The notes under the pieces are model-generated. The model made no database searches. It was not told where the DNA came from and saw only the letters and a program-made list of their open reading frames with translations. Of a DNA stretch of 59,011 nucleotides, positions 1 to 59,011 are shown piece by piece (the first letter of the stretch is position 1; each line of letters starts with the position of its first letter). The translations under genes were made by a program, and so were the position numbers. The DNA is from Solirubrobacteraceae bacterium (lineage in GTDB: Bacteria > Actinomycetota > Thermoleophilia > Solirubrobacterales > Solirubrobacteraceae), in contig JADGPK010000014.1 in assembly GCA_017882445.1 (NCBI GenBank), positions 1 through 59,011 on the forward strand, in the 5' to 3' direction.

Positions 1-10
1 ACCTTCTCCA

Positions 11-67
11 TGCGGGCGTACCTCCATCGCTTGGTCTTGTCAGGACAAAGCGGAGGCTACGCCCGCA
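11..67. repeat. long imperfect inverted repeat (hairpin)
   Basis: Arms at 11-25 and 52-67 pair over 15 positions with one bulged base. The loop contains a second small stem (37-41 with 44-48). The hairpin covers the 3' end and stop codon of the small minus-strand gene at 40-216. It could end that transcript, though there is no T-run, or be a recombination or transposon-end structure. The six bases accttc occur on both sides (1-6 and 67-72). Confidence 0.5.
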
Positions 68-216
68 CCTTCAAATCCCCCGGCTCCTGGGACGCGACCC
101 TTTATGCCGTCAAGAATCTCTTGGTGATCTGCACAGAAGCGACGATTTGGTGCTGGCGGAAGCAAACAGTGAGGATAGCTCCCACAGAACTCGCTATTTT
201 TTCTTGGCTTGCGCAT
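40..216 (-). CDS. small protein with Cys/His zinc-knuckle-like motif
   Basis: A 58-residue basic protein of unknown function. It has C-x5-C at residues 11-17 and C-x2-H at 28-31, spaced like a small zinc-binding knuckle (a motif of the form RRFCADH is visible). The ATG at 216 overlaps by 23 bases the end of the truncated gene upstream on the same strand, suggesting translational coupling. G+C is lower than in the core genome, in keeping with transfer. Its stop codon sits in the loop of the 11-67 hairpin. The function is unknown and the gene may be a passenger of the element. Confidence 0.45.
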   Translation of the reverse strand: MRKPRKNSEFCGSYPHCLLPPAPNRRFCADHQEILDGIKGRVPGAGGFEGAGVASALS

Positions 217-360
217 CAATCTCAGCAAAAGCTTCGTTGGGTGAAAGGCCATCCTCAACGATTCTCTGCTGCTGCCTAGCAGATCTCATTTGCTCGGAAT
301 AAACATCGGCGGTGAAACGTCGTCGTGCTGCTTGCTCGTTGTCATCCTCTAAGACGTTCG
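194..360 (-). pseudogene. 3' end of a truncated gene of unknown function
   Basis: The minus-strand frame closing with TAG at 194-196 reads as a convincing protein C-terminus, rich in Arg, Gln, Glu and Ala, ending in AQAKKK. It includes the segment LSPNEAFAEIDAQ. The frame stays open rightward to a stop at 386-388 with no start codon in a sensible place, and sequence character changes near 350-365. I read it as the last 55 or so codons of a gene cut off by recombination. Its charged helical tail could suit a small DNA-binding or antitoxin-type protein, but nothing identifies it. Confidence 0.4.
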
Positions 361-461
361 CGACGATCAAGCGCGGCCTGGAGGCTTACGCTCAGCGCGA
401 AGGCGTCACGCTGACCGCGCAGGACGCGGGATCGCTCGAGCTCGCGGGAGGCGATGCGTGA
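303..461 (+). pseudogene. 3' end of a gene upstream of the integrase cluster
   Basis: The frame ending in TGA at 459-461 gives a protein-like C-terminus from about 357 onward (segments TIKRGLEAYAQREG and LTAQDAGSLELAGGDA). Before about 350 the same frame reads unlike the rest and has a stop at 300-302. A GTG at 312 would give a 49-residue product, but a gene whose 5' part was lost at the junction is more likely. Its stop overlaps the next start (TGATG), and it ends in GGDA like the next two proteins of the cluster. Confidence 0.4.
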
Positions 462-829
462 TGGCCGGGCCAACCCCGCGGTGTCCGCGATGCGCCTCGC
501 GCTTTATGGAGGTCGAAGAGCCGCGCGAACCCGATCCGGAGTTCGACCGGCTGTTCGATGAACGGTGGGAGGAGCTGTTCGGCGAGCCGCCGGCACCGGG
601 CGAAAGCTCACTGGGCGTGGAGTTCAGGGACGCCGCCCTCAGTCGCACGACGCGAGACGGTGGGGCTCCGATCTACATATGCCCGCGCTGTGGAGAGTTG
701 GAGGCCATAGCCCAAAGTTACGACCGGCTGATCCCGTTTACGGAGTGGCCGCTGACTCTGGAGCGACTGATCGAAGAGGAGCGAGCTTGGTACATCTTCA
801 ATCGTCCAGCGAAGGGAGGCGATGCATGA
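461..829 (+). CDS. phage-type zinc-ribbon protein
   Basis: A 122-residue acidic protein with two CxxC pairs: CPRC near residue 8 and ICPRCGELEA near residue 72, preceded by the segment ALSRTTRDGGAPIYI. Short proteins with a serine-arginine stretch followed by a YIC-xx-CG zinc half-site are common in actinobacterial phages and integrative elements; their function is not established. The ATG at 461 is preceded by a strong GGAGG (446-450 region) and overlaps the upstream stop by one base. A GTG at 458 is an alternative. It lies in a four-gene run ending in the integrase, so it probably belongs to the element. Confidence 0.65.
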   Translation: MAGPTPRCPRCASRFMEVEEPREPDPEFDRLFDERWEELFGEPPAPGESSLGVEFRDAALSRTTRDGGAPIYICPRCGELEAIAQSYDRLIPFTEWPLTLERLIEEERAWYIFNRPAKGGDA

Positions 830-1038
830 TGGCGCGGCTGACCCTAGTCCCGACATCGTGCACGGCCGATCACAACACCGGCGAGGCGTTGCTCAACGAC
901 GTGTTCGACATGCTCAGCGAGCGCCTCCCTTACCTGCCGCTGGAGGACCCGGCGCGCCCGGCTCTCGCCGCGCTGTGCCCGATGCTTGCCCAATCGCTTG
1001 GGCGGTCCCGCTTGGCCCTGATCGGAGGCGATGCGTGA
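829..1038 (+). CDS. small element-encoded protein, unknown function
   Basis: A protein of 69 residues starting MARLTLVPTS and ending in GGDA. ATG at 829 overlaps the previous stop codon by one base and has GGAGG just upstream; an ATG at 826 in the same frame is equally possible. Its own stop overlaps the integrase start by one base. No domain is recognised. Position directly before the integrase would suit a recombination directionality factor, but it lacks an obvious winged-helix pattern, so that is only a guess. Confidence 0.55.
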   Translation: MARLTLVPTSCTADHNTGEALLNDVFDMLSERLPYLPLEDPARPALAALCPMLAQSLGRSRLALIGGDA

Positions 1039-2312
1039 TGGCGCGTCCAACGACAGGCAGCGTGATCGAGCACCAGGGGCGCGACGGACGCACGTACAGG
1101 GCGCTGCGGTTCGTCGCCTACGGCAAGCGTCGGCACGTGTCGCTCGGGCCAGTGAGCGCCGAGGACGCGGAGCGTGAGCTGTCGCACGTCATCGCGGACG
1201 TGCAGCGCGGCAGGTGGAAGCCGGCGGCGGTCGAGGCGCCACCGGAGCCCACGCCCGTCCCGACGTTCGGTGTGTTCGCGATGGAGTGGTGGGCGCTCAC
1301 CAAAGACCAGCTGGCCCCGAGCACGCAGGCGGACTACTGGTGGCGGCTGACGGTCCACCTGGCGAAGTACTTCAACGAGCTGCGGCTCGACGCGATCACG
1401 TTCGACACGGTGGAGCGCTATATCGCCGCGAAGCTCGCGGAAGATGACCCGCTGTCGGCCAGGTCGATCAACATGACCGTGACGCTGCTGGGGGCGATTC
1501 TGGAGCGTGCTGTGGAGCGCGAGCTGATCGGACGCAACCCGGCGAAGGGGAAGGGCCGCAGGGTCCGCGAACGGGCGCCTACGCGGTCCTATCTGGACGC
1601 TGCGGGGCAGATCGTCGCGCTACTGAACGCGGCGGGCGAGCTGGACGGGACGGCACCCTCCAACCGTCAGCACGTCGAGCGCCGGGCGATGATCGCAACG
1701 CTCACGTTCGCGGGCCTTCGCATCGGGGAGATGTGCGCGCTGCGCTGGCGCGATGTCGACCTCGCCGGGGGATGGCTGCGCGTCGGGGAGTCCAAGACGG
1801 ACGCTGGACGGCGTCGGGTGAAGATCCGGGGTGCCCTGCGGGACGAGCTGCTTGCGGTCCGTGGGCGCCACCAGGACGCGCCGCAGAGCGCCTACGTGTT
1901 CGCCACGTCGGAGGGTGGCCGGCTGAGCCCGGACAACTTCCGATCACGGGTACTCGGCCGTCCGGCGACGATCGTGGACGGCGAGGAGAAGGCCGGCACG
2001 GGTGCGGTGGGCCGCGCGAACAAGCAGCTCGAGGCGGGGGGCCTGCCGCCGCTGCCGAAGCTCACACCGCACTCGCTGAGGCGCACGTTCGCCTCCCTGC
2101 TGTACGCGCTCGGCGAGGACCCCGGCGTCGTCATGGACGAGATGGGGCACACGGACCCGGCGTTGGCGCTCCGCGTCTACCGCCAGTCGATGCGCCGCGG
2201 CGACGGTGAGAAGGCGCAGCTGCAGGCCCTCGTGGAGGGCGGGATAGTGGCAGTCGGTGGCAGACGAGAGGAAAACACGACCGCCGAGCACTCCGCCAGC
2301 GAAGCCGCCTGA
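1038..2312 (+). CDS. int: tyrosine recombinase / phage-type integrase
   Basis: A site-specific recombinase of 424 residues that would catalyse integration and excision of the element. Residues 1-65 resemble an arm-binding N-terminal region. A SAM-like core-binding domain spans about 75-175. The catalytic domain shows GLRIGE with Arg228, a basic SKTDAGRRR strand, HSLRRT with His345 and Arg348, MGH, and the Tyr381 nucleophile in LRVYRQ. All expected catalytic residues are present, so it is probably active. ATG at 1038 is chosen because GGAGG lies 8 bases upstream and it overlaps the preceding stop; an in-frame upstream extension to 822 is noise over other genes. The gene points toward tRNA-Arg, the likely integration target. 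Confidence 0.92.
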   Translation: MARPTTGSVIEHQGRDGRTYRALRFVAYGKRRHVSLGPVSAEDAERELSHVIADVQRGRWKPAAVEAPPEPTPVPTFGVFAMEWWALTKDQLAPSTQADYWWRLTVHLAKYFNELRLDAITFDTVERYIAAKLAEDDPLSARSINMTVTLLGAILERAVERELIGRNPAKGKGRRVRERAPTRSYLDAAGQIVALLNAAGELDGTAPSNRQHVERRAMIATLTFAGLRIGEMCALRWRDVDLAGGWLRVGESKTDAGRRRVKIRGALRDELLAVRGRHQDAPQSAYVFATSEGGRLSPDNFRSRVLGRPATIVDGEEKAGTGAVGRANKQLEAGGLPPLPKLTPHSLRRTFASLLYALGEDPGVVMDEMGHTDPALALRVYRQSMRRGDGEKAQLQALVEGGIVAVGGRREENTTAEHSASEAA

Positions 2313-2315
2313 ATG

Positions 2316-2343
2316 AGAAAACCCCGCATTAGCAGGGCTTTCT
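2316..2343 (-). terminator. rho-independent terminator behind tRNA-Arg
   Basis: Read on the minus strand, CCCTGC and GCGGGG pair (one G-U) around a TAAT loop and are followed by TTTTCTC. On the plus strand the stem contains a C-A mismatch, so it works better for the tRNA than for the integrase, though it could serve both. If the integration model is right, this terminator is supplied by the element rather than by the original chromosome. Confidence 0.55.
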
Positions 2344-2347
2344 CCAG

Positions 2348-2420
<73 letters not shown>

Positions 2421-2506
2421 AGACGACGCCGCACGGACGACATCCCCGGGCTCGGAGCTTAGCGCCCCGCTGAGCAGCCGACCTGCCGCGTCGGGCGCTC
2501 CGTCGC

Positions 2507-2512
2507 TACCGT
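2507..2512 (+). promoter_or_regulatory. -10-like box TACCGT before rnz
   Basis: TACCGT ends 7 bases before the rnz ATG and there is no Shine-Dalgarno sequence, consistent with a leaderless transcript. No convincing -35 is seen. Confidence 0.35.
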
Positions 2513-2519
2513 TGCGAGC

Positions 2520-3515
2520 ATGGATCTGTCGCTGTTCTTCCTCGGCACCGCCGGGTCGGTTCCGAGCGCGCGCCGCGGGTTGCCCGCCGTGCTGGTCCGC
2601 CGCGGCGGCGACCGGCTGCTGTTCGACTGCGGCGAAGGCACCCAGCGCCAGCTGCTGCGCTCGGTCGGGCTCGTGGACCTCGACACCGTGTTCATCACCC
2701 ACTTCCATGCCGATCACTGGCTCGGGCTGCCGGGGATGCTGAAGTCCTTCGGCCTGCGCGAGCGCACCGAGCCGCTGACGGTGTACGGGCCGGCCGGGTT
2801 GAGCGAGCTGATGGGCGTGATGCGCGTCGTGTACGGCCGCCTGCCCTACGAGCTGAGCGTGGTCGAGCTCGAGCCCGCGCAGACGGTGGCCCGCGACGGT
2901 TATCTGATCGCAGCGGTTCCCGTGCGTCACAAGGGCGCGAGCTCGTTCGGCTACGCGCTCGTGGAGGAGCCGCGGCCCGGTCACCTGGACGCGCGCCTGG
3001 CCGAGGAGCTGGGCGTGAGGCCCGGACCGGACTTCGGCCGCCTGCAGCGCGGAGAGACGGTGGCGGGGGTCAAGCCCGAGCAGGTGATGGGACCGACCCG
3101 CGAGGGACGCAAGGTCGTGATCTCCGGTGACACGATTCCGTGCGACGCGCTGGCTCTGGCCGCGCACGAAGCCGACGTGCTCGTGCACGAGGCGACGTTC
3201 GCCGAGGAGGAGTCAGAGCGCGCACAGCAGACGCTTCACAGCACCGCGCGCCAGGCCGCCGAACTGGCACGCGACGCCGCCGTGCGTCTGCTCGCGCTCA
3301 CGCACGTCTCGAGCCGCTATCCCGGCGGCGAGCTCCGCGAGCAGGCCCGGGCGGTGTTCGCCGCCACCGAGGCGCCCCGTGACTTCGACACGATCGAGGT
3401 GCCCTTCCCGGAGCGCGGCGGCGCGACGCTCGTGCGCTGGTCAGAGCGTCAGGCGCGCGAGCGCGAGACGGGGGAGACGCTCCCGGCGCCGCGCGAGCCC
3501 GTCGCGTCCCCCTGA
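2520..3515 (+). CDS. rnz: ribonuclease Z
   Basis: A metallo-beta-lactamase-fold endonuclease of 331 residues that matures tRNA 3' ends, especially those lacking encoded CCA (as in the tRNA-Arg next door). The zinc motif HFHADHWLGLPG is near residues 61-72, further ligands occur in RHKGASSFGY, SGDT and HEATF, and a late His lies in LALTHVSSRY. Length and motif order fit the long-established bacterial RNase Z family. ATG at 2520 starts directly with the first beta strand. It lies just upstream of the pyr operon with 49 bases between. Confidence 0.9.
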   Translation: MDLSLFFLGTAGSVPSARRGLPAVLVRRGGDRLLFDCGEGTQRQLLRSVGLVDLDTVFITHFHADHWLGLPGMLKSFGLRERTEPLTVYGPAGLSELMGVMRVVYGRLPYELSVVELEPAQTVARDGYLIAAVPVRHKGASSFGYALVEEPRPGHLDARLAEELGVRPGPDFGRLQRGETVAGVKPEQVMGPTREGRKVVISGDTIPCDALALAAHEADVLVHEATFAEEESERAQQTLHSTARQAAELARDAAVRLLALTHVSSRYPGGELREQARAVFAATEAPRDFDTIEVPFPERGGATLVRWSERQARERETGETLPAPREPVASP

Positions 3516-3530
3516 TACATTTGGTGCTGC

Positions 3531-3563
3531 TCCTTTAACCCGGTCCCGCGAGGCCAGGAAGGA
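3531..3563 (+). promoter_or_regulatory. PyrR-binding stem-loop over the pyrR ribosome-binding site
   Basis: The core at 3542-3555, GGTCCCGCGAGGCC, matches the PyrR binding-loop consensus ARUCCNGNGAGGYU at all but the first and last base. It folds as GG/CC, a bulged U, then CC/GG around loop CGCGA. A lower stem pairs TCCTT (3531-3535) with AAGGA (3559-3563). That AAGGA is the pyrR Shine-Dalgarno sequence, so PyrR bound here would block translation. No terminator lies between, so translational repression, as known for mycobacterial PyrR, fits better than the attenuation seen in Bacillus. Confidence 0.75.
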
Positions 3564-3564
3564 A

Positions 3565-4128
3565 ATGATGGGAAGCAGCGAGAAAGTGGTCCTCCACGAG
3601 GAGGAGATCGGCCGGGCGCTGACGCGCATCGCGCACGAGATCCTCGAGCGCAACCCCCGCGAGCGTGTGCCGGCTCTGGTCGGGATCCACCGTCGGGGCG
3701 CCTTCCTCGCGCAGCGACTGCACGGGCTGCTGGAGGATCTGCTCGACACGGAGGTCCCGCTCGGCGATCTCGACATCGGCTTCTACCGCGACGATGTCTC
3801 CACCCGGCCGGACGCTCCGGTGGTGCACGCCTCGCACATCGACTTCGACGTGACCGGGCTGACGGTCGTGATCGTGGACGACGTCCTCTTCACCGGGCGC
3901 ACCGTTCGCGCCGCGATCGAGGCGCTGTTCGCCTACGGCCGGCCCGAGCGAGTGCAGCTGGCGGTGCTCGCCGACCGCGGTCACCGCGAGATCCCGATCC
4001 GTCCCGACTACGTGGGCAAGAACCTGCCGACCGCCCGGGCCGAGCACGTGCACGTTCGACTGCGCGAGCTCGACGGCGTCGATGAGGTCGCAATCGCAGC
4101 CCCCGCTGCGCTGGAGAGCCCCGCGTGA
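3565..4128 (+). CDS. pyrR: PyrR, pyrimidine operon RNA-binding regulator / uracil phosphoribosyltransferase
   Basis: A 187-residue type I phosphoribosyltransferase-fold protein. The PRPP-binding loop reads VVIVDDVLFTGRT near residues 92-104, and the N-terminal half has the usual RIAHEILER and GIHRRGAFLA segments. In this family uridine nucleotides promote binding to a conserved RNA loop in pyr mRNA; such a loop is visible immediately upstream. Start: ATG at 3565 (or 3568), 4-7 bases after AGGAAGGA. The gene ends in a GTGA overlap with pyrB, making it the first gene of the operon. Confidence 0.93.
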   Translation: MMGSSEKVVLHEEEIGRALTRIAHEILERNPRERVPALVGIHRRGAFLAQRLHGLLEDLLDTEVPLGDLDIGFYRDDVSTRPDAPVVHASHIDFDVTGLTVVIVDDVLFTGRTVRAAIEALFAYGRPERVQLAVLADRGHREIPIRPDYVGKNLPTARAEHVHVRLRELDGVDEVAIAAPAALESPA

Positions 4129-5093
4129 AGCACCTGCTCTCGATCGAGGATCTCGACCGTGCCGCGATCGAACGGATCATCGCGCAGGCGGAGCGCTTCG
4201 CCGAGGTCGCAGACCGTGAGATCAAGAAGGTGCCCGCGCTGCGCGGACGCATGGTGCTGAACCTGTTCTATGAGGCCTCAACGCGCACCCGCAGCTCGTT
4301 CGAGCTTGCCGCCAAGCGCCTGTCGGCCGACGTCGTGAACTTCGCCGCCAGCGGCTCGAGCGTCGAGAAGGGCGAGTCCCTGAAGGACACCGTTCTCACG
4401 CTCAGCGCACACAAGCCCGACGCGATCGTGCTGCGCACTCCCTGGGCCGGGGCCTCCGCGCTCGTCTCGAAATGGTGCGACGCCGCGATCGTGAACGCCG
4501 GCGACGGCAAGCACGAGCATCCCACCCAGGCGCTGCTCGACGTGTACACGCTGCACCGGCGCTTCGGTCGGCTCGACGGAGCCACGATCTGGATAGTCGG
4601 CGACGTCGCCCACTCCCGCGTCGCGCGCTCGAACGTGCTCGCCTTCCAGCGGATGGGCGCGCACGTCACGATCGCCGGCCCGCCGACGCTGATCCCGCGC
4701 GGAATCGAGCAGCTCGGATGCGAGGTGCGCTACACGCTCGACGAGCTCGCCTCGGCCGACATCGTCTACGCGTTGCGCATGCAGCACGAGCGGATGAGCG
4801 AGACCTGGGTGCCCTCGATGCGCGAGTACGCCACGTGGTACCAGATCAACGCGCGTCGCCTGACGGCGCGCCAGGTCCTGATGCACCCCGGCCCCGTCAA
4901 CCGCGGCGTGGAGGTTTCCGGGGAGGTCGTGGACTCACCCCAGGCGGTGATCACCGCCCAGGTCGAGGCCGGCGTCGTGGTGCGCATGGCCGTCCTCTAC
5001 GAGCTGCTTGCAGGGGCCCGGGAGCCCCGTGCGGTGTCCGATCGCGCGCCGGTAGCCGGCGTGGCGGCGGCCGGCGGGGGTCCGCTGGCATGA
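4125..5093 (+). CDS. pyrB: aspartate carbamoyltransferase catalytic subunit
   Basis: Joins carbamoyl phosphate and L-aspartate to give N-carbamoyl-aspartate, the committed step of pyrimidine synthesis. A protein of 322 residues; the carbamoyl-phosphate loop STRTR is at 52-56 and HPTQ at 132-135, with GDVAHSRVARSN and HPGPVNRG downstream, all diagnostic. No pyrI partner is present, as usual outside enterics and archaea. GTG start overlapping the pyrR stop (GTGA); the gene overlaps pyrC by ATGA. The last 25 or so residues after LLAG are a low-complexity Ala/Gly tail. Confidence 0.95.
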   Translation: MKHLLSIEDLDRAAIERIIAQAERFAEVADREIKKVPALRGRMVLNLFYEASTRTRSSFELAAKRLSADVVNFAASGSSVEKGESLKDTVLTLSAHKPDAIVLRTPWAGASALVSKWCDAAIVNAGDGKHEHPTQALLDVYTLHRRFGRLDGATIWIVGDVAHSRVARSNVLAFQRMGAHVTIAGPPTLIPRGIEQLGCEVRYTLDELASADIVYALRMQHERMSETWVPSMREYATWYQINARRLTARQVLMHPGPVNRGVEVSGEVVDSPQAVITAQVEAGVVVRMAVLYELLAGAREPRAVSDRAPVAGVAAAGGGPLA

Positions 5094-6436
5094 GGTCCGT
5101 CGACCCGCTCGTGAGCGCAGCGCAGCGCCCGGCGGAGTTGCTGCTCCGCGACGTCCGCGTGCTCGATCCTCGCGCGGGGGCGGATGCGCGTCTGGATGTG
5201 CGGGTCAGCGGCGGACGCATCGCCGAGCTCGGTGAGCCGGGAACGGTCGAGACTGGAGAGCAGGAGCTCGTCGAGGGCCACGGCCGCCTCACGCTGACAC
5301 CCGCCTTCTTCGACCCCCATGTCCACCTGCGCACGCCCGGGCAGGAGCACAAGGAGGACCTCGCGACCGGCACGCGAGCCGCCGCGGCCGGCGGCTTCGG
5401 GGCGGTGATCGCGATGCCGAACACCGATCCCGTGCTCGATTCCGCGCCGCTGCTCCGCTCGCTGCGCGACGCCGCCGCGCGGGAGGCGAGGGTTCCGGTG
5501 GGCTTCCTGCCGGCGATCACGCGCGGCCTTCAGGGCGAGCAGCTCACCGAGATGGCCGAGCTCCGTCAGGAGGGCGCCCTGGGATTCACCGACGACGGCG
5601 TGCCGGTGCAGAGCGCCGGGATGCTGCGCAAGGCGCTGCAGTACCAGCGGCTGTGCGGCGGGGTCCTCGCGCTGCACGAGGAGGACCGAACGCTCTCACG
5701 CGGCGGCGCGATGAACGAGGGCGCGGTCAGCGCAGCGCTCGGGATCGCAGGCATCCCCACGGTCGCCGAGTCGACGATGGTCGCCCGTGACGCCGCGCTG
5801 GCCGGCTATGAGGACGCACGCGTGCATTTCCAGCACCTCAGCTGCGCCGCGTCCGTCGATGCGGTCGCCGACGCCAAGGCGCGCGGCTGGCGTGTCAGCG
5901 CAGAGGTCTCGCCTCACCACCTGATGCTCACCGAGTCCGACGTGCGGGGGATGGACACGCGCATGAAGATGCACCCGCCGCTCACCACCGAGACTGACCG
6001 CCACGCGCTGATCGGGGCGCTGCGCGCAGGCACGATCGATTGCGTGGCGACCGACCATGCCCCGCACGCGCGCGACGAGAAGGAGGTGCCGTTCGAGCAG
6101 GCGCCGATGGGGACGACCGGGCTGGAGACCGCCTTCGCGGCGCTCTACAGCGGCCTCGTGCTACCGGGGATCCTCGAGCTCGGCCTGCTGGTGGAGCGGA
6201 TGACCGCCGGCGCCGCGCTGTTCGACCTCCCGGCGCCGCTGTTGGCGCTCGGCGAGCCGGCCAACATCGTTCTCCTGGACCTGGACGCCGAGTGGATCGT
6301 CGGCGAGCACGGCTGGCAGAGCCGCTCTGAGAACTGCTGCTTCGCCGGCAGGCGCCTGCAGGGCCGCGTGCTGCTGACGGTCGCCGCCGGCGCTGTCGCC
6401 CATCGTGACCGCGCTCTGGCGACGGTGGAGCTCTGA
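5090..6436 (+). CDS. pyrC: dihydroorotase
   Basis: Cyclises N-carbamoyl-aspartate to dihydroorotate. A protein of 448 residues of the type I multidomain amidohydrolase class. It has HVHLR at 77-81 (first metal ligands), MPNTDP, MNEGAVSAALGIAG, SPHHL, and CVATDHAPHARDEK with the catalytic Asp, followed by a small beta domain at the end. ATG overlaps the pyrB stop. The in-frame extension upstream into pyrB is rejected because it is only a shadow of pyrB. It overlaps the next gene by one base. Confidence 0.95.
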   Translation: MRSVDPLVSAAQRPAELLLRDVRVLDPRAGADARLDVRVSGGRIAELGEPGTVETGEQELVEGHGRLTLTPAFFDPHVHLRTPGQEHKEDLATGTRAAAAGGFGAVIAMPNTDPVLDSAPLLRSLRDAAAREARVPVGFLPAITRGLQGEQLTEMAELRQEGALGFTDDGVPVQSAGMLRKALQYQRLCGGVLALHEEDRTLSRGGAMNEGAVSAALGIAGIPTVAESTMVARDAALAGYEDARVHFQHLSCAASVDAVADAKARGWRVSAEVSPHHLMLTESDVRGMDTRMKMHPPLTTETDRHALIGALRAGTIDCVATDHAPHARDEKEVPFEQAPMGTTGLETAFAALYSGLVLPGILELGLLVERMTAGAALFDLPAPLLALGEPANIVLLDLDAEWIVGEHGWQSRSENCCFAGRRLQGRVLLTVAAGAVAHRDRALATVEL

Positions 6437-6960
6437 TGGGCCTGCTCTCGCGGGATCGCGCCGCCCTGGTCGTGGTCGACGTCCAGGAGGGCTTTCGCTC
6501 CTACGCCTGCTTCGACACGGTCGCGGGCGCCTGTGCGAAGCTCGTGCAGGCTGCACGCATCCTCGAGGTCCCGGCGCTCGTGAGCGAGCAGTATCCGAGA
6601 GGCCTCGGCAGCACCGCCCCGGAGGTCGGACTGCTGGATGAGCCGCGGATCGAGAAGACGGTGTTCTCGGCGGCGCGCGCCGACGGGTTCGCCCTGAAGG
6701 GACGCGATCAGGCGATCGTGTGCGGCATCGAGGCGCACGTCTGTGTCAGCCAGACCGTCCACGATCTGCTCGACGCGGGCGTCGAGGTGCACGTCCCGGC
6801 CGACGCGGTCGGCTCGCGCCACGAGGTCGACTACGAGCGCGCGCTGGAGCGCATGGAGCGCGCCGGAGCGGTCGTGAGCACGGTGGAGGCGGCTCTGTTC
6901 GAGTTGCTCGAGCGGGCCGGCACGCCCGAGTTCAAGGCCGTCCAGAAGCTGATCGTCTGA
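6436..6960 (+). CDS. isochorismatase-family cysteine hydrolase in the pyr operon
   Basis: A 174-residue Rossmann-like hydrolase. The presumed triad is Asp15 (VVVDVQ), Lys74 (EKTVFSA) and Cys103 (GIEAHVCVSQT), all present. The family includes isochorismatase, nicotinamidase, N-carbamoylsarcosine amidase and ureidoacrylate amidohydrolase (RutB). It most resembles the short hydrolases related to eukaryotic ISOC1/ISOC2, whose substrates are poorly known. Both junctions are tight: TGATG overlap with pyrC and 2 bases before carA. So it is co-translated with carbamoyl-phosphate and dihydroorotate enzymes. A role in clearing a carbamoylated or ureido side product is an inference from position only. 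Confidence 0.85.
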   Translation: MGLLSRDRAALVVVDVQEGFRSYACFDTVAGACAKLVQAARILEVPALVSEQYPRGLGSTAPEVGLLDEPRIEKTVFSAARADGFALKGRDQAIVCGIEAHVCVSQTVHDLLDAGVEVHVPADAVGSRHEVDYERALERMERAGAVVSTVEAALFELLERAGTPEFKAVQKLIV

Positions 6961-6962
6961 CG

Positions 6963-8076
6963 ATGGCGCACGCGACCGGCTACGTGCTGCTGGAGGACGG
7001 GACCCGCTTCGACGGCGAGGTCTGCGGCGCCGAGGGACACGCGGTCGGCGAGGTGGTGTTCACGACGGGGATGTCCGGCTACCAGGAGTCGATGACCGAC
7101 CCTTCCTTCGCGGGCCAGCTGATCACCTTCACCTATCCCCACATCGGCAACTACGGCGCAAGCGCCCGGTCGATGGAGTCAGGGCGGGTGTGGGCGCGTG
7201 GAGCGATCATGCGCGAGGCCTGCAACCGCGACGATGCCCCCACCGCCGAGCGCGGCTGGCTGGACTGGCTCAGCGACTGCGGCGTGCGGGCGATAAGCGG
7301 CGTCGACACCCGCGCCCTGGTCATGCACATCCGCGAGGCGGGCGCGATGCGCGGCGGTGTTTTCCCGGTCTCGGTCGCGCAGGCGCAGGCGCGCGAGCTG
7401 ATCGAGGCCGAGCCGCCGATGGCCGGCCAGGATCTCGCGGCGCTCGTCAGCCCCAGCGAGGTCAGCCGCCACGGCAGCGGCGATGGCCCGCAGATCGCCG
7501 TCATCGACACCGGGATCAAGGCCTCGATGGTGCGCGAGCTCGTCGCGCGTGGAGCCCGCGTGTCGCTGCACCCGTGTGCGAGCAGCGCCGAGCAGCTGCT
7601 CGCCGAGGACCCCGACGCGGTGTTCCTCGCCAACGGCCCCGGTGACCCGGCCGCGCTCTCCCACATCGTCGAGACGGTCAGGGCGATCGTCGGACGCAAG
7701 CCGGTGTGGGGGATATGCCTCGGCCATCAGCTGCTGTGCCGCGCCGTCGGCCTGGAGACCTTCAAGCTGCCCTTCGGCCACCGCGGCGCCAACCACCCCG
7801 TCCGTGACCTGCAGACCGGCCGCGTGGAGATCACCTCCCAGAATCACGGCTTCGCCGCGCTCGGGCCCGGCGGCGAGCGCACGATCGCGGCCGATGAGCC
7901 CGTGCGCTGGGAAACCGACTTCGGCGCCGCCGCGCTCTCCCATGTGAACCTGTATGACCGCACCGTCGAGGGCCTCGAGCTGCTCGACGTCCCCGGCGGA
8001 ACCGTCCAGTACCACCCCGAGGCCGGACCCGGTCCGCACGACAGCCTCTACCTGTTCGACCGCTTCCTGGAGCGCA

Positions 8077-8090
<14 letters not shown>
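6963..8090 (+). CDS. carA: carbamoyl-phosphate synthase small (glutaminase) chain
   Basis: Hydrolyses glutamine and passes ammonia to CarB. A protein of 375 residues; the N-terminal CPSase small-chain domain occupies about 1-150, then a class I glutamine amidotransferase domain with Cys252 in GICLGHQ and the His/Glu pair in [15 protein letters not shown] at 6963 is 2 bases after the preceding stop. The 3' end overlaps the carB start by 14 bases. Confidence 0.95.
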
Positions 8091-11273
<3,183 letters not shown>

Positions 11274-11277
<4 letters not shown>

Positions 11278-12089
11278 GCCAGGCACCCTTCGGCCGCCGC
11301 CTGCTGAGGGTCACCTCCACGGACGAGCTCGGCGCCTACCGTGTCCTTCGCGTCGCCGACCCGCATGGTCCCAAGCCGCGAGCGGGACAGTTCGCGATGC
11401 TGGCAGCCGCCGAGCACTGGGGTGGAGGACGTGAACAGCGACCGTACCTTCCACGCGCGTTCTCGATCGCCCGCCACAGCGGGGGCGAGGCCCACTTCCT
11501 GCTCGAGGACGTCGGGCCCGGCACCAAGCGGCTCTGCGAGCTTGAGGCGGGAGACCGGCTTTGGGCGCTCGGACCGCTCGGGCGCGGCTTTACCGCTCCG
11601 CCTGAGGATCTCCGGGCGATCCTCGTCGGCGGCGGCGTTGGGATCGCACCGCTCGCGATCCTCCAGGACGCGATTGCAGCGCCGGTCACGGTGCTGCTCG
11701 GCTTTCGCGATCGCGCGCACGCGCAGGGAGCCACACTGCTCGACAGCGCTCGCGTGGCGACCGACGACGGCTCGGTCGGCCACCGCGGCCTGGTCACCGA
11801 GCTGCTGGCGTCGGAGATCGAGCGCGACCCCTGTGCGGTCGTCTATGCGTGCGGACCAGCCGGCATGCTCGAGGGTGTGCGGGCGCTCTGCGCACGAACA
11901 GGCACGCCCGCCCAGCTGGCGCTGGAGGCTGGGATGGCCTGCGGATTCGGAGCGTGCTTCGGGTGCGCCGTTCCCCGGCGCGGTGGCGGCTACCTGCGGG
12001 TGTGCCTGGACGGCCCTGTGTTCGATGCAGGCGAGCTGGAGCGCATCGACGAGCACGCAGGCCTGTCAGAGGTCGGCCAACCCGTATGA
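11274..12089 (+). CDS. pyrK: dihydroorotate dehydrogenase electron-transfer subunit
   Basis: A protein of 271 residues that carries electrons from type 1B dihydroorotate dehydrogenase (PyrD) to NAD+ using FAD and a [2Fe-2S] cluster. It shows a ferredoxin-reductase FAD site (RAFSIA), an NAD-binding GGGVGIAPL, and cluster cysteines in [14 protein letters not shown] plus a later Cys in [13 protein letters not shown] start overlaps the carB stop; the end overlaps pyrD by ATGA. Confidence 0.92.
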
Positions 12090-12997
12090 GCATCCGCTTC
12101 TGCGGCCTGGAGCTCGCGCACCCGATCATCAACGGCTCGGGCACCTTCGACGCGATCGCCGCGTTCAGGGTCTTCGGCGAGGGCCTGCGCGGAGCGTTCC
12201 CGTTCGCCGCCTACGTGTCAAAGACGATCACCCTCGAGCCGCGCGCCGGGAATCCGCCGCCACGCCTGTGGGAGGCTCCCGCGGGGCTGATCAACTCGAT
12301 CGGCCTGCCGAACAAGGGGCTCGGCGACTACCTGCTCGAGGATCTTCCTCTGCTGGCGGACATGAGCACCGACCCGTCCGGCGCGGGCGACTCGCAGGCC
12401 GTTCCGCTGATAACCAACGTGATGGGCTCCAACGCCGAGGAGATCTCGCGACTGCTCGAAGCCTGCGACGAGCGCCCTGAGATCTCAGCGATCGAGCTGA
12501 ACGTGTCGTGTCCGAACGTGCACACGGGCCTGGACATCGGCGCCGACCCCCGCCAGCTCGAGCAGGTCGTTCGCGCCGTGCGGGGACGCACGGGCAAGCC
12601 GCTGATCGTGAAGCTGACGCCGAACACCGCCGACGTCGCCCTCTGCGCGCGGGCCGCACAGGAGGGGGGGGCGGACGCGGTTTCGCTGATCAACACGCTG
12701 CGGGCGATGGCGCTCGCGCCGAACCCGCTCTCGCGCCCGCCCCGGCCATGGCTCGGCGGCGTCACCGGCGGCCTCTCGGGCCCCGCCGTCCGCGCGGTCG
12801 CGCTCGCGCAGGTTGCGGCTGTGGCCGCGCGCGTGGCTATCCCGGTCATCGGCATGGGTGGAGTGCAGAGCGCCGCGCACGCCCGCGAGCTGATCGACGT
12901 CGGAGCGACGCTCGTGGCGGTCGGCACAGCGAGCTTCCTCGACCCGGCGGCCGGAGCGCGGATCGCCGCCGCGCTGCACGCCGGCACAGCCCCCTGA
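12086..12997 (+). CDS. pyrD: dihydroorotate dehydrogenase, catalytic subunit (class 1B)
   Basis: Oxidises dihydroorotate to orotate with FMN. A protein of 303 residues; it starts at the barrel with LAHPIINGSGTFD, then SKTITLEPRAGNPPPR, the NVSCPNVHTG loop containing the class 1 active-site Cys, KLTPN, GGVTGGLSGPAVR and GMGGVQ. Pairing with pyrK supports class 1B. It is the last gene of the operon; orotidine decarboxylase (pyrF), which often follows, is absent here. A 229-base gap separates it from mihF. Confidence 0.94.
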   Translation: MSIRFCGLELAHPIINGSGTFDAIAAFRVFGEGLRGAFPFAAYVSKTITLEPRAGNPPPRLWEAPAGLINSIGLPNKGLGDYLLEDLPLLADMSTDPSGAGDSQAVPLITNVMGSNAEEISRLLEACDERPEISAIELNVSCPNVHTGLDIGADPRQLEQVVRAVRGRTGKPLIVKLTPNTADVALCARAAQEGGADAVSLINTLRAMALAPNPLSRPPRPWLGGVTGGLSGPAVRAVALAQVAAVAARVAIPVIGMGGVQSAAHARELIDVGATLVAVGTASFLDPAAGARIAAALHAGTAP

Positions 12998-13146
12998 CGA
13001 GCGTTCTGAGGCGCATCGGCGGCCGTTGGGGCCCTTTGCGGACGACGGCTGTCGCCTGGGCGCCTCCCAGTGCGTGCGGGACGGTCATTAGCGCAAGCTA
13101 AAAACCCCTGCAAACACGGTTGTGGACCATCCACCAACCTCGATTT

Positions 13147-13167
13147 ACCTCAAGCTCAGGTTGAGGT
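13147..13167. promoter_or_regulatory. inverted repeat upstream of mihF (possible operator)
   Basis: A perfect 7-bp palindrome ACCTCAA / TTGAGGT with a 7-base spacer, ending 23 bases upstream of the putative mihF -35 box. It could be an operator or a weak hairpin after pyrD. Apart from this and the mihF promoter, nothing else is recognised in 12998-13226. Confidence 0.35.
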
Positions 13168-13190
13168 GTAGATGAATTCGCGTCTTTTCC

Positions 13191-13218
13191 TTGATCGCCG
13201 GCCATTGGTGTGTAGACT
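13191..13218 (+). promoter_or_regulatory. mihF promoter, probably leaderless
   Basis: TTGATC (13191-13196) and TAGACT (13213-13218) with a 16-base spacer are the best -35/-10 pair in the gap after pyrD. The -10 ends 8 bases before the mihF ATG, and no Shine-Dalgarno sequence precedes the ATG, so transcription probably starts at or next to the start codon. Confidence 0.55.
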
Positions 13219-13226
13219 CGCCGCCC

Positions 13227-13571
13227 ATGGTGACGGCGACCGGCACGACGTCCTCTAACCCCTCGACGGCTCCCGAGCGGTCTCTCAACCAGAGGATGGA
13301 CGCCCTCGCGAGAGCCAACCAGATCCGTATCCAGCGGGCTCAGCTCAAGCGGGACCTGAAGTCCGGCCGTCGTTCCATCCATTCGCTGCTGCTGCAGCCG
13401 CCCGAGTACGTGGAGACCGCCAAGGTCTTCGACATGCTGCTCGCAGTGCCCAAGTACGGTCGCGTCAAGGTCAACAAGATCCTGGCGCACTGCCGGATCG
13501 CGCCGAGCAAGACGATCGGCGGGCTCTCCGAGCGCCAGCGCTCCGAGCTCATCTCGCTGTTGCATCACTGA
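13227..13571 (+). CDS. mihF: actinobacterial integration host factor MihF
   Basis: A protein of 114 residues. The C-terminal 85 residues carry the S13-like helix-two-turn-helix DNA-binding fold typical of mihF: LLQPPEYVETAKVFDMLLAVPKYGRVKVNKIL followed by the RIAPSKTIGGLSERQR segment. (Motif split here: LLQPPEY, then VPKYGRVKVNKIL.) In mycobacteria and streptomycetes this nucleoid protein is essential or pleiotropic and its gene precedes gmk, as here. ATG at 13227 is chosen over an in-frame start at 13191, which would lie in the -35 box. Confidence 0.92.
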   Translation: MVTATGTTSSNPSTAPERSLNQRMDALARANQIRIQRAQLKRDLKSGRRSIHSLLLQPPEYVETAKVFDMLLAVPKYGRVKVNKILAHCRIAPSKTIGGLSERQRSELISLLHH

Positions 13572-13622
13572 GGCGGCCCCTCGATTCAGCCGGCCGGCGG
13601 TCCCACCGAGCCCGTCACTAGG

Positions 13623-14186
13623 GTGCCGGTGGTGGCACGCGTATTCGTCATCACGGGTCCTTCGGGGGTCGGCAAGGGAACGCTCATCCGCGGCCTGATG
13701 GAGCGGCTGGCGAACCTCGAGCTGTCCGTGTCCGCCACGACGCGAGCGCCGCGCCCGGGGGAGCGCGACGGGGTCGACTACCACTTCCTCACGCGAGAGC
13801 AGTTCGACCGCAGGGTCGCCGACGGCGAGTTCGTCGAGCACGCCGACTACGCCGGACGCAGCTACGGGACGCTGCGCTCCGAGCTCGAGGATCGCGTGCG
13901 GGCCGGCGTGCCAGTGGTCCTCGAGATAGAGGTGCAGGGCGCGCGGCAGGTCCGCGCGGCGATGCCCGAGGCCGTGCAGGTGTTCATCGCCCCGCCGTCG
14001 CTGCAGGCGCTGCGCGCGCGCTTGGTCGGGCGCGGCACCGACGATCAGACCGAGGTCGAGCGGCGACTGCGGGTCGCCGAGCAGGAGCTCGAGGCCCAGC
14101 CGGAGTTCGCGCACGTGGTCGTCAACGACCGCCTCGACGAGGCTCTAGAGCGGCTCGCGGGCATCGTCGCCGAGAACCTCGACTGA
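13623..14186 (+). CDS. gmk: guanylate kinase
   Basis: Phosphorylates GMP to GDP. A protein of 187 residues with P-loop GPSGVGKGT at about 11-19, SATTRAPRPGERDGVDYHF for GMP binding, and EIEVQGARQV. The lid and tail are of normal length. GTG starts are available at 13623, 13629 and 13632; the true one is uncertain by a few residues. It follows mihF by 51 bases and probably shares its transcript. Confidence 0.94.
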   Translation: MPVVARVFVITGPSGVGKGTLIRGLMERLANLELSVSATTRAPRPGERDGVDYHFLTREQFDRRVADGEFVEHADYAGRSYGTLRSELEDRVRAGVPVVLEIEVQGARQVRAAMPEAVQVFIAPPSLQALRARLVGRGTDDQTEVERRLRVAEQELEAQPEFAHVVVNDRLDEALERLAGIVAENLD

Positions 14187-14231
14187 CCCCGCGGCCACGA
14201 CCGCGAGCGAGGGCGCCGCGGCGCGGCCGAC

Positions 14232-14237
14232 TACACT
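14232..14237 (+). promoter_or_regulatory. rpoZ -10 box
   Basis: TACACT lies 31 bases before the rpoZ start. The implied leader of about 24 bases holds an AAGGAAAGG ribosome-binding site, unlike the leaderless arrangement of many neighbours. Confidence 0.4.
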
Positions 14238-14267
14238 CGGTGCTCAACAAGGAAAGGCAAGCCCAAC

Positions 14268-14495
14268 GTGATCTCCCCCCGCATCGATCGTCTGCTCGAG
14301 CAGGTCGACTCCAACTACGCCGGTGTGATCGTCGCAGCCAAGCGTGCGCGCCAGATCAACAGCTACTACCACAACCTCGGCGAGGGCACCTTCGATGAGT
14401 TCCCGCCCCCGATGATCGAAACCGCCTCGAAAAACTACCTCACGATCGCCCTCGAGGAGGTCGCCGGGGGAAAGCTGAAGTACCACTACCGCTAG
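14268..14495 (+). CDS. rpoZ: RNA polymerase omega subunit
   Basis: A 75-residue subunit that helps assemble RNA polymerase around beta prime. It has the family pattern ISPRIDRLLEQVDSNYAGVIVAAKRARQIN (split: IDRLLEQVDSNY, AAKRARQIN) and a C-terminal TIALEEVAGGKL. GTG start with AAGGAAAGG 8-16 bases upstream. The order gmk-rpoZ-coaBC is conserved in many bacteria. Confidence 0.93.
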   Translation: MISPRIDRLLEQVDSNYAGVIVAAKRARQINSYYHNLGEGTFDEFPPPMIETASKNYLTIALEEVAGGKLKYHYR

Positions 14496-14503
14496 GACGC
14501 GCA

Positions 14504-14522
14504 CGGGCCCAAGGATGGCCCG
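14504..14522. terminator. GC-rich hairpin after rpoZ
   Basis: CGGGCC and GGCCCG pair perfectly around a 7-base loop, 9 bases after the rpoZ stop. There is no T-run, so it may slow polymerase or protect the mRNA 3' end rather than terminate by itself. Confidence 0.35.
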
Positions 14523-14574
14523 CGAGTCGCCCGCAAGCGCCCAACCAGCGCTTGTGGGGGGACCGCGCACCCAC

Positions 14575-14580
14575 TAGAAC
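14575..14580 (+). promoter_or_regulatory. -10-like box before coaBC
   Basis: TAGAAC ends 9 bases before the coaBC ATG, with no properly spaced Shine-Dalgarno. This is a candidate leaderless promoter. Confidence 0.35.
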
Positions 14581-14589
14581 CTCAAGGTC

Positions 14590-15870
14590 ATGTCCCGGAT
14601 CCTGCTCGGCGTCAGCGGCGGCATCGCCGCCTATAAGGCGCTCGAGCTCGTGCGGCTGGCGACGGCGGCCGGGCACGCCGTGCGCGTGGTGCAGACGCCG
14701 GCCAGCCGGCGCTTCGTCGGGGAGGCCTCCTTCGCTGCCCTCAGCGGCGCGCCTGTGCTGGTGAGCGAGTTCCAGCGCGACCCCGCGCGCGGGTCCTTCC
14801 CCGACCAGGCCCCCCCGACGCATGAGCCGCTGAGCCACCTGGAGCTCGTGGCCAACGCCGATCTCTACCTGATCGCGCCAGCCTCGGCCAACACGATCGC
14901 CAAGCTCGCCGCCGGCCTGGCCGACAACCTGCTGAGCAGCTGCGCGCTCGCCGCCACCTGTCCCGTGGTGCTCGCGCCGGCGATGAACAGCCACATGTAT
15001 GAGCACCCCGCGACCGTCGCAAACCTCGAGACGCTCATCGCGCGGGGCGTGCACGTCGTCGAGCCGGGGACCGGACGGCTCGCCTCCAGGGGCGAGGAGG
15101 GCGTCGGGCGCCTTGCCGAGCCAGAGCGCCTGCTGGCCGCCTGCGAGGCGGCTCTCGCCGAGCGCACGAGGACCGACGGCGCCGCGACGCCCGACGGGCT
15201 GAAGGGCCTGAGGGTGCTCGTCACCGCGGGGGGGACGCGTGAGCCGATCGACAGCGTGAGGTTCATCGGCAACAGCTCCTCCGGGCGCATGGGCTTCGCC
15301 CTCGCGCAGGCCGCGCGCGAGCGCGGAGCCGAGGTGATGCTGCTGGCGGCCAACGTCGCGTTGCCGACCCCGACAGGAGTAGCCCGCCGCGATGTCGTGA
15401 CCGCCGGCGAGCTGGCGCTGGCGTGCGAGGATGAGTTCCCGCGCTGCGACGTGCTGCTGATGGTCGCCGCGGTCGCCGACTTCGCGCCCGCCTCGCCGCA
15501 GCAGGGCAAGATCAAGAAGTCCGGCCGTGCACGCCTCGAGCTCGTGCTCGAGCCGACCGCGGACGTCCTCGGCGGGCTGGCCGCCCACCGCCGGGACGGC
15601 CAGACGCTGGTGGGCTTCGCAGCGGAGCACGGCGAGCGGGCGCTCGACGCCGCGCGGGGCAAGCTCACGGGCAAGGGCTTGGACGCCGTCGTCGTCAACG
15701 ACATCTCCCGTCGCGACATCGGCTTCGATGTCGAGGCCAACGAGGTCACGATCCTCAGCACGTCCGGCGATCGCTCGCAGATCGAGCACCACCACGTGCC
15801 GCGCGCCGCCAAGAAACAGGTCGCCCACGCGATCCTCGACTCGGTCGAACGCCTGCGCGCAAGCCGATAA
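14590..15870 (+). CDS. coaBC: bifunctional phosphopantothenoylcysteine decarboxylase / phosphopantothenate-cysteine ligase
   Basis: Two consecutive steps of coenzyme A synthesis in one 426-residue protein. Residues 1-185 are the FMN flavoprotein decarboxylase (GVSGGIAAYKALELVR, APASANTIAKLA, APAMNSHMY). Residues about 195-426 are the CTP-dependent ligase (VTAGGTREPIDSVRFIGNSSSGRMG, AAVADF, KIKKS, TLVGFAAE). All signature motifs are present. Its gene order with rpoZ is classical. Confidence 0.95.
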   Translation: MSRILLGVSGGIAAYKALELVRLATAAGHAVRVVQTPASRRFVGEASFAALSGAPVLVSEFQRDPARGSFPDQAPPTHEPLSHLELVANADLYLIAPASANTIAKLAAGLADNLLSSCALAATCPVVLAPAMNSHMYEHPATVANLETLIARGVHVVEPGTGRLASRGEEGVGRLAEPERLLAACEAALAERTRTDGAATPDGLKGLRVLVTAGGTREPIDSVRFIGNSSSGRMGFALAQAARERGAEVMLLAANVALPTPTGVARRDVVTAGELALACEDEFPRCDVLLMVAAVADFAPASPQQGKIKKSGRARLELVLEPTADVLGGLAAHRRDGQTLVGFAAEHGERALDAARGKLTGKGLDAVVVNDISRRDIGFDVEANEVTILSTSGDRSQIEHHHVPRAAKKQVAHAILDSVERLRASR

Positions 15871-15879
15871 AGTGGGTTG

Positions 15880-16248
15880 ATGGAGAGTGTGTACGACGTC
15901 TACCAGCGCGGACGTGAGTTGCTCGATCACGGACACCACCACGCCGCGATAGTCCCGCTGAGCAAAGCGCGGGACATGGAGCCCGACAAGGACTCGATCC
16001 GCGAGGCGCTCGGGCGCGCGCTGTTCCACGCACAGCGCTACGAAGGCGCGGCCGAGGAGTTCCAGGCCGTCGCCTCGAGGACGCCGACGAACGACTACGC
16101 GCTCTTCTGCCTGGGCCGCTCCATGCAGATGCTCGGGCGCCACCGCGAGGCCTGCAAGCCATTGGCGCTCGCCTGCTCGCTGCGGCCCGAGCGCGACGAT
16201 TACCGGCGCTACCGCGATCGTGCTCGCCACGACGCGAAGCGCACCTGA
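15880..16248 (+). CDS. tetratricopeptide-repeat protein
   Basis: A 122-residue helical protein with about three TPR-like units (LDHGHHHAAIVPLSKARDM, ALGRALFHAQRYEGAAEEF, LGRSMQMLGRHREACKPL). TPR proteins mediate protein-protein contact; the partner here is unknown. ATG at 15880 is 9 bases after coaBC, so it is probably co-transcribed with it. No signal peptide, so cytosolic. Confidence 0.85.
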   Translation: MESVYDVYQRGRELLDHGHHHAAIVPLSKARDMEPDKDSIREALGRALFHAQRYEGAAEEFQAVASRTPTNDYALFCLGRSMQMLGRHREACKPLALACSLRPERDDYRRYRDRARHDAKRT

Positions 16249-16299
16249 CAAAGCCACCACCGGCCCCGCCGATGCTATGCTCGAATGACAGCTTTCGTC

Positions 16300-16318
16300 C
16301 CGGTGCTCAAGGTGCCGG
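16300..16318 (+). promoter_or_regulatory. first hairpin of the rimP-nusA leader
   Basis: A 7-bp stem including two G-U pairs around loop TCAAG, sitting 13 bases before the terminator-like hairpin at 16332-16349. TATGCT at 16276-16281 is a possible -10 for this leader, with no clear -35. Confidence 0.4.
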
Positions 16319-16331
16319 AAGTAGTACCGAG

Positions 16332-16356
16332 AGTGGGCGCCCGCCCGCTTTTTTTT
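16332..16356 (+). terminator. intrinsic terminator / attenuator in front of rimP
   Basis: A 7-bp stem (one G-U) with tetraloop GCCC followed by eight T residues is a textbook intrinsic terminator. Only 17 bases separate the T-run from the rimP ATG, and that gap holds the AAGGAG ribosome-binding site, leaving no room for another promoter. Any transcript reaching rimP must read through, so it probably attenuates the operon rather than only ending the TPR gene. Confidence 0.75.
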
Positions 16357-16373
16357 GCGTAAGGAGTGAGTTG

Positions 16374-16802
16374 ATGTCCCCGCTGCAGACAGAAATCGAG
16401 AGGCGTCTCGCCGAGAGCGAGCCCGACATAGAGGTCCTCCTCGCCGAGGTGCTCGGCGGTCGCTGCCTGCGCATCTTCATCGATCACCCAGATGGTGTGA
16501 CGCTCGCGATGTGCGAGCGGGTCACCGTCGCGCTGGACGACCTGAGCGAGCGCTACTCGCTCGAGGTCTCCTCGCCAGGGGGCGAGCGTCCGCTGACCAA
16601 GCCGGACCACTTCCGCCGCTTTGTCGGTCGCCGCGCACGGGTGCGCGCACGCCATCCGCTCCCGATCGGCCATAGGCCGATGCGGAACTTCACAGGAGAG
16701 CTGGTGGGGGCCTCTGAGAAGGAGATCACGTTGGCCGCCGACGAGGGTGTCATCGCGATCCCCTACTCGGAGATTCGTCGTTCGAACCTGATCGAGGAGT
16801 AG
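16374..16802 (+). CDS. rimP: ribosome maturation factor RimP
   Basis: A 142-residue 30S assembly factor with N-terminal alpha/beta domain and C-terminal SH3-like domain. The family motifs LEVSSPGGERPLTKPDHF and a late strand pattern EGVIAIPYSEIRRSNL are present. ATG at 16374 follows AAGGAG by 8 bases. An in-frame extension back to 16272 would translate the hairpin leader and is rejected. It precedes nusA by 8 bases, the near-universal order. Confidence 0.92.
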   Translation: MSPLQTEIERRLAESEPDIEVLLAEVLGGRCLRIFIDHPDGVTLAMCERVTVALDDLSERYSLEVSSPGGERPLTKPDHFRRFVGRRARVRARHPLPIGHRPMRNFTGELVGASEKEITLAADEGVIAIPYSEIRRSNLIEE

Positions 16803-16810
16803 AGGAAGCC

Positions 16811-18148
16811 ATGTCACGCGAAATCCTTGAGGCCATGCACGCGCTGGCGCGCGAGAAGGGAATCGAGCCCGAGAAGCTGATGCTCGCGCTCGAGGACGCG
16901 CTGCTGTCCGCCTATAAGAAGCAGCCCGACTCGGCCAAGTACGCACGCGTCGAGATGGACCGCGAGACCGCTGACTTTCGCGTGATCGAGCTGATCATCC
17001 CCGAACGCCTGGAGGCGCACCTGATCGTGGAGACGATCGACGAGGAAACGACGGTCGACCCCGAGACGGGGGAGATGCGCGAACCCGAGGAACCGGAAAT
17101 CGACCCCAAGAAGTTCGCCGAATACCGCGATCAGATCGACGAGCGCGACGTGACACCCGACGACTTCGGCCGGATCGCCGCGCAGACGGCCAAGCAGGTC
17201 ATCCTGCAGCGCATCCGCGAGGCCGAGCGGGACATGATGTACGAGGAGTACCGCGACCGGGTCGGCGAGCTGGTCACCGGCATCGTCCAGCAGTCGGACT
17301 CGCGTTACACGCTCGTGCAGCTGCGTGAACGCGTGGAGGCGCTGCTGCCCAAGTCCGAGCAGGTCGAGGGAGAGCGCTACGACCACTCCCAGCGGATCAA
17401 GGCGGTCATCAAGGAGGTCTCACCCTCGACGAAGGGCCCCGCGATCATCGTCTCCAGGCGCGATCCGGAGCTGATCAAGAAGCTCTTCGAGCTGGAGGTC
17501 CCCGAGATCGCCGACGGACTGGTGGAGATCGCCAACGTCGCCCGTGAGCCCGGCTACCGCTCCAAGATCGCGGTCATCTCGCACACCGACGGCGTCGACC
17601 CGGTCGGTGCGTGCGTAGGGCCGCGCGGCTCGCGCGTGCGCATGGTCGTCTCGGAGCTGCGCGGTGAGAAGATCGACATCATCCCCTTCAACGACGAGCC
17701 CGCGCGGTTCGTCGCCAAGGCCCTCTCGCCGGCACGTGTGCGCGAGGTGCTCGTCGACGACGAGGCCAAGCAGGCGACCGTGATCGTTCCCGACGACCAG
17801 CTCTCGCTGGCGATCGGACGCGAGGGCCAGAACGCGAGGCTGGCGGCGCGTCTGACCGGCTGGCGCGTGGACATCCGCTCGGAGACCGAGTTCGCCGCCG
17901 AGGAGGCCGAGCACGGCTACGAGGAGGAGGAGGTGCAGGGCCGCTGCTCGGCGGTCCTCTCCAACGGCCGGCGCTGTCCGAACGCCGCGCTTCCCGGCTC
18001 GCGCTACTGCGGGCTGGACGGCCACCAGGCGCTCGCCCACATCGCCAGCGACAACGTGGGCGATCTGGAGTCGGAGTCCGGCGCGAGCGCCGAACTCTCC
18101 GCGAGCGAGGCTCCGCTCGAGGCCGCCGCCGAGGAGCAGGCGACATAG
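16811..18148 (+). CDS. nusA: transcription factor NusA with C-terminal zinc-knuckle-like tail
   Basis: Controls pausing, termination and antitermination by RNA polymerase. A protein of 445 residues: N-terminal polymerase-binding domain to about 130, S1 domain about 135-200, KH1 and KH2 about 200-370 with GPRGSRVRMV and IGREGQNARLAARLTGW. Unusually, the tail holds C379-x9-C389-x10-C400-x4-H405 in a context of the form GRRC-PNAALPGSRYC, the pattern of a small zinc knuckle found in assorted bacterial proteins. This is followed by about 40 acidic, Ser/Ala-rich residues. The acidic repeats of enterobacterial NusA are absent. ATG at 16811. Confidence 0.95.
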   Translation: MSREILEAMHALAREKGIEPEKLMLALEDALLSAYKKQPDSAKYARVEMDRETADFRVIELIIPERLEAHLIVETIDEETTVDPETGEMREPEEPEIDPKKFAEYRDQIDERDVTPDDFGRIAAQTAKQVILQRIREAERDMMYEEYRDRVGELVTGIVQQSDSRYTLVQLRERVEALLPKSEQVEGERYDHSQRIKAVIKEVSPSTKGPAIIVSRRDPELIKKLFELEVPEIADGLVEIANVAREPGYRSKIAVISHTDGVDPVGACVGPRGSRVRMVVSELRGEKIDIIPFNDEPARFVAKALSPARVREVLVDDEAKQATVIVPDDQLSLAIGREGQNARLAARLTGWRVDIRSETEFAAEEAEHGYEEEEVQGRCSAVLSNGRRCPNAALPGSRYCGLDGHQALAHIASDNVGDLESESGASAELSASEAPLEAAAEEQAT

Positions 18149-18456
18149 GCGCCCGACCCGGTCTTGCGGTCCAGGTTCCCCCGCGTCGGCGCTGCGTCGG
18201 CTGCGGGCGGATCGCCCCAAAGCTCGAGCTCGTGCGTATCGCGATCGCCCGCGACGGCGACGGTCGGCGCGCCCGCGCGGTGTGCGACCACGACAGCAGG
18301 ATGGGCGGCCGCGGCGCCTATCTGTGCCGCGCGACCGACTCCGAGCTGCCCGCCGCGGACTGCCTGGCCCGGGCGACGCAGCGCGGCGGGATCGCCCGCG
18401 CGCTTCGCACGGCTGTGACGCTCGACCCCAAGCTCGTAGAATCCGTCAGTCGATGA
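18145..18456 (+). CDS. ylxR: YlxR-family RNA-binding protein (start unclear)
   Basis: A small nucleic-acid-binding protein in the conserved slot between nusA and infB. The core reads RRRCVGCGRIAPKLELVRI, then GGRGAYLC, matching the YlxR/DUF448 fold including its CVGC motif. The stop overlaps the infB ATG. There is no ATG, GTG or TTG in frame before the conserved core; the first GTG (18232) would delete RRCVGCGR. I place the start at ATA 18145, 8 bases after GAGGAG, as a provisional choice. A frameshift from nusA or a sequence error are alternatives. Confidence 0.75.
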   Translation: MGARPGLAVQVPPRRRCVGCGRIAPKLELVRIAIARDGDGRRARAVCDHDSRMGGRGAYLCRATDSELPAADCLARATQRGGIARALRTAVTLDPKLVESVSR

Positions 18457-20765
18457 GCAAGAAGCGCGTACACGAAATCGCCAAGGAGCACGGTCTCTCG
18501 AGCAAGGAGCTGCTCGAGAAGCTGAAGGCCGCCGGCGTGGACGCCAAGGCTGCCGCGTCCTCGGTCGATGAGGCGGCGGCGCTGAAGGCGCTCGCCGACG
18601 CCGCGCCGCCGACGCCCGCGAGCGCAAACGGCGGCCCCGCGCCAGGCGCGCCGAGCGCGCCTGTCGAGGCGCCGGGCACCGCCGACGCAGCCGCTCTTGC
18701 GCCGTCTGATTCGGCCGCGCCCAGCGCGGCCGCCGCGGGGACGGCCGCCCAGACACCCGCAGTCGCAGCAGCAGCCGGAGCCGAGCGCGTGCGCCCCACG
18801 CGCGACTCGCGCACCGGCGAGCGAACCCCCGGCGACATCGGGCCCGGGGGGCGCAGGCGCGTGGTCATCGACTCGCAGGCCTCCCGCCGCCAGCAGGGTG
18901 GCCCGTCCAACCAGCCCCAGCGGCGACCGCGCCGGGGACGCCGTCGCCGTGGAACCTACGATGAGACGATCGCCCCGATCGACACCGCCGCGATGGAGGC
19001 GACCGACCTCATCCGCGTCAACTCGGGATCGACCGTCAAGGATGTCGCTGAGTATCTCGGCGTGGCGGTTCCAGAGGTGATCAAGAAGCTGATGTCGCTC
19101 GGCGAGATGGCGACGCTCACGCAGACACTCGCCGACGACGCCATCCAGGTTCTCGCCGACGAGTTCGACAAGCAGATAGAGATCGTCCACGCCGCCGACG
19201 ACGTCGAAGTCGAGCCTGAGTTCGAGGACGCCGAGGAGGATCTGATCGGGCGCCCGCCGGTCGTCACGATCATGGGTCACGTCGATCACGGGAAGACCTC
19301 CCTGCTGGACGCCATCCGCGAGACGGAGGTGGTCGCCGGGGAGGCCGGTGGCATCACGCAGCACATCGGCGCCTATCAGGTGCGCCACGCCGGCAAAGAG
19401 ATCACCTTCCTGGACACTCCCGGTCACGAGGCGTTCACCGCGATGCGCGCCCGCGGCGCGCGTGTGACCGATCTCGCGGTGATCGTGGTCGCCGCCGATG
19501 ACGGCGTCAAGCCGCAGACCGAGGAGGCGATCGATCACGCCAAGGCGGCGGAAGTCCCGATCATCGTCGCGGTCAACAAGATCGACAAGGAGGGCGCCCA
19601 GCCCGAGCGCGTTCGCACCGAGATGACCCAGCACGGCCTCCAGCCCGCGGAGTGGGGCGGGGAGATCGAGTTCGTCGACGTCAGCGCCAAGACCCGCGAG
19701 GGTCTGGACACGCTGCTCGAGACGATCCAGGTGGTCACCGACCTGGAGGAGCTGAAGGCCAACGCAGGAGCGGATGCCTCCGGCACCGTGATCGAGTCGA
19801 AGCTCGACCCGGGGCGCGGCCCTGTCATCACCGTGCTGATCCAGCGCGGCACGCTGAGGGTCAGCGACGCGCTAGTCGCCGGCGCCCACTTCGGCCGCGT
19901 GCGGGCGATGCACGACTTCATAGGCAACAAGATGAAGCGCGCGCTGCCCGGCCAGCCCGTGGAGGTCCTCGGCTTCGACGGCGTCCCGGAGGCGGGCGAG
20001 CTCGTGCGGGTGGTCGAGAACGAGCGCCGAGCCCGCCAACTGGCGGGAGAGCGCGCCAACCGCCTGAAGACCGAGGCCCTCGCGCGGCGCTCGGGGCGCA
20101 AGGTTTCGCTCGAGGACGTCTTCAAGCTCGCCCAGGAGGGCGCCGTCAAGGAGCTCGGACTCGTCGTCAAGGCCGACGTCGCCGGCTCGCTGGAGGCGAT
20201 CGAGGACGAGATCGCCAAGCTGCCCCAGCAGGAGGTCAAGGTCAACATCATCCACCGCGGCGTCGGTGGGATCAACGAGTCCGACGTGATGCTCGCCTCG
20301 GCGTCCAAGGGCGTGATCCTGGCCTTCAACGTCCGGCCTGTCGGCGACGCCCGCCTGATCGCCGACCGCGAGGGCGTCGAGATCCGCTCCTACGCGGTCA
20401 TCTACAGGGCGATCGAAGAGCTGCGCGCAGCGATGCAGGGCATGCTCGAGCCCGCCGAGGTCGAGATACCGCTGGGACAGGCCGAGGTGCGCCAGCTCTT
20501 CCGCGCCTCGCGGATCGGCACGATCGCCGGCTCGTTCATCACCGAGGGCAAGATGACACGCGGGGCGCGGGTTCGCGTGGTGCGCGAGGGCACGGTCATC
20601 TTCGACACGACGATCGACAGTCTGCGCCGGTTCAACGACGACGTGCGCGAGGTGGCTGCCGGCTTTGAGTGCGGAATCGTGCTCACCAACTTCCAGGACC
20701 TCCGCGAGGGCGACGTGTTCGAGACCTACGAGACACGGCAGGTCGAGCGCGAGCTGGCCGATTGA
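18453..20765 (+). CDS. infB: translation initiation factor IF-2
   Basis: A GTPase that brings initiator tRNA to the 30S subunit. A protein of 770 residues: N-terminal [25 protein letters not shown]2N domain (split: [17 protein letters not shown]), an Ala/Pro-rich and then basic linker to about 170, a second IF2N-like domain, and the GTPase domain starting [19 protein letters not shown] with DTPGHEAF and NKID. Domains II, III and C2 follow, ending at about 770. ATG overlaps the ylxR stop. The poorly conserved linker is of the kind common in actinobacteria. Confidence 0.96.
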
Positions 20766-20818
20766 GCGTCGCGACGCTCAGCAGGGACCCGGGGCTCGGC
20801 GGGGAATTGGAGGGTAGG

Positions 20819-21181
20819 ATGACGACAGGACGTATGCGTCGGGTCGACGAGGCGATTCGTCAGGTGATCGGCGATGCCGTGGCAGGTGATCTGAAGGACC
20901 CTCGAGTGGGATTCGTAACCGTGACCGATGTGAGGACCAGCGCAGACCTACGCCATGCTCGCGTGTACGTGAGCGTTCTCGGCAGCGGCGGGAGGGAATC
21001 CGAGCCCGATGAGCGCGAGGCGAGCCTCGCGGGCCTGCGCAGCGCGCACGGCTACCTGCAGGGGCGCCTGGCCAGCGAGCTGCGCCTCAAGCGCACGCCC
21101 ACGCTCGAGTTCACCTACGACGAGACGACCGATCGGGCGCTGCGCGTGGATGCCTTGATCGACGAGATCGGGCGCTCGTGA
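20819..21181 (+). CDS. rbfA: ribosome-binding factor A
   Basis: A 120-residue KH-fold protein needed for 16S rRNA 5' end maturation and cold adaptation. The core RMRRVDEAIRQVIGDAV, DPRVGFVTVTDVRTSADLRHARVYVSVLG (split: [23 protein letters not shown]) and LKRTPTLEF match the family. ATG at 20819 with GGAGGG 8 bases upstream. Ends in a GTGA overlap with nrnA. Confidence 0.93.
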   Translation: MTTGRMRRVDEAIRQVIGDAVAGDLKDPRVGFVTVTDVRTSADLRHARVYVSVLGSGGRESEPDEREASLAGLRSAHGYLQGRLASELRLKRTPTLEFTYDETTDRALRVDALIDEIGRS

Positions 21182-22203
21182 GCGACGGCGCCGCCACACG
21201 CGAGCTCGTGCTCGAGCGTATCCGCGCGGATGAGCGGTTCGCCCTCGCCACCCACGAGCGGCCCGACGGCGACGCGCTCGGCTCGCTGATCGCGATGCAG
21301 GGGCTGCTGGGCGCGCTGGGCAAGGACTCCACGATGTTCATCGCCCCCGAGGACCTGCCGCTCCCGCACGAGTACAGCTCCTTCCTGTTGGAGGGACTGA
21401 TCCAGCGGCCTCCCGCCGACATCGCCGATCGGACCGTGGTGTTCCTCGATTGCGGCAACATCGACCGCAACTCCGCAAGCGTGCTGCGCGACGGTGCACA
21501 CCTGCTGAACATCGACCACCACCACGACAACACCCGCTTCGGCACGGTCGACCACGTTGTCTCGGATGCCTCGTGCACCGCCGAGATCGTGTGGGATCTG
21601 ATGCATGGGCTCGGGGTGCGCCCGACACCGCTCGTGGCGGAGGCGCTGTACATCGGGCTGATCACCGACACCGGGCGCTTCATGTACGAGAACACCGGTC
21701 CGCGCGCGCACGTGATGGCAGCGGAGCTGATCGAAGCGGGCGTCGACGTCTCGGAGGTCAACCGGCGGCTCTACGAGGACGTGCCCGCGGCGAAGCTCGC
21801 GCTGCTCGCGCTGGCGCTTGGACAGGTCCAGCGCTTCGACTCCGGCGAGCTCACCATCGTGGCGCTCAGCGTCGATGACGTCGAACGCGCCGGCGCCGAT
21901 GAGAGCCATTCGGAGGGGATCATCGACCACCTTCGCGCGCTGCAGGGCACCAAGGTCGCGGTGCTCGTGCGCGAGCTCGGCAGCGGGGAGCGCAAGGGCC
22001 AGCACAAAGTGTCGCTGCGGGCGACCGACGACGACGTCGACGTGTCGATCATCGCCCGCGAACAGGGCGGCGGCGGACACCGCCGCGCCGCCGGCTTCTC
22101 GACGACGCTCGCGGTCGACGAGCTGGTCGAGTTCCTGCGCGGGGCCATCGACGCACAGCGGCATCCCTCTTCCGACGGGCACGCGGCCGCGACGCTCGCC
22201 TGA
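21178..22203 (+). CDS. nrnA: bifunctional oligoribonuclease / PAP phosphatase, DHH family
   Basis: Degrades nano-RNAs and dephosphorylates 3'-phosphoadenosine 5'-phosphate; family members also cleave linear or cyclic dinucleotides. A protein of 341 residues with HERPDGDALGS, FLDCGN, the DHH motif in NIDHHHDN, and the DHHA1 GGGGHRRAAGF motif near residue 300. All metal-binding motifs are intact. GTG start overlaps rbfA. Its place between rbfA and truB is conserved. With a GGDEF-EAL enzyme elsewhere in the window, it could finish pGpG breakdown (inference). Confidence 0.92.
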   Translation: MSDGAATRELVLERIRADERFALATHERPDGDALGSLIAMQGLLGALGKDSTMFIAPEDLPLPHEYSSFLLEGLIQRPPADIADRTVVFLDCGNIDRNSASVLRDGAHLLNIDHHHDNTRFGTVDHVVSDASCTAEIVWDLMHGLGVRPTPLVAEALYIGLITDTGRFMYENTGPRAHVMAAELIEAGVDVSEVNRRLYEDVPAAKLALLALALGQVQRFDSGELTIVALSVDDVERAGADESHSEGIIDHLRALQGTKVAVLVRELGSGERKGQHKVSLRATDDDVDVSIIAREQGGGGHRRAAGFSTTLAVDELVEFLRGAIDAQRHPSSDGHAAATLA

Positions 22204-22242
22204 GTGGCGCGCCGCATCCGCCCGCAGGCCTGAGCGCGCCAG

Positions 22243-22947
22243 ATGGACGGCGTCCTCTTGATCGACAAGCCGCCCGGCATGAGCTCTCATGACGTGGTCG
22301 CGGCCGTGCGCCGCTCGCTGGGGGGGCCGCGAACGGGGCATGCGGGCACGCTCGACCCGTTCGCGACCGGACTCCTGCTCGTACTCGTGGGCAGGGCGAC
22401 GAAGGCGCAGAGGACGTTGATGGAGCTGCCCAAGCGCTACGAGACCGTCGCGCGACTGGGCGCGACCTCGAGCACGGGTGACACCGAGGGCGAGATCACC
22501 GAGACCGGACGCCTGCCGGGCGACCCGCTCGAGCTTCCCACCGGCGAGATACGCCAGCGGCCGCCGATGCACTCGGCCGTGAAGATAGCCGGCGAGCGCG
22601 CCTACCGGCGGGCCCGCCGGGGCGAGAGCTTCGAGATGCCCGAGCGGATCGTGACCGTGTATCGCTTCGAAGAGCTCTGGCGCGAGCACGGCGAGCATCC
22701 CCGCGCCGGCTTTGAGATCGAATGCGGTTCGGGGACCTACGTGCGCTCGCTGATCGCCGCGCTCGGAGACGCCTACTGCCTGGAGCTCAGGCGCACCGCG
22801 ATCGGACCGTTCGACGTGCGCGACGCGTGTGCGCTCCCGCAGCGGGGCCGGCCGTGGAGCGATCCTCCGCTGATCGCCCTGGAGCGCGCCCTCGAGCTGG
22901 TGCGCCAGGCGGCGCCTCCCGCCATCAGCACGGGAGCCGGGCGATAG
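22243..22947 (+). CDS. truB: tRNA pseudouridine-55 synthase
   Basis: Forms pseudouridine 55 in the T-loop of tRNAs. A protein of 234 residues with LIDKPPGMSSHDVV at the N-terminus, the catalytic Asp in GHAGTLDPFATGLL, RYE..LGATSSTGDTEG, QRPPMHSAVKI, and CGSGTYVRSLI. It is shorter than E. coli TruB because the C-terminal PUA domain is missing or reduced, as in many actinobacteria. ATG at 22243. Confidence 0.94.
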   Translation: MDGVLLIDKPPGMSSHDVVAAVRRSLGGPRTGHAGTLDPFATGLLLVLVGRATKAQRTLMELPKRYETVARLGATSSTGDTEGEITETGRLPGDPLELPTGEIRQRPPMHSAVKIAGERAYRRARRGESFEMPERIVTVYRFEELWREHGEHPRAGFEIECGSGTYVRSLIAALGDAYCLELRRTAIGPFDVRDACALPQRGRPWSDPPLIALERALELVRQAAPPAISTGAGR

Positions 22948-22992
22948 TCCGCCCCGCGAGGAGGGCAGCAGGCGGTCGCGACACGCCAGCAA

Positions 22993-22998
22993 TAGGCT
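22993..22998 (+). promoter_or_regulatory. -10-like box before ribF
   Basis: TAGGCT ends 7 bases before the ribF GTG start and there is no Shine-Dalgarno. Candidate leaderless promoter within the translation cluster. Confidence 0.35.
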
Positions 22999-23005
22999 TG
23001 CCGGC

Positions 23006-23881
23006 GTGAAGATCACTCGCCTGCCCGACGTGGAGCGCTCGCGGGAGCGCAGCGTGGCGGTGGGCACCTTCGATGGGGTGCACCTGGGTCATCGCGAGGT
23101 GATCAGGGGCGCCGACAGCGTGCTCACCTTCGAGCCCCACCCCGTATCGGTTGTCTCCCCCCAGCACACCCCGAGGCTGTTGACGACGCTCGAGCGCAAG
23201 GCCGAGCTCGTGGAGTCGCTCGGCGTGCAGGAGCTGATCGTGATTCCCTTCGACGCGGCTTTCGCCCAGCGCTCGGCCGCCGCGTTCATCGACGACGTGC
23301 TCGTCGGAGCGCTCGGTTCCAGGCAGGTCGCGATCGGCGAGAACTTCCGCTTCGGTCACAAGGCGCAGGGCGACCCCAAGCTGCTGCTCGCCGACGATCG
23401 CTTCGCCACCGTCGTTCGCCCGCTGCTTGAAATCGACGGGGAGATCGTCTCCTCCAGCCACATCCGCGGGCTCGTGCTCGCCGGCGAGATCGCCGAGGCC
23501 AACCGGCTGATGGGGACCGTCTTCCAGCTGCGCGGGGAGGTCCTGCACGGCGACGAGCGCGGCCGCGAGCTCGGCTTTCCGACGGCCAACCTGATTCCCG
23601 CCGAGGCGCTGGTATGCCCAGGCCACGGCGTCTACGCATGCCTTGCCGACGGTCGAGCAGCGGCCGTCAGCATCGGCGTACGCCCGACCTTCGAGACGGG
23701 CAGGGGAGAGCTGATCGAGGTCTACATACTGGACTTCGACGGGGATCTGTACGGCCGCGAGCTGCGTCTGGAGTTCCTCGCTCGGCTGCGCGGCGAGCGG
23801 CGATTCGAGGACCCCGAGTCGCTCGTCGAGCAGATGCACAGGGATGTGGAGCGCACCCGCAGGATCGCCGCGGCCGATTGA
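23006..23881 (+). CDS. ribF: bifunctional riboflavin kinase / FAD synthetase
   Basis: Converts riboflavin to FMN and then FAD. A protein of 291 residues. The N-terminal adenylyltransferase domain has VAVGTFDGVHLGHREV with the HxGH-type motif, ENFRFGHKAQGD, and SSSHIRGL. The C-terminal riboflavin kinase domain has GFPTANL and VYILDFDGDLYGRELRLEF. Complete and of normal length. GTG start at 23006. truB-ribF-rpsO is a widely conserved order. Confidence 0.94.
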   Translation: MKITRLPDVERSRERSVAVGTFDGVHLGHREVIRGADSVLTFEPHPVSVVSPQHTPRLLTTLERKAELVESLGVQELIVIPFDAAFAQRSAAAFIDDVLVGALGSRQVAIGENFRFGHKAQGDPKLLLADDRFATVVRPLLEIDGEIVSSSHIRGLVLAGEIAEANRLMGTVFQLRGEVLHGDERGRELGFPTANLIPAEALVCPGHGVYACLADGRAAAVSIGVRPTFETGRGELIEVYILDFDGDLYGRELRLEFLARLRGERRFEDPESLVEQMHRDVERTRRIAAAD

Positions 23882-23898
23882 GGCCGACGGCTGTCTGC

Positions 23899-23904
23899 TA
23901 CCGT
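23899..23904 (+). promoter_or_regulatory. -10-like box before rpsO
   Basis: TACCGT ends 7 bases before the rpsO ATG (the same hexamer and spacing as at rnz), without a Shine-Dalgarno. Confidence 0.35.
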
Positions 23905-23911
23905 GCCGGCC

Positions 23912-24184
23912 ATGGCGGCTATCACCACTGAGCGCAAGCGCGAGCTCGCGGCCAAGTTCGGCGCGAACGAGGCAGACATGGGCTCCACCAAGGTCCAGAT
24001 CGCGCTGCTGACCGAGCGCATCAACCACCTCACCGAGCACCTGCGCGAGCAGGGCAAAGATCACCACTCGCGCCGTGGGCTGCTGATGCTCGTCGGCAAA
24101 CGGCGCCGCTTCCTGGCCTACCTGCAGCGCCGCGACCTCGAGGGTTATCGTGCGCTGATCAAAGAGCTCGGTCTGCGCAAGTAG
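23912..24184 (+). CDS. rpsO: 30S ribosomal protein S15
   Basis: A 90-residue protein binding the central domain of 16S rRNA. Key family segments are [33 protein letters not shown] and [12 protein letters not shown] at 23912 gives the usual length; a GTG at 23903 would sit inside the putative -10 region. rpsO followed by pnp is a classic arrangement. Confidence 0.96.
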
Positions 24185-24186
24185 TC

Positions 24187-24405
24187 CTGACGGTTCTTGC
24201 CGCAGGGACGCCCGCGCCGAGCTTCACGCTCGCCCGTGCCGACGGAGAGAGCTTCAGCGAGCAGGATCTGCGCGGCCACACGACCGTCCTGGTCTTCTAT
24301 CCGTTCGCCTTCAGCCCCGTGTGCACAGACCAGCTGTAGCTGTACGAGGGCCTGCTCGGCGAGCTGGCCGGGCCCGCTCGCGCGCCGTTTCAGCGCGCCC
24401 GCTGA
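24187..24405 (+). pseudogene. decayed peroxiredoxin (AhpC/TSA family)
   Basis: The frame at 24187 reads AAGTPAPSFTLARADGESF, then TVLVFYPFAFSPVCTDQL, a clear thioredoxin-fold peroxiredoxin N-terminal half including the peroxidatic Cys region. A TAG stop at 24337-24339 directly follows DQL; reading on gives LYEGLLGELAG, then the homology ends and a second stop comes at 24403. There is no normal start codon either. So the gene has a nonsense mutation and has lost its second half. The interval otherwise holds the pnp leader. Confidence 0.8.
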
Positions 24406-24443
24406 TGCTCCCCGGGCGCCCCCGCACAAGGTGCGTCGTCCGC

Positions 24444-24499
24444 TAAGCTCCTTCTCGTTCGGAGAATAAAAAAGAAACGGGCCGCCGACCGACGGGCGG
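24444..24499 (+). promoter_or_regulatory. pnp promoter and leader hairpins
   Basis: TAAGCT (24444-24449) may be the -10. The leader then carries TTCTC/GAGAA (24452-24466), an A-rich stretch (24465-24478) that stands out in this genome, and CCGCC/GGCGG (24482-24499) just before the ribosome-binding site AGGAAGG. PNPase mRNA leaders are self-regulated through a stem-loop in several bacteria; whether this one is cannot be told from sequence. Confidence 0.4.
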
Positions 24500-24517
24500 T
24501 ACAGGAAGGCAGTGAAT

Positions 24518-26833
24518 ATGAGTAGTGATGCCGTTACGCGGGTTTCCGTGGAGATCGCCGGCAGCGAGATCTCGTTTGAGACCGGCAGGATGGCCAAGCA
24601 GGCCTCCGGTGCAGTGGTCGTCCGTCAGGGCGACACGATGGTCCTCGCGACAGCCGTCGCCGGCAGCGTGCGCGACGTGGACTTCCTCCCTCTGACGGTC
24701 GATGTCGAGGAGCGCATGTACGCCGCCGGGAAAATCCCCGGTTCCTTCTTCAAGCGCGAGGGACGGCCGGGCGAGAAGGGCACGCTCACCGCGCGCATGA
24801 TCGATCGCCCGCTGCGTCCGCTGTTCCCCAAGGAATGGCGCTATGACACGCAGCTGGTGGCGATCCCCCTCTCGATCGACCAGGTCCACCCCTACGACAT
24901 CCTCGCGATGAACGGCGCCTCCGCCGCGCTGATGATCTCCGACATCCCGCTGCCGACGCCCGTCGGCGCCGTGCGGATCGGCAAGATCGACGGCAACTTC
25001 GTCGTCAACCCACCCGAGCCGTCCCTGCTCTCGGACGGCGCCGAGGGATCATCCGACCTCGACCTGATCGTCGCGGGCACCGAGGAGGCCATCCTGATGG
25101 TCGAGGCCGGCGCCAACGAGATCCCCGAGGCGGAGATCCTCGACGCGCTCGACATCGCCCACGCCGAGATCAAGAAGCTCTGCGCGCTGCAGCGCGAGCT
25201 CGCCGCGAAGGTCGGCAAGAAGAAGAAAGTCTTCGAGACGATCCCGATCGACACCGAGCTGCTCGACTCGATCCGCTCCTCCCACGGGGCCCTGCTCGAC
25301 GCCGCCACGCAGGTGGAGGACAAGCTCGAGCGCCAGGACGCCACCAAGGAGGCCGAGGAGGCGATCCTCGAGCAGCACGCCCCGGCCGCGCCGGAGGGTG
25401 CCTCCGCGGAGCAGCTGGTGGCCGCCAAGCAGCGTCGCGCAGCCGTCCAGATGGTGTTCGACAAGCTCGAGAAGTCGATCATCCGCGAGCGCATCGCCAT
25501 CCACAAGAAGCGCCCGGACGGTCGGGCCGAGAACGAGATCCGCGACATCGCGATCGAGGTCGGCGTCACGCCCCGCACCCACGGTTCGGCACTGTTCACG
25601 CGCGGGCAGACACAGGCGCTGAGCGTCGTGGCTATGGGCACGCTGAAGGAGGAGATGCGCATCGACACGCTCGGCCTCGAAACGAAAAAGTACTACTGGC
25701 ACCACTACAACTTCCCGCCGTTCTCGGTCGGGGAAGCGGGCCGGATGGGCGGCGTCAAGCGCCGTGACATCGGCCACGGGGCGCTCGCAGAGCGGGCCCT
25801 CGCGCCGATGGTGCCCTCGATCGAGGACTTCCCGTACTCGATCCGCGTCGTCTCGGACATTCTCGAGTCAAACGGCTCGTCCTCGATGGCCTCGGTGTGC
25901 GGGTCGTCCCTGTCGCTGATGGACGCCGGCGTCCCGATCAAGCGGCCGGTGGCCGGAATCGCCATGGGCCTGATCAAGGAGGGCGACGACTACATCGTCC
26001 TCACCGACATCGCCGGAGTCGAGGACCACCTCGGCGACATGGACTTCAAGGTCGCCGGCACCGAACGCGGCATCACGGCGCTGCAGATGGACATCAAGAT
26101 CACGGGCGTCACGTTCGACATCCTGCGCGACGCGCTCACGCAGGCCCACGAGGCCCGCAAGTTCATCCTCGGGAAGATGGCCGCCGTGATCGGCAGCCCG
26201 CGCGAGCAGCTGAGCCAGTTCGCGCCGCGCATCCAGACGATCCAGATCGACCCGTCCCAGATCGGCCTGCTGATCGGCAAGGGCGGCGAAACCATCCGCG
26301 GCCTCGCTGATGAGTTCGAATCGCAGATCGACGTCAACGACGACGGACAGGTGCTCATCTACTCCGCCAACGGCGAGCTCGGGAACGCGCTCGTGGAGCG
26401 GGTGCGGATGATGATGAAGGAGGTCGAGGTCGGCGACGAGTACCTGGGGAAGGTCGTCAAGACGACCACCTTCGGGGCGTTCATCGAGCTGGCCAAGGGC
26501 ACCGACGGGCTGCTGCACATCTCCAACGTGTCACCCGGACAGCGCGTTGAGGCCGTCGAGGACGTCCTCAACAAGGGCGACGAGGTCAACGTCCGCGTGG
26601 TCGAGGTCGACCGTGAGCGCGGGCGTATCGGCCTGCGCCTGGCTCACGATCCCGACATCGCGGGCAAGTCGGTCGAAGAGCTGGCCGGCGTCGGCACGGG
26701 CGGCGCCGCGGGAGGCAGCCGCGGACCGCGCGAGGGCGGCGGGCGCAACGGCCGCGAGCGCTCCGACCGCGGTCGGCGTCGCGAGGGCGAGCGCGGATCG
26801 GGCCGCCCTCGCCACGGGCGTGACCGCGATTGA
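24518..26833 (+). CDS. pnp: polyribonucleotide nucleotidyltransferase (PNPase)
   Basis: A phosphorolytic 3'-5' exoribonuclease of 771 residues. It has two RNase PH domains ([20 protein letters not shown] in the first; [23 protein letters not shown]-type motif and catalytic DMDFKVAGT in the second), an alpha-helical linker, a KH domain ([15 protein letters not shown]) and an S1 domain ([18 protein letters not shown]). A basic Arg/Gly-rich tail of about 45 residues follows, likely RNA-binding. ATG at 24518 is preferred over GTG 24512 because AGGAAGG lies 8 bases before it and only 2 before the GTG. Confidence 0.95.
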
Positions 26834-26849
26834 CGCACAGGGTCGGGCC

Positions 26850-28181
26850 TTGAACCCCGAGCACCGCATCACCGCGCTGGATTCCGGCGTCCGAGTCGTC
26901 ACCGAGCGCGTGCCCAGCGTGCGCTCTGTGGCGCTCGGGTTCTGGATCGCGACCGGCTCCACGTCCGAGCGCACCAGCCAGGCGGGGATCTCGCACCTGC
27001 TCGAGCACATGCTGTTCCGCGGCACCGAGCGCTACGGCTCGGAGGAGATCGACCAGATCTTCGACGCCATGGGCGCCGAGATCAACGCCGGGACCGACAA
27101 GGAAGCGACCTCGCTCTACACGCGCGTGCTCGACCGCCATCTCGAGCACGCCTTCGACGTCATGAGCGACATGATCTGGCACCCGCGCTTCGGCGAGCTG
27201 GAGGCCGAGCGCGAGGTCGTGCTCGAGGAGATCGCGATGTACGAAGACGACCCCCAGGATCGTGTCTTCGACGTGCTGGGCAAAGCCATCTTCGGCGCGC
27301 ACCCGCTCGGTCGGGCCGTGATCGGCACGGCGCAGGTCGTCGGTGCGGTCACGCGCGAGCAGCTCGCAGCGTTCCACGCCGAGCGCTACACGCCTGAGAG
27401 CATCGTGATCGCCGCGGCCGGGTCGGTCGATCACGACGAGCTCGTGACGTTGGCGCGTGGCGTGGAGGCTGCGCGCGCGGCCGCCAACGGATCCGCCGCC
27501 GTCCTCGCGGGAGTCCCCGAGCCCCTGCTCGCGCCGGGTGCACCGGACTTCAGCCCGCGGATCGGCTTCCTCCAGAAAGACACCGAGCAGTACCACTTGT
27601 GCGTCGGGGGAGCGGGGCTCGCGCGCGATGACGAGCGCCGGTTCGCGCTGCGTGTCCTTGAAGGAGTCCTCGGCGGCACCTCGTCCTCCAGGCTCTTCCA
27701 GGAGGTGCGCGAGCGCAGGGGGCTGGCCTACTCGGTGTTCTCCTACTCCAACCTCTATGCGCACACGGGCGAGGTGGGGCTGTATGTCGGTACGCGCCCA
27801 GAGAATCTCGCCGAGGCTCTCGCGGTTGTGACGGCCGAGCTCGAGCGTTGTGTCGAGGACCCGGCCAGCGAGCAGGAGCTCGTCCGCTCACGTGAGAATC
27901 TCAAGGGGCGCATGGTGCTCGGACTGGAGTCGACGGGCGCGCGGATGAGCCGCCTGGGGGTTTCGACGCTGAATGAGATGCCGATCCTGTCCGTCAACGA
28001 GCTGCTCGAGCGAATCGACGCGGTCGACATCGCCGAGGTCCGCGAGCTCGCGGGCGAGCTGTTCACTGCCAAACGACTGTCCGTTGCCGGTGTCGGTCCC
28101 GACGAGGAGTGCTTCCGTACGGCGATCGAGCCGCTCGGAACGCAGGTCTGCGAGCAGGCCACCCAGGCGGTGGCGCGATGA
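26850..28181 (+). CDS. M16-family zinc metallopeptidase (processing-peptidase type)
   Basis: A protein of 443 residues. The inverted zinc motif HxxEH is present as HLLEHMLFRGT, with the distal Glu in the EAEREVVLEEIAMYEDDP segment, and a second M16 C-terminal domain contains GGTSSSRLFQEVRERRGLAY. These peptidases degrade or process peptides in the cytosol; the bacterial gene often follows pnp. The start is uncertain: TTG 26850 gives MNPEHRITALDSG, matching the family; GTG 26820 would overlap pnp by 14 bases. It overlaps dapB by ATGA. Confidence 0.9.
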   Translation: MNPEHRITALDSGVRVVTERVPSVRSVALGFWIATGSTSERTSQAGISHLLEHMLFRGTERYGSEEIDQIFDAMGAEINAGTDKEATSLYTRVLDRHLEHAFDVMSDMIWHPRFGELEAEREVVLEEIAMYEDDPQDRVFDVLGKAIFGAHPLGRAVIGTAQVVGAVTREQLAAFHAERYTPESIVIAAAGSVDHDELVTLARGVEAARAAANGSAAVLAGVPEPLLAPGAPDFSPRIGFLQKDTEQYHLCVGGAGLARDDERRFALRVLEGVLGGTSSSRLFQEVRERRGLAYSVFSYSNLYAHTGEVGLYVGTRPENLAEALAVVTAELERCVEDPASEQELVRSRENLKGRMVLGLESTGARMSRLGVSTLNEMPILSVNELLERIDAVDIAEVRELAGELFTAKRLSVAGVGPDEECFRTAIEPLGTQVCEQATQAVAR

Positions 28182-28873
28182 TCCGGGTCGCGGTGGCAGG
28201 AGCGGCGGGACGCATGGGCCAGACGGTCTGTGAGGCGGTGCAGGCGGCCGGGGACATGGAGCTCGTGGGCCGCGCGGACCCCCTGCTGGGCACCACGCTC
28301 GAGGACATCTTGGCGGAGGCCGCAACCGGGTTGGCGCCGCAGGTGGTCGTGGACTTCACGAGGCCCGACACCGCACTGGGAAATGCGCTCGCCTGCGTGA
28401 GGGCGGGCGTGCACGTGGTCGTCGGGACCACGGGCTTTGACCCCGCTCCGCTCCGCGAGGCGCGACCGGCGGAGGGCCGCCCGCGCGCGAACGTGCTGAT
28501 CGCGCCCAACTTCGCGATCGGCGCGGTCCTGATGATGCGCTTCGCCGCGCAGGCCGCCGCCCTGATGGAGAAGGCCGAGATCATCGAGCTGCATCACGAC
28601 GGCAAGCTCGACGCTCCCAGCGGAACCGCCGCGCGAACGGCCGAGCTGATGGCCGCCGCGAGCGGTGGACCGCCGCCGCCGATCCATTCTGTGCGCCTTC
28701 CGGGCCTCGTGGCCCACCAGGAGGTGATCCTCGGCGACCTCGGGCAGACCCTCACGATCCGCCACGACACGATCAGCCGCGAGTCCTTCATGCCCGGTGT
28801 GCTCCTCGCCGTGCGCCGGGTGGGGACGCTCGAGGAATCTCCCGTCGTGGGGCTGGAGAGCCTTCTCTTCTGA
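28178..28873 (+). CDS. dapB: 4-hydroxy-tetrahydrodipicolinate reductase
   Basis: The second step of the diaminopimelate branch, reducing hydroxytetrahydrodipicolinate with NAD(P)H. A protein of 231 residues: nucleotide-binding VAVAGAAGRMGQ at the N-terminus, VVGTTGF, APNFAIGAVLM, and the catalytic/substrate motif ELHHDGKLDAPSGTA. ATG overlaps the M16 peptidase stop and dapA follows after 29 bases. It ends with the family's PGVLLAVRR...GLESLL pattern. Confidence 0.95.
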   Translation: MIRVAVAGAAGRMGQTVCEAVQAAGDMELVGRADPLLGTTLEDILAEAATGLAPQVVVDFTRPDTALGNALACVRAGVHVVVGTTGFDPAPLREARPAEGRPRANVLIAPNFAIGAVLMMRFAAQAAALMEKAEIIELHHDGKLDAPSGTAARTAELMAAASGGPPPPIHSVRLPGLVAHQEVILGDLGQTLTIRHDTISRESFMPGVLLAVRRVGTLEESPVVGLESLLF

Positions 28874-28889
28874 TTGCCGGTGCGCGTGA

Positions 28890-28895
28890 GATACT
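28890..28895 (+). promoter_or_regulatory. -10-like box before dapA
   Basis: GATACT ends 7 bases before the dapA ATG and no Shine-Dalgarno is present. Candidate leaderless promoter inside the dap cluster. Confidence 0.35.
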
Positions 28896-28902
28896 GCAGC
28901 CG

Positions 28903-29766
28903 ATGAGCGGTCTCGGCACCATCCTGACGGCGATAGTGACGCCGTTCGACGCGGATGGGAAGGTGAACGACGAGTCGTTCGTGGCCCTCATGCGCCACCT
29001 CGCCGCCAACGGCTCGGACGGCTTCGTCGTGGCCGGAACGACCGGCGAGGCCTCGACGTTGACCGATGAGGAGCAGCTCGGGCTGATCGAGCTGGCCGTC
29101 TCGGAGCGTCCGTCCGGCAAGACGATCGTCGCCGGCACGGGGACGAACGACACCCGGCAGGCCGTCTACCTGACCGAACGGGCGACCGAGCTGGGGGCCG
29201 ACGCGATGCTGTCGGTGACGCCGTACTACAACAAGCCCAGTCGCCTCGGACTCAAGCGCCACTACGAAGCGGTCGCGGCGGCCACCGACAAACCGACGCT
29301 GCTCTACAACATCCCCGGGCGCACCGCGACCAACATGGGCCCCGACCTGCTAGCCGAGCTTGCGCAGATCGAGGGAATCGTGGGCGTCAAGCAGGCGAAC
29401 GCCGCGGAGCTGCAGCCGATCGACGGCCTCGAGCTCTATGCGGGCGACGACGCCACGCTCGCGCGCACCCTCGACATGGGCGGAGCGGGCGGGATACTGG
29501 TCGCAAGCCACATAGTCGGAAACGAGATGCGTGCGATGGTCGACGAACCCGAGCGTCGCGCGGAGATCGACGCGTCGCTGCGCGACGTGTATGAGACGCT
29601 GTTCCTCACCTCCAACCCGACCTGCACCAAGGCGGCGCTGAACCTGCTCGGCCACGAAGTCGGCGGGCTGCGCCTGCCGCTGGTGGAGGCGACCGTCGAG
29701 GAGACCGCGGCCGTGCGCGCGATGCTCGAACGCCACGGCCTGCTGGCGGCGGGTGCCCCGGCGTGA
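28903..29766 (+). CDS. dapA: 4-hydroxy-tetrahydrodipicolinate synthase
   Basis: Condenses pyruvate and aspartate semialdehyde, the first committed step to diaminopimelate and lysine. A TIM barrel of 287 residues with GTTGEASTLTDEEQ, VTPYYNKPS, Tyr in LLYNIPGRT and the Schiff-base Lys in GVKQAN. In this family the Lys is often followed by Glu/Asp-Ala; here it is QANAAEL. The end overlaps the RNase J start by GTGA. Confidence 0.94.
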   Translation: MSGLGTILTAIVTPFDADGKVNDESFVALMRHLAANGSDGFVVAGTTGEASTLTDEEQLGLIELAVSERPSGKTIVAGTGTNDTRQAVYLTERATELGADAMLSVTPYYNKPSRLGLKRHYEAVAAATDKPTLLYNIPGRTATNMGPDLLAELAQIEGIVGVKQANAAELQPIDGLELYAGDDATLARTLDMGGAGGILVASHIVGNEMRAMVDEPERRAEIDASLRDVYETLFLTSNPTCTKAALNLLGHEVGGLRLPLVEATVEETAAVRAMLERHGLLAAGAPA

Positions 29767-31430
29767 GCTCATCCCTGCGCGTCCTACCCCTCGGCGGGCT
29801 GGGAGAGATAGGCAAGAACATGACGGTGCTCGAGCAGGACGGACGCATCGTGGTCGTCGACGTCGGGCTGCGCTTCCCAACTCCCGAGATGGTCGGAATC
29901 GACCTGGTCCTGCCCGACTTCGCCTATCTGCGCGAGCGTGCCGAGGACATCGAGGCGATCGTGATAACGCACGGACACGAGGATCATCTCGGCGCGCTGC
30001 CGTGGGTCCTGCGCGATCTCGGCGATCGCCTGCGGGCGCGGGTGTACGGCGGTGCGCTGACGATCGCGATGGCGCGCTCGAAGCTAGACGAGCACAAGCT
30101 GCGAGACGTCGAGCTCAACGACGTCGAGCCGGGCGAAAGCATCGAGCTCGGCCCGTTCTCGCTCGAGCTGGTGCACATGACGCACTCGATCCCCGACTCC
30201 AGCGCCGTGGCTATCGGGACCGACCTGGGCACCGTGCTGATCACCGGCGACTACAAGTTCGACCAGACCCCCGTCGACGGAGCGCCCGCCGACGTCTCGC
30301 GTCTGGCGGAGCTCGGCCGCGAAGGCGTGCTGCTGCTGTGCGGCGACTCCACGAACGTCGACCGCGAGGGCTTCTCGCCGTCGGAGTCGGTGGTCGGGCC
30401 GCACCTGGAGGAGGTCTTCTCCCGCTGCGAGGGACGGATCGTCGTGACGAGCTTCGCCTCGAACATCCACCGTGTCCAGCAGGTGGTCGACGCCGCGCAC
30501 GCGCTCGATCGCAAGGTCGCGCTGGTGGGGCGCTCGATGCGCAAGAACGTCGGCATCGGGCGCAACCTCGGCCACATCGAGATCCCCGACGGCCTGCTGG
30601 TGGGACCGCGTGAGATCAACGACTTCCCCGACGAGCGCGTCGTGATCATCTCGACCGGGTCACAGGGCGAGCCGCTCTCGGCGCTGCGCCGGATGGCATA
30701 CCGCGACCATCCCCAGGTGCAGCTCAAGGGCGGGGACACCGTCGTGTTCTCCGCCACTCCCATACCGGGCAACGAGCGCGCTGTCAACGAGACCGTCGAC
30801 CGCCTCTACCACATAGGCTGCGACGTCATCACCCCGCGCGAGGCCCCCGTGCACTCCTCCGGGCACGGCTACGCGGAGGAGGTCAAGCTGATGCTGAACC
30901 TCGTCAAGCCGCGCTACGTGATGCCCTTTCACGGCGACTTCAAGCGGCTGCGGCTGCACGCCCAGCTGGCCGAAGCCGTGGGGGTTCCTGCAGAGGACAT
31001 CTTCCAGGGCGAGAACGGGTTGCCGCTGGACATCGACTCTCGCGGCGCGCGCTTCGGCGAGCACGAGCAGTCGGGCATGATCTTCGTCGACGGGGTCGAG
31101 ATCGGCGACATGGCCGACGTCGCCCTGCGCGACCGGCGGATGCTGTCGGCCGACGGCATCTTCATCGTCGTGGTCACCATCGCCGAGCAGGACGGCAGCT
31201 CGGTCGCGGACCCGGAGGTGATCTTCCGCGGCGTGCCCTTCCTCGATCAGGCCGACGAGCTGCTCGAGGAGATCCGCGACACCGTTGAGAGCTCGCTGAC
31301 CAGGGCCGCGAGCGAGGAGATCCGCGAGGTCGACCTGCTGCAGCAGGTGCTGCACGACGACCTGGCGAAGCTAGTCTATGACCGTCTCAAGCGCCGGCCG
31401 ATGGTGCTGCCGGTCGTCGTCGAGGTCTGA
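29763..31430 (+). CDS. rnj: ribonuclease J
   Basis: A metallo-beta-lactamase/beta-CASP ribonuclease of 555 residues with 5'-3' exonuclease and endonuclease activity in mRNA and rRNA processing. Zinc motif THGHEDHLGALPW, further ligands in HSIPDSSA and GDYKFDQTP, beta-CASP core with SFASNIHRVQQ, and STGSQGEP, then HSSGHGYAEEVKLML and MPFHGDFK. The dapA-rnj order recurs in actinobacteria. Its last 60 bases overlap, on the opposite strand, the 3' end of the histidine kinase gene. Confidence 0.94.
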   Translation: MSSSLRVLPLGGLGEIGKNMTVLEQDGRIVVVDVGLRFPTPEMVGIDLVLPDFAYLRERAEDIEAIVITHGHEDHLGALPWVLRDLGDRLRARVYGGALTIAMARSKLDEHKLRDVELNDVEPGESIELGPFSLELVHMTHSIPDSSAVAIGTDLGTVLITGDYKFDQTPVDGAPADVSRLAELGREGVLLLCGDSTNVDREGFSPSESVVGPHLEEVFSRCEGRIVVTSFASNIHRVQQVVDAAHALDRKVALVGRSMRKNVGIGRNLGHIEIPDGLLVGPREINDFPDERVVIISTGSQGEPLSALRRMAYRDHPQVQLKGGDTVVFSATPIPGNERAVNETVDRLYHIGCDVITPREAPVHSSGHGYAEEVKLMLNLVKPRYVMPFHGDFKRLRLHAQLAEAVGVPAEDIFQGENGLPLDIDSRGARFGEHEQSGMIFVDGVEIGDMADVALRDRRMLSADGIFIVVVTIAEQDGSSVADPEVIFRGVPFLDQADELLEEIRDTVESSLTRAASEEIREVDLLQQVLHDDLAKLVYDRLKRRPMVLPVVVEV

Positions 31431-32798
31431 GCAGGCGGGCAGGCGCACGACGAAGCGCGCGCCGGTGCCGTGCCTCGCGCGCTCGAGCGTGACGGTGCCG
31501 CCGTGCGAGACGGCCACCGCGTGGACGATCGCGAGCCCGAGGCCGAAGGATCCGCCGATCGCGCCGTCCCGCTTCGGTGCCCCGCCCGCGCCGCGCACGA
31601 AGCGCTCAAACAGCGTCGGTCCCAGCTCGCTCGGGACACCCGGGCCGTCGTCCTCGACGACCAGCTGGACTTGCCCGTCGGTAGTGGTGCTCGTGGAGAG
31701 GCGGATCTCGGTGCCGGCCGGCGTGTGGCGCAGGGCGTTCTCCAGCAGGTTGATCGTGAGGCGGTGCAGCTCGTCGCTCGCTCCCTGGAGGATCGCGGGG
31801 TGCACATCGAGAGAGATGTCGTGCGCGTCGCTCACCGGCCCGAGCTCGGCCGCCGCCTCGACAACGATCTTCGCGAGGTCGCACCGCTCGCGCGCCACCA
31901 CGCGCGCGGCGTCCGTGCGCGCGAGCAGGAGCAGGTCGGCGACCAGTCGGCGCATGCGCTGGGAGGAGCGCAGAGCCGAACGGGCGGCCTCGCCCTGATC
32001 GCCCTCGAGGGCATCGGCGAGCAGCTCGAGGTTGGCGAGCACGCTGGTCAGCGGCGTGCGCAGCTCGTGGGAGGCGTCCGCCACGAACCGGCGCTGACGG
32101 GTAAGCATCGACTCGGTCTCCGCGCGGGCCGCGTCGAGCTCGCGGAGCATGCCCTCCAGCGTGCGGGCGAGCTCTGACACCTCGTCGTCGGCCAGCGACT
32201 GGGGGACTCCCCGGGAGGGATCGCGTGTGCGGGCGATCTCCGCGGCGGTGGAGGTGAGCGTGGCGATCGGCGCCATCGCGCGGCGCGCGAGCGCCATCCC
32301 CGCGAGCAGCGCCAACCCGCTGCCGGCGAGTACTCCGAGCAGCAGGAAGAACTCGACACGCCGGACCGTCGCCTCCGTGTCGGAGACCCGCCGGCCGTAC
32401 TGGATCCTCACGCGCCCGACCGGCTCGCCGTTCTGGGTGACCGCTCCGGTGCGGCTGAGCACGCGATAGCCGTCGATCGTGCTCGCGGCTTCCTGCGGGG
32501 GGCCGAGCGAGGGCGAGCTCGGGGGGGCCTGGGCGACGACCGTGCCGCCCAGCGTGAGGATCCTGATGACCGTGTGGTCGGCCCGGGTCGCGAAGTCGCT
32601 CAACGGCGGTTCGATCCTGAAAGGCGCGGCGTTGATTCGCAGCTGGGACGGCAGTTGGTTGGCGGTGTCGAGGACCTGGCGGTTGAAGTCGGCGCGGATG
32701 CGGTGCACGGTCAGCGAGCCGATCGCGACCGCGAAGGCGCACAGGATCACGAACGTCAAGAGCGCCGAGACGCTCGCAAGACGCACACGGATCGGCAA
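31371..32798 (-). CDS. sensor histidine kinase (HAMP type)
   Basis: An inner-membrane kinase of about 475 residues. A first membrane helix near the N-terminus (SALLTFVILCAFAVAIG), an extracellular sensor segment of about 120 residues, a second helix (FFLLLGVLAGSGLALLAG), HAMP linker, H-box FVADASHELRTPLTS, N-box INLLENALRHTP, DDGPGVP and GLGLAIVHAV. All kinase boxes are intact. The start is uncertain: TTG at 32798 gives MPIRVRLASVSALL, and no ATG or GTG lies between it and the regulator's stop. Pairs with the regulator directly upstream. The signal is unknown. Confidence 0.88.
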   Translation of the reverse strand: MPIRVRLASVSALLTFVILCAFAVAIGSLTVHRIRADFNRQVLDTANQLPSQLRINAAPFRIEPPLSDFATRADHTVIRILTLGGTVVAQAPPSSPSLGPPQEAASTIDGYRVLSRTGAVTQNGEPVGRVRIQYGRRVSDTEATVRRVEFFLLLGVLAGSGLALLAGMALARRAMAPIATLTSTAAEIARTRDPSRGVPQSLADDEVSELARTLEGMLRELDAARAETESMLTRQRRFVADASHELRTPLTSVLANLELLADALEGDQGEAARSALRSSQRMRRLVADLLLLARTDAARVVARERCDLAKIVVEAAAELGPVSDAHDISLDVHPAILQGASDELHRLTINLLENALRHTPAGTEIRLSTSTTTDGQVQLVVEDDGPGVPSELGPTLFERFVRGAGGAPKRDGAIGGSFGLGLAIVHAVAVSHGGTVTLERARHGTGARFVVRLPACSDLDDDRQHHRPALETVID

Positions 32799-32853
32799 CC
32801 TGTCGAAGTCGGCGGACAGGCGCGAGGCGGCGCGCCGCAGGGGACGCAGGGAG

Positions 32854-33543
32854 CTACGCGCGAAGGACGTAGCCGGCTCCCCTGATCGTGTGCAGGAGGC
32901 GGTGGTCCCCCTCCGCCTCGAGCTTGCGACGGAGGTTGGAGACGAACACCTCGATCGTGTTCGTCGTGGAGAAGGGGTCATATCCCCACACCTCGTCGAG
33001 CAGGCGCTGGCGCGAGATGACGATGCGCTCGTTGCGCATCAGGTACTCGAGCAGCTCGAACTCGCGCTGGGTCAGGTCTATCGTCCGAGCTCCGCGCACG
33101 ACTTCGTGGGTGTCGGCGTTCAACGACAGGTCGCCGACGCGCAGCGGCGCCGAACCGCGAGGGGGGCGTCGGCGAAGCAGCGCCCGCATGCGCGCCAGCA
33201 GCTCCTGGCGCTCGAACGGCTTGACCAGGTAGTCGTCCGCGCCCGCGTCCAGACCCTCGACCCGCGACTCGAGCGCGTCGCGCGCCGTGAGGATCAGGAT
33301 CGGGACGTCCTCGTCGGCGCGAAGCGCCCGGGCGACCTCCACACCGTCGAGCTTGGGCAGCCCGAGGTCGAGGATCACCAGATCGGGCGCGAACTCCCGG
33401 CTCTGCTCGAGTGCATCGTGGCCGTCGGCGGCGGTGCGCACCTCATATCCCTCCATGCGCAGCGAGCGCTGGAGCGCTTGGGCGATGTCCTCGTCGTCCT
33501 CTACCACCAGGACGCGCGGGGCGCGGGAGAAGTCGTTCATCAT
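32854..33543 (-). CDS. OmpR/PhoB-family response regulator
   Basis: A protein of 229 residues. The receiver domain has the acidic pair in VVEDDEDIAQ, phospho-acceptor Asp in LVILDLGLPKLDG, Thr in ILTAR and Lys in LVKPFERQEL. The C-terminal winged helix shows LTQREFELLEYLM and VSNLRRKLEAEG. The family acts as a dimer on direct repeats. Start at ATG 33543 or the adjacent ATG 33540. First gene of the two-component operon, divergent from ftsK. Confidence 0.93.
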   Translation of the reverse strand: MMNDFSRAPRVLVVEDDEDIAQALQRSLRMEGYEVRTAADGHDALEQSREFAPDLVILDLGLPKLDGVEVARALRADEDVPILILTARDALESRVEGLDAGADDYLVKPFERQELLARMRALLRRRPPRGSAPLRVGDLSLNADTHEVVRGARTIDLTQREFELLEYLMRNERIVISRQRLLDEVWGYDPFSTTNTIEVFVSNLRRKLEAEGDHRLLHTIRGAGYVLRA

Positions 33544-33549
33544 CTTTAT

Positions 33550-33577
33550 GTAACCGCGGGGTGTAAAGCGATGGTAA
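33550..33577 (-). promoter_or_regulatory. three TTAC direct repeats between the regulator gene and ftsK
   Basis: On the minus strand TTAC occurs at 33574-33577, 33563-33566 and 33550-33553, spaced 11 and 13 bases, immediately before the regulator start. Direct repeats about one helical turn apart are typical OmpR-family sites, so autoregulation is plausible. The gap 33544-33623 holds no other clear signal. Confidence 0.3.
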
Positions 33578-33623
33578 GGCCCACGGGGAGGTTCCGGGCG
33601 GCCGGCGTCGAAGTTGCGCTCAC

Positions 33624-36134
33624 ATGGCCAGCACTCGCAAACGCGCGCGCGCACGCAGCTCCGCCTCGCGTCGGCGAGCGCCGGGCGCCCGCACCCGACC
33701 TCGACGCAGGCCGAGCCGCGCCGCCGGAATCGGCTCTCTGTTGCCGCGGGGCCTGCCGCGCCCGCCGGTGCTCAATCAGCGCCAGCGGGACGTGCTCGGC
33801 CTCGCGTTGGTGGCCGGCGGGGTGTTCATGGGATTCGTGCTCTACGGATCTGGAGGCCCTCCCGCCCCCGGAGGACGCGCCGGACATGCCATCGCCGTCG
33901 CCCTGGGCTGGGCGCTCGGCAGGGCCCGCGTGTTCGCTCCGGTGGCGCTCGTCATCTGCGGAGGAGTCCTCCTGCTGCGTCCCGTCCTGCCGGCCGTTCG
34001 ACCGCTTCGCGCGGGAGCGATCTGCCTGTTCGCCTCCGTCACGCTCGCCCTCTCCGCGGGCACCCTCGGCCTCAGCTCGGGCTCCGGTCGCGGTGCGCGA
34101 GCCTGGACCTCCGCGCATCTGCAGGCCCACGGGGGTGTCGCGGGACAGGCCCTCTACGAGGCGGCGCACCGTCTCGTGCAGAACGTGGGCGTGAACATCC
34201 TCGTCGTCTTCCTCCTGCTCGCTGGCGTCATCCTGCTCACGGGGGCTTCGCTTGCGAGTGTGCTGCGTGCGACCGGGAGCGGCCTGATCGACTCGACTCA
34301 GATGTTGCGCAGGCTCGGCGAGCGCGAGTCTGCGGCACGTCTCAGACGGGGACCGCCACGTGCGCCCGAGGGCATGGACGACGACCGCGACGCTCCGGCC
34401 TCGATGCACCCCCCGGAGCCCGGCCCACAGGAGCTGATCGTGCGCGCGACCCATGTCGAGGCGCCGTCGCGCGACTGGCGCGACCAGGACGACTCGGAGA
34501 CCGACTCAGACGGCTCGGACGAGCGCCGCGGCGCTGAGCAGCACGACGGGATGCAACACGCGCGGGACGTCGAAGAGGAGGCCGAGGAGATCTCCGGCGT
34601 CGCCCGAGCCGACCCTGCAGCGCTCACCCCCCGGGGCCGGCTGCGCGGCGCCGTGACCGACGACCCCGACTTCATCTGGGAGCGCCCGGACGCGGCGAGG
34701 CTGCTGATGCGCTCGACCAGCGAGCAGACGCGCCCGGACACCGCCGGCCAGGAGCGCATCGCGGTGAGCCTCGTCGAGGCGCTCGGGCACTTCGGCGTGC
34801 AGGCGAAGGTGATCGGCACGGTCGCCGGCCCGCACATCACCCGCTATGAGCTGAGACTCGCCCCGGGGACCAAGGTGGGCAAGGTGGCTCAGCTGAAGGA
34901 CGATCTCGCCTACGCGCTGGCCGCCACCGACATCCGCATCCTCGCTCCGATCCCCGGCAAGCAGGCGGTGGGGGTGGAGGTCCCCAACGCCCACCGACGG
35001 ATCGTCAAACTGGGCGACGTCTTCCAGGAGCCGCCGAAGGACTGGTCGCCGCTGACGGTATGGCTGGGCAAGGACGTCGCCGGCAAGGCGATCGGCGCAG
35101 ACCTCACGAAGATGCCACACCTGCTCGTGGCCGGCACGACCGGCGCCGGCAAGTCGGGCGCGATCAACGCGATGCTCTCGAGCGTGCTTCTCCGCGCCAC
35201 GCCGCACGATGTGCGGCTGGTGCTGGTCGATCCAAAGCAGGTCGAGCTCAACCACTACGAGTCGATCCCGCATCTGCTGACACCCGTCATAACGAGCCCG
35301 CGGATGGCTGCCAACGCGCTGCAGAATCTCGTCAAGGAGATGGAGCAGCGCTACGGGATCATGTCGCTCTCGCGGACCCGCAGCCTGATCGAGCTGAACC
35401 GCTCGCGGGCGAAGCGAGGCGAAGCGCCGCTGCCTTACATCCTGTGCGTGATCGACGAGCTCGCGGACCTGATGATGGTGGCGCCCGCCGACGTAGAGGA
35501 CTCGATCATTCGCCTGGCGCAGAAGGCCCGCGCGGTGGGCATCCATCTCGTGCTGGCCACGCAGAGCCCACGAGTCGACGTGATCACGGGGATGATCAAG
35601 GCGAACGTGCCGTCGCGGATCGCCTTCGCCGTCTCCTCCCAGACCGACTCGCGCGTGATCCTCGACCAGAACGGAGCCGAGTCGCTGCTCGGACAGGGCG
35701 ACATGCTCTTCAGCCCGGTCGGCAGCAATCGCCTGCAGCGCATCCAGGGCGCCTACATCGACGAGGCCCAGATCGCCAAGCTGACCGACCTCTGGCGCCG
35801 CCAGGGGGAGCCGGAATTGCGCGAAGAGCTGCTCGAGCACGTCGAGCCGGAGGCGCCCGAGGGGGGAGCAGAGGAGTTCGACCCCGACGAGGATCCCCTG
35901 CTGAGAGACGCGATAACGCTGGTGGCCGAGATGCAGACAGCGTCGACATCGATGCTCCAGCGGCGGCTGCGACTGGGATACACGCGCGCCGGGCGGATGA
36001 TCGACATGCTCGAGCGACGCGGTGTCATCTCGGGCTATGAAGGGTCCAAGCCGAGGCAGGTGCTGATCGCGGAGGCCGACGTACCGCGGGTGCTCGCCGC
36101 GTTGGGCGAGTCCGCCGGCGCGCTCAGCGACTAG
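33624..36134 (+). CDS. ftsK: DNA translocase FtsK/SpoIIIE
   Basis: A septum-located motor that pumps chromosome DNA at division. A protein of 836 residues: very basic first 45 residues, about four membrane helices between 60 and 215, an acidic disordered linker to about 340, alpha/beta motor domain (Walker A GTTGAGKSGAINAM, Walker B ILCVIDELADLM, RFK-like DTRIL region), and a C-terminal gamma winged helix (AEMQTASTSMLQRRLRLGYTRAGRMID, split: STSMLQRRLRLGY, RAGRMID) that reads orienting sequences. Normal for the family. ATG at 33624. Confidence 0.93.
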   Translation: MASTRKRARARSSASRRRAPGARTRPRRRPSRAAGIGSLLPRGLPRPPVLNQRQRDVLGLALVAGGVFMGFVLYGSGGPPAPGGRAGHAIAVALGWALGRARVFAPVALVICGGVLLLRPVLPAVRPLRAGAICLFASVTLALSAGTLGLSSGSGRGARAWTSAHLQAHGGVAGQALYEAAHRLVQNVGVNILVVFLLLAGVILLTGASLASVLRATGSGLIDSTQMLRRLGERESAARLRRGPPRAPEGMDDDRDAPASMHPPEPGPQELIVRATHVEAPSRDWRDQDDSETDSDGSDERRGAEQHDGMQHARDVEEEAEEISGVARADPAALTPRGRLRGAVTDDPDFIWERPDAARLLMRSTSEQTRPDTAGQERIAVSLVEALGHFGVQAKVIGTVAGPHITRYELRLAPGTKVGKVAQLKDDLAYALAATDIRILAPIPGKQAVGVEVPNAHRRIVKLGDVFQEPPKDWSPLTVWLGKDVAGKAIGADLTKMPHLLVAGTTGAGKSGAINAMLSSVLLRATPHDVRLVLVDPKQVELNHYESIPHLLTPVITSPRMAANALQNLVKEMEQRYGIMSLSRTRSLIELNRSRAKRGEAPLPYILCVIDELADLMMVAPADVEDSIIRLAQKARAVGIHLVLATQSPRVDVITGMIKANVPSRIAFAVSSQTDSRVILDQNGAESLLGQGDMLFSPVGSNRLQRIQGAYIDEAQIAKLTDLWRRQGEPELREELLEHVEPEAPEGGAEEFDPDEDPLLRDAITLVAEMQTASTSMLQRRLRLGYTRAGRMIDMLERRGVISGYEGSKPRQVLIAEADVPRVLAALGESAGALSD

Positions 36135-36137
36135 CCT
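36132..36137 (+). promoter_or_regulatory. -10-like box before rodZ-like gene
   Basis: TAGCCT, overlapping the ftsK stop codon, ends 10 bases before the ATG at 36148. No Shine-Dalgarno. Candidate leaderless promoter. Confidence 0.3.
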
Positions 36138-36147
36138 GTCACCCTGG

Positions 36148-36933
36148 ATGCCCGAGATCGGAGCAACGCTACGCGAGGCACGCATGCGTGCGCGCATAGA
36201 CGTGTCCGAGATCGAGGCCACGACCAAGATCCGCGCGAAGTACCTTCGCGCGCTCGAGAACGAAGAGTGGAGCCTCCTGCCGGGGCCCACGTTCATCAAG
36301 AGCTTCCTGCGCACATACGCCCAGGCGCTCGGGCTCGACGGCAAGTCGCTCGTGGAGGAGTACCGCCTGCATCACGAGCGCCCGAGCGACACGATGCTCG
36401 AGCCGATCGTCTCCACACCGCAGCGCAACCGCAACAGGACCCCCGGGACCGGGCCCTCGCCCGGCTACATGGCGGCCGTCGGCGCCATCGGCGTGGTGAT
36501 CGTCCTGCTGATAGTCCTGCTGGTGAGCGGGGGCGGCTCGTCCCCCCGCACGAGCGGTTCCACGAGCACGCGGACGCGCACTCAGGCGTCGAGCACCGCC
36601 CACCGCACCCACACGGCGCCGGCCGTCACTAGCCCGATCGCCTCGACGGGGATCGTCGAACTTTCGCTGAGGCCGAGCGGCGTGATCTTCGTCTGCCTGA
36701 TCGGAGACGGTGGACGCCGGCTGATACCCGGAGTCACCCTGCAACCAGGCGAACGCACGCCCACCTACCGGGCCAGGCACTTCGTGATCAACCTCGGCAA
36801 CAATGCGGTGACGATGTATATCGACGGCAGGGCGCGCACCGTGGCGGCCTCCAGCCAGGCGATCGGCTACTCGATCACCAAGGCGCGCGGCCGCCAGCCC
36901 CTGCCCGTCGGTCAGCTGCCGACCTGCAAGTGA
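36148..36933 (+). CDS. RodZ-like membrane protein with HTH domain
   Basis: A protein of 261 residues. N-terminal Cro-like helix-turn-helix ([20 protein letters not shown]...[11 protein letters not shown], with segment [13 protein letters not shown] typical of RodZ), one membrane helix near 108-130 ([18 protein letters not shown]), a Thr/Ser-rich linker, and an extracytoplasmic DUF4115-like beta domain. In rod-shaped bacteria RodZ links MreB to the wall machinery; in actinobacteria its role is less clear. It sits between ftsK and cinA, an arrangement common among Gram-positives. Confidence 0.85.
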
Positions 36934-36940
36934 GCCCGCG

Positions 36941-38227
36941 GTGAGCGCCCGCGCCGGGATCGTCGTGACCGGCACCGAGGTGCTGACCGGCAGGGTGAGC
37001 GATCGCAACGGACCCTGGCTGGCCGAACGCCTGCGCGAGCTGGGGGTCGACATCGCCTACACCACGATCGTGGGCGACCGTCCCGAGGACATGCACGCGG
37101 CGCTGCGGTTCATGGCTGATCGCGGCATGGACGTCATCCTGACGAGCGGCGGGCTCGGCCCGACCGCGGACGACCTCACGGCCGAGGTGGTGGGGCGCTT
37201 TCAAGCGCGGCCCATGGAGCTCGACGAGGCCCTCGAGCGACGCATCGCCGAGATCCTGCGGCCGCTGGCGAAACGGTGGCCAAATCTCGACATGGACGCG
37301 ATGCGCGCCGGAAACCGCAAGCAGGCGACGATCCCCCTGGGGTCGACCGTGCTCGCACCGGTGGGGACGGCGCCCGGACTGATCGTGCCGCCGCTAGAGC
37401 CCGGCGGTGGCCCGACCGTCGTCGTGCTCCCGGGCCCGCCGCGGGAGCTGCAGCCGATGTGGGGCGCCGCCGTGCAGACCGACGCGCTGCGCTCGGCGCT
37501 CGTGGGGGCCACGGTCTATGAGCAACGCACGCTGCGCCTGTTCGGCATCCCCGAGTCGGAGATCGCAGAGACGCTGCGGGTGGCCGAGCGCGCGGGGATC
37601 GAGCTCGGCAAGCTGGAGATCACCACCTGCTTGAAACGGGGCGAGGTCGAGGTCGTGACCCGCTACGAGCCGGCTGCGCGGGAGGTCTATGAGGCCTTTG
37701 CGCGAGTGGTGGGCGGGCGCCACGCCGACACGCTGTTCTCCGAGGACGGCAGCACCGTCGACGAGCAGGTGGCCGCGTCGCTGCGCAAGGCCGGATGGAA
37801 GATCGCCACGGCGGAGTCGTGCACCGGCGGTCTGCTGGCTTGCAGGCTGACCGAGCCGGCTGGCGCCTCCGACTATGTGAACGGCGGGATAGTGGCGTAT
37901 GACAACGAGGTCAAGATCTCCCAGGCCGGTGTCGCACGCGAGCTCATCGAACGGCACGGAGCCGTCTCGGCTGAGGTCGCCGAGGCGCTCGCCGAGGGAG
38001 CCCGCTTGCGTCTGGGCGCGGACGTGGGCGTCGGGATCACGGGCGTGGCCGGGCCGGGTGGCGGCAGCGAGGATAAGCCCGTGGGCCTCGTCTGGCTGAG
38101 CGTGGGGATCGCCGGTCGAGACCCGCTCACGCACTCGGTCAACCTTCCCGGCGCAAGGGCCGACGTGCGCGACAGGGCGACAACGGTCGCCATGCACCTC
38201 GTCCGCCGCGCTCTCGGCGAGCGCTGA
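36941..38227 (+). CDS. cinA: CinA-family nicotinamide-nucleotide amidohydrolase
   Basis: A protein of 428 residues. N-terminal MoaB/MogA-like domain ([41 protein letters not shown]), central KH-like segment, and C-terminal PncC-type NMN deamidase domain ([34 protein letters not shown]). Recycles NMN to NaMN in NAD metabolism. Both domains look complete. GTG at 36941. cinA near recA is a widespread link; here thpR and a secreted-protein gene lie between. Confidence 0.92.
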
Positions 38228-38257
38228 GCGACCGCTGGGCGGGCTCGGCGGTCGGGC

Positions 38258-38285
38258 TGTGATCTGGCTCACCCACCGCTAGCAT
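38258..38285 (+). promoter_or_regulatory. thpR promoter region with CRP-like site
   Basis: TGTGA-TCTGGC-TCACC (38258-38273) matches the CRP/GlxR consensus TGTGA-N6-TCACA at 9 of 10 positions. TAGCAT (38280-38285) is a possible -10, 11 bases before the ATG, so the site would cover the -35 region. One site of this length can occur by chance. Confidence 0.35.
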
Positions 38286-38296
38286 CGCCTGCGGGA

Positions 38297-38915
38297 ATGT
38301 CGCGCGGTGCCACAGCCAGGCTGTTCGTGGCGGTCGATCCGCCACCGGAGGTGTGCGCCGAGCTGGCAGCCTGGGCGCGCGCCCTGCCCGGGTGCGCGGG
38401 CACGGGGGAAGACAGGAGTGCGCGCGGAGCGCTGCGGGTGCTCGACGCGCGGTCGCTGCATCTGACGCTGTGCTTCCTGGGTAGCCGGCCTGTGGGGGAG
38501 ATGGATGCGCTGGGCTTGGCGCTTGGCGCGTGCACCGAGCGCGTCGGCGAGCTGTCCGTGGGGGTTCCGCTGTGGCTTCCGCCGAGGCGGCCGCGTGCGC
38601 TGGCGGTGGAGATCGGCGATCCCCGGGAAGAGCTCGCCCGCCTGCAGGAGCGCGTCGCGGCCGCGCTCGCAGAAGGCAGCGGATGGACGCCACAGCGACG
38701 ACGCTTGCGCGCCCACATCACCGTGGCGCGCATGCGCTCGGACGCTCGCTCCACATCCTCCCTGCGGCCCCTGCCCGCAACGCCGCGGCTGAGATTCACC
38801 CCGCGTAGGATCGCCCTGTACCGCTCGTGGCTCGAGCCCGCCGGTGCCACCTTACGAGAGCGTCGCGAGCTACGAGCTCGTGGAGGGCGCCGCGGAGCCG
38901 TCGCTGCACGCGTAG
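38297..38915 (+). CDS. thpR: RNA 2',3'-cyclic phosphodiesterase ThpR (C-terminal frameshift)
   Basis: A 2H phosphoesterase. Both active-site motifs are intact: HLTL in LHLTLCFLG and HITV in RAHITVARM. The family C-terminus (YRSWLEPAGA followed by a Y-E...Y-E-L strand) is split between frames. In frame 0 the protein runs on from LEPAGAT into a basic nonsense tail of about 240 residues, ending at 39568. Shifting by one base at about 38851-38852 gives [12 protein letters not shown] and a stop at 38913-38915, the expected end. So there is one extra base, whether true mutation, programmed shift or sequence error. Its end overlaps the gene on the other strand by 46 bases. Confidence 0.75.
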
Positions 38916-39496
38916 GCTCCGCTGGGCGAGCGCACCGGAGCGCTGCCGTCTTCGCACAGCGCTTCCGTCGGGACGGTTGGGTCTTCGGATTTCGAGGCGC
39001 AGGTGTTGGGAGCTTCCGCTTCGCAGCCCGTTTCGCTCCCGCCCGAGCCGTCTTCGGAGGCGGGCGCGCAGCTCGGTGCTGTGGCTTCTTCGCAGCCCCC
39101 GGGGGCCTGGCTCGTGGACGACGGATGCGTGATCCTCGTGCCTGCGCTCGTCCTGGGGACCGCGTGCCGGGCGTTGCGGCGCTTGCTCGCGCGGCGGCCG
39201 TGGGCCTTGTGCCTGGGCACAGCGTGGGCACAGGCGCGGACGGAGCGCCTGGAATGCGAGGTGGAGGAGACCGGGCAGGTGATCCTCCGCGATCGCGCCA
39301 GCGACTGGCGGGGCGCCAGGAGCGACGTGACGCAGAGGGCCAACGAAAGTGCCGCGATGAGGGTGAGCAGGCGGAGGGGCAACGTGATCTCCGGCGTGAG
39401 GATCGATGGGTCGAAGAAGGCATCGTCGCTCGCTACCGCGGGGCCGAGCCGGAGCACGGGTCCGTGGACGAAGAGCGGGCGGGCCACGGATGGCAT
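38870..39496 (-). CDS. putative exported Cys/Ser-rich protein
   Basis: A protein of 208 residues. A membrane or signal helix at about 39-61 ([24 protein letters not shown]) is followed by a His/Arg-rich stretch, then a Ser/Gly/Cys-rich tail with several Cys and two CxDGSA units ([19 protein letters not shown]). Secretion and disulphides are likely; the function is unknown. The true start may be internal, since the first 30 residues lie ahead of the helix. It is transcribed away from recA, whose SOS box is 42 bases from its ATG. Confidence 0.65.
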
Positions 39497-39537
39497 CTTG
39501 CGGGCGCCGGGGGCGCACGGGCGCGGGCGATGAATGC

Positions 39538-39571
39538 GAACAACTGTTCCGTCCGGAGCGCCGTCTAGATT
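39538..39571 (+). promoter_or_regulatory. recA promoter with LexA (SOS) box
   Basis: CGAAC-AACT-GTTCC (core GAAC at 39538-39541, GTTC at 39546-39549) fits the Gram-positive LexA consensus CGAAC-N4-GTTCG. TAGATT (39566-39571) is a good -10; at 17-base spacing the -35 falls inside the LexA box, so LexA would block polymerase. A GAGGAG ribosome-binding site precedes the ATG. Confidence 0.8.
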
Positions 39572-39603
39572 GCCCGCTCCATTTCGAACCGAGGAGTTTG
39601 ACC

Positions 39604-40725
39604 ATGTCCGTGACCGATCAGGAGAAGTCGGCCAAGGCGCGCGACGCCGCCCTGCAGGGTGCGCTCACCCAGATCGAGCGCGAGTTCGGCAAGGGCTCGG
39701 TCATGCGCATGGGCGACGAGGGCGCCCAGGTGCGCTGCGACGCGATCCCGACGGGGGCGCTCTCGCTCGACCTGGCGCTCGGGATCGGCGGTGTGCCCCG
39801 GGGGCGCATCGTCGAGCTCTACGGTCCGGAGTCCTCGGGCAAGACGACGCTCATCTACCACGTGCTCGCCGAGGCGCAGAAGCTCGGCGGGGTGTGCGCG
39901 TTCATCGACGCCGAGCACTCGATGGATCCTCTGTACGCGAAGCAGATCGGCGTGGATATCGACGAGCTGCTCGTCTCCCAGCCCGACTACGGCGAGCAGG
40001 CCCTGGAGATCGCCGACATGCTCGTGCGCTCCGGCGCCGTGGACGTGGTGGCGATCGACTCCGTCGCCGCCCTGACTCCGCGCGTGGAGCTCGAGGGGCA
40101 GATGGGAGACCAGACGGTCGGTGCGCAGGCGCGCATGATGTCCCAGGCGATGCGCAAGCTCGCGGGCAACCTCAACCGCACGCAGACGCTCTGCATCCTC
40201 ACCAACCAGATCCGCGAAAAGGTCGGCGTCATGTTCGGATCGCCCGAGACCCAGCCGGGTGGGCGTGCGCTGAAGTTCTACGCCTCCCAGCGCCTTGACA
40301 TCAGGCGCATCGAGACGCTCAAGGACGGCACCGAGGCGGTCGGCAACCGCGTGCGCGTGAAGGTCGTCAAGAACAAGGTCGCCGCCCCGTTCCGCCAGGC
40401 CGAGTTCGACATCGAGTTCGGCAAGGGCATCTCGACGTCGGGCTGTCTCATCGACCTGGGTCTCGAGCACAACATCGTCTCGAAGTCGGGCTCGTTCTTC
40501 TCCTATGGCGACGACCGTCTCGGCCAGGGACGCGGCAACGCCAAGGCGCACCTCGACGCGAATCCCGCGATGGCGAAGGAGATCGAAGACAAGATCTACG
40601 CGGCGCTCGGACTCGGCACGCCGCAGGACCTCGTGACGCCGATCGACCGCGACACAGCCGGGTCGGGGCCGCAGGACACCGGTTCACCGCCGCTCGCCAG
40701 TGAACCGGTGGTCGCCGCCGCGTAG
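39604..40725 (+). CDS. recA: recombinase RecA
   Basis: DNA strand-exchange ATPase and SOS co-protease, 373 residues. Walker [10 protein letters not shown] near 74-82, Walker [14 protein letters not shown], loop L2 region with [13 protein letters not shown], and [16 protein letters not shown]-terminal Ser/Pro/Ala tail of about 30 residues. No recX follows. ATG at 39604, 10 bases after GAGGAG. The last coding bases form a strong 11-bp inverted repeat (40677-40710). Confidence 0.97.
40677..40710. repeat. perfect 11-bp inverted repeat at the 3' end of recA
   Basis: CACCGGTTCAC and GTGAACCGGTG flank a 12-base spacer, 16 bases from the recA stop. It may fold in mRNA as a stable hairpin (stability or pausing) or be a dimeric protein site. 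No T-run follows. Confidence 0.55.
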
Positions 40726-40778
40726 GCAGGTCGTCGTTTCCGTGGAGTTTCGTCCCAAGGTGCGCATAGGGTGCGGCG

Positions 40779-40970
40779 ATGGGCCAGTTTCCGTCCCTGA
40801 AGGCAAGGCGACTCAGGCCAACGGCCCCGCGGCTCGAATCGTTGGGGGAATTCTACGGTCACGAATCTCGGCGTATTACGGTTGCGCAGTTCACCGGGCG
40901 GCTTCGATCATGGTCGGATGGTGGGTCCTGCAGGAGCCGGGGGCCCCGAGTTGGGGGCTGGCATTGCTAG
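40779..40970 (+). CDS. small ORF between recA and the GGDEF-EAL gene
   Basis: A 63-residue basic ORF beginning MGQFPSLKARRLR. A TAGGGT box (40767-40772) ends 6 bases before the ATG, the same leaderless arrangement seen at proven genes nearby. The first dozen residues recall the N-terminus of HicA/YcfA-type mRNA interferases, but the likeness stops there, so it may be a decayed remnant or chance. The rest of 40726-41019 shows no gene. Confidence 0.3.
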   Translation: MGQFPSLKARRLRPTAPRLESLGEFYGHESRRITVAQFTGRLRSWSDGGSCRSRGPRVGGWHC

Positions 40971-41019
40971 GCGTTTTGTCCATCGCCGAGGCAGGCCCTG
41001 CCTGAACCTGCTCCCGGGT

Positions 41020-43275
41020 GTGAGCTTGCCGCGGTCAGCGACGAGCGACGAGGTGTCGCTGACGCGTGCGCTCGCCTACCTCCAGCTCACGGGCGCCGGG
41101 CTGGCAGTCGTATGGCTCGTCTCGCCTTCGATCACCGGGGTGGACCGGGGCGGGATGATCAGCGTCGCGTGTGTCGCGACCGTTTTTGCCGCGGTGCTGT
41201 TGCGCGTTCCGGTGCAGACCCGGTGGGCGGCGCCGATCGTCGTGGCCAACTCCTTATTGCTCTCGGGCTACATCTTCTTCGGCGGAGACTCGGCGAGCGC
41301 GTTTGGCCTGCTGTATCTGGTTGCCGCGGCCGGTGCGGCCTGGTTCCTATCTGGCGTCAAGACGATCGTCGTGATCGGATGGCTCGGGGGTACCTATGCG
41401 CTGACGCTTTGGTTTGCTCATGCTCCGGGGGAGCCCGCTTGGCCGGGATTGTCGGGCGAAGACTCCGGTTCCCTGCTGGCCGGGGTGGGTGCGCTCTGTG
41501 CGACAACGCTGCTCACGAGGAGACTCAACCGCCGCTTACTCGAAGGCGACCAGCGATTGGGGTCGGTGGTCGAGTTCTCGAGGGATGCCGTGAATGGCGT
41601 GGATCGCGACGGCGTGATCACCGTCTGGAGTCCTGGAGCGGAGCGGATGTACGGATATGCGGCGTCTGAAGCGATCGGTCAGCCAATTAGTCTGATCCAC
41701 CCGCCTGTGCATCGAGGTTCGGAGCAGGAGGTCGTACGCCGCGTATTGGGGGGCGAGCGGATCGAGAACTATGAGACTCAGCGGATGTCTAAGGACGGAT
41801 CCGTCGTGACCGTCTCTATGTCGATCTCCCCGATCTGGGACGCGCACCGCCGGGTGGTCGGCGCGTCGAGCATCGCGCGTGACATGACGGCCTCGCTACG
41901 CGCACAGGAGGCGACCCGCCACGATTCGCTTTACGACGGCCTGACCGGGCTGCCGAACCGGACCCTGCTCCTCGACCTCGTCAAGCGCGCGCTGGCTCGG
42001 AACGATCGGCTCCGTCAACCGCTGGCTGTCCTCTTCATTGACCTTGACCATTTCAGGCTGGTCAACGACAGCCTCGGCCGCGAGACGGGCGATGAGCTGT
42101 TGCGCCTGGTAGTCCCGCGGCTTCTGCGCGCTATCCGCCCGAGCGACACGCTCGCGCGCCTCGGCGGAGACGAGTTTGCGGTGCTATGCGAACAGCTGCC
42201 CTCGGAGGCGTCCGCCATTCGTATTGCCAATGAGCTGATAGGCGCGCTGGATGAGCCGATTGTGCTCGGCGGCGCCGAGCACTCGGGCAGCGCGAGCATA
42301 GGCGTAGCTTTCAGCACCCCCGAGTCCAGTGCCGCCGAGCTCCTCCGCGATGCGGATGCGGCCATGTACCGCGCCAAGGCAGCCGGGGGTGGTCGAGCCG
42401 AGCTATTCGACCAAGAGATGCGCGCTAGCGTCCTCGGCCGCATCCGTACCGAGGCGGCTCTCCGCAGCGCCCTCGCCGATGAGAACCAGATCTACGTTCA
42501 CTATCAGCCCTTGGTGTCCCTGCAAAGCGGTCAAATCGTCGGCGCGGAGGCGCTCGCCCGTTGGCGACACCCCGACTGGGGGCCCGTGCCGCCTATGGAG
42601 TTCATACCGGTCGCCGAGGAAAGCGGCCTGATTCACGAGCTCGGCGCACAGGTCATGCGCCGAGCAGCGCACGAGTCCGCTGTCTGGCAAGAGGCTCCGG
42701 ACTTCGCCGGTATCGCCGTGAACGTCTCAACCAGGCAACTCGTCGAGCCCGACGAGGTGGCGAGGCTCGTACGCGACGTGATCGCCGCGGAGGGCATCCC
42801 GCCGGGCTTCCTCACACTAGAGATCACCGAGAGTGTGCTGATCGAACACCTCGACGCTGGGCGGGACGCTCTCGAATCGCTCGCGGAGCTCGGCATCGGC
42901 CTGTCGCTCGACGATTTCGGCACGGGCTACAGCTCGCTGAGCTATCTGGCCGATCTGCCGTTCGACAGCGTCAAGATAGATCAGTCGCTGACCGCGAACA
43001 TCGTCCACACGCCGCACGCCGACGCTCTCGCCGCTGCCATCATCCAGATGGGCCAGGCGCTCGGCAAACAGATGATCGCCGAGGGTGTCGAGACGCTGGA
43101 CCAGGCCGCTCGCCTCCAGGCACTCGGCTGTGACATCGCCCAGGGCTTCTACTTCGCGCAGCCCATGGCACCCGCAATGCTCACCGCGCTGCTCAGGCAT
43201 CGGCACACCTGGCTGCCGCTCATCGGCATAGCCACGCATGCAGCTACGGCGGCGACCCATTCGCACGGCCCGTGA
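41020..43275 (+). CDS. membrane PAS-GGDEF-EAL cyclic-di-GMP enzyme
   Basis: A protein of 751 residues. About five membrane helices fill residues 10-165. A PAS domain follows (VVEFSRDAVNGVDRDGVITVWSPG, split: DAVNGVDRDGVITV), then a GGDEF diguanylate cyclase domain with intact RLGGDEF and an I-site RPSD five residues before it, and an EAL phosphodiesterase domain with EAL in GAEALARW, NVSTRQL, LEITES, DDFGTGYSS, KIDQS and AEGVET. Both catalytic sets look intact, so it may make and break c-di-GMP. GTG 41020 is chosen; in-frame codons back to 40882 have unlike codon use. Confidence 0.9.
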   Translation: MSLPRSATSDEVSLTRALAYLQLTGAGLAVVWLVSPSITGVDRGGMISVACVATVFAAVLLRVPVQTRWAAPIVVANSLLLSGYIFFGGDSASAFGLLYLVAAAGAAWFLSGVKTIVVIGWLGGTYALTLWFAHAPGEPAWPGLSGEDSGSLLAGVGALCATTLLTRRLNRRLLEGDQRLGSVVEFSRDAVNGVDRDGVITVWSPGAERMYGYAASEAIGQPISLIHPPVHRGSEQEVVRRVLGGERIENYETQRMSKDGSVVTVSMSISPIWDAHRRVVGASSIARDMTASLRAQEATRHDSLYDGLTGLPNRTLLLDLVKRALARNDRLRQPLAVLFIDLDHFRLVNDSLGRETGDELLRLVVPRLLRAIRPSDTLARLGGDEFAVLCEQLPSEASAIRIANELIGALDEPIVLGGAEHSGSASIGVAFSTPESSAAELLRDADAAMYRAKAAGGGRAELFDQEMRASVLGRIRTEAALRSALADENQIYVHYQPLVSLQSGQIVGAEALARWRHPDWGPVPPMEFIPVAEESGLIHELGAQVMRRAAHESAVWQEAPDFAGIAVNVSTRQLVEPDEVARLVRDVIAAEGIPPGFLTLEITESVLIEHLDAGRDALESLAELGIGLSLDDFGTGYSSLSYLADLPFDSVKIDQSLTANIVHTPHADALAAAIIQMGQALGKQMIAEGVETLDQAARLQALGCDIAQGFYFAQPMAPAMLTALLRHRHTWLPLIGIATHAATAATHSHGP

Positions 43276-43280
43276 CCGCC

Positions 43281-43416
43281 AAAACTCCCAGTCGCCTGCT
43301 CTGGCCTCTTCCGACACGACGGCCAGCCCTCGCAGGTGCGGCTCCTCGCGGAGGAGGCGCCCGCGCCCGCGCGGCGTGGTGGAGTCGTTCACCTCACCGC
43401 AGACGATGACGTGATC
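43281..43416 (-). pseudogene. possible fragment of an RCK/TrkA-N domain protein
   Basis: On the minus strand a short stretch reads RDHVIVCG, then TTPRGRGRLLREEPHLRGLAVVSEE. This resembles the first strands of the NAD-binding RCK domain of potassium channels (pattern HVIVCG-x-N-D, LLREEPHL, VVSE). The glycine pattern is broken and there is no surrounding gene: upstream and downstream are miaB and the GGDEF-EAL gene. I treat it as a possible remnant. The rest of 43276-43520 contains only the candidate miaB promoter. Confidence 0.25.
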
Positions 43417-43482
43417 CCGCCCGGCGCGCTGCGAATCTTCGGGGAGCCGGGGCGATGAGAGCGGTCGGCTACGGATCGGGGC

Positions 43483-43488
43483 TAGTCT
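43483..43488 (+). promoter_or_regulatory. candidate miaB -10 box
   Basis: TAGTCT lies 32 bases before the miaB ATG at 43521. No strong -35 or Shine-Dalgarno is evident. Confidence 0.3.
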
Positions 43489-43520
43489 CTGGGCGACGCG
43501 CAAGGCCCGCCCAGCAACCC

Positions 43521-44900
43521 ATGATGCAGTCAAATAGACAATTGCGCTACCACCTGACGACGTTCGGCTGCCAGATGAACGAGCACGACTCCGAGCGGAT
43601 GAAGGGAATGCTCGAGTCGCTCGGGTACGCGGAGGCCGATCGGCGCAGCGAGGCCGACCTGATCCTGTTCAACACCTGCTCGATTCGCGAGACGGCCGAC
43701 AGCCGCTTCATCGCGCACCTCGGCGAGGCCAGGCGCCTGAAGCGCGAATCGCCCGAGCGCGTCGTCGGGGTCGGCGGATGCTGGGCGCAGTCGGTCAAGG
43801 AGGAGGTGTTCGAGCGCTTTCCGTTCGTCGATGTTGCCTTTGGTCCCGGCCAGGTGAACAAGCTCGCGGAGTTCCTGACCAGCGACTCGCTCACCGCGCA
43901 GGGCTACTTCGAGTTCGAGGGTTTCACCGGGCGTCTCCCCGCGCGGCGCGAGCGGCCGTTCCAGGGCTGGGTGCAGATCAGCGTGGGGTGCAACTGCGCG
44001 TGCTCCTACTGCATCGTGCCCTCGACGCGTGGAAGAGAGGTGAGCCGTCCGCTGGCGGAGCTCGTGGCGGAGGTCGAGGCGATGGCGGTCGACGGCGTGA
44101 AGGAAGTCACGCTGCTGGGGCAGAACGTGAACTCATACGGGCGCGACCTACCGTCCGGGCCGTCGCCGGCGGTCGCCGCGGCGGCCGGCCGGCGCGAGGG
44201 CGCAAGCTTCGCTGAGCTGCTCAGGCTGCTGGACGGGATCGACGGCATCGAGCGGATCCGCTACACGAGCCCGCACCCGAAGGACATGCGCGAGGACGTG
44301 GTCCGCGCCCACGCGGAGCTGGCGAGCGTGTGCGAGCACATCCATCTGCCGCTGCAGTCGAGCTCCAGCCGCATCCTGAAGGCGATGCGCCGCACCTACG
44401 ATCGCGCACGCTACATGGACCGCGTGGCGATGATCCGCGAGCACGTTCCCGACGCGTCGCTGAGCACGGACATCATCGTCGGCTTCCCCGGGGAGACCGA
44501 CGAGGACTTCGAGGAGACCCTGGAGGTGGTCGAGGAGGTGGTCTACGACAGCGCCTTCACGTTCATGTTCTCGCCCCGTCGCGGCACCGAGGCCGCCGAG
44601 ATCACGGCCGGCCTGGTGGAGCACCCGATCAAGGTGCAGCGGATGGCACGGCTGCTGGAGCTCGTCCAGCGTGGTGCGCGCGAGCGGGCGCAGCGGTTCG
44701 TCGGGCGTACGCTCGAGGTGCTCGTGGAAGGGCCCTCGCGCACCGACCCCGACCGCCTGCGCGGTCGCACCCGCCACAACAAGGTCGTGAACTTCGCAGG
44801 ACTCGCCTGCGCCGGTGAGCTGACGGACGTGGAGATCCTCGCGGCCACCAGCCAGACGCTCGCCGGCGAGGAACGCCTGCTGGCGCGCGCAGCCGTCTAG
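43521..44900 (+). CDS. miaB: tRNA-2-methylthio-N6-isopentenyladenosine-37 methylthiotransferase
   Basis: A radical-SAM enzyme that adds a methylthio group to i6A37 of tRNA. A protein of 459 residues: N-terminal MTTase domain with cysteines in TFGCQMNEHDSE, FNTCSIRE and VGGCWAQ holding one [4Fe-4S] cluster, radical-SAM CxxxCxxC in CNCACSYCIVPSTRGRE, and a C-terminal TRAM domain. An Ala/Gly-rich insertion follows NSYGRDLP. Its product acts on tRNA first modified by MiaA, encoded nearby. The convergent SDR gene ends 10 bases away. Confidence 0.93.
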   Translation: MMQSNRQLRYHLTTFGCQMNEHDSERMKGMLESLGYAEADRRSEADLILFNTCSIRETADSRFIAHLGEARRLKRESPERVVGVGGCWAQSVKEEVFERFPFVDVAFGPGQVNKLAEFLTSDSLTAQGYFEFEGFTGRLPARRERPFQGWVQISVGCNCACSYCIVPSTRGREVSRPLAELVAEVEAMAVDGVKEVTLLGQNVNSYGRDLPSGPSPAVAAAAGRREGASFAELLRLLDGIDGIERIRYTSPHPKDMREDVVRAHAELASVCEHIHLPLQSSSSRILKAMRRTYDRARYMDRVAMIREHVPDASLSTDIIVGFPGETDEDFEETLEVVEEVVYDSAFTFMFSPRRGTEAAEITAGLVEHPIKVQRMARLLELVQRGARERAQRFVGRTLEVLVEGPSRTDPDRLRGRTRHNKVVNFAGLACAGELTDVEILAATSQTLAGEERLLARAAV

Positions 44901-44910
44901 CGTGAGGAGC

Positions 44911-45702
44911 TCAGCGCCGCTCGCGCTGGGCGGCGTGCATCTTGCGGGCGATCTCGTCAGAGCCGAGCCTGCGCGCCACGTTGGCCGCGAGCTCCGGGGC
45001 CAGCCCCGCGAACATCGTGCTGGCCCGAAGCGGCAGGGGGGCGACGTCGATCTCCGCGCGGTTGCGCTCGATGGCGCGGACGACCGCGCGCGCCACGTCC
45101 TGCGGCGAGCGCGTCCCGACGCCGGGCGGAAGCTTGATGCCCATGTCGGCGAACATGCCGGCGTCACGGATGAACCCCGGGAAGACAGCTGAGACGCCCA
45201 CGCCGCTGTCGCGCAGGTCCGCGCGCAGGGCGGAGGCAAAACCGCGCAGCCCGTACTTGGAGGCGTTGTACAGCGCGGTGCCCGGCGTGGCTGCCTTGCC
45301 GGACAGCGAGGACATGAACAGCAGGTGCCCGCGTCCCCGCCTGACCATGGCCGGGGCGAGCGCGTGGGCCAGGACGATGGGGGCGCGCAGGTTGACCTCG
45401 AGCGCCCGATCGATCTCGGCCACCGAGAAGGAGTCCAGCGGGCCCGAGGCGGGCAGCGCGGCGTTGGCCAGGAGGATGTCGACCTCGCCCGCCTCGCCGA
45501 TCAGCCGTTCGAGCGCGGCGTGGTCGCTGAGATCGATCGCCAGCGCGCGTGCGCCCAGCTCTGCCGCGAGTGGTTCGAGCACCTCGGCACGCCGTCCCGT
45601 GAGGATCAGCTCGGCGCCGCGCGCGCCCAGCGCGCGCGCGATCGCGTGGCCGAGGCCGCCTGTCGCGCCTGTGAGCAGCACGGTGGAGCCCGGAATCTGC
45701 AC
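44911..45702 (-). CDS. short-chain dehydrogenase/reductase
   Basis: A 263-residue Rossmann-fold oxidoreductase. Cofactor motif TGATGGLGHAIA, NAALPASG, Ser in MSSLSG and the YNASK (YxxxK) active site, all present. The GR at the end of the second strand (LTGRRAEVL) suggests NADP. Substrate unknown. GTG at 45702 starts right at the first strand; an ATG at 45723 would overlap miaA's start. Divergent from miaA by 19 bases, convergent with miaB. Confidence 0.88.
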   Translation of the reverse strand: MQIPGSTVLLTGATGGLGHAIARALGARGAELILTGRRAEVLEPLAAELGARALAIDLSDHAALERLIGEAGEVDILLANAALPASGPLDSFSVAEIDRALEVNLRAPIVLAHALAPAMVRRGRGHLLFMSSLSGKAATPGTALYNASKYGLRGFASALRADLRDSGVGVSAVFPGFIRDAGMFADMGIKLPPGVGTRSPQDVARAVVRAIERNRAEIDVAPLPLRASTMFAGLAPELAANVARRLGSDEIARKMHAAQRERR

Positions 45703-45721
45703 GAGCTGTGACCCTACAGGC

Positions 45722-46618
45722 ATGAAGATCCTCGCGCTATTGGGGCCGACCGGCGTCGGCAAGACCGCCGTGGCGGTCGCGCTCGCCGAGCTCTTGCGCG
45801 CGCGCGGCGAGGACCCGGTGGCGGTGTCAGCGGACGCCCTGCAGGTGTACATGGGCCTGGAGACCCTCACGGGGGTGGCCTCCGCCGCCGAGCAGGCGCT
45901 CCTGGAGCACCGCCTGGTGGCCTTCCTGCCGAGCGACGCGACCTTCAGCGTCGGTGAGTACTCGCAGCTCGCCCACGCGGAGATCGACGGGCTGCTGGCG
46001 GCGGGCCGCAGGCCGATCGTGGTGGGCGGCACTGGCCTGTACGTGCGCGCCGCGCTCGGTGACCTCGATCTGCGCCCGCCGCCCCCGGAAGGCGTGCGCG
46101 AGCGCTGGACGAGCGTGCTCTCCCAGCGGGGGCCCGTCGCTCTCCACGCGGTGCTCGCACAGCGAGCCGGCTGGGCGGCTGAGGGGATCGACCCCAACGA
46201 CAGCCAGCGTCTAGTGCGCGCGCTCGAGCTCCTGGATCTCGGAGAGCTCGAGCCGCCCGAGGGTCCGTCACAGCTGTGGAGCAAGGAAATGCGTCATCCG
46301 ACGCTGCTGGCAGGGCTGACAATGGAGCGCGAGGCACTCTACGCCGCCATCGATGAGCGCGTGGAGGCGATGATCGCCGCGGGAGTCGTCGAGGAGGTGC
46401 GCCGCGCGCACGCGCTTGGCGCCTCGGAGACGGCGCGCAAGGCGCTCGGCTTTCGGGAGCTGCTGCTGGGCGACTCCGACATGATGAAGCGGCGCACACG
46501 CAACTACGCAAAGCGCCAGCTCACCTGGATGCGCAAGCTCGCAGGCGTGCGCACGATCAACGTGACCGGACGCGACGCGGTCGCCGTCGCGCACGAGATC
46601 CTAGACTCCGGCGCCTGA
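45722..46618 (+). CDS. miaA: tRNA dimethylallyltransferase
   Basis: Adds an isopentenyl group to A37 of tRNAs reading UNN codons, the substrate for MiaB. A protein of 298 residues. P-loop GPTGVGKTAVAVALAE, VSADALQVYMGLETLTG, VVGGTGLYVRA, GFRELL and NYAKRQLTWMRKL. ATG at 45722. It overlaps dapF by TGATG, giving the cluster miaA-dapF-dapL-hflX. Confidence 0.94.
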   Translation: MKILALLGPTGVGKTAVAVALAELLRARGEDPVAVSADALQVYMGLETLTGVASAAEQALLEHRLVAFLPSDATFSVGEYSQLAHAEIDGLLAAGRRPIVVGGTGLYVRAALGDLDLRPPPPEGVRERWTSVLSQRGPVALHAVLAQRAGWAAEGIDPNDSQRLVRALELLDLGELEPPEGPSQLWSKEMRHPTLLAGLTMEREALYAAIDERVEAMIAAGVVEEVRRAHALGASETARKALGFRELLLGDSDMMKRRTRNYAKRQLTWMRKLAGVRTINVTGRDAVAVAHEILDSGA

Positions 46619-47508
46619 TGGGATCGCTCCGATTCGAGAAGTGGCAGGCGCTGGGCAACGACTACCTGATCCTCGAGCGCGACGAGCTCCCGTTCGAGCT
46701 CACGCCCGCGCGCATCCGCAGGCTGTGCGCGGGCCACTTCGGCGTGTTCGCCGACGGCGTGTTGCTGCTCTCCCCGCCGACGGACCCGGCGAACGTGGCC
46801 GACCTGCGCATCTTCAATCCCGACGGCTCCGAGGCCGAGCTGTCGGGCAACGGCGCCCGCGAGGCGATCCTGTATCTGCGCCGGCGCGGCTGGACCGAAG
46901 AGGACAGCTTCTCGATCCACACGGTCGCGGGCGAGCTGCGCCCACGGATCACGGGACCGGATACCTGCACGGTGGACATGGGCAGCGCGAAGCTCAGCTC
47001 GCGCGACTTTCCCGGCGGTGGAGCGGACGGGCGCGGAGTGGTCGTGGCGGGCGGGCGCTCATGGAGCTTTCGCCACGTCTCGATCGGCAACCCCCAATGT
47101 GCGATCCACGTCGACTCCGAGGCTGAGCTTGCGGAGATCGACCTGAACGCCGTCGGCCCCTCGATCGAAGGCGACGGGCAGTTCCCGAACCGGACCAACG
47201 TGTCCTGGTACACGGAGCTCGAGCCGAGCTCGCCGGCCGGTCCCGCTCGCATACGCGCCCGCATATTCGAGCGGGGCGTGGGGGAGACGCTGTCCTCGGG
47301 CACCGGTGCGACAGGGGCAGCGGTCGCGCACGTCGAGGAGCACGGCAGGGACGCGGCAGGCGTGCGGGTCACGGTGCTGCTCGACGGAGGCGAGCTCGAG
47401 GTGGAGGTGGGTGAGGATCTGCACGTCAACCTGACAGGCTGGGCCAGACCCGTGTTCGAGGGTCGCCTCAGCGACGACTTCCAAAAGGAGCTGGATGAGA
47501 CCGAGTAA
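46618..47508 (+). CDS. dapF: DapF-like diaminopimelate epimerase lacking both catalytic cysteines
   Basis: A 296-residue protein of the PLP-independent racemase fold, with the two DapF half-domains recognisable: NPDGSEAELSGNGAR and FERGVGETLSSGTGA. Canonical DapF uses a Cys pair, one in AE-x-CGNG and one in CGTG, for two-base epimerisation of LL- to meso-diaminopimelate. Here both are Ser (Ser76, codon 46843-46845; Ser227, codon 47296-47298). Other conserved spots also differ: GNPQ for GNPH, GVFADG for G-I-GADG. The gene is otherwise intact, full length and in an operon with dapL. It could be a serine-based epimerase, have another substrate, or be inactive. Confidence 0.85.
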   Translation: MGSLRFEKWQALGNDYLILERDELPFELTPARIRRLCAGHFGVFADGVLLLSPPTDPANVADLRIFNPDGSEAELSGNGAREAILYLRRRGWTEEDSFSIHTVAGELRPRITGPDTCTVDMGSAKLSSRDFPGGGADGRGVVVAGGRSWSFRHVSIGNPQCAIHVDSEAELAEIDLNAVGPSIEGDGQFPNRTNVSWYTELEPSSPAGPARIRARIFERGVGETLSSGTGATGAAVAHVEEHGRDAAGVRVTVLLDGGELEVEVGEDLHVNLTGWARPVFEGRLSDDFQKELDETE

Positions 47509-48661
47509 GCGCCTGGAGCGCATCCCGCCGTACGCGTTCGCCCAGTTGGAGCGCAAGATCGCCGCCAAGCGGGAAGCGGGCGTGGATGTGATCAGCCTTG
47601 GCATCGGCGACCCCGATCGGCCGACCCCGCCGCTGATCGTGCAGGCCATGCAGGAGGCCGTCACCGAGGCCGAGACCCACCGCTACCCGTCCAACCGCGG
47701 ACGCGAGGACTTCCGCGGAGCCGTGCGCGACTTCTACGAGCGGCGCTTCGACGTGAAGCTCGACCCCGAGCGCGAGATCATCCCGGCGATCGGCGCAAAG
47801 GAGGCCATCTTCAACCTCAACCTCGCGTTCCTGGACCCCGGCGACTACGCGCTCGCCGCCGATCCCGGATATCCGGTCTACACGGGAGGCCCGTGGCTCG
47901 CGGGAGCCGAGCCGGTCCTGATGGCCCTCGAGCCCCAGCTCGGCTTCGTGCCTGACCTCGATGAAATCGACCCGGACGTGGCGAGCAGGACGAAGCTGAT
48001 GTACCTGAACTACCCCAACAACCCGACGGGGGCGGTCGTACCGGAGGGATTCTTCGAGCGGGTCGTCGAGTTCGCGCGCGAGCACGACATCCTCGTCGTC
48101 CACGACAACGCCTATTCGGAGATCACCTTCGACGGCTACCGGGCGCCGTCGTTCCTCGCCACGCCGGGCGCCAAGGATGTCGGCATCGAGGTCTTCTCGC
48201 TGTCGAAGGGCTACAACATGACCGGCTGGCGCTGCGCCGTGGTCCTCGGAAACGCCGAGGCGATCGAGATCTACTGGCAGCTGAAGACCAACATCGACTC
48301 GGGCCTGTTCGAGGCGGTCCAGCTCGCGGGCATCGCGGCGCTCTCGCCGGACGCCGACGCGGAGGTCGCCTCGATGAACGAGCTCTATCGTCGCCGGCGC
48401 GATCTCGTGTGCGACGCGCTGCATGCCATCGGCGTGGATGTGCGCCCGCCGCGCAGCACGATCTACGTCTGGGCACCGGTGCCGGACGGCTTTGAGAGCT
48501 CAGCGGCCTACTGCGAGCACGTGCTCGAGCAGGCCGGCGTGGTGCTCTCCCCAGGAGCGATCTACGGTCCCGCGGGGGAGGGCTGGTTCCGCATCTCGCT
48601 CACCACGCCCGACGATCGACTGCTGGAGGCGGTTCAGCGGCTTGGTGCCCTCGGCGGTTGA
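47495..48661 (+). CDS. dapL: LL-diaminopimelate aminotransferase (DapL type)
   Basis: A fold-type I PLP aminotransferase of 388 residues. It starts RLERIPPYAFAQLERKIA and has GIGDPDRPTP, AIGAKEAIF, YLNYPNNPTGA, the PLP Lys in SLSKGYNMTGWR and the Arg in WFRISLT. The N-terminus and SLSKGYNMTGWR are typical of DapL, which converts tetrahydrodipicolinate directly to LL-diaminopimelate. Overlap with dapF by 14 bases supports that role. Another class I aminotransferase specificity is possible. Confidence 0.85.
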   Translation: MRPSKRLERIPPYAFAQLERKIAAKREAGVDVISLGIGDPDRPTPPLIVQAMQEAVTEAETHRYPSNRGREDFRGAVRDFYERRFDVKLDPEREIIPAIGAKEAIFNLNLAFLDPGDYALAADPGYPVYTGGPWLAGAEPVLMALEPQLGFVPDLDEIDPDVASRTKLMYLNYPNNPTGAVVPEGFFERVVEFAREHDILVVHDNAYSEITFDGYRAPSFLATPGAKDVGIEVFSLSKGYNMTGWRCAVVLGNAEAIEIYWQLKTNIDSGLFEAVQLAGIAALSPDADAEVASMNELYRRRRDLVCDALHAIGVDVRPPRSTIYVWAPVPDGFESSAAYCEHVLEQAGVVLSPGAIYGPAGEGWFRISLTTPDDRLLEAVQRLGALGG

Positions 48662-48673
48662 TGTGAGAGGTCC

Positions 48674-48679
48674 TAGACT
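48674..48679 (+). promoter_or_regulatory. -10 box before hflX
   Basis: TAGACT, the same hexamer as at mihF, ends 9 bases before the hflX ATG. Probably leaderless. Confidence 0.45.
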
Positions 48680-48688
48680 GGAAGTCCA

Positions 48689-50005
48689 ATGGATCGAAGC
48701 CGCAACGGTCGCAGCGCCGTCACGCCGACGCCCGCCGGCGTGGCTGGCGACAGCCTCGCGGCGTCCCAGCGCGCGCGCCAGCGCGCGTTCTGCATAGCCG
48801 CGCTGCCCGAAGGCGAAGACCTCGGCGAGCTGGGCGAGCTGCTGCGCACGGCCGGGGTGGCCGTGGTCGGCGAGATGGTCCAGCGGCGCGAGCTGGCCCA
48901 CCCGAACACCTACCTCGGACCGGGCAAGGTGCAGGAGGCGAAGGCAGCGGCGCAGGCATGCGACGCGAACGTGATCGCCTGCGACGACGAGCTGAGCGCG
49001 CGCCAGGAGCGCAACCTCGAGGAGGCGCTCGGCCTGCCGGTAGTCGATCGCACGACGGTGATCCTCGACATCTTCGCCTCCCACGCAGGCAGCGCGGAGG
49101 GCAAGCTTCAGGTCGAGCTCGCCCAGCTGGAGTACAACCTCGCGAGGATGCGCGGCCTGTGGAGCCACCTCGAGCGGCTGGGTGGAGGCATCGGCACGAG
49201 GGGACCGGGGGAGACGCAGATAGAGACAGATCGCCGCCTCGCGCGCGACCGGATCGCTGCGCTGCGCCGCCGCCTGGAGCACGTCAAGGGCACGCGCGCC
49301 GTGCAGCGCGCCGAGCGCGAGCGGGCGGCGCTGCCGACGATCGCGCTGGTCGGCTACACGAATGCCGGAAAGTCGACCCTGCTGAACGCCCTCACAGGCT
49401 CGGAGGTCGGTGTCCGCGACCGCCTGTTCCACACGCTCGACCCGACCACGCGCACGCTGCGCCTGAATGGCAGGCCCTATCTCCTCACGGACACGGTCGG
49501 CTTCATCAGCAAGCTGCCCCACCAGCTGATCGACGCGTTCGCCGCCACACTGGAGGAGACGCGCCGCGCCGAGCTGCTCGCCCACGTGCTCGACGCCTCG
49601 GCGCCTGAGGCGCATGCGGCGATCATGAAGAGCTCGGTCGAGCAGACCCTGGAGGAGATCGGCGCCGGCGAGCGTCCGCGCCTGTTGATCCTCAACAAGA
49701 TCGACCTGCTGGACTCAGAGGCGCGCGAGGAACTGCGCCTGCGCCACCCCGACGCGGTGCTCGTCAGCGGCGTGAGCGGCGAGGGGCTGCAGGAGCTCGG
49801 CGAGCGCATCGAGCTCGAGCTCCTGCACACGCTGCGTCGTGTCGAACTGCTCATTCCCTACGCCGACGGTGGCAGCCTGGCGGAGCTTCACGAGCTGGCG
49901 GGAGACGTCACCCGCGAGGACACCGCCGAGGGCGTGCTCGTGCGCGCGATGGTCCCGGCGCGTCTGGCGGAGCGCTTCGCGCGCTTCGCCCTGCAGACCC
50001 GCTGA
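48689..50005 (+). CDS. hflX: GTPase HflX
   Basis: A 50S-associated GTPase that splits stalled ribosomes. A protein of 438 residues. N-terminal HflX domain (NTYLGPGKVQEAK, DDELSARQERNLEEALG, VVDRTTVILDIFASHA), linker with GGGIGTRGPGETQIE, G-domain with GYTNAGKSTLLNALTG, DTVGFISKLPHQLI, NKIDLLD, and a C-terminal regulatory region. ATG at 48689. The mia-hflX link recalls the hfq-hflX neighbourhood of other bacteria. Confidence 0.94.
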   Translation: MDRSRNGRSAVTPTPAGVAGDSLAASQRARQRAFCIAALPEGEDLGELGELLRTAGVAVVGEMVQRRELAHPNTYLGPGKVQEAKAAAQACDANVIACDDELSARQERNLEEALGLPVVDRTTVILDIFASHAGSAEGKLQVELAQLEYNLARMRGLWSHLERLGGGIGTRGPGETQIETDRRLARDRIAALRRRLEHVKGTRAVQRAERERAALPTIALVGYTNAGKSTLLNALTGSEVGVRDRLFHTLDPTTRTLRLNGRPYLLTDTVGFISKLPHQLIDAFAATLEETRRAELLAHVLDASAPEAHAAIMKSSVEQTLEEIGAGERPRLLILNKIDLLDSEAREELRLRHPDAVLVSGVSGEGLQELGERIELELLHTLRRVELLIPYADGGSLAELHELAGDVTREDTAEGVLVRAMVPARLAERFARFALQTR

Positions 50006-50006
50006 G

Positions 50007-50333
50007 TCAGCGCTCGTCGCCGCTGCCCGAGAGCACCCCCCGGCGCTGGCGCGAGAGGAGCTTGTCGAGGTTGACCTGCGCGATGTCCTCCAGCTCGAGC
50101 CCGAGCTCGCTGGCCAGCTGGGCGACATACCAGAGCACATCGCCGAGCTCCTTGGCCATCGCCGCGCGCCGCTCGTCGGTGACGGCGCCCGCGTCGTCAC
50201 GGATCGCCTTCTTGGCGTGCTCGGCCACCTCGCCGGCCTCGCCCGCCAGACCCAGCGCCGGATAGGCCAGCCACGCCTCGCGCGGGTACTCGGCGGTGCG
50301 GCGCGCGAGGCGCTGGTACTCGGACAGCTCCAC
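50007..50333 (-). CDS. MazG-like nucleotide pyrophosphohydrolase
   Basis: A 108-residue all-alpha NTP-PPase. Metal-binding acidic motifs EAGEVAEHAKK and KELGDVLWYVAQLA match the MazG/dUTPase-like E-x2-E...E-x2-D pattern. House-cleaning hydrolysis of non-canonical NTPs is likely; the substrate is unknown. GTG start; minus-strand TAGGAT (50341-50346) ends 7 bases upstream, so it is probably leaderless. It converges on hflX one base away. Confidence 0.88.
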   Translation of the reverse strand: MELSEYQRLARRTAEYPREAWLAYPALGLAGEAGEVAEHAKKAIRDDAGAVTDERRAAMAKELGDVLWYVAQLASELGLELEDIAQVNLDKLLSRQRRGVLSGSGDER

Positions 50334-50410
50334 GCCGCGGATCCTAGAAGTCCTCGCGGCGCGCCGATCGGTGCAACTGTGGACTTTGCGGGATGCGCGG
50401 CCCGGGCGCG

Positions 50411-51184
50411 CTATACGCCCGCGGCCCGGCGCGCGCTCAGGTGCGCCTCGCGCTCGAGTCCGTCCTCGAGCGGCGCGAGCCGCTCGGGCGCCACGGAGAG
50501 CGCGCGGGCGATCAGCCAGTCTGCGAACCAGACGTTCTTCGGTAACAGCGGCCCGTGCAGGTAGGTGCCGATTGTGTTGCCGCTCCTGGCGCCCTCGGCG
50601 CCGCTGCGGCCGTCGTTCCCGTAGCCCTTCAGGACCCGCCCGAGCGCCTCTTGGCCCTCGGCCAGACGGGTGCGTCCGCCGTGGTTCTCAAACCCGGCGA
50701 GCACCCGACGCCCGGCGCCGGGGCCAGCGTCATCGAGGGAGACATCGATCGCGACGTTGCCGATCAGGCGGGGTCCGTCCTCGCGCACGGTCGTCAGGTC
50801 CAGCAGCCCCACGCCCGGGATCTCCTCCTCGCCGAGCGTGTAGGAGTGCCCGAGCAGCTGGTAGCCGCCGCACACACCGAGCACGACCGCTCCGCGCGCC
50901 GCGGCCGCGTGCAGGCCGGCGCGCTTGTTCTCGATCAGATCCTCAGCGCACAGCCGCTGGTCGCGATCCTGGCCGCCGCCGATGTAGAAGAGGTCGTATG
51001 GCCGCTCGTCGAGCCGCTCTCCCAGCCCGCTGCTGGACAGCTCGAAGCCGATCCCGCGCCAGGCGCAGCGGCGCTCGAGCACGAGCAGGTTGCCGCGGTC
51101 GGCGTAGATGTTCATGAGGTCCGGGTAGAGCGCACACACGCGCAGCGGGGGGAACGTCTCGACCGCTGAAGCGGAGTCAGGCAC
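50411..51184 (-). CDS. gatD: lipid II isoglutaminyl synthase glutaminase subunit GatD
   Basis: A CobB/CobQ-like class I glutamine amidotransferase of 257 residues that supplies ammonia to MurT for amidating the D-Glu of lipid II. Catalytic Cys in GVCGGYQLLG, His in IGTYLHGPLLPKN, N-terminal LYPDLMNIYADRGN and IGGGQDRDQ typical of GatD. GTG 51184 overlaps the preceding methyltransferase gene by 8 bases. It ends the minus-strand operon. Separation from murT by another gene is unusual. Confidence 0.92.
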   Translation of the reverse strand: MPDSASAVETFPPLRVCALYPDLMNIYADRGNLLVLERRCAWRGIGFELSSSGLGERLDERPYDLFYIGGGQDRDQRLCAEDLIENKRAGLHAAAARGAVVLGVCGGYQLLGHSYTLGEEEIPGVGLLDLTTVREDGPRLIGNVAIDVSLDDAGPGAGRRVLAGFENHGGRTRLAEGQEALGRVLKGYGNDGRSGAEGARSGNTIGTYLHGPLLPKNVWFADWLIARALSVAPERLAPLEDGLEREAHLSARRAAGV

Positions 51185-51950
51185 GCAGCATCACCACCAC
51201 GCTGCCGACGTGATCCTCGGTCGCTGGAATCGAGCGGGTGCCGTCCGGCGACAGGCCCGCGTCGCGCCCCTCACGCAGGAGGCCGGAAGCGGTGAGACGA
51301 TCGAGCTCGACGATGTCGTGCTCGCGCAGCGGGTCGGCCGTTTGCGCGCCGTGTTTGGGCGCGAGCACGCTGCGCTCACGCTCGATGCGGATCCTGCACC
51401 TGTCAACGGAGACCCGCACGGCGCGGCTGACGTACGTCGTCCCCTCGACCCGCACCGTCTCTGAGAGCGGCCCGTCCTCTTCCGCGGTGGCGTCGAAGAC
51501 CTCGAGCTCGGTGACGATCGCACAGGCGAGCAGTCCGCCCGGCCGCAGGTGCGCGCGCGCCCTGTCAAGGAACGCTGCGCGGCCCGTCGGCCCACCGAGC
51601 AGCTGGATGGTCTGCATAGGCGCGAGGCACACCGCGTAGTCGCGGCGCGTCAGCGCGAAGATGCGAGCGTCCGCGCACACCGTCTCCAAGGGGCTAGCCA
51701 CGGCCCGTTCGCCGAGCGCTCCGAGCAGCGCGGGCTGGAGGTCGAGCGCGGTCACGCGATGGCCCCTGCGGGCGAGATCGAGCGCCACGCGGCCCGTGCC
51801 CGCGCCGACCTCGAGGATCGACGCCGGTGGCGAGCCGGGCTGGACCGCAGCGGCGAGCTCGCGCCACAGGGGAAGGTCGGCGCGGTAGGCGCCGCACTCG
51901 AGGTCGTGCCAGATCACCTCACGGGCTGGGCGGGGTGGGGCTAGGACCAT
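51177..51950 (-). CDS. SAM-dependent methyltransferase between murT and gatD
   Basis: A 257-residue class I methyltransferase. It begins EVIWHDLECGAYRADLPLW, motif I is ILEVGAGTGRVALDLA, then an acidic end of strand 2 (VTALDLQ), CADAR and a motif IV region LAPMQTIQLLGG. ATG 51950 overlaps the murT stop by 10 bases and its end overlaps gatD by 8 bases, so it is translated as part of the murT-gatD operon. No membrane helix. The substrate is unknown; a peptidoglycan precursor is an attractive inference from position alone. The long upstream extension of this frame is antisense noise in murT. Confidence 0.88.
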   Translation of the reverse strand: MVLAPPRPAREVIWHDLECGAYRADLPLWRELAAAVQPGSPPASILEVGAGTGRVALDLARRGHRVTALDLQPALLGALGERAVASPLETVCADARIFALTRRDYAVCLAPMQTIQLLGGPTGRAAFLDRARAHLRPGGLLACAIVTELEVFDATAEEDGPLSETVRVEGTTYVSRAVRVSVDRCRIRIERERSVLAPKHGAQTADPLREHDIVELDRLTASGLLREGRDAGLSPDGTRSIPATEDHVGSVVVMLRA

Positions 51951-53350
51951 GCGCTGCTCGCCTCCCCGCGCGCCACGAGCAGGTCCCTGAGCGCGAGCAT
52001 CGCGGTATAGGTCGGAAGCGCATACAGCGGGCGGGCTGCTCCCCCGGCGCGGCTCGCGGCAGCCTCCCGCAGGGCGGCGGGGAGGTCGCCCTGCACGTGG
52101 ATGGCGGCGGGGTCGACCCCGGCGTACTTCAGACGGACCGCCAGGTCGGCGGCTCGCGTGCCGCTGCAGGTGACCCGTCGTATGCGTCCGGCGAGCAGCT
52201 CGAAGTCGGCGTCCCAGATCCAGGACACGTCGCGCCCGTCGGCGATCTGGTCGTTGAGAACCCCCAGCAGGTCGTGCTCGCCTGGCTCGAGCGCGAGCGT
52301 CCGCAGCACCTCGTTGGCGCCGGCCGGGTTCTTGACGAGCATGATTCGCAGCTCGCGGCCCTCGGCGGGCGCCCCTGCCCCAGCGTGGATCGCGAGCGTG
52401 ACGGTCTCGGCGCGCCCGAAGGCGGCCTTCGTGCTCGCGAGCCCGGCGACGATCGTCTCGAACGGGATCTCGAGCGCGGTCGCAAGCGCGGCGGCGGCGA
52501 GGGCGTTGTAGACGTTGTAGAGGCCGGGAAGCGCGAGGGACACCTCGGCCTGGCCGCCGGGCGTGTGTAGCACGAAGCGGGCCGAGCGGACACCTTCCAG
52601 TCGCACGTCGGTGGCCGTGACGGCCGGTTGGGGCCTGGACCGGCCGCAGCTGGGACAGTGGTAGTGGCCGAGATGGCCGAGATAGACCGCGTCGAACACG
52701 TAGGGAGCTCCGCAGCGGCGGCAGTGCTTGGTGTCGGCCGCGTGCGCCATCCCCGCGAGCGCCTGCGTGTCGTCGTCCATGCCGAAGTACAGGGCGCTCG
52801 CCTGATCGCGGCCGAGGTCCGCGATCAGCGGGTCGTCGGCGTTGAGGACCAGCTGCGCGCCACCGGCTGAGAGCACCCGCTCCCAGCTTTCGGCGATCGT
52901 CTCGAGCTCCCCGTAACGGTCGAGCTGGTCGCGGAACAGGTTGCTCAAAAGGATCGCGCGCGGACGCAGCTGCTTGGCGAGCTCGGCCAGCCACAGCTCG
53001 TCGACCTCGAACAGGCCGATCTCACCCGCGATCCCTCCGCCCGGACGGGCCGCGCTCAGCAGCGACGCGGCGATACCGCCGGCCATGTTGGCGCCCGCCT
53101 GGTTGTGCACGAGCGGGATGCCGGCGTGCTGGAGGATCTGTGAGGCCATCGCCGCTGTGGTCGTCTTGCCGTTGGTCGCCGAGATCAGCACGCAGCCGCG
53201 CCCGAGGCGCGCGCCGAGGGCGGCGATCGCGTTCGGCGCCAGGCGCATGAGGACCCTGCCCGGGGCGCTCGTCGCGCCGCCCCCGCGCATTCGCGAGAGT
53301 GCGCCCACCGCCCGCGCCAGCGCGAGCTTGACCGCGAGGGTATCCGCCAT
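51941..53350 (-). CDS. murT: lipid II isoglutaminyl synthase subunit MurT
   Basis: A Mur-ligase-like ATPase of 469 residues that with GatD amidates the D-glutamate of lipid II. Central domain P-loop SATNGKTTTAAM, FEVDELWLAEL, LSNLFRDQLDRYGE; a four-cysteine zinc ribbon C-RR-C ... C-PS-C characteristic of MurT; NVYNALAAAALA; C-terminal DUF1727 domain with LVKNPAGANEVLR and the Asp in WIWDADFELL. ATG overlaps the stop of the lipid kinase gene (ATGA). Confidence 0.93.
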   Translation of the reverse strand: MADTLAVKLALARAVGALSRMRGGGATSAPGRVLMRLAPNAIAALGARLGRGCVLISATNGKTTTAAMASQILQHAGIPLVHNQAGANMAGGIAASLLSAARPGGGIAGEIGLFEVDELWLAELAKQLRPRAILLSNLFRDQLDRYGELETIAESWERVLSAGGAQLVLNADDPLIADLGRDQASALYFGMDDDTQALAGMAHAADTKHCRRCGAPYVFDAVYLGHLGHYHCPSCGRSRPQPAVTATDVRLEGVRSARFVLHTPGGQAEVSLALPGLYNVYNALAAAALATALEIPFETIVAGLASTKAAFGRAETVTLAIHAGAGAPAEGRELRIMLVKNPAGANEVLRTLALEPGEHDLLGVLNDQIADGRDVSWIWDADFELLAGRIRRVTCSGTRAADLAVRLKYAGVDPAAIHVQGDLPAALREAAASRAGGAARPLYALPTYTAMLALRDLLVARGEASSAWS

Positions 53351-54369
53351 CACGCCCCCGACGGTGGCACGCCGTGCGTGGGCGACGGCGTGCTGCTCTG
53401 TTGCGCCGGGACGGACCCGTTGGAGAGGGGGGAGGGGGTGTCGAACGGCGCGTCGGGGGCGCTCTGCCGGGGAACGAGCATCGTCACCGCGCCGCGCACA
53501 GCGCGCACGCGCAGTGGCAGCTCGCCGATCGGATCGCCGTCGGCGTACATCGTGAAGGGACGGTCGGCGCTGATGGTCACCTCGGCGGCGCGGAAGACGC
53601 GCACGCTCGGCAGCTTCACGTGGGTGCCCGCGAAGACCTTCGGCAGGTTGGCCAGAAAGCGCAGCCGGCCCACACGTTCGATCGCCACGACCTCCAGCAG
53701 CCCGTCGTCGAGCAGAGCGTCGGGCGCGAGGCGCATTCCGCCGCCGTAGGCCTTGGAGTTGGCGGCCGCGATCGAGTAGCCGGTGAACGTGTGGCGCTCT
53801 CGCGGCGGGTCGAGCTCGATCTCGAAGCGGGCGGGGCGCCAGGACACGAGCGCACGCAGCGCCCCGTAGGCATACACCAGGCCGCCGAGCCATGGGGGGG
53901 CCTCGTTGGCGATGCGGTTCGCGTCGCTGTCGAAGCCGGCGGAGGCGATCCCGACGAACGCCTGTCCGGAGCCCTCCGACGTCGCGTCGCAGACCACCCC
54001 GAGGTCGATCGGCCGGGGCAACCCATGTGCGATCGTCTCGCAGGCCGCCACGGCGTCCTCGGCGATGCCGAGCACCCGAGCCAGATCGTTTCCGCGCCCG
54101 CCCGGCAGCACCCCGAGCACCGCGCCCGGAACGTCGCGCAGAGCGTCGGCAAGGACGCCGACCATGCCGTCACCGCTGAGCGCCACGACGGTCTCGCCGG
54201 CGCGCGCGGCCCGGCACCCTAGCTCGCGGGCGTCATCGAGCTCGCGCGTGTCCACCCGTCGCACCGTCAAGCCATGACCGCGCAGCGCCTGCTCCACCGC
54301 CGGTGCGACGGCGCCGGCCTTGCCGCCGCCCGCGGCGGGGTTCACTATCAGGCAAACGGGTGCGGACAC
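53350..54369 (-). CDS. diacylglycerol-kinase-family lipid kinase
   Basis: A protein of 339 residues. N-terminal DAGK catalytic domain (LIVNPAAGGGKAG, LPGGRGNDLARVLGI) and C-terminal beta-sandwich domain (GYSIAAANSKAYGGGMRLAPDA, YADGDPIGELPL), as in YegS/BmrU/DgkB. The nucleotide motif usually GGDGT-x-N-E reads SGDGMVG, so the Thr and Asn are missing. The C-terminal 30 residues are Ser/Pro-rich. First gene of the operon with murT, so a role in lipid carrier or membrane phospholipid turnover for the wall is possible. GTG at 54369. Confidence 0.87.
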   Translation of the reverse strand: MSAPVCLIVNPAAGGGKAGAVAPAVEQALRGHGLTVRRVDTRELDDARELGCRAARAGETVVALSGDGMVGVLADALRDVPGAVLGVLPGGRGNDLARVLGIAEDAVAACETIAHGLPRPIDLGVVCDATSEGSGQAFVGIASAGFDSDANRIANEAPPWLGGLVYAYGALRALVSWRPARFEIELDPPRERHTFTGYSIAAANSKAYGGGMRLAPDALLDDGLLEVVAIERVGRLRFLANLPKVFAGTHVKLPSVRVFRAAEVTISADRPFTMYADGDPIGELPLRVRAVRGAVTMLVPRQSAPDAPFDTPSPLSNGSVPAQQSSTPSPTHGVPPSGA

Positions 54370-54415
54370 GAGCCAAGCCTAGTGGGCCGCGACAGCTGCC
54401 GGTCCAGGCTGAGCG

Positions 54416-55018
54416 TCAGGAGGGAGCGGAGGCTTTGGCCTGGCTGCGTCGTCGCCGGCCGATCGCCGCGACGATCGCGAGTGCGGCGATCACGACGAAC
54501 AGACCGAGCAGGACCGCGGGCGCCAATCCGAGCCCGCCGAAGGGGAGCATCACCAGCTCGACGATTCCGAGCCCCACAGCGAGGAGCGCGGCGATCAGCA
54601 CGACGATCAGCAGGATGCCGCGCGCGCGGGCGAGAATGCCGGCGGAGGCCGCAGGGACGAGCAGGCCCATGGCGCGAAGGGCGAACATCTGCCGGCCGCT
54701 GGGGGGCGCCTGGCCGAGCCGCTCGACGGCGCTCTTGAGGTCCCCGGCACGGCGTTCGGCCAGCGCCAGCGACGCGTCGGCCATGCGTCTGATCTGCATC
54801 CTCTCCTGCGGCCGCGCGGCGGCAATTGCGCGTTGGAAGTACGCGCGCGCGGCCTCCGCGTCGAAACGCTCCGAAGCGCGCGCCCCGAGGATGGCCATCG
54901 CGGCGGCCTTGTATTTGGTCTCGGCCTCGAGCTCCTCGTCGGAGCGCTGCTCGAGCGCCTGGATGGCCTCGAGGCCGCCGCGTTGCTCGACACGTACCTG
55001 GCGTTGTTTCCGAGCCAC
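54416..55018 (-). CDS. membrane protein with N-terminal helical (TPR-like) region
   Basis: A 200-residue protein of unknown function. Residues 1-110 are charged and helical (AARAYFQRAIAAARP, ADASLALAERRAGDL). Then come a hydrophobic stretch at 115-128, two strong membrane helices (about 133-150 and 160-182) and a basic C-terminus RRRRSQAK. GTG 55018 is preceded on its strand by TAGAAT (55027-55032) with 8 bases between. Divergent from the exported-protein gene at 55117. Confidence 0.8.
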   Translation of the reverse strand: MARKQRQVRVEQRGGLEAIQALEQRSDEELEAETKYKAAAMAILGARASERFDAEAARAYFQRAIAAARPQERMQIRRMADASLALAERRAGDLKSAVERLGQAPPSGRQMFALRAMGLLVPAASAGILARARGILLIVVLIAALLAVGLGIVELVMLPFGGLGLAPAVLLGLFVVIAALAIVAAIGRRRRSQAKASAPS

Positions 55019-55104
55019 GGCCGGGCATTCTATGGTTTGGGCACCCGCTGCGCAGGAGCGTGCGCGCGTTCGCCCGAATGTGAAGCCGATGGCGGCTCAG
55101 CCGG

Positions 55105-55110
55105 TATGCT
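55105..55110 (+). promoter_or_regulatory. -10-like box before the gene at 55117
   Basis: TATGCT ends 6 bases before the GTG at 55117. Candidate leaderless promoter, divergent from the one at 55027-55032. Confidence 0.35.
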
Positions 55111-55116
55111 CGCCCC

Positions 55117-55539
55117 GTGCCGAGCTGTCCTTTGCCCATGGCGTTGAGTTCCCGTGCAGTGGCGCGTGCGCTGTGCCTGGCGCTCGTCCTCGCATTCATC
55201 GGCGGGGGTTCCTCGGTCGCGATCGCCGCCCCGCTCGGCGGGGGAGCGTTCAGCGAACTCACTCAGGGCCAGCAGGAAACAACGACCACGCAGACGACCG
55301 CGAGCGTTCCCGCGACCGAACGCACCAACACCAGCTCGACCATCCTGATCGCTCTCGCCGCCGCCGTGCTGCTGCTGACCGGCATCGCATTCGTGATCGT
55401 GCGGGATGCCCGCAGGGTCGCTCCGGCCGGCGACGACGAGTTGATCGACAGCCGCTCGGCGCACGCCGCGGCCGTCGCGTTGCGCAGGCGACGGGCCAAA
55501 GCGAAGGCCGCGCGCAGACAGCGCAAGCGCAACCGCTAG
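55117..55539 (+). CDS. small exported, membrane-anchored protein
   Basis: A 140-residue protein. A signal-peptide-like helix (ARALCLALVLAFIGGGSSVAIAAP) is followed by a short Thr/Gln-rich external segment (QETTTTQTTASVPATERTN), one membrane helix (ILIALAAAVLLLTGIAFVIV) and a strongly basic cytoplasmic tail (RRRRAKAKAARRQRKRNR). Start GTG 55117 or ATG 55138; the latter gives a tidier signal peptide. Function unknown. Confidence 0.8.
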   Translation: MPSCPLPMALSSRAVARALCLALVLAFIGGGSSVAIAAPLGGGAFSELTQGQQETTTTQTTASVPATERTNTSSTILIALAAAVLLLTGIAFVIVRDARRVAPAGDDELIDSRSAHAAAVALRRRRAKAKAARRQRKRNR

Positions 55540-55551
55540 GGGGGCTGCTCG

Positions 55552-55848
55552 TCAGTCGCCTACGCGTGCGCGCCGCGTGACGCGCGGAGCGGTGCGCACG
55601 CGCGGGGGAGGAGCCAGCGATGGTGCGTCGTGCGGACCCCGACGCGGCTTGTGGGGAAGCGGCGCCCGCGGGTGAGGGTCGAGCGGGCCGCCGGGCAGTG
55701 CGCGCGAGCCTCCATCCTCTTCTGAGGAGTCCTCGACGTCCGGCGCGCGCATGGACTCGTCGTAGCGGAATGGAATCCACAGCATCAACGCTGCGATCGG
55801 GAGCTTGATCAGCGCAGCGACCAGCAGGATCCACAGCCACAGCGGCAT
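55552..55848 (-). CDS. small membrane protein
   Basis: A 98-residue protein. One N-terminal membrane helix (LWLWILLVAALIKLPIAALM) then WIPFRYDESM and a disordered Pro/Arg-rich tail with an acidic patch (EDSSEEDGG). Function unknown; no catalytic motif. ATG at 55848, 25 bases from the divergent udg start. The two genes must share the short promoter region. Confidence 0.7.
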   Translation of the reverse strand: MPLWLWILLVAALIKLPIAALMLWIPFRYDESMRAPDVEDSSEEDGGSRALPGGPLDPHPRAPLPHKPRRGPHDAPSLAPPPRVRTAPRVTRRARVGD

Positions 55849-55861
55849 CGTCGAGCGATGG

Positions 55862-55867
55862 TACTAC
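55862..55867. promoter_or_regulatory. shared divergent -10 region
   Basis: TACTAC on the plus strand ends 6 bases before the udg GTG. Overlapping it on the minus strand, TAGTAC (55861-55866) ends 12 bases before the ATG of the membrane protein. Two opposing promoters seem to overlap. Confidence 0.3.
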
Positions 55868-55873
55868 TGACCT

Positions 55874-56593
55874 GTGCAGCCGCAAAGAGACAACGAGCTG
55901 CGTCGACTCGCCGAGGAGATAGGCGGCTGTGAGCGCTGCCCGCGTCTGGTCGCCTGGCGCGAACTCGTCGCGCGGGAGCGTCGCGCCGCCTTCGCGACGG
56001 AGGAGTACTGGGGGCGTCCGGTCCCGGGTTTCGGCGATCCGCGCGCCCGCGTGCTCCTGCTCGGCCTCGCGCCGGCCGCTCACGGGGCCAACCGCACCGG
56101 GCGGATGTTCACGGGCGACCGCTCCGGCGACTTCCTGTTCGCGGCGCTGGCGCGCGCCGGCATGGCCAACCAGCCGGTGTCCAGGAGTCGCGATGACGGC
56201 CTGGCGCTCAGCGACGTGTGGATCACGGCGGGGGTGCGTTGCGCGCCGCCCGCCAACCGCCCGACGCCCGCCGAGCGCGACGAATGTCTGCCGTGGAGCA
56301 TGCGCGAGCTGGGACTGCTGGAGGACGTGAGGGTGATCGTCTGTCTCGGCGCCTTCGCGTGGGACGCCGCCCTGCGGCTGACAGCGGCGCTCGCTCCGAC
56401 AGCGGACTCCGGGGCCGGCGCTCCCCGGCGTCCGCGCCCACGCTTCGGTCACGGCGCAGAGCTCGCCGGCGAGCGATACTCGCTGCTCGGCTGCTACCAC
56501 CCGAGCCAGCAGAACACGTTCACGGGCAGACTGACGGAGACGATGATCGACGCGGTGCTCGAGCGTGCTCGTCAAATCGGTCGACTAACCTGA
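55874..56593 (+). CDS. family 5 uracil-DNA glycosylase (UDGb)
   Basis: A protein of 239 residues. N-terminal CERCPRLV iron-sulphur cysteines with later Cys in GVRCAPP and CLGAFAW; active-site motif [22 protein letters not shown] (split: [21 protein letters not shown]) and distal motif [13 protein letters not shown]. These mark UDGb, which lacks the polar residue of families 1 and 4 and removes uracil, hypoxanthine or similar lesions. GTG at 55874. Confidence 0.92.
56586..56591 (+). promoter_or_regulatory. -10-like box before the gene at 56600
   Basis: TAACCT, over the end of the glycosylase gene, ends 8 bases before the GTG at 56600. Candidate leaderless promoter. Confidence 0.3.
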
Positions 56594-56599
56594 ACGCTC

Positions 56600-57058
56600 G
56601 TGGCCTACACCACCGCTGACGCCAGAGCACAGCTGCTCGATACGATCGCCGAGGCCGCCGAGGAGCTCGGCGTGGCCCTGGCATCGTTGAGCGAGGCCTA
56701 CGAACTGCTCGACGAAGGCACCGCAGACAGGGTCGAGCAGGAGCTCTTCAGACCGGTGCAGACGGCCTACGGGCGCGCGAAGCGCACGCACGCCGAGTTC
56801 GCCGAGCGCCACCGGCTGCGCGGACGCACGTTCGAGCCTGCGGTGCCAGGGGCGCCGTCAAGGGGCGTCAAGGGGTTCCTGGACAGCGCGCTGCTGGCCG
56901 TCGGCCGTGCGGATCTCAAGCTCGCGGCGCTCCAGGACTCGATGCTCCCGGTCGAGGTCGGCGACGTGGAGCTGCGTGCGGGCCTCGAGCAGGTTCGCGC
57001 GCCGCTCGCAAGCCTCAACGCGCGAGCCCACGAGCTGCTGCGCACGCTCGGACGCTGA
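56600..57058 (+). CDS. helical protein of unknown function
   Basis: A 152-residue protein, predominantly alpha-helical by composition, with heptad-like Leu/Ala spacing (LLDTIAEAAEELGVALASLSEAYELL, split: IAEAAEELGVALASL). No Cys, no membrane segment, no known motif. Probably a soluble helical-bundle protein. GTG start; follows the glycosylase gene by 6 bases and may be co-transcribed. Confidence 0.75.
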   Translation: MAYTTADARAQLLDTIAEAAEELGVALASLSEAYELLDEGTADRVEQELFRPVQTAYGRAKRTHAEFAERHRLRGRTFEPAVPGAPSRGVKGFLDSALLAVGRADLKLAALQDSMLPVEVGDVELRAGLEQVRAPLASLNARAHELLRTLGR

Positions 57059-57075
57059 GGCGGGCTCGCGAGCGG

Positions 57076-57513
57076 TCACTCGACCGCGGCGCCGTTTGCC
57101 GTCACGAGCACCTCGATGTTCCCGCGCGTGGCGTTCGAATACGGGCAGACCTGGTGCGCTGCGCGGACGAGGTCGACCGCCACGGCGCTGTCCTGGACGC
57201 TCGGCAGCGTCACGTCCAGCTCCACGGACAGCACGAAGCCCCCCTTGCCGTTCGGGGACAGCGACACCTGAGACTCGATCGCAGCATCACCGGCATCCAC
57301 CTTGGTGCGGCGCGCGGCCACGCCGAGCGCGCCCTCGAAGCAGGCCGCGTAGCCGACTGCGAACAGTTGCTCGGGGTTGGTGCCGCCACCGGAGCCGCCC
57401 ATCTCGGGTGGCAGGCGCAGGTCTACCGCCAGCGCGCCGTCGCTCGTGACCCCGTGGCCCTCGGCGCGGCCGCCGGTCACGTGCGCCTTAGCCGTGTAGA
57501 TCTTGTTCGCCAT
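57076..57513 (-). CDS. ohr: organic hydroperoxide resistance protein, Ohr subfamily of OsmC
   Basis: A 145-residue thiol peroxidase reducing organic hydroperoxides. Both redox cysteines are present, in GYAACFEGAL and VCPYSNATRGN, along with TGGRAEGHG, and TNPEQLFAVGYAACF (split: NPEQLFAVGY). The VCPYSNATRGNI ending marks Ohr rather than OsmC. ATG 57513 with GAGAGAGG upstream; in-frame codons further up are leader. No OhrR regulator is adjacent. Confidence 0.93.
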   Translation of the reverse strand: MANKIYTAKAHVTGGRAEGHGVTSDGALAVDLRLPPEMGGSGGGTNPEQLFAVGYAACFEGALGVAARRTKVDAGDAAIESQVSLSPNGKGGFVLSVELDVTLPSVQDSAVAVDLVRAAHQVCPYSNATRGNIEVLVTANGAAVE

Positions 57514-57626
57514 CGCCTGCCTCTCTCTTGTTGGTCGTGATGTAGATCGTAGGAGGGTGGAGAAGCTCGATTCGAAAGAGCGGCGGTGGCCGTAAAGATG
57601 CCCGGGGGTTGGGCCGATAGCGACGT

Positions 57627-59011
57627 ATGAACGTTCACGCACTCGGCGTCCGGCCGAAGGCCGTCGGACGTGTCGGACTGCAGACACAGCGTCTGGCGTT
57701 CGTCGTCCTGATGGCGATGGTGCCGCTGCTGCCCCACCTGAGCAGCGACGGGTTCTCGTTCCCCGCGGTGGCGAACTTCTGGGTCACCGTGCCCTTCGCA
57801 GTCCTCTTTCTCCTACCCCTCATCGACCTTCGCACGCGCGCCACGATCCTGCATCTCGATCTGCTGGTCCTCGTATCGATGCTCGTGGCTCTCGGCTGTG
57901 AGCGCCCGGGGCGTCTGTGGCCTGTTCTGCTGCTCTACCCGCCGCTGCTGTATCTCGCGGTGCGCATGGTGCGGATCGCCCGCGTTCGGCGCCGAGCGGG
58001 GAGTGACACGTTCGCGCCGCCGGCGCCCGCGAGCCTGATTCCCCGCTCGTGGCTGCTCGTCGGCATCGTGGTGCTCGCGTCGGTGCATCTGAGCTGGGCG
58101 CTCGACGGGAGCGCCAACACCGATGTCGCGGCAGGAAGCGTGCAGGGGGCCGTCGCGATCCTCGACGGCCGGCCCGTCTATGACGCGACGGGCGCCCACG
58201 GTGCCCAGGATCCTCACACCGACACCTACGGACCGGTGAACTACGAGGCTTATGTGCCGCTGGCCGCGGTCGCCAACAGGCGCACCGCGGCGCGCCTGAG
58301 CACGCTCGCGTTCGACCTGCTCGCGGCGCTGCTGCTCTTCCTGCTCGGCCGCGGGGTTCGCGGGCCGAGCACCGGGGTGTTGCTCGCGTTCTGCTGGTTG
58401 GCGTTCCCGTTCACCCTGTACGAGGAGGCACTCGGCTTCAACGACTCGCTCGTCGCAGCGGCGCTGCTCGGGACACTGCTCGCGGCCGCGAGTCCGGTCC
58501 GCCGCGGCGTCATGGCCGCCGTGGCCGCTTGGAGCAAGCTGAGCCCGCTCGCGCTCGTGCCGCTGCTCGCCGTTCACGATCCTCGCGCTGCGGGAGGCGC
58601 CTGGCGCCGGCGCGTGCGCTTCGCGCTCGCCTTCGCGGCGGCGAGCGTGCTGATCTTCCTGCCGGTGCTCTGGCACGACAGCCCGGGAACATTCGTCTCG
58701 CGCACGTTCGGTTTTCAGGCCCAGCGTCCGCCTGGCGGTTCGGCCTGGGCCGTTCTGCAGGGTGGCTACGCGGAACGTACGCCCTGGATCGGCGTTGCGT
58801 CGCGCATCGTGCACGGCGTGGTTGTCGCGCTCGCCGGCACATTCGTGATCCTGCTCGTGCGTACGCCGCGGCGGCGCGACATCGTCGGCCTAGCAGGCGC
58901 GTCGGGCGCGATCCTGATCGCGCTTGAGATCTGCCTGAGCTACTTCGCCTTCAGCTACATCCTCTGGTTTGCACCGCTCGTCCTCGTCGCCGTGGTGCTG
59001 AGCTACCCGGC
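57627..59011 (+). CDS. multi-pass membrane protein, glycosyltransferase-87-like (partial)
   Basis: An open frame of 461 codons that runs off the window. It has many hydrophobic segments (about ten membrane helices so far), a periplasmic segment after helix 4 with GRPVYDATGAHG and TYGPVNYEAYVPLA, FTLYEEALGFNDSLVAAALLG (split: EALGFNDSLVAAALL), and AAVAAWSKLSPLALVPLL. This layout, with Y-G-P and a helix-end KLSP, resembles the DUF2029/GT87 polyprenol-linked mannosyltransferases of actinobacteria. Substrate unknown. ATG at 57627 without a Shine-Dalgarno. The gap to ohr (57514-57626) shows no other gene. Confidence 0.7.
   Translation, partial: MNVHALGVRPKAVGRVGLQTQRLAFVVLMAMVPLLPHLSSDGFSFPAVANFWVTVPFAVLFLLPLIDLRTRATILHLDLLVLVSMLVALGCERPGRLWPVLLLYPPLLYLAVRMVRIARVRRRAGSDTFAPPAPASLIPRSWLLVGIVVLASVHLSWALDGSANTDVAAGSVQGAVAILDGRPVYDATGAHGAQDPHTDTYGPVNYEAYVPLAAVANRRTAARLSTLAFDLLAALLLFLLGRGVRGPSTGVLLAFCWLAFPFTLYEEALGFNDSLVAAALLGTLLAAASPVRRGVMAAVAAWSKLSPLALVPLLAVHDPRAAGGAWRRRVRFALAFAAASVLIFLPVLWHDSPGTFVSRTFGFQAQRPPGGSAWAVLQGGYAERTPWIGVASRIVHGVVVALAGTFVILLVRTPRRRDIVGLAGASGAILIALEICLSYFAFSYILWFAPLVLVAVVLSYP

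What the first reader, a model, noticed from the sequence alone, without database searches (positions are those of the whole stretch)
46618..47508. DapF with both catalytic cysteines replaced by serine, in an operon with dapL
Known DapF enzymes need two cysteines acting as paired acid and base. Here both positions, Ser76 in AELSGNG and Ser227 in LSSGTG, are TCG serine codons while the surrounding loops, length and operon are preserved. GNPQ for GNPH and GVFADG for GIGADG are further departures. Paired loss with an intact frame argues against random decay. It may be a serine-based or otherwise altered epimerase, an enzyme with a new substrate, or a dead epimerase in a lineage whose wall uses LL-diaminopimelate.
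Basis: partly seen in the sequence, partly recalled or inferred. Interest (0 to 1): 0.75.

Follow-up and report, generated by a model that had tools for sequence, protein, structure and literature searches.

The report
Epimerase with both catalytic cysteines serine
A cell-wall and lysine enzyme that is thought to need two cysteines carries serines instead in a whole group of soil bacteria that still need its product, so it may be a natural cysteine-free version of the enzyme.

Summary
The window's dapF (46618-47508) encodes Ser76 and Ser227 where DapF has its catalytic cysteines, and no other DAP-epimerase-family gene was found in its genome. It is neither decay nor one odd genome: 58 of 58 genomes of the order read at residue level are Ser/Ser, as are 79 of 80 related contigs; the other is Ser/Gly. 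Nine named strains each show one DapF gene. The gene sits in the miaA-dapF-dapL operon, as Cys/Cys orthologues do, and its DAP-binding residues are kept. The order's wall is reported to contain meso-DAP (PMC3035278). LysA and MurE are present; Ddh and proline racemase were not found in 41 relatives. So meso-DAP must be made, and this protein is the only candidate found.

Serine at one or both sites, with no Cys/Cys copy found, also occurs in 11 of 33 other actinomycete families sampled. Best reading: a working LL-DAP epimerase using serine hydroxyls in place of thiols. Against it: engineered Cys-to-Ser enzymes of this fold are nearly dead. Natural Ser/Cys hydroxyproline epimerases exist, so this is a new variant, not a new kind. 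Activity is untested.

The parts
46618..47508 (+). dapF orthologue, 296 aa, Ser/Ser/Gln in place of Cys/Cys/His
46843..46845 (+). codon of Ser76 (TCG), position of the first catalytic cysteine
   Evidence: alignments
47095..47097 (+). codon of Gln160 (GNPQ instead of GNPH), Gln in all 110 order-level sequences read
47296..47298 (+). codon of Ser227 (TCG), position of the second catalytic cysteine
   Evidence: alignments
45722..46618 (+). miaA, upstream gene; its stop codon overlaps the dapF start by one base
   Evidence: start taken at MKILALLGPTG; the name is recalled, no family search was run on it
47495..48661 (+). dapL, LL-diaminopimelate aminotransferase, overlaps the end of dapF by 14 bases
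   Evidence: NF006756 539.1 over its cut-off 507; TIGR03540 515.5, under its cut-off 593.25
48689..50005 (+). hflX-like GTPase gene, frequent downstream neighbour
   Evidence: the name is recalled

Best explanation
The protein is the vertically inherited DapF of Solirubrobacterales and most likely still makes meso-DAP from LL-DAP, with Ser76 and Ser227 standing where the cysteine pair stands. Shown: the substitutions, their conservation, that no other DapF was found, the intact DAP-contact residues, the orthologous operon, and the presence of the meso-DAP consumers LysA and MurE. Inferred: that it is catalytically active; that each serine hydroxyl, beside the Gly-Asn-Gly and Gly-Thr-Gly loops that hold the alpha-carboxylate, takes or delivers the alpha-proton when the domains close around DAP; and that the pair was lost because a thiol pair can be oxidised to a disulfide that shuts the enzyme (reported for the Corynebacterium enzyme, PMC5296763, passages), which a hydroxyl pair cannot.
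For: Only PF01678 gene found in the own genome and in 9 of 9 named strains (two domain hits each, side by side). A homologue in 61 of 61 genomes of the order, no stop inside any match; 46 of these 61 were read at residue level, and 58 of 58 order genomes read are Ser/Ser/Gln. The ten DAP-contact positions taken from PMC12039745 are kept in every sole copy read, apart from Thr/Ser at 229, one alignment gap and one unreadable row. Internal control: nine Ser/Ser second copies (one clade) in genomes that hold another DapF lose contacts (Asn158 to Thr or Ser 7 of 9, Gly228 to Ala 9 of 9, Thr229 to Ala 6 of 9). Same gene order as Cys/Cys relatives: miaA upstream in 86 of 98 Ser/Ser/Gln loci with room and 34 of 38 Cys/Cys; dapL downstream in 79 of 98 and 35 of 37. 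LysA over the cut-off in 19 of 21 relatives, MurE in 19 of 21, the own genome in both. Ddh over the cut-off in 0 of 41 relatives (3 weak partial matches) and in 1 of 150 class genomes, that one with a Cys/Cys DapF (L182). Proline-racemase family 0 of 41. Meso-DAP reported for the order (PMC3035278). Serine codons at 227 are of both kinds, TCN 87 and AGY 20 of 108, while the residue stays Ser. The change recurs: on a 138-row tree built without these columns, site 1 needs 8 changes (at least 5 forced by starred branches) and site 2 needs 8 (at least 4 forced, one of the 8 being Ser/Gly); the rows include second copies. Precedent: in the proline racemase superfamily a 4-hydroxyproline 2-epimerase with Ser93 facing a cysteine and a dehydratase with Ser90 facing Thr256 (PMC4113996, passages; the text and a figure legend number the cysteine differently).
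Against: No activity was measured. Cys-to-Ser mutants of PddB keep less than 0.1% of activity, and that paper says the same of M. tuberculosis DapF (PMC8225329, passages); Fusobacterium HisR C67S and C209S are greatly reduced (PMC11602996, passages). A serine hydroxyl (pKa about 16, PMC8225329) is a poor match for a thiolate base. In the order the GNPH histidine is also gone (Gln in 110 of 110). One sequence has Gly at the second site (L074, on a 3,036-base contig), which if real would make the second hydroxyl dispensable. The second-copy control is one clade, and of two other Ser/Ser second copies one (L178) keeps all ten contacts (Ser at 229) while one (L181) loses two. No structure could be predicted, so the geometry is untested. 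DapF outside Actinomycetota was not sampled. An unknown, non-homologous DAP epimerase cannot be excluded.
Confidence: 0.6

Rival explanations
1. Pseudoenzyme: the protein binds DAP but does not epimerise it (for example as a sensor or a partner of DapL), and an unidentified enzyme makes meso-DAP.
For: Both acid/base residues and the nearby histidine are gone; engineered Ser mutants are nearly dead. The own genome seems to have rewired another wall stereochemistry step: no MurI-type racemase match and a MurL-like epimerase beside murD.
Against: No second DapF, no Ddh over the cut-off, no proline-racemase-family match, and two Ala_racemase_N matches in the own genome, one strong and one weak. 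Cys/Ser and Ser/Cys forms are the only DapF found in 27 genomes of 9 other families, each of which would need its own replacement enzyme if one serine were fatal.
Confidence: 0.19
2. Altered chemistry or substrate: the pocket now catalyses another reaction on DAP or a DAP derivative, such as an elimination or a one-base isomerisation.
For: In the proline racemase superfamily a Ser/Thr member is a dehydratase (PMC4113996). Order-specific changes: Gln160, Ser196 for Glu, Gly233 for Ala; whether 196 and 233 face the pocket was not tested.
Against: All DAP contacts at both ends of the substrate are kept, dapL is adjacent, and meso-DAP is still required.
Confidence: 0.09
3. Weak epimerase: residual activity of a fraction of a percent is enough in slow-growing cells, so the serines are tolerated rather than used as efficient catalysts.
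For: Faint residual activity of Ser mutants. Slow growth of these bacteria is recalled, not tested.
Against: Ser is kept in 109 of 109 rows at site 1 and 108 of 109 at site 2 rather than drifting among small residues.
Confidence: 0.11

Closest known systems
DapF, diaminopimelate epimerase (TIGR00652, PF01678)
   Same: Sequence family, length, tandem domains, all ten DAP-contact residues, operon with the DAP-pathway gene dapL, only copy found.
   Different: Both catalytic cysteines are serine and GNPH is GNPQ in 109 of 110 order-level sequences; the other is Ser/Gly.
Ser/Cys 4-hydroxyproline 2-epimerase B9JQV3 and Ser/Thr trans-3-hydroxyproline dehydratase B9K4G4 (PMC4113996, passages)
   Same: A natural serine at the first cysteine position of a cofactor-independent enzyme of the DapF-like fold, functionally assigned with structures.
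   Different: Another family (PF05544) and substrate; the epimerase there keeps one cysteine, here none is left.
PddB (2,4-diaminobutyrate racemase) and HisR, DapF-like racemases
   Same: DapF-like fold and two-base scheme; their Cys-to-Ser mutants are the engineered counterpart.
   Different: They use Cys/Cys and lose nearly all (PddB) or much (HisR) activity when either becomes Ser.
Aspartate/glutamate racemase Ecl-DER with Cys/Thr (PMC8142540, passages)
   Same: A hydroxyl residue replaces one of the paired cysteines.
   Different: Other structural class (glutamate racemase-like), one cysteine kept, irreversible in one direction.

Membership tests
DapF (TIGR00652 / PF01678) | Sequence family score over the curated cut-off | tested here: met
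   TIGR00652 179.7 against 114.65; PF01678 126.6 against 34.7, two stretches.
DapF (TIGR00652 / PF01678) | DAP-contact residues at proximal and distal ends | tested here: met
   Asn14, Asn67, Gly77, Asn78, Asn158, Asn194, Glu218, Arg219, Gly228, Thr229 all present and conserved (roles from PMC12039745, passages).
DapF (TIGR00652 / PF01678) | Two catalytic cysteines | tested here: not met
   Ser76 and Ser227. Hence it is called a DapF orthologue of non-canonical type, not a regular DapF.
DapF (TIGR00652 / PF01678) | Orthologous gene position | tested here: met
   miaA-dapF-dapL in both types.
DapF (TIGR00652 / PF01678) | LL-DAP epimerase activity | not testable with these tools
   Needs an enzyme assay.
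Bifunctional DapF/glutamate racemase (NF038284) | Score over the model's cut-off | tested here: not met
   43.7 against 350.
Proline racemase superfamily (PF05544) | Sequence family match | tested here: not met
   Only PF01678 matches.

The most novel reading that the evidence does not exclude
Actinomycetota have repeatedly converted an essential two-cysteine epimerase into Cys/Ser, Ser/Cys and fully thiol-free Ser/Ser forms that still make meso-DAP. The Solirubrobacterales enzyme would be a cofactor-independent DapF-fold epimerase without any catalytic thiol, a kind that none of my literature searches listed, and immune to the disulfide switch that turns off Cys/Cys DapF.
Probability: 0.5. 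Interest if true: 0.78.

Novelty: new variant of a known kind. Interest (0 to 1): 0.62.

Why it matters
The rule that DapF needs a cysteine pair is used to explain how a weakly acidic alpha-proton is removed without a cofactor and to design thiol-reactive inhibitors. If Ser/Ser DapF is active, the rule fails for the sampled members of a whole order and is loosened in 11 of the 33 other actinomycete families sampled, and natural Cys/Cys, Cys/Ser, Ser/Cys and Ser/Ser orthologues give a ready series for testing how such enzymes tune proton transfer. If it is inactive, an unknown meso-DAP-forming enzyme awaits discovery in common soil bacteria.

Tried and rejected
Rejected: sequencing error or one odd genome (58 of 58 order genomes read, 79 of 80 contig loci, named strains among them). 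Rejected: gene decay (no stop inside any match in 61 genomes; dN/dS by NG86 0.08-0.61 in 58 Ser/Ser pairs and 0.12-0.26 in 11 Cys/Cys pairs above 78% identity; most values over 0.4 come from Conexibacter and its nearest kin, with low dS). Rejected: a hidden Cys/Cys second copy; the extra weak match in G171 looks PhzF-like by eye (no family search). Rejected: LL-DAP wall. Rejected: Ddh bypass. Corrected: my first table (repeated) read the residue before the second cysteine and so listed false 'Ser/Ala' types; one search uses the right column. Not leaned on: that Ser was reached each time by chance from Cys codons (2 of 7 one-step changes) looks unlikely, but if only small residues are allowed (Ser or Gly) the argument is weak (my arithmetic, no call). 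Not done: a control outside Actinomycetota (searches failed), a structure model, supplementary files.

Full report
What is there. The frame at 46618-47508 (+) encodes a 296-residue protein that passes the DapF equivalog model (179.7 bits, cut-off 114.65) and has the two PF01678 repeats. Aligned to three solved DapFs, Ser76 and Ser227 fall on the two catalytic cysteines. The histidine of GNPH is Gln160. The gene is tightly packed: miaA ends on the first base of its start codon, and dapL starts 14 bases before its end. The window lies on contig C229 of a 3.27-Mb, 234-contig genome (94.9% complete) in which one PF01678 gene was found. Its nearest titled relatives are Solirubrobacterales MAGs and Conexibacter.

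How far it reaches. A homologue was found in 61 of 61 genomes of the same order. At residue level 58 order genomes were read (46 of those 61 and 12 from the class draw), all Ser/Ser/Gln. So were 79 of 80 related contig loci, the other being Ser/Gly/Gln; together these are 110 distinct sequences. The 80 contig loci are the best 80 of 167 by similarity to the window, and not all carry Solirubrobacterales in the title, but the 38 Ser/Ser/Gln rows and the Ser/Gly row put on a 95-row tree form one supported group. Outside the order, 104 of 112 class genomes matched (the eight without a match are all outside the order), and 54 genomes were read. These are 38 Cys/Cys (one with two copies, one unreadable at site 1), 3 Ser/Cys, 11 Ser/Ser/His (10 of family f7, 1 of f11), and 2 with a Cys/Cys and a divergent Ser/Ser copy. 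Strains with Ser/Ser include Conexibacter arvalis, Conexibacter sp. DBS9H8, Solirubrobacter soli, Patulibacter medicamentivorans, Svornostia abyssi and Paraconexibacter antarcticus; in nine named strains one DapF gene each was found.

Beyond the class, 197 genomes of the phylum draw were searched (19 of them from the class) and 185 matched. DapF was read in 99 genomes outside the class. They were picked from the listed, higher-scoring matches, and the regions were chosen after the first types were known, so shares of genomes are not estimates. Result: 62 Cys/Cys, 21 Cys/Ser, 6 Ser/Cys, 1 Ser/Ser (G339, whose matched stretch holds one in-frame TGA), 8 with a Cys/Cys and a Ser/Ser copy, 1 with a Ser/Cys and a Ser/Ser copy. 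A second match in G358 was not read. By family, 11 of 33 hold at least one genome in which no Cys/Cys copy was found. On a 138-row tree built without the three columns, site 1 needs 8 changes (at least 5 forced by starred branches) and site 2 needs 8 (at least 4 forced), one of the latter being the Ser/Gly of L074. Deep branches are weakly supported and the root is not known; the direction Cys to Ser rests on the Cys state of the solved enzymes.

Why it is not decay. Mean pairwise identity is 64% (500 random pairs of 109 rows), yet Ser76 is kept in 109 of 109 and Ser227 in 108 of 109; 15 of the 20 serines of the window protein are kept in 1 to 89 of 109. Position 227 uses TCN codons in 87 and AGY codons in 20 of 108 rows, so the residue is held while the codon box changed, or was reached more than once. 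The ten residues that bind DAP in the Anabaena structure (PMC12039745, passages) are unchanged in the 108 Ser/Ser/Gln sequences apart from one alignment gap. The data offer a control: nine Ser/Ser second copies, all one clade, in genomes with another DapF have lost Asn158 (7 of 9), Gly228 (9 of 9) and often Thr229 (6 of 9). Of two further second copies, L181 lost two contacts and L178 none. So the control supports the point but is few in number.

Same gene, same place. miaA lies directly upstream in 86 of 98 Ser/Ser/Gln loci with enough sequence and in 34 of 38 Cys/Cys loci; dapL directly downstream in 79 of 98 and 35 of 37. In the Ser/Ser/His loci dapL is adjacent in only 3 of 12. So the Ser/Ser protein of the order is the orthologue of ordinary DapF, not a stray paralogue.

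Is meso-DAP still needed? Yes, by three lines. The order's wall is reported to contain meso-DAP (PMC3035278, passage; a Solirubrobacter strain in PMC10722151, passages). LysA, which decarboxylates meso-DAP (established knowledge), is over the cut-off in 19 of 21 relatives; the own copy scores 420.6 against 297.9. MurE is over the cut-off in 19 of 21; the own copy passes a DAP-ligase model (515.2 against 373), not the lysine-ligase model (293.8 against 536), and has DNPR (the meaning of DNPR is recalled). Other routes were looked for. Ddh was over the cut-off in 0 of 41 relatives (with 3 weak partial matches) and in 1 of 150 class genomes, a Cys/Cys one. The proline racemase family was found in 0 of 41. 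The own genome has no Asp/Glu racemase match and two Ala_racemase_N matches, one strong and one weak. None of these tests can exclude an unknown enzyme, and the own genome is not complete.

How it may work. In DapF the alpha-carbon sits between the two catalytic residues, with the carboxylate held by Gly-Asn and Gly-Thr backbone groups at helix N-termini (PMC12039745). All of those residues are kept. The simplest reading is that serine hydroxyls do the proton transfer. The main objection is chemical: engineered Cys-to-Ser enzymes of this fold retain less than 0.1% (PMC8225329) or are greatly reduced (PMC11602996). The main support is natural: a Ser/Cys hydroxyproline 2-epimerase and a Ser-based dehydratase (PMC4113996, passages), and Cys/Ser or Ser/Cys DapFs as the only DapF found in 27 genomes here. 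A stepwise path through single-serine forms is therefore plausible. A possible advantage, inferred, is freedom from the oxidative disulfide that closes the Corynebacterium enzyme (PMC5296763, passages).

Known or new. Literature searches (within an open-access library) listed no paper that by title or start of abstract deals with a natural Ser/Ser or Cys/Ser DapF; apart from the papers cited above by passage, only listings and abstract starts were seen. A defining feature of DapF, the cysteine pair, is not met, so I call it a DapF orthologue of non-canonical type: a new variant of a known kind. The step that would settle it is a simple enzyme assay.

Noticed in passing
L332:3607-4983 (-) and 2289-3635 (-) (own genome, contig C186); L334 (G002): The own genome has no MurI-type racemase match and no murD where it is expected in its dcw cluster (by eye), but carries a MurL-like UDP-MurNAc-L-Ala-L-Glu epimerase (434 bits, under that model's cut-off of 700) beside a murD. 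A similar pair is seen by eye in G002. D-glutamate may enter the wall by the MurD2-MurL route.
   Followed up: partly
window 50411-51184 (-) and about 51941-53314 (-): GatD- and MurT-like genes (153.7 and 246.6 bits, under the curated cut-offs), a likely lipid II amidation pair, a few kilobases downstream of dapF-dapL.
   Followed up: partly
L254, L256, L258, L301, L303, L304, L305, L306, L307: Families f25/f39 carry a second DapF with Ser/Ser and SATG or SAAG in place of CGTG beside a Cys/Cys (8) or Ser/Cys (1) copy: a separate paralogue that may have another function.
   Followed up: partly
L181 (G163) and L178 (G105): Two further divergent second copies with Ser/Ser beside a Cys/Cys copy; L181 has SANG and GVPF in place of CGNG and GNPH.
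   Followed up: no
L093: A record titled Bifidobacterium breve MAG encodes a DapF of the Solirubrobacterales type (64% identity to the window); the title looks wrong or the bin is contaminated.
   Followed up: no
L074:1805-2659: Only order-level sequence with Gly at the second catalytic site (TAGGTG); on a 3,036-base contig, so an error is possible.
   Followed up: no
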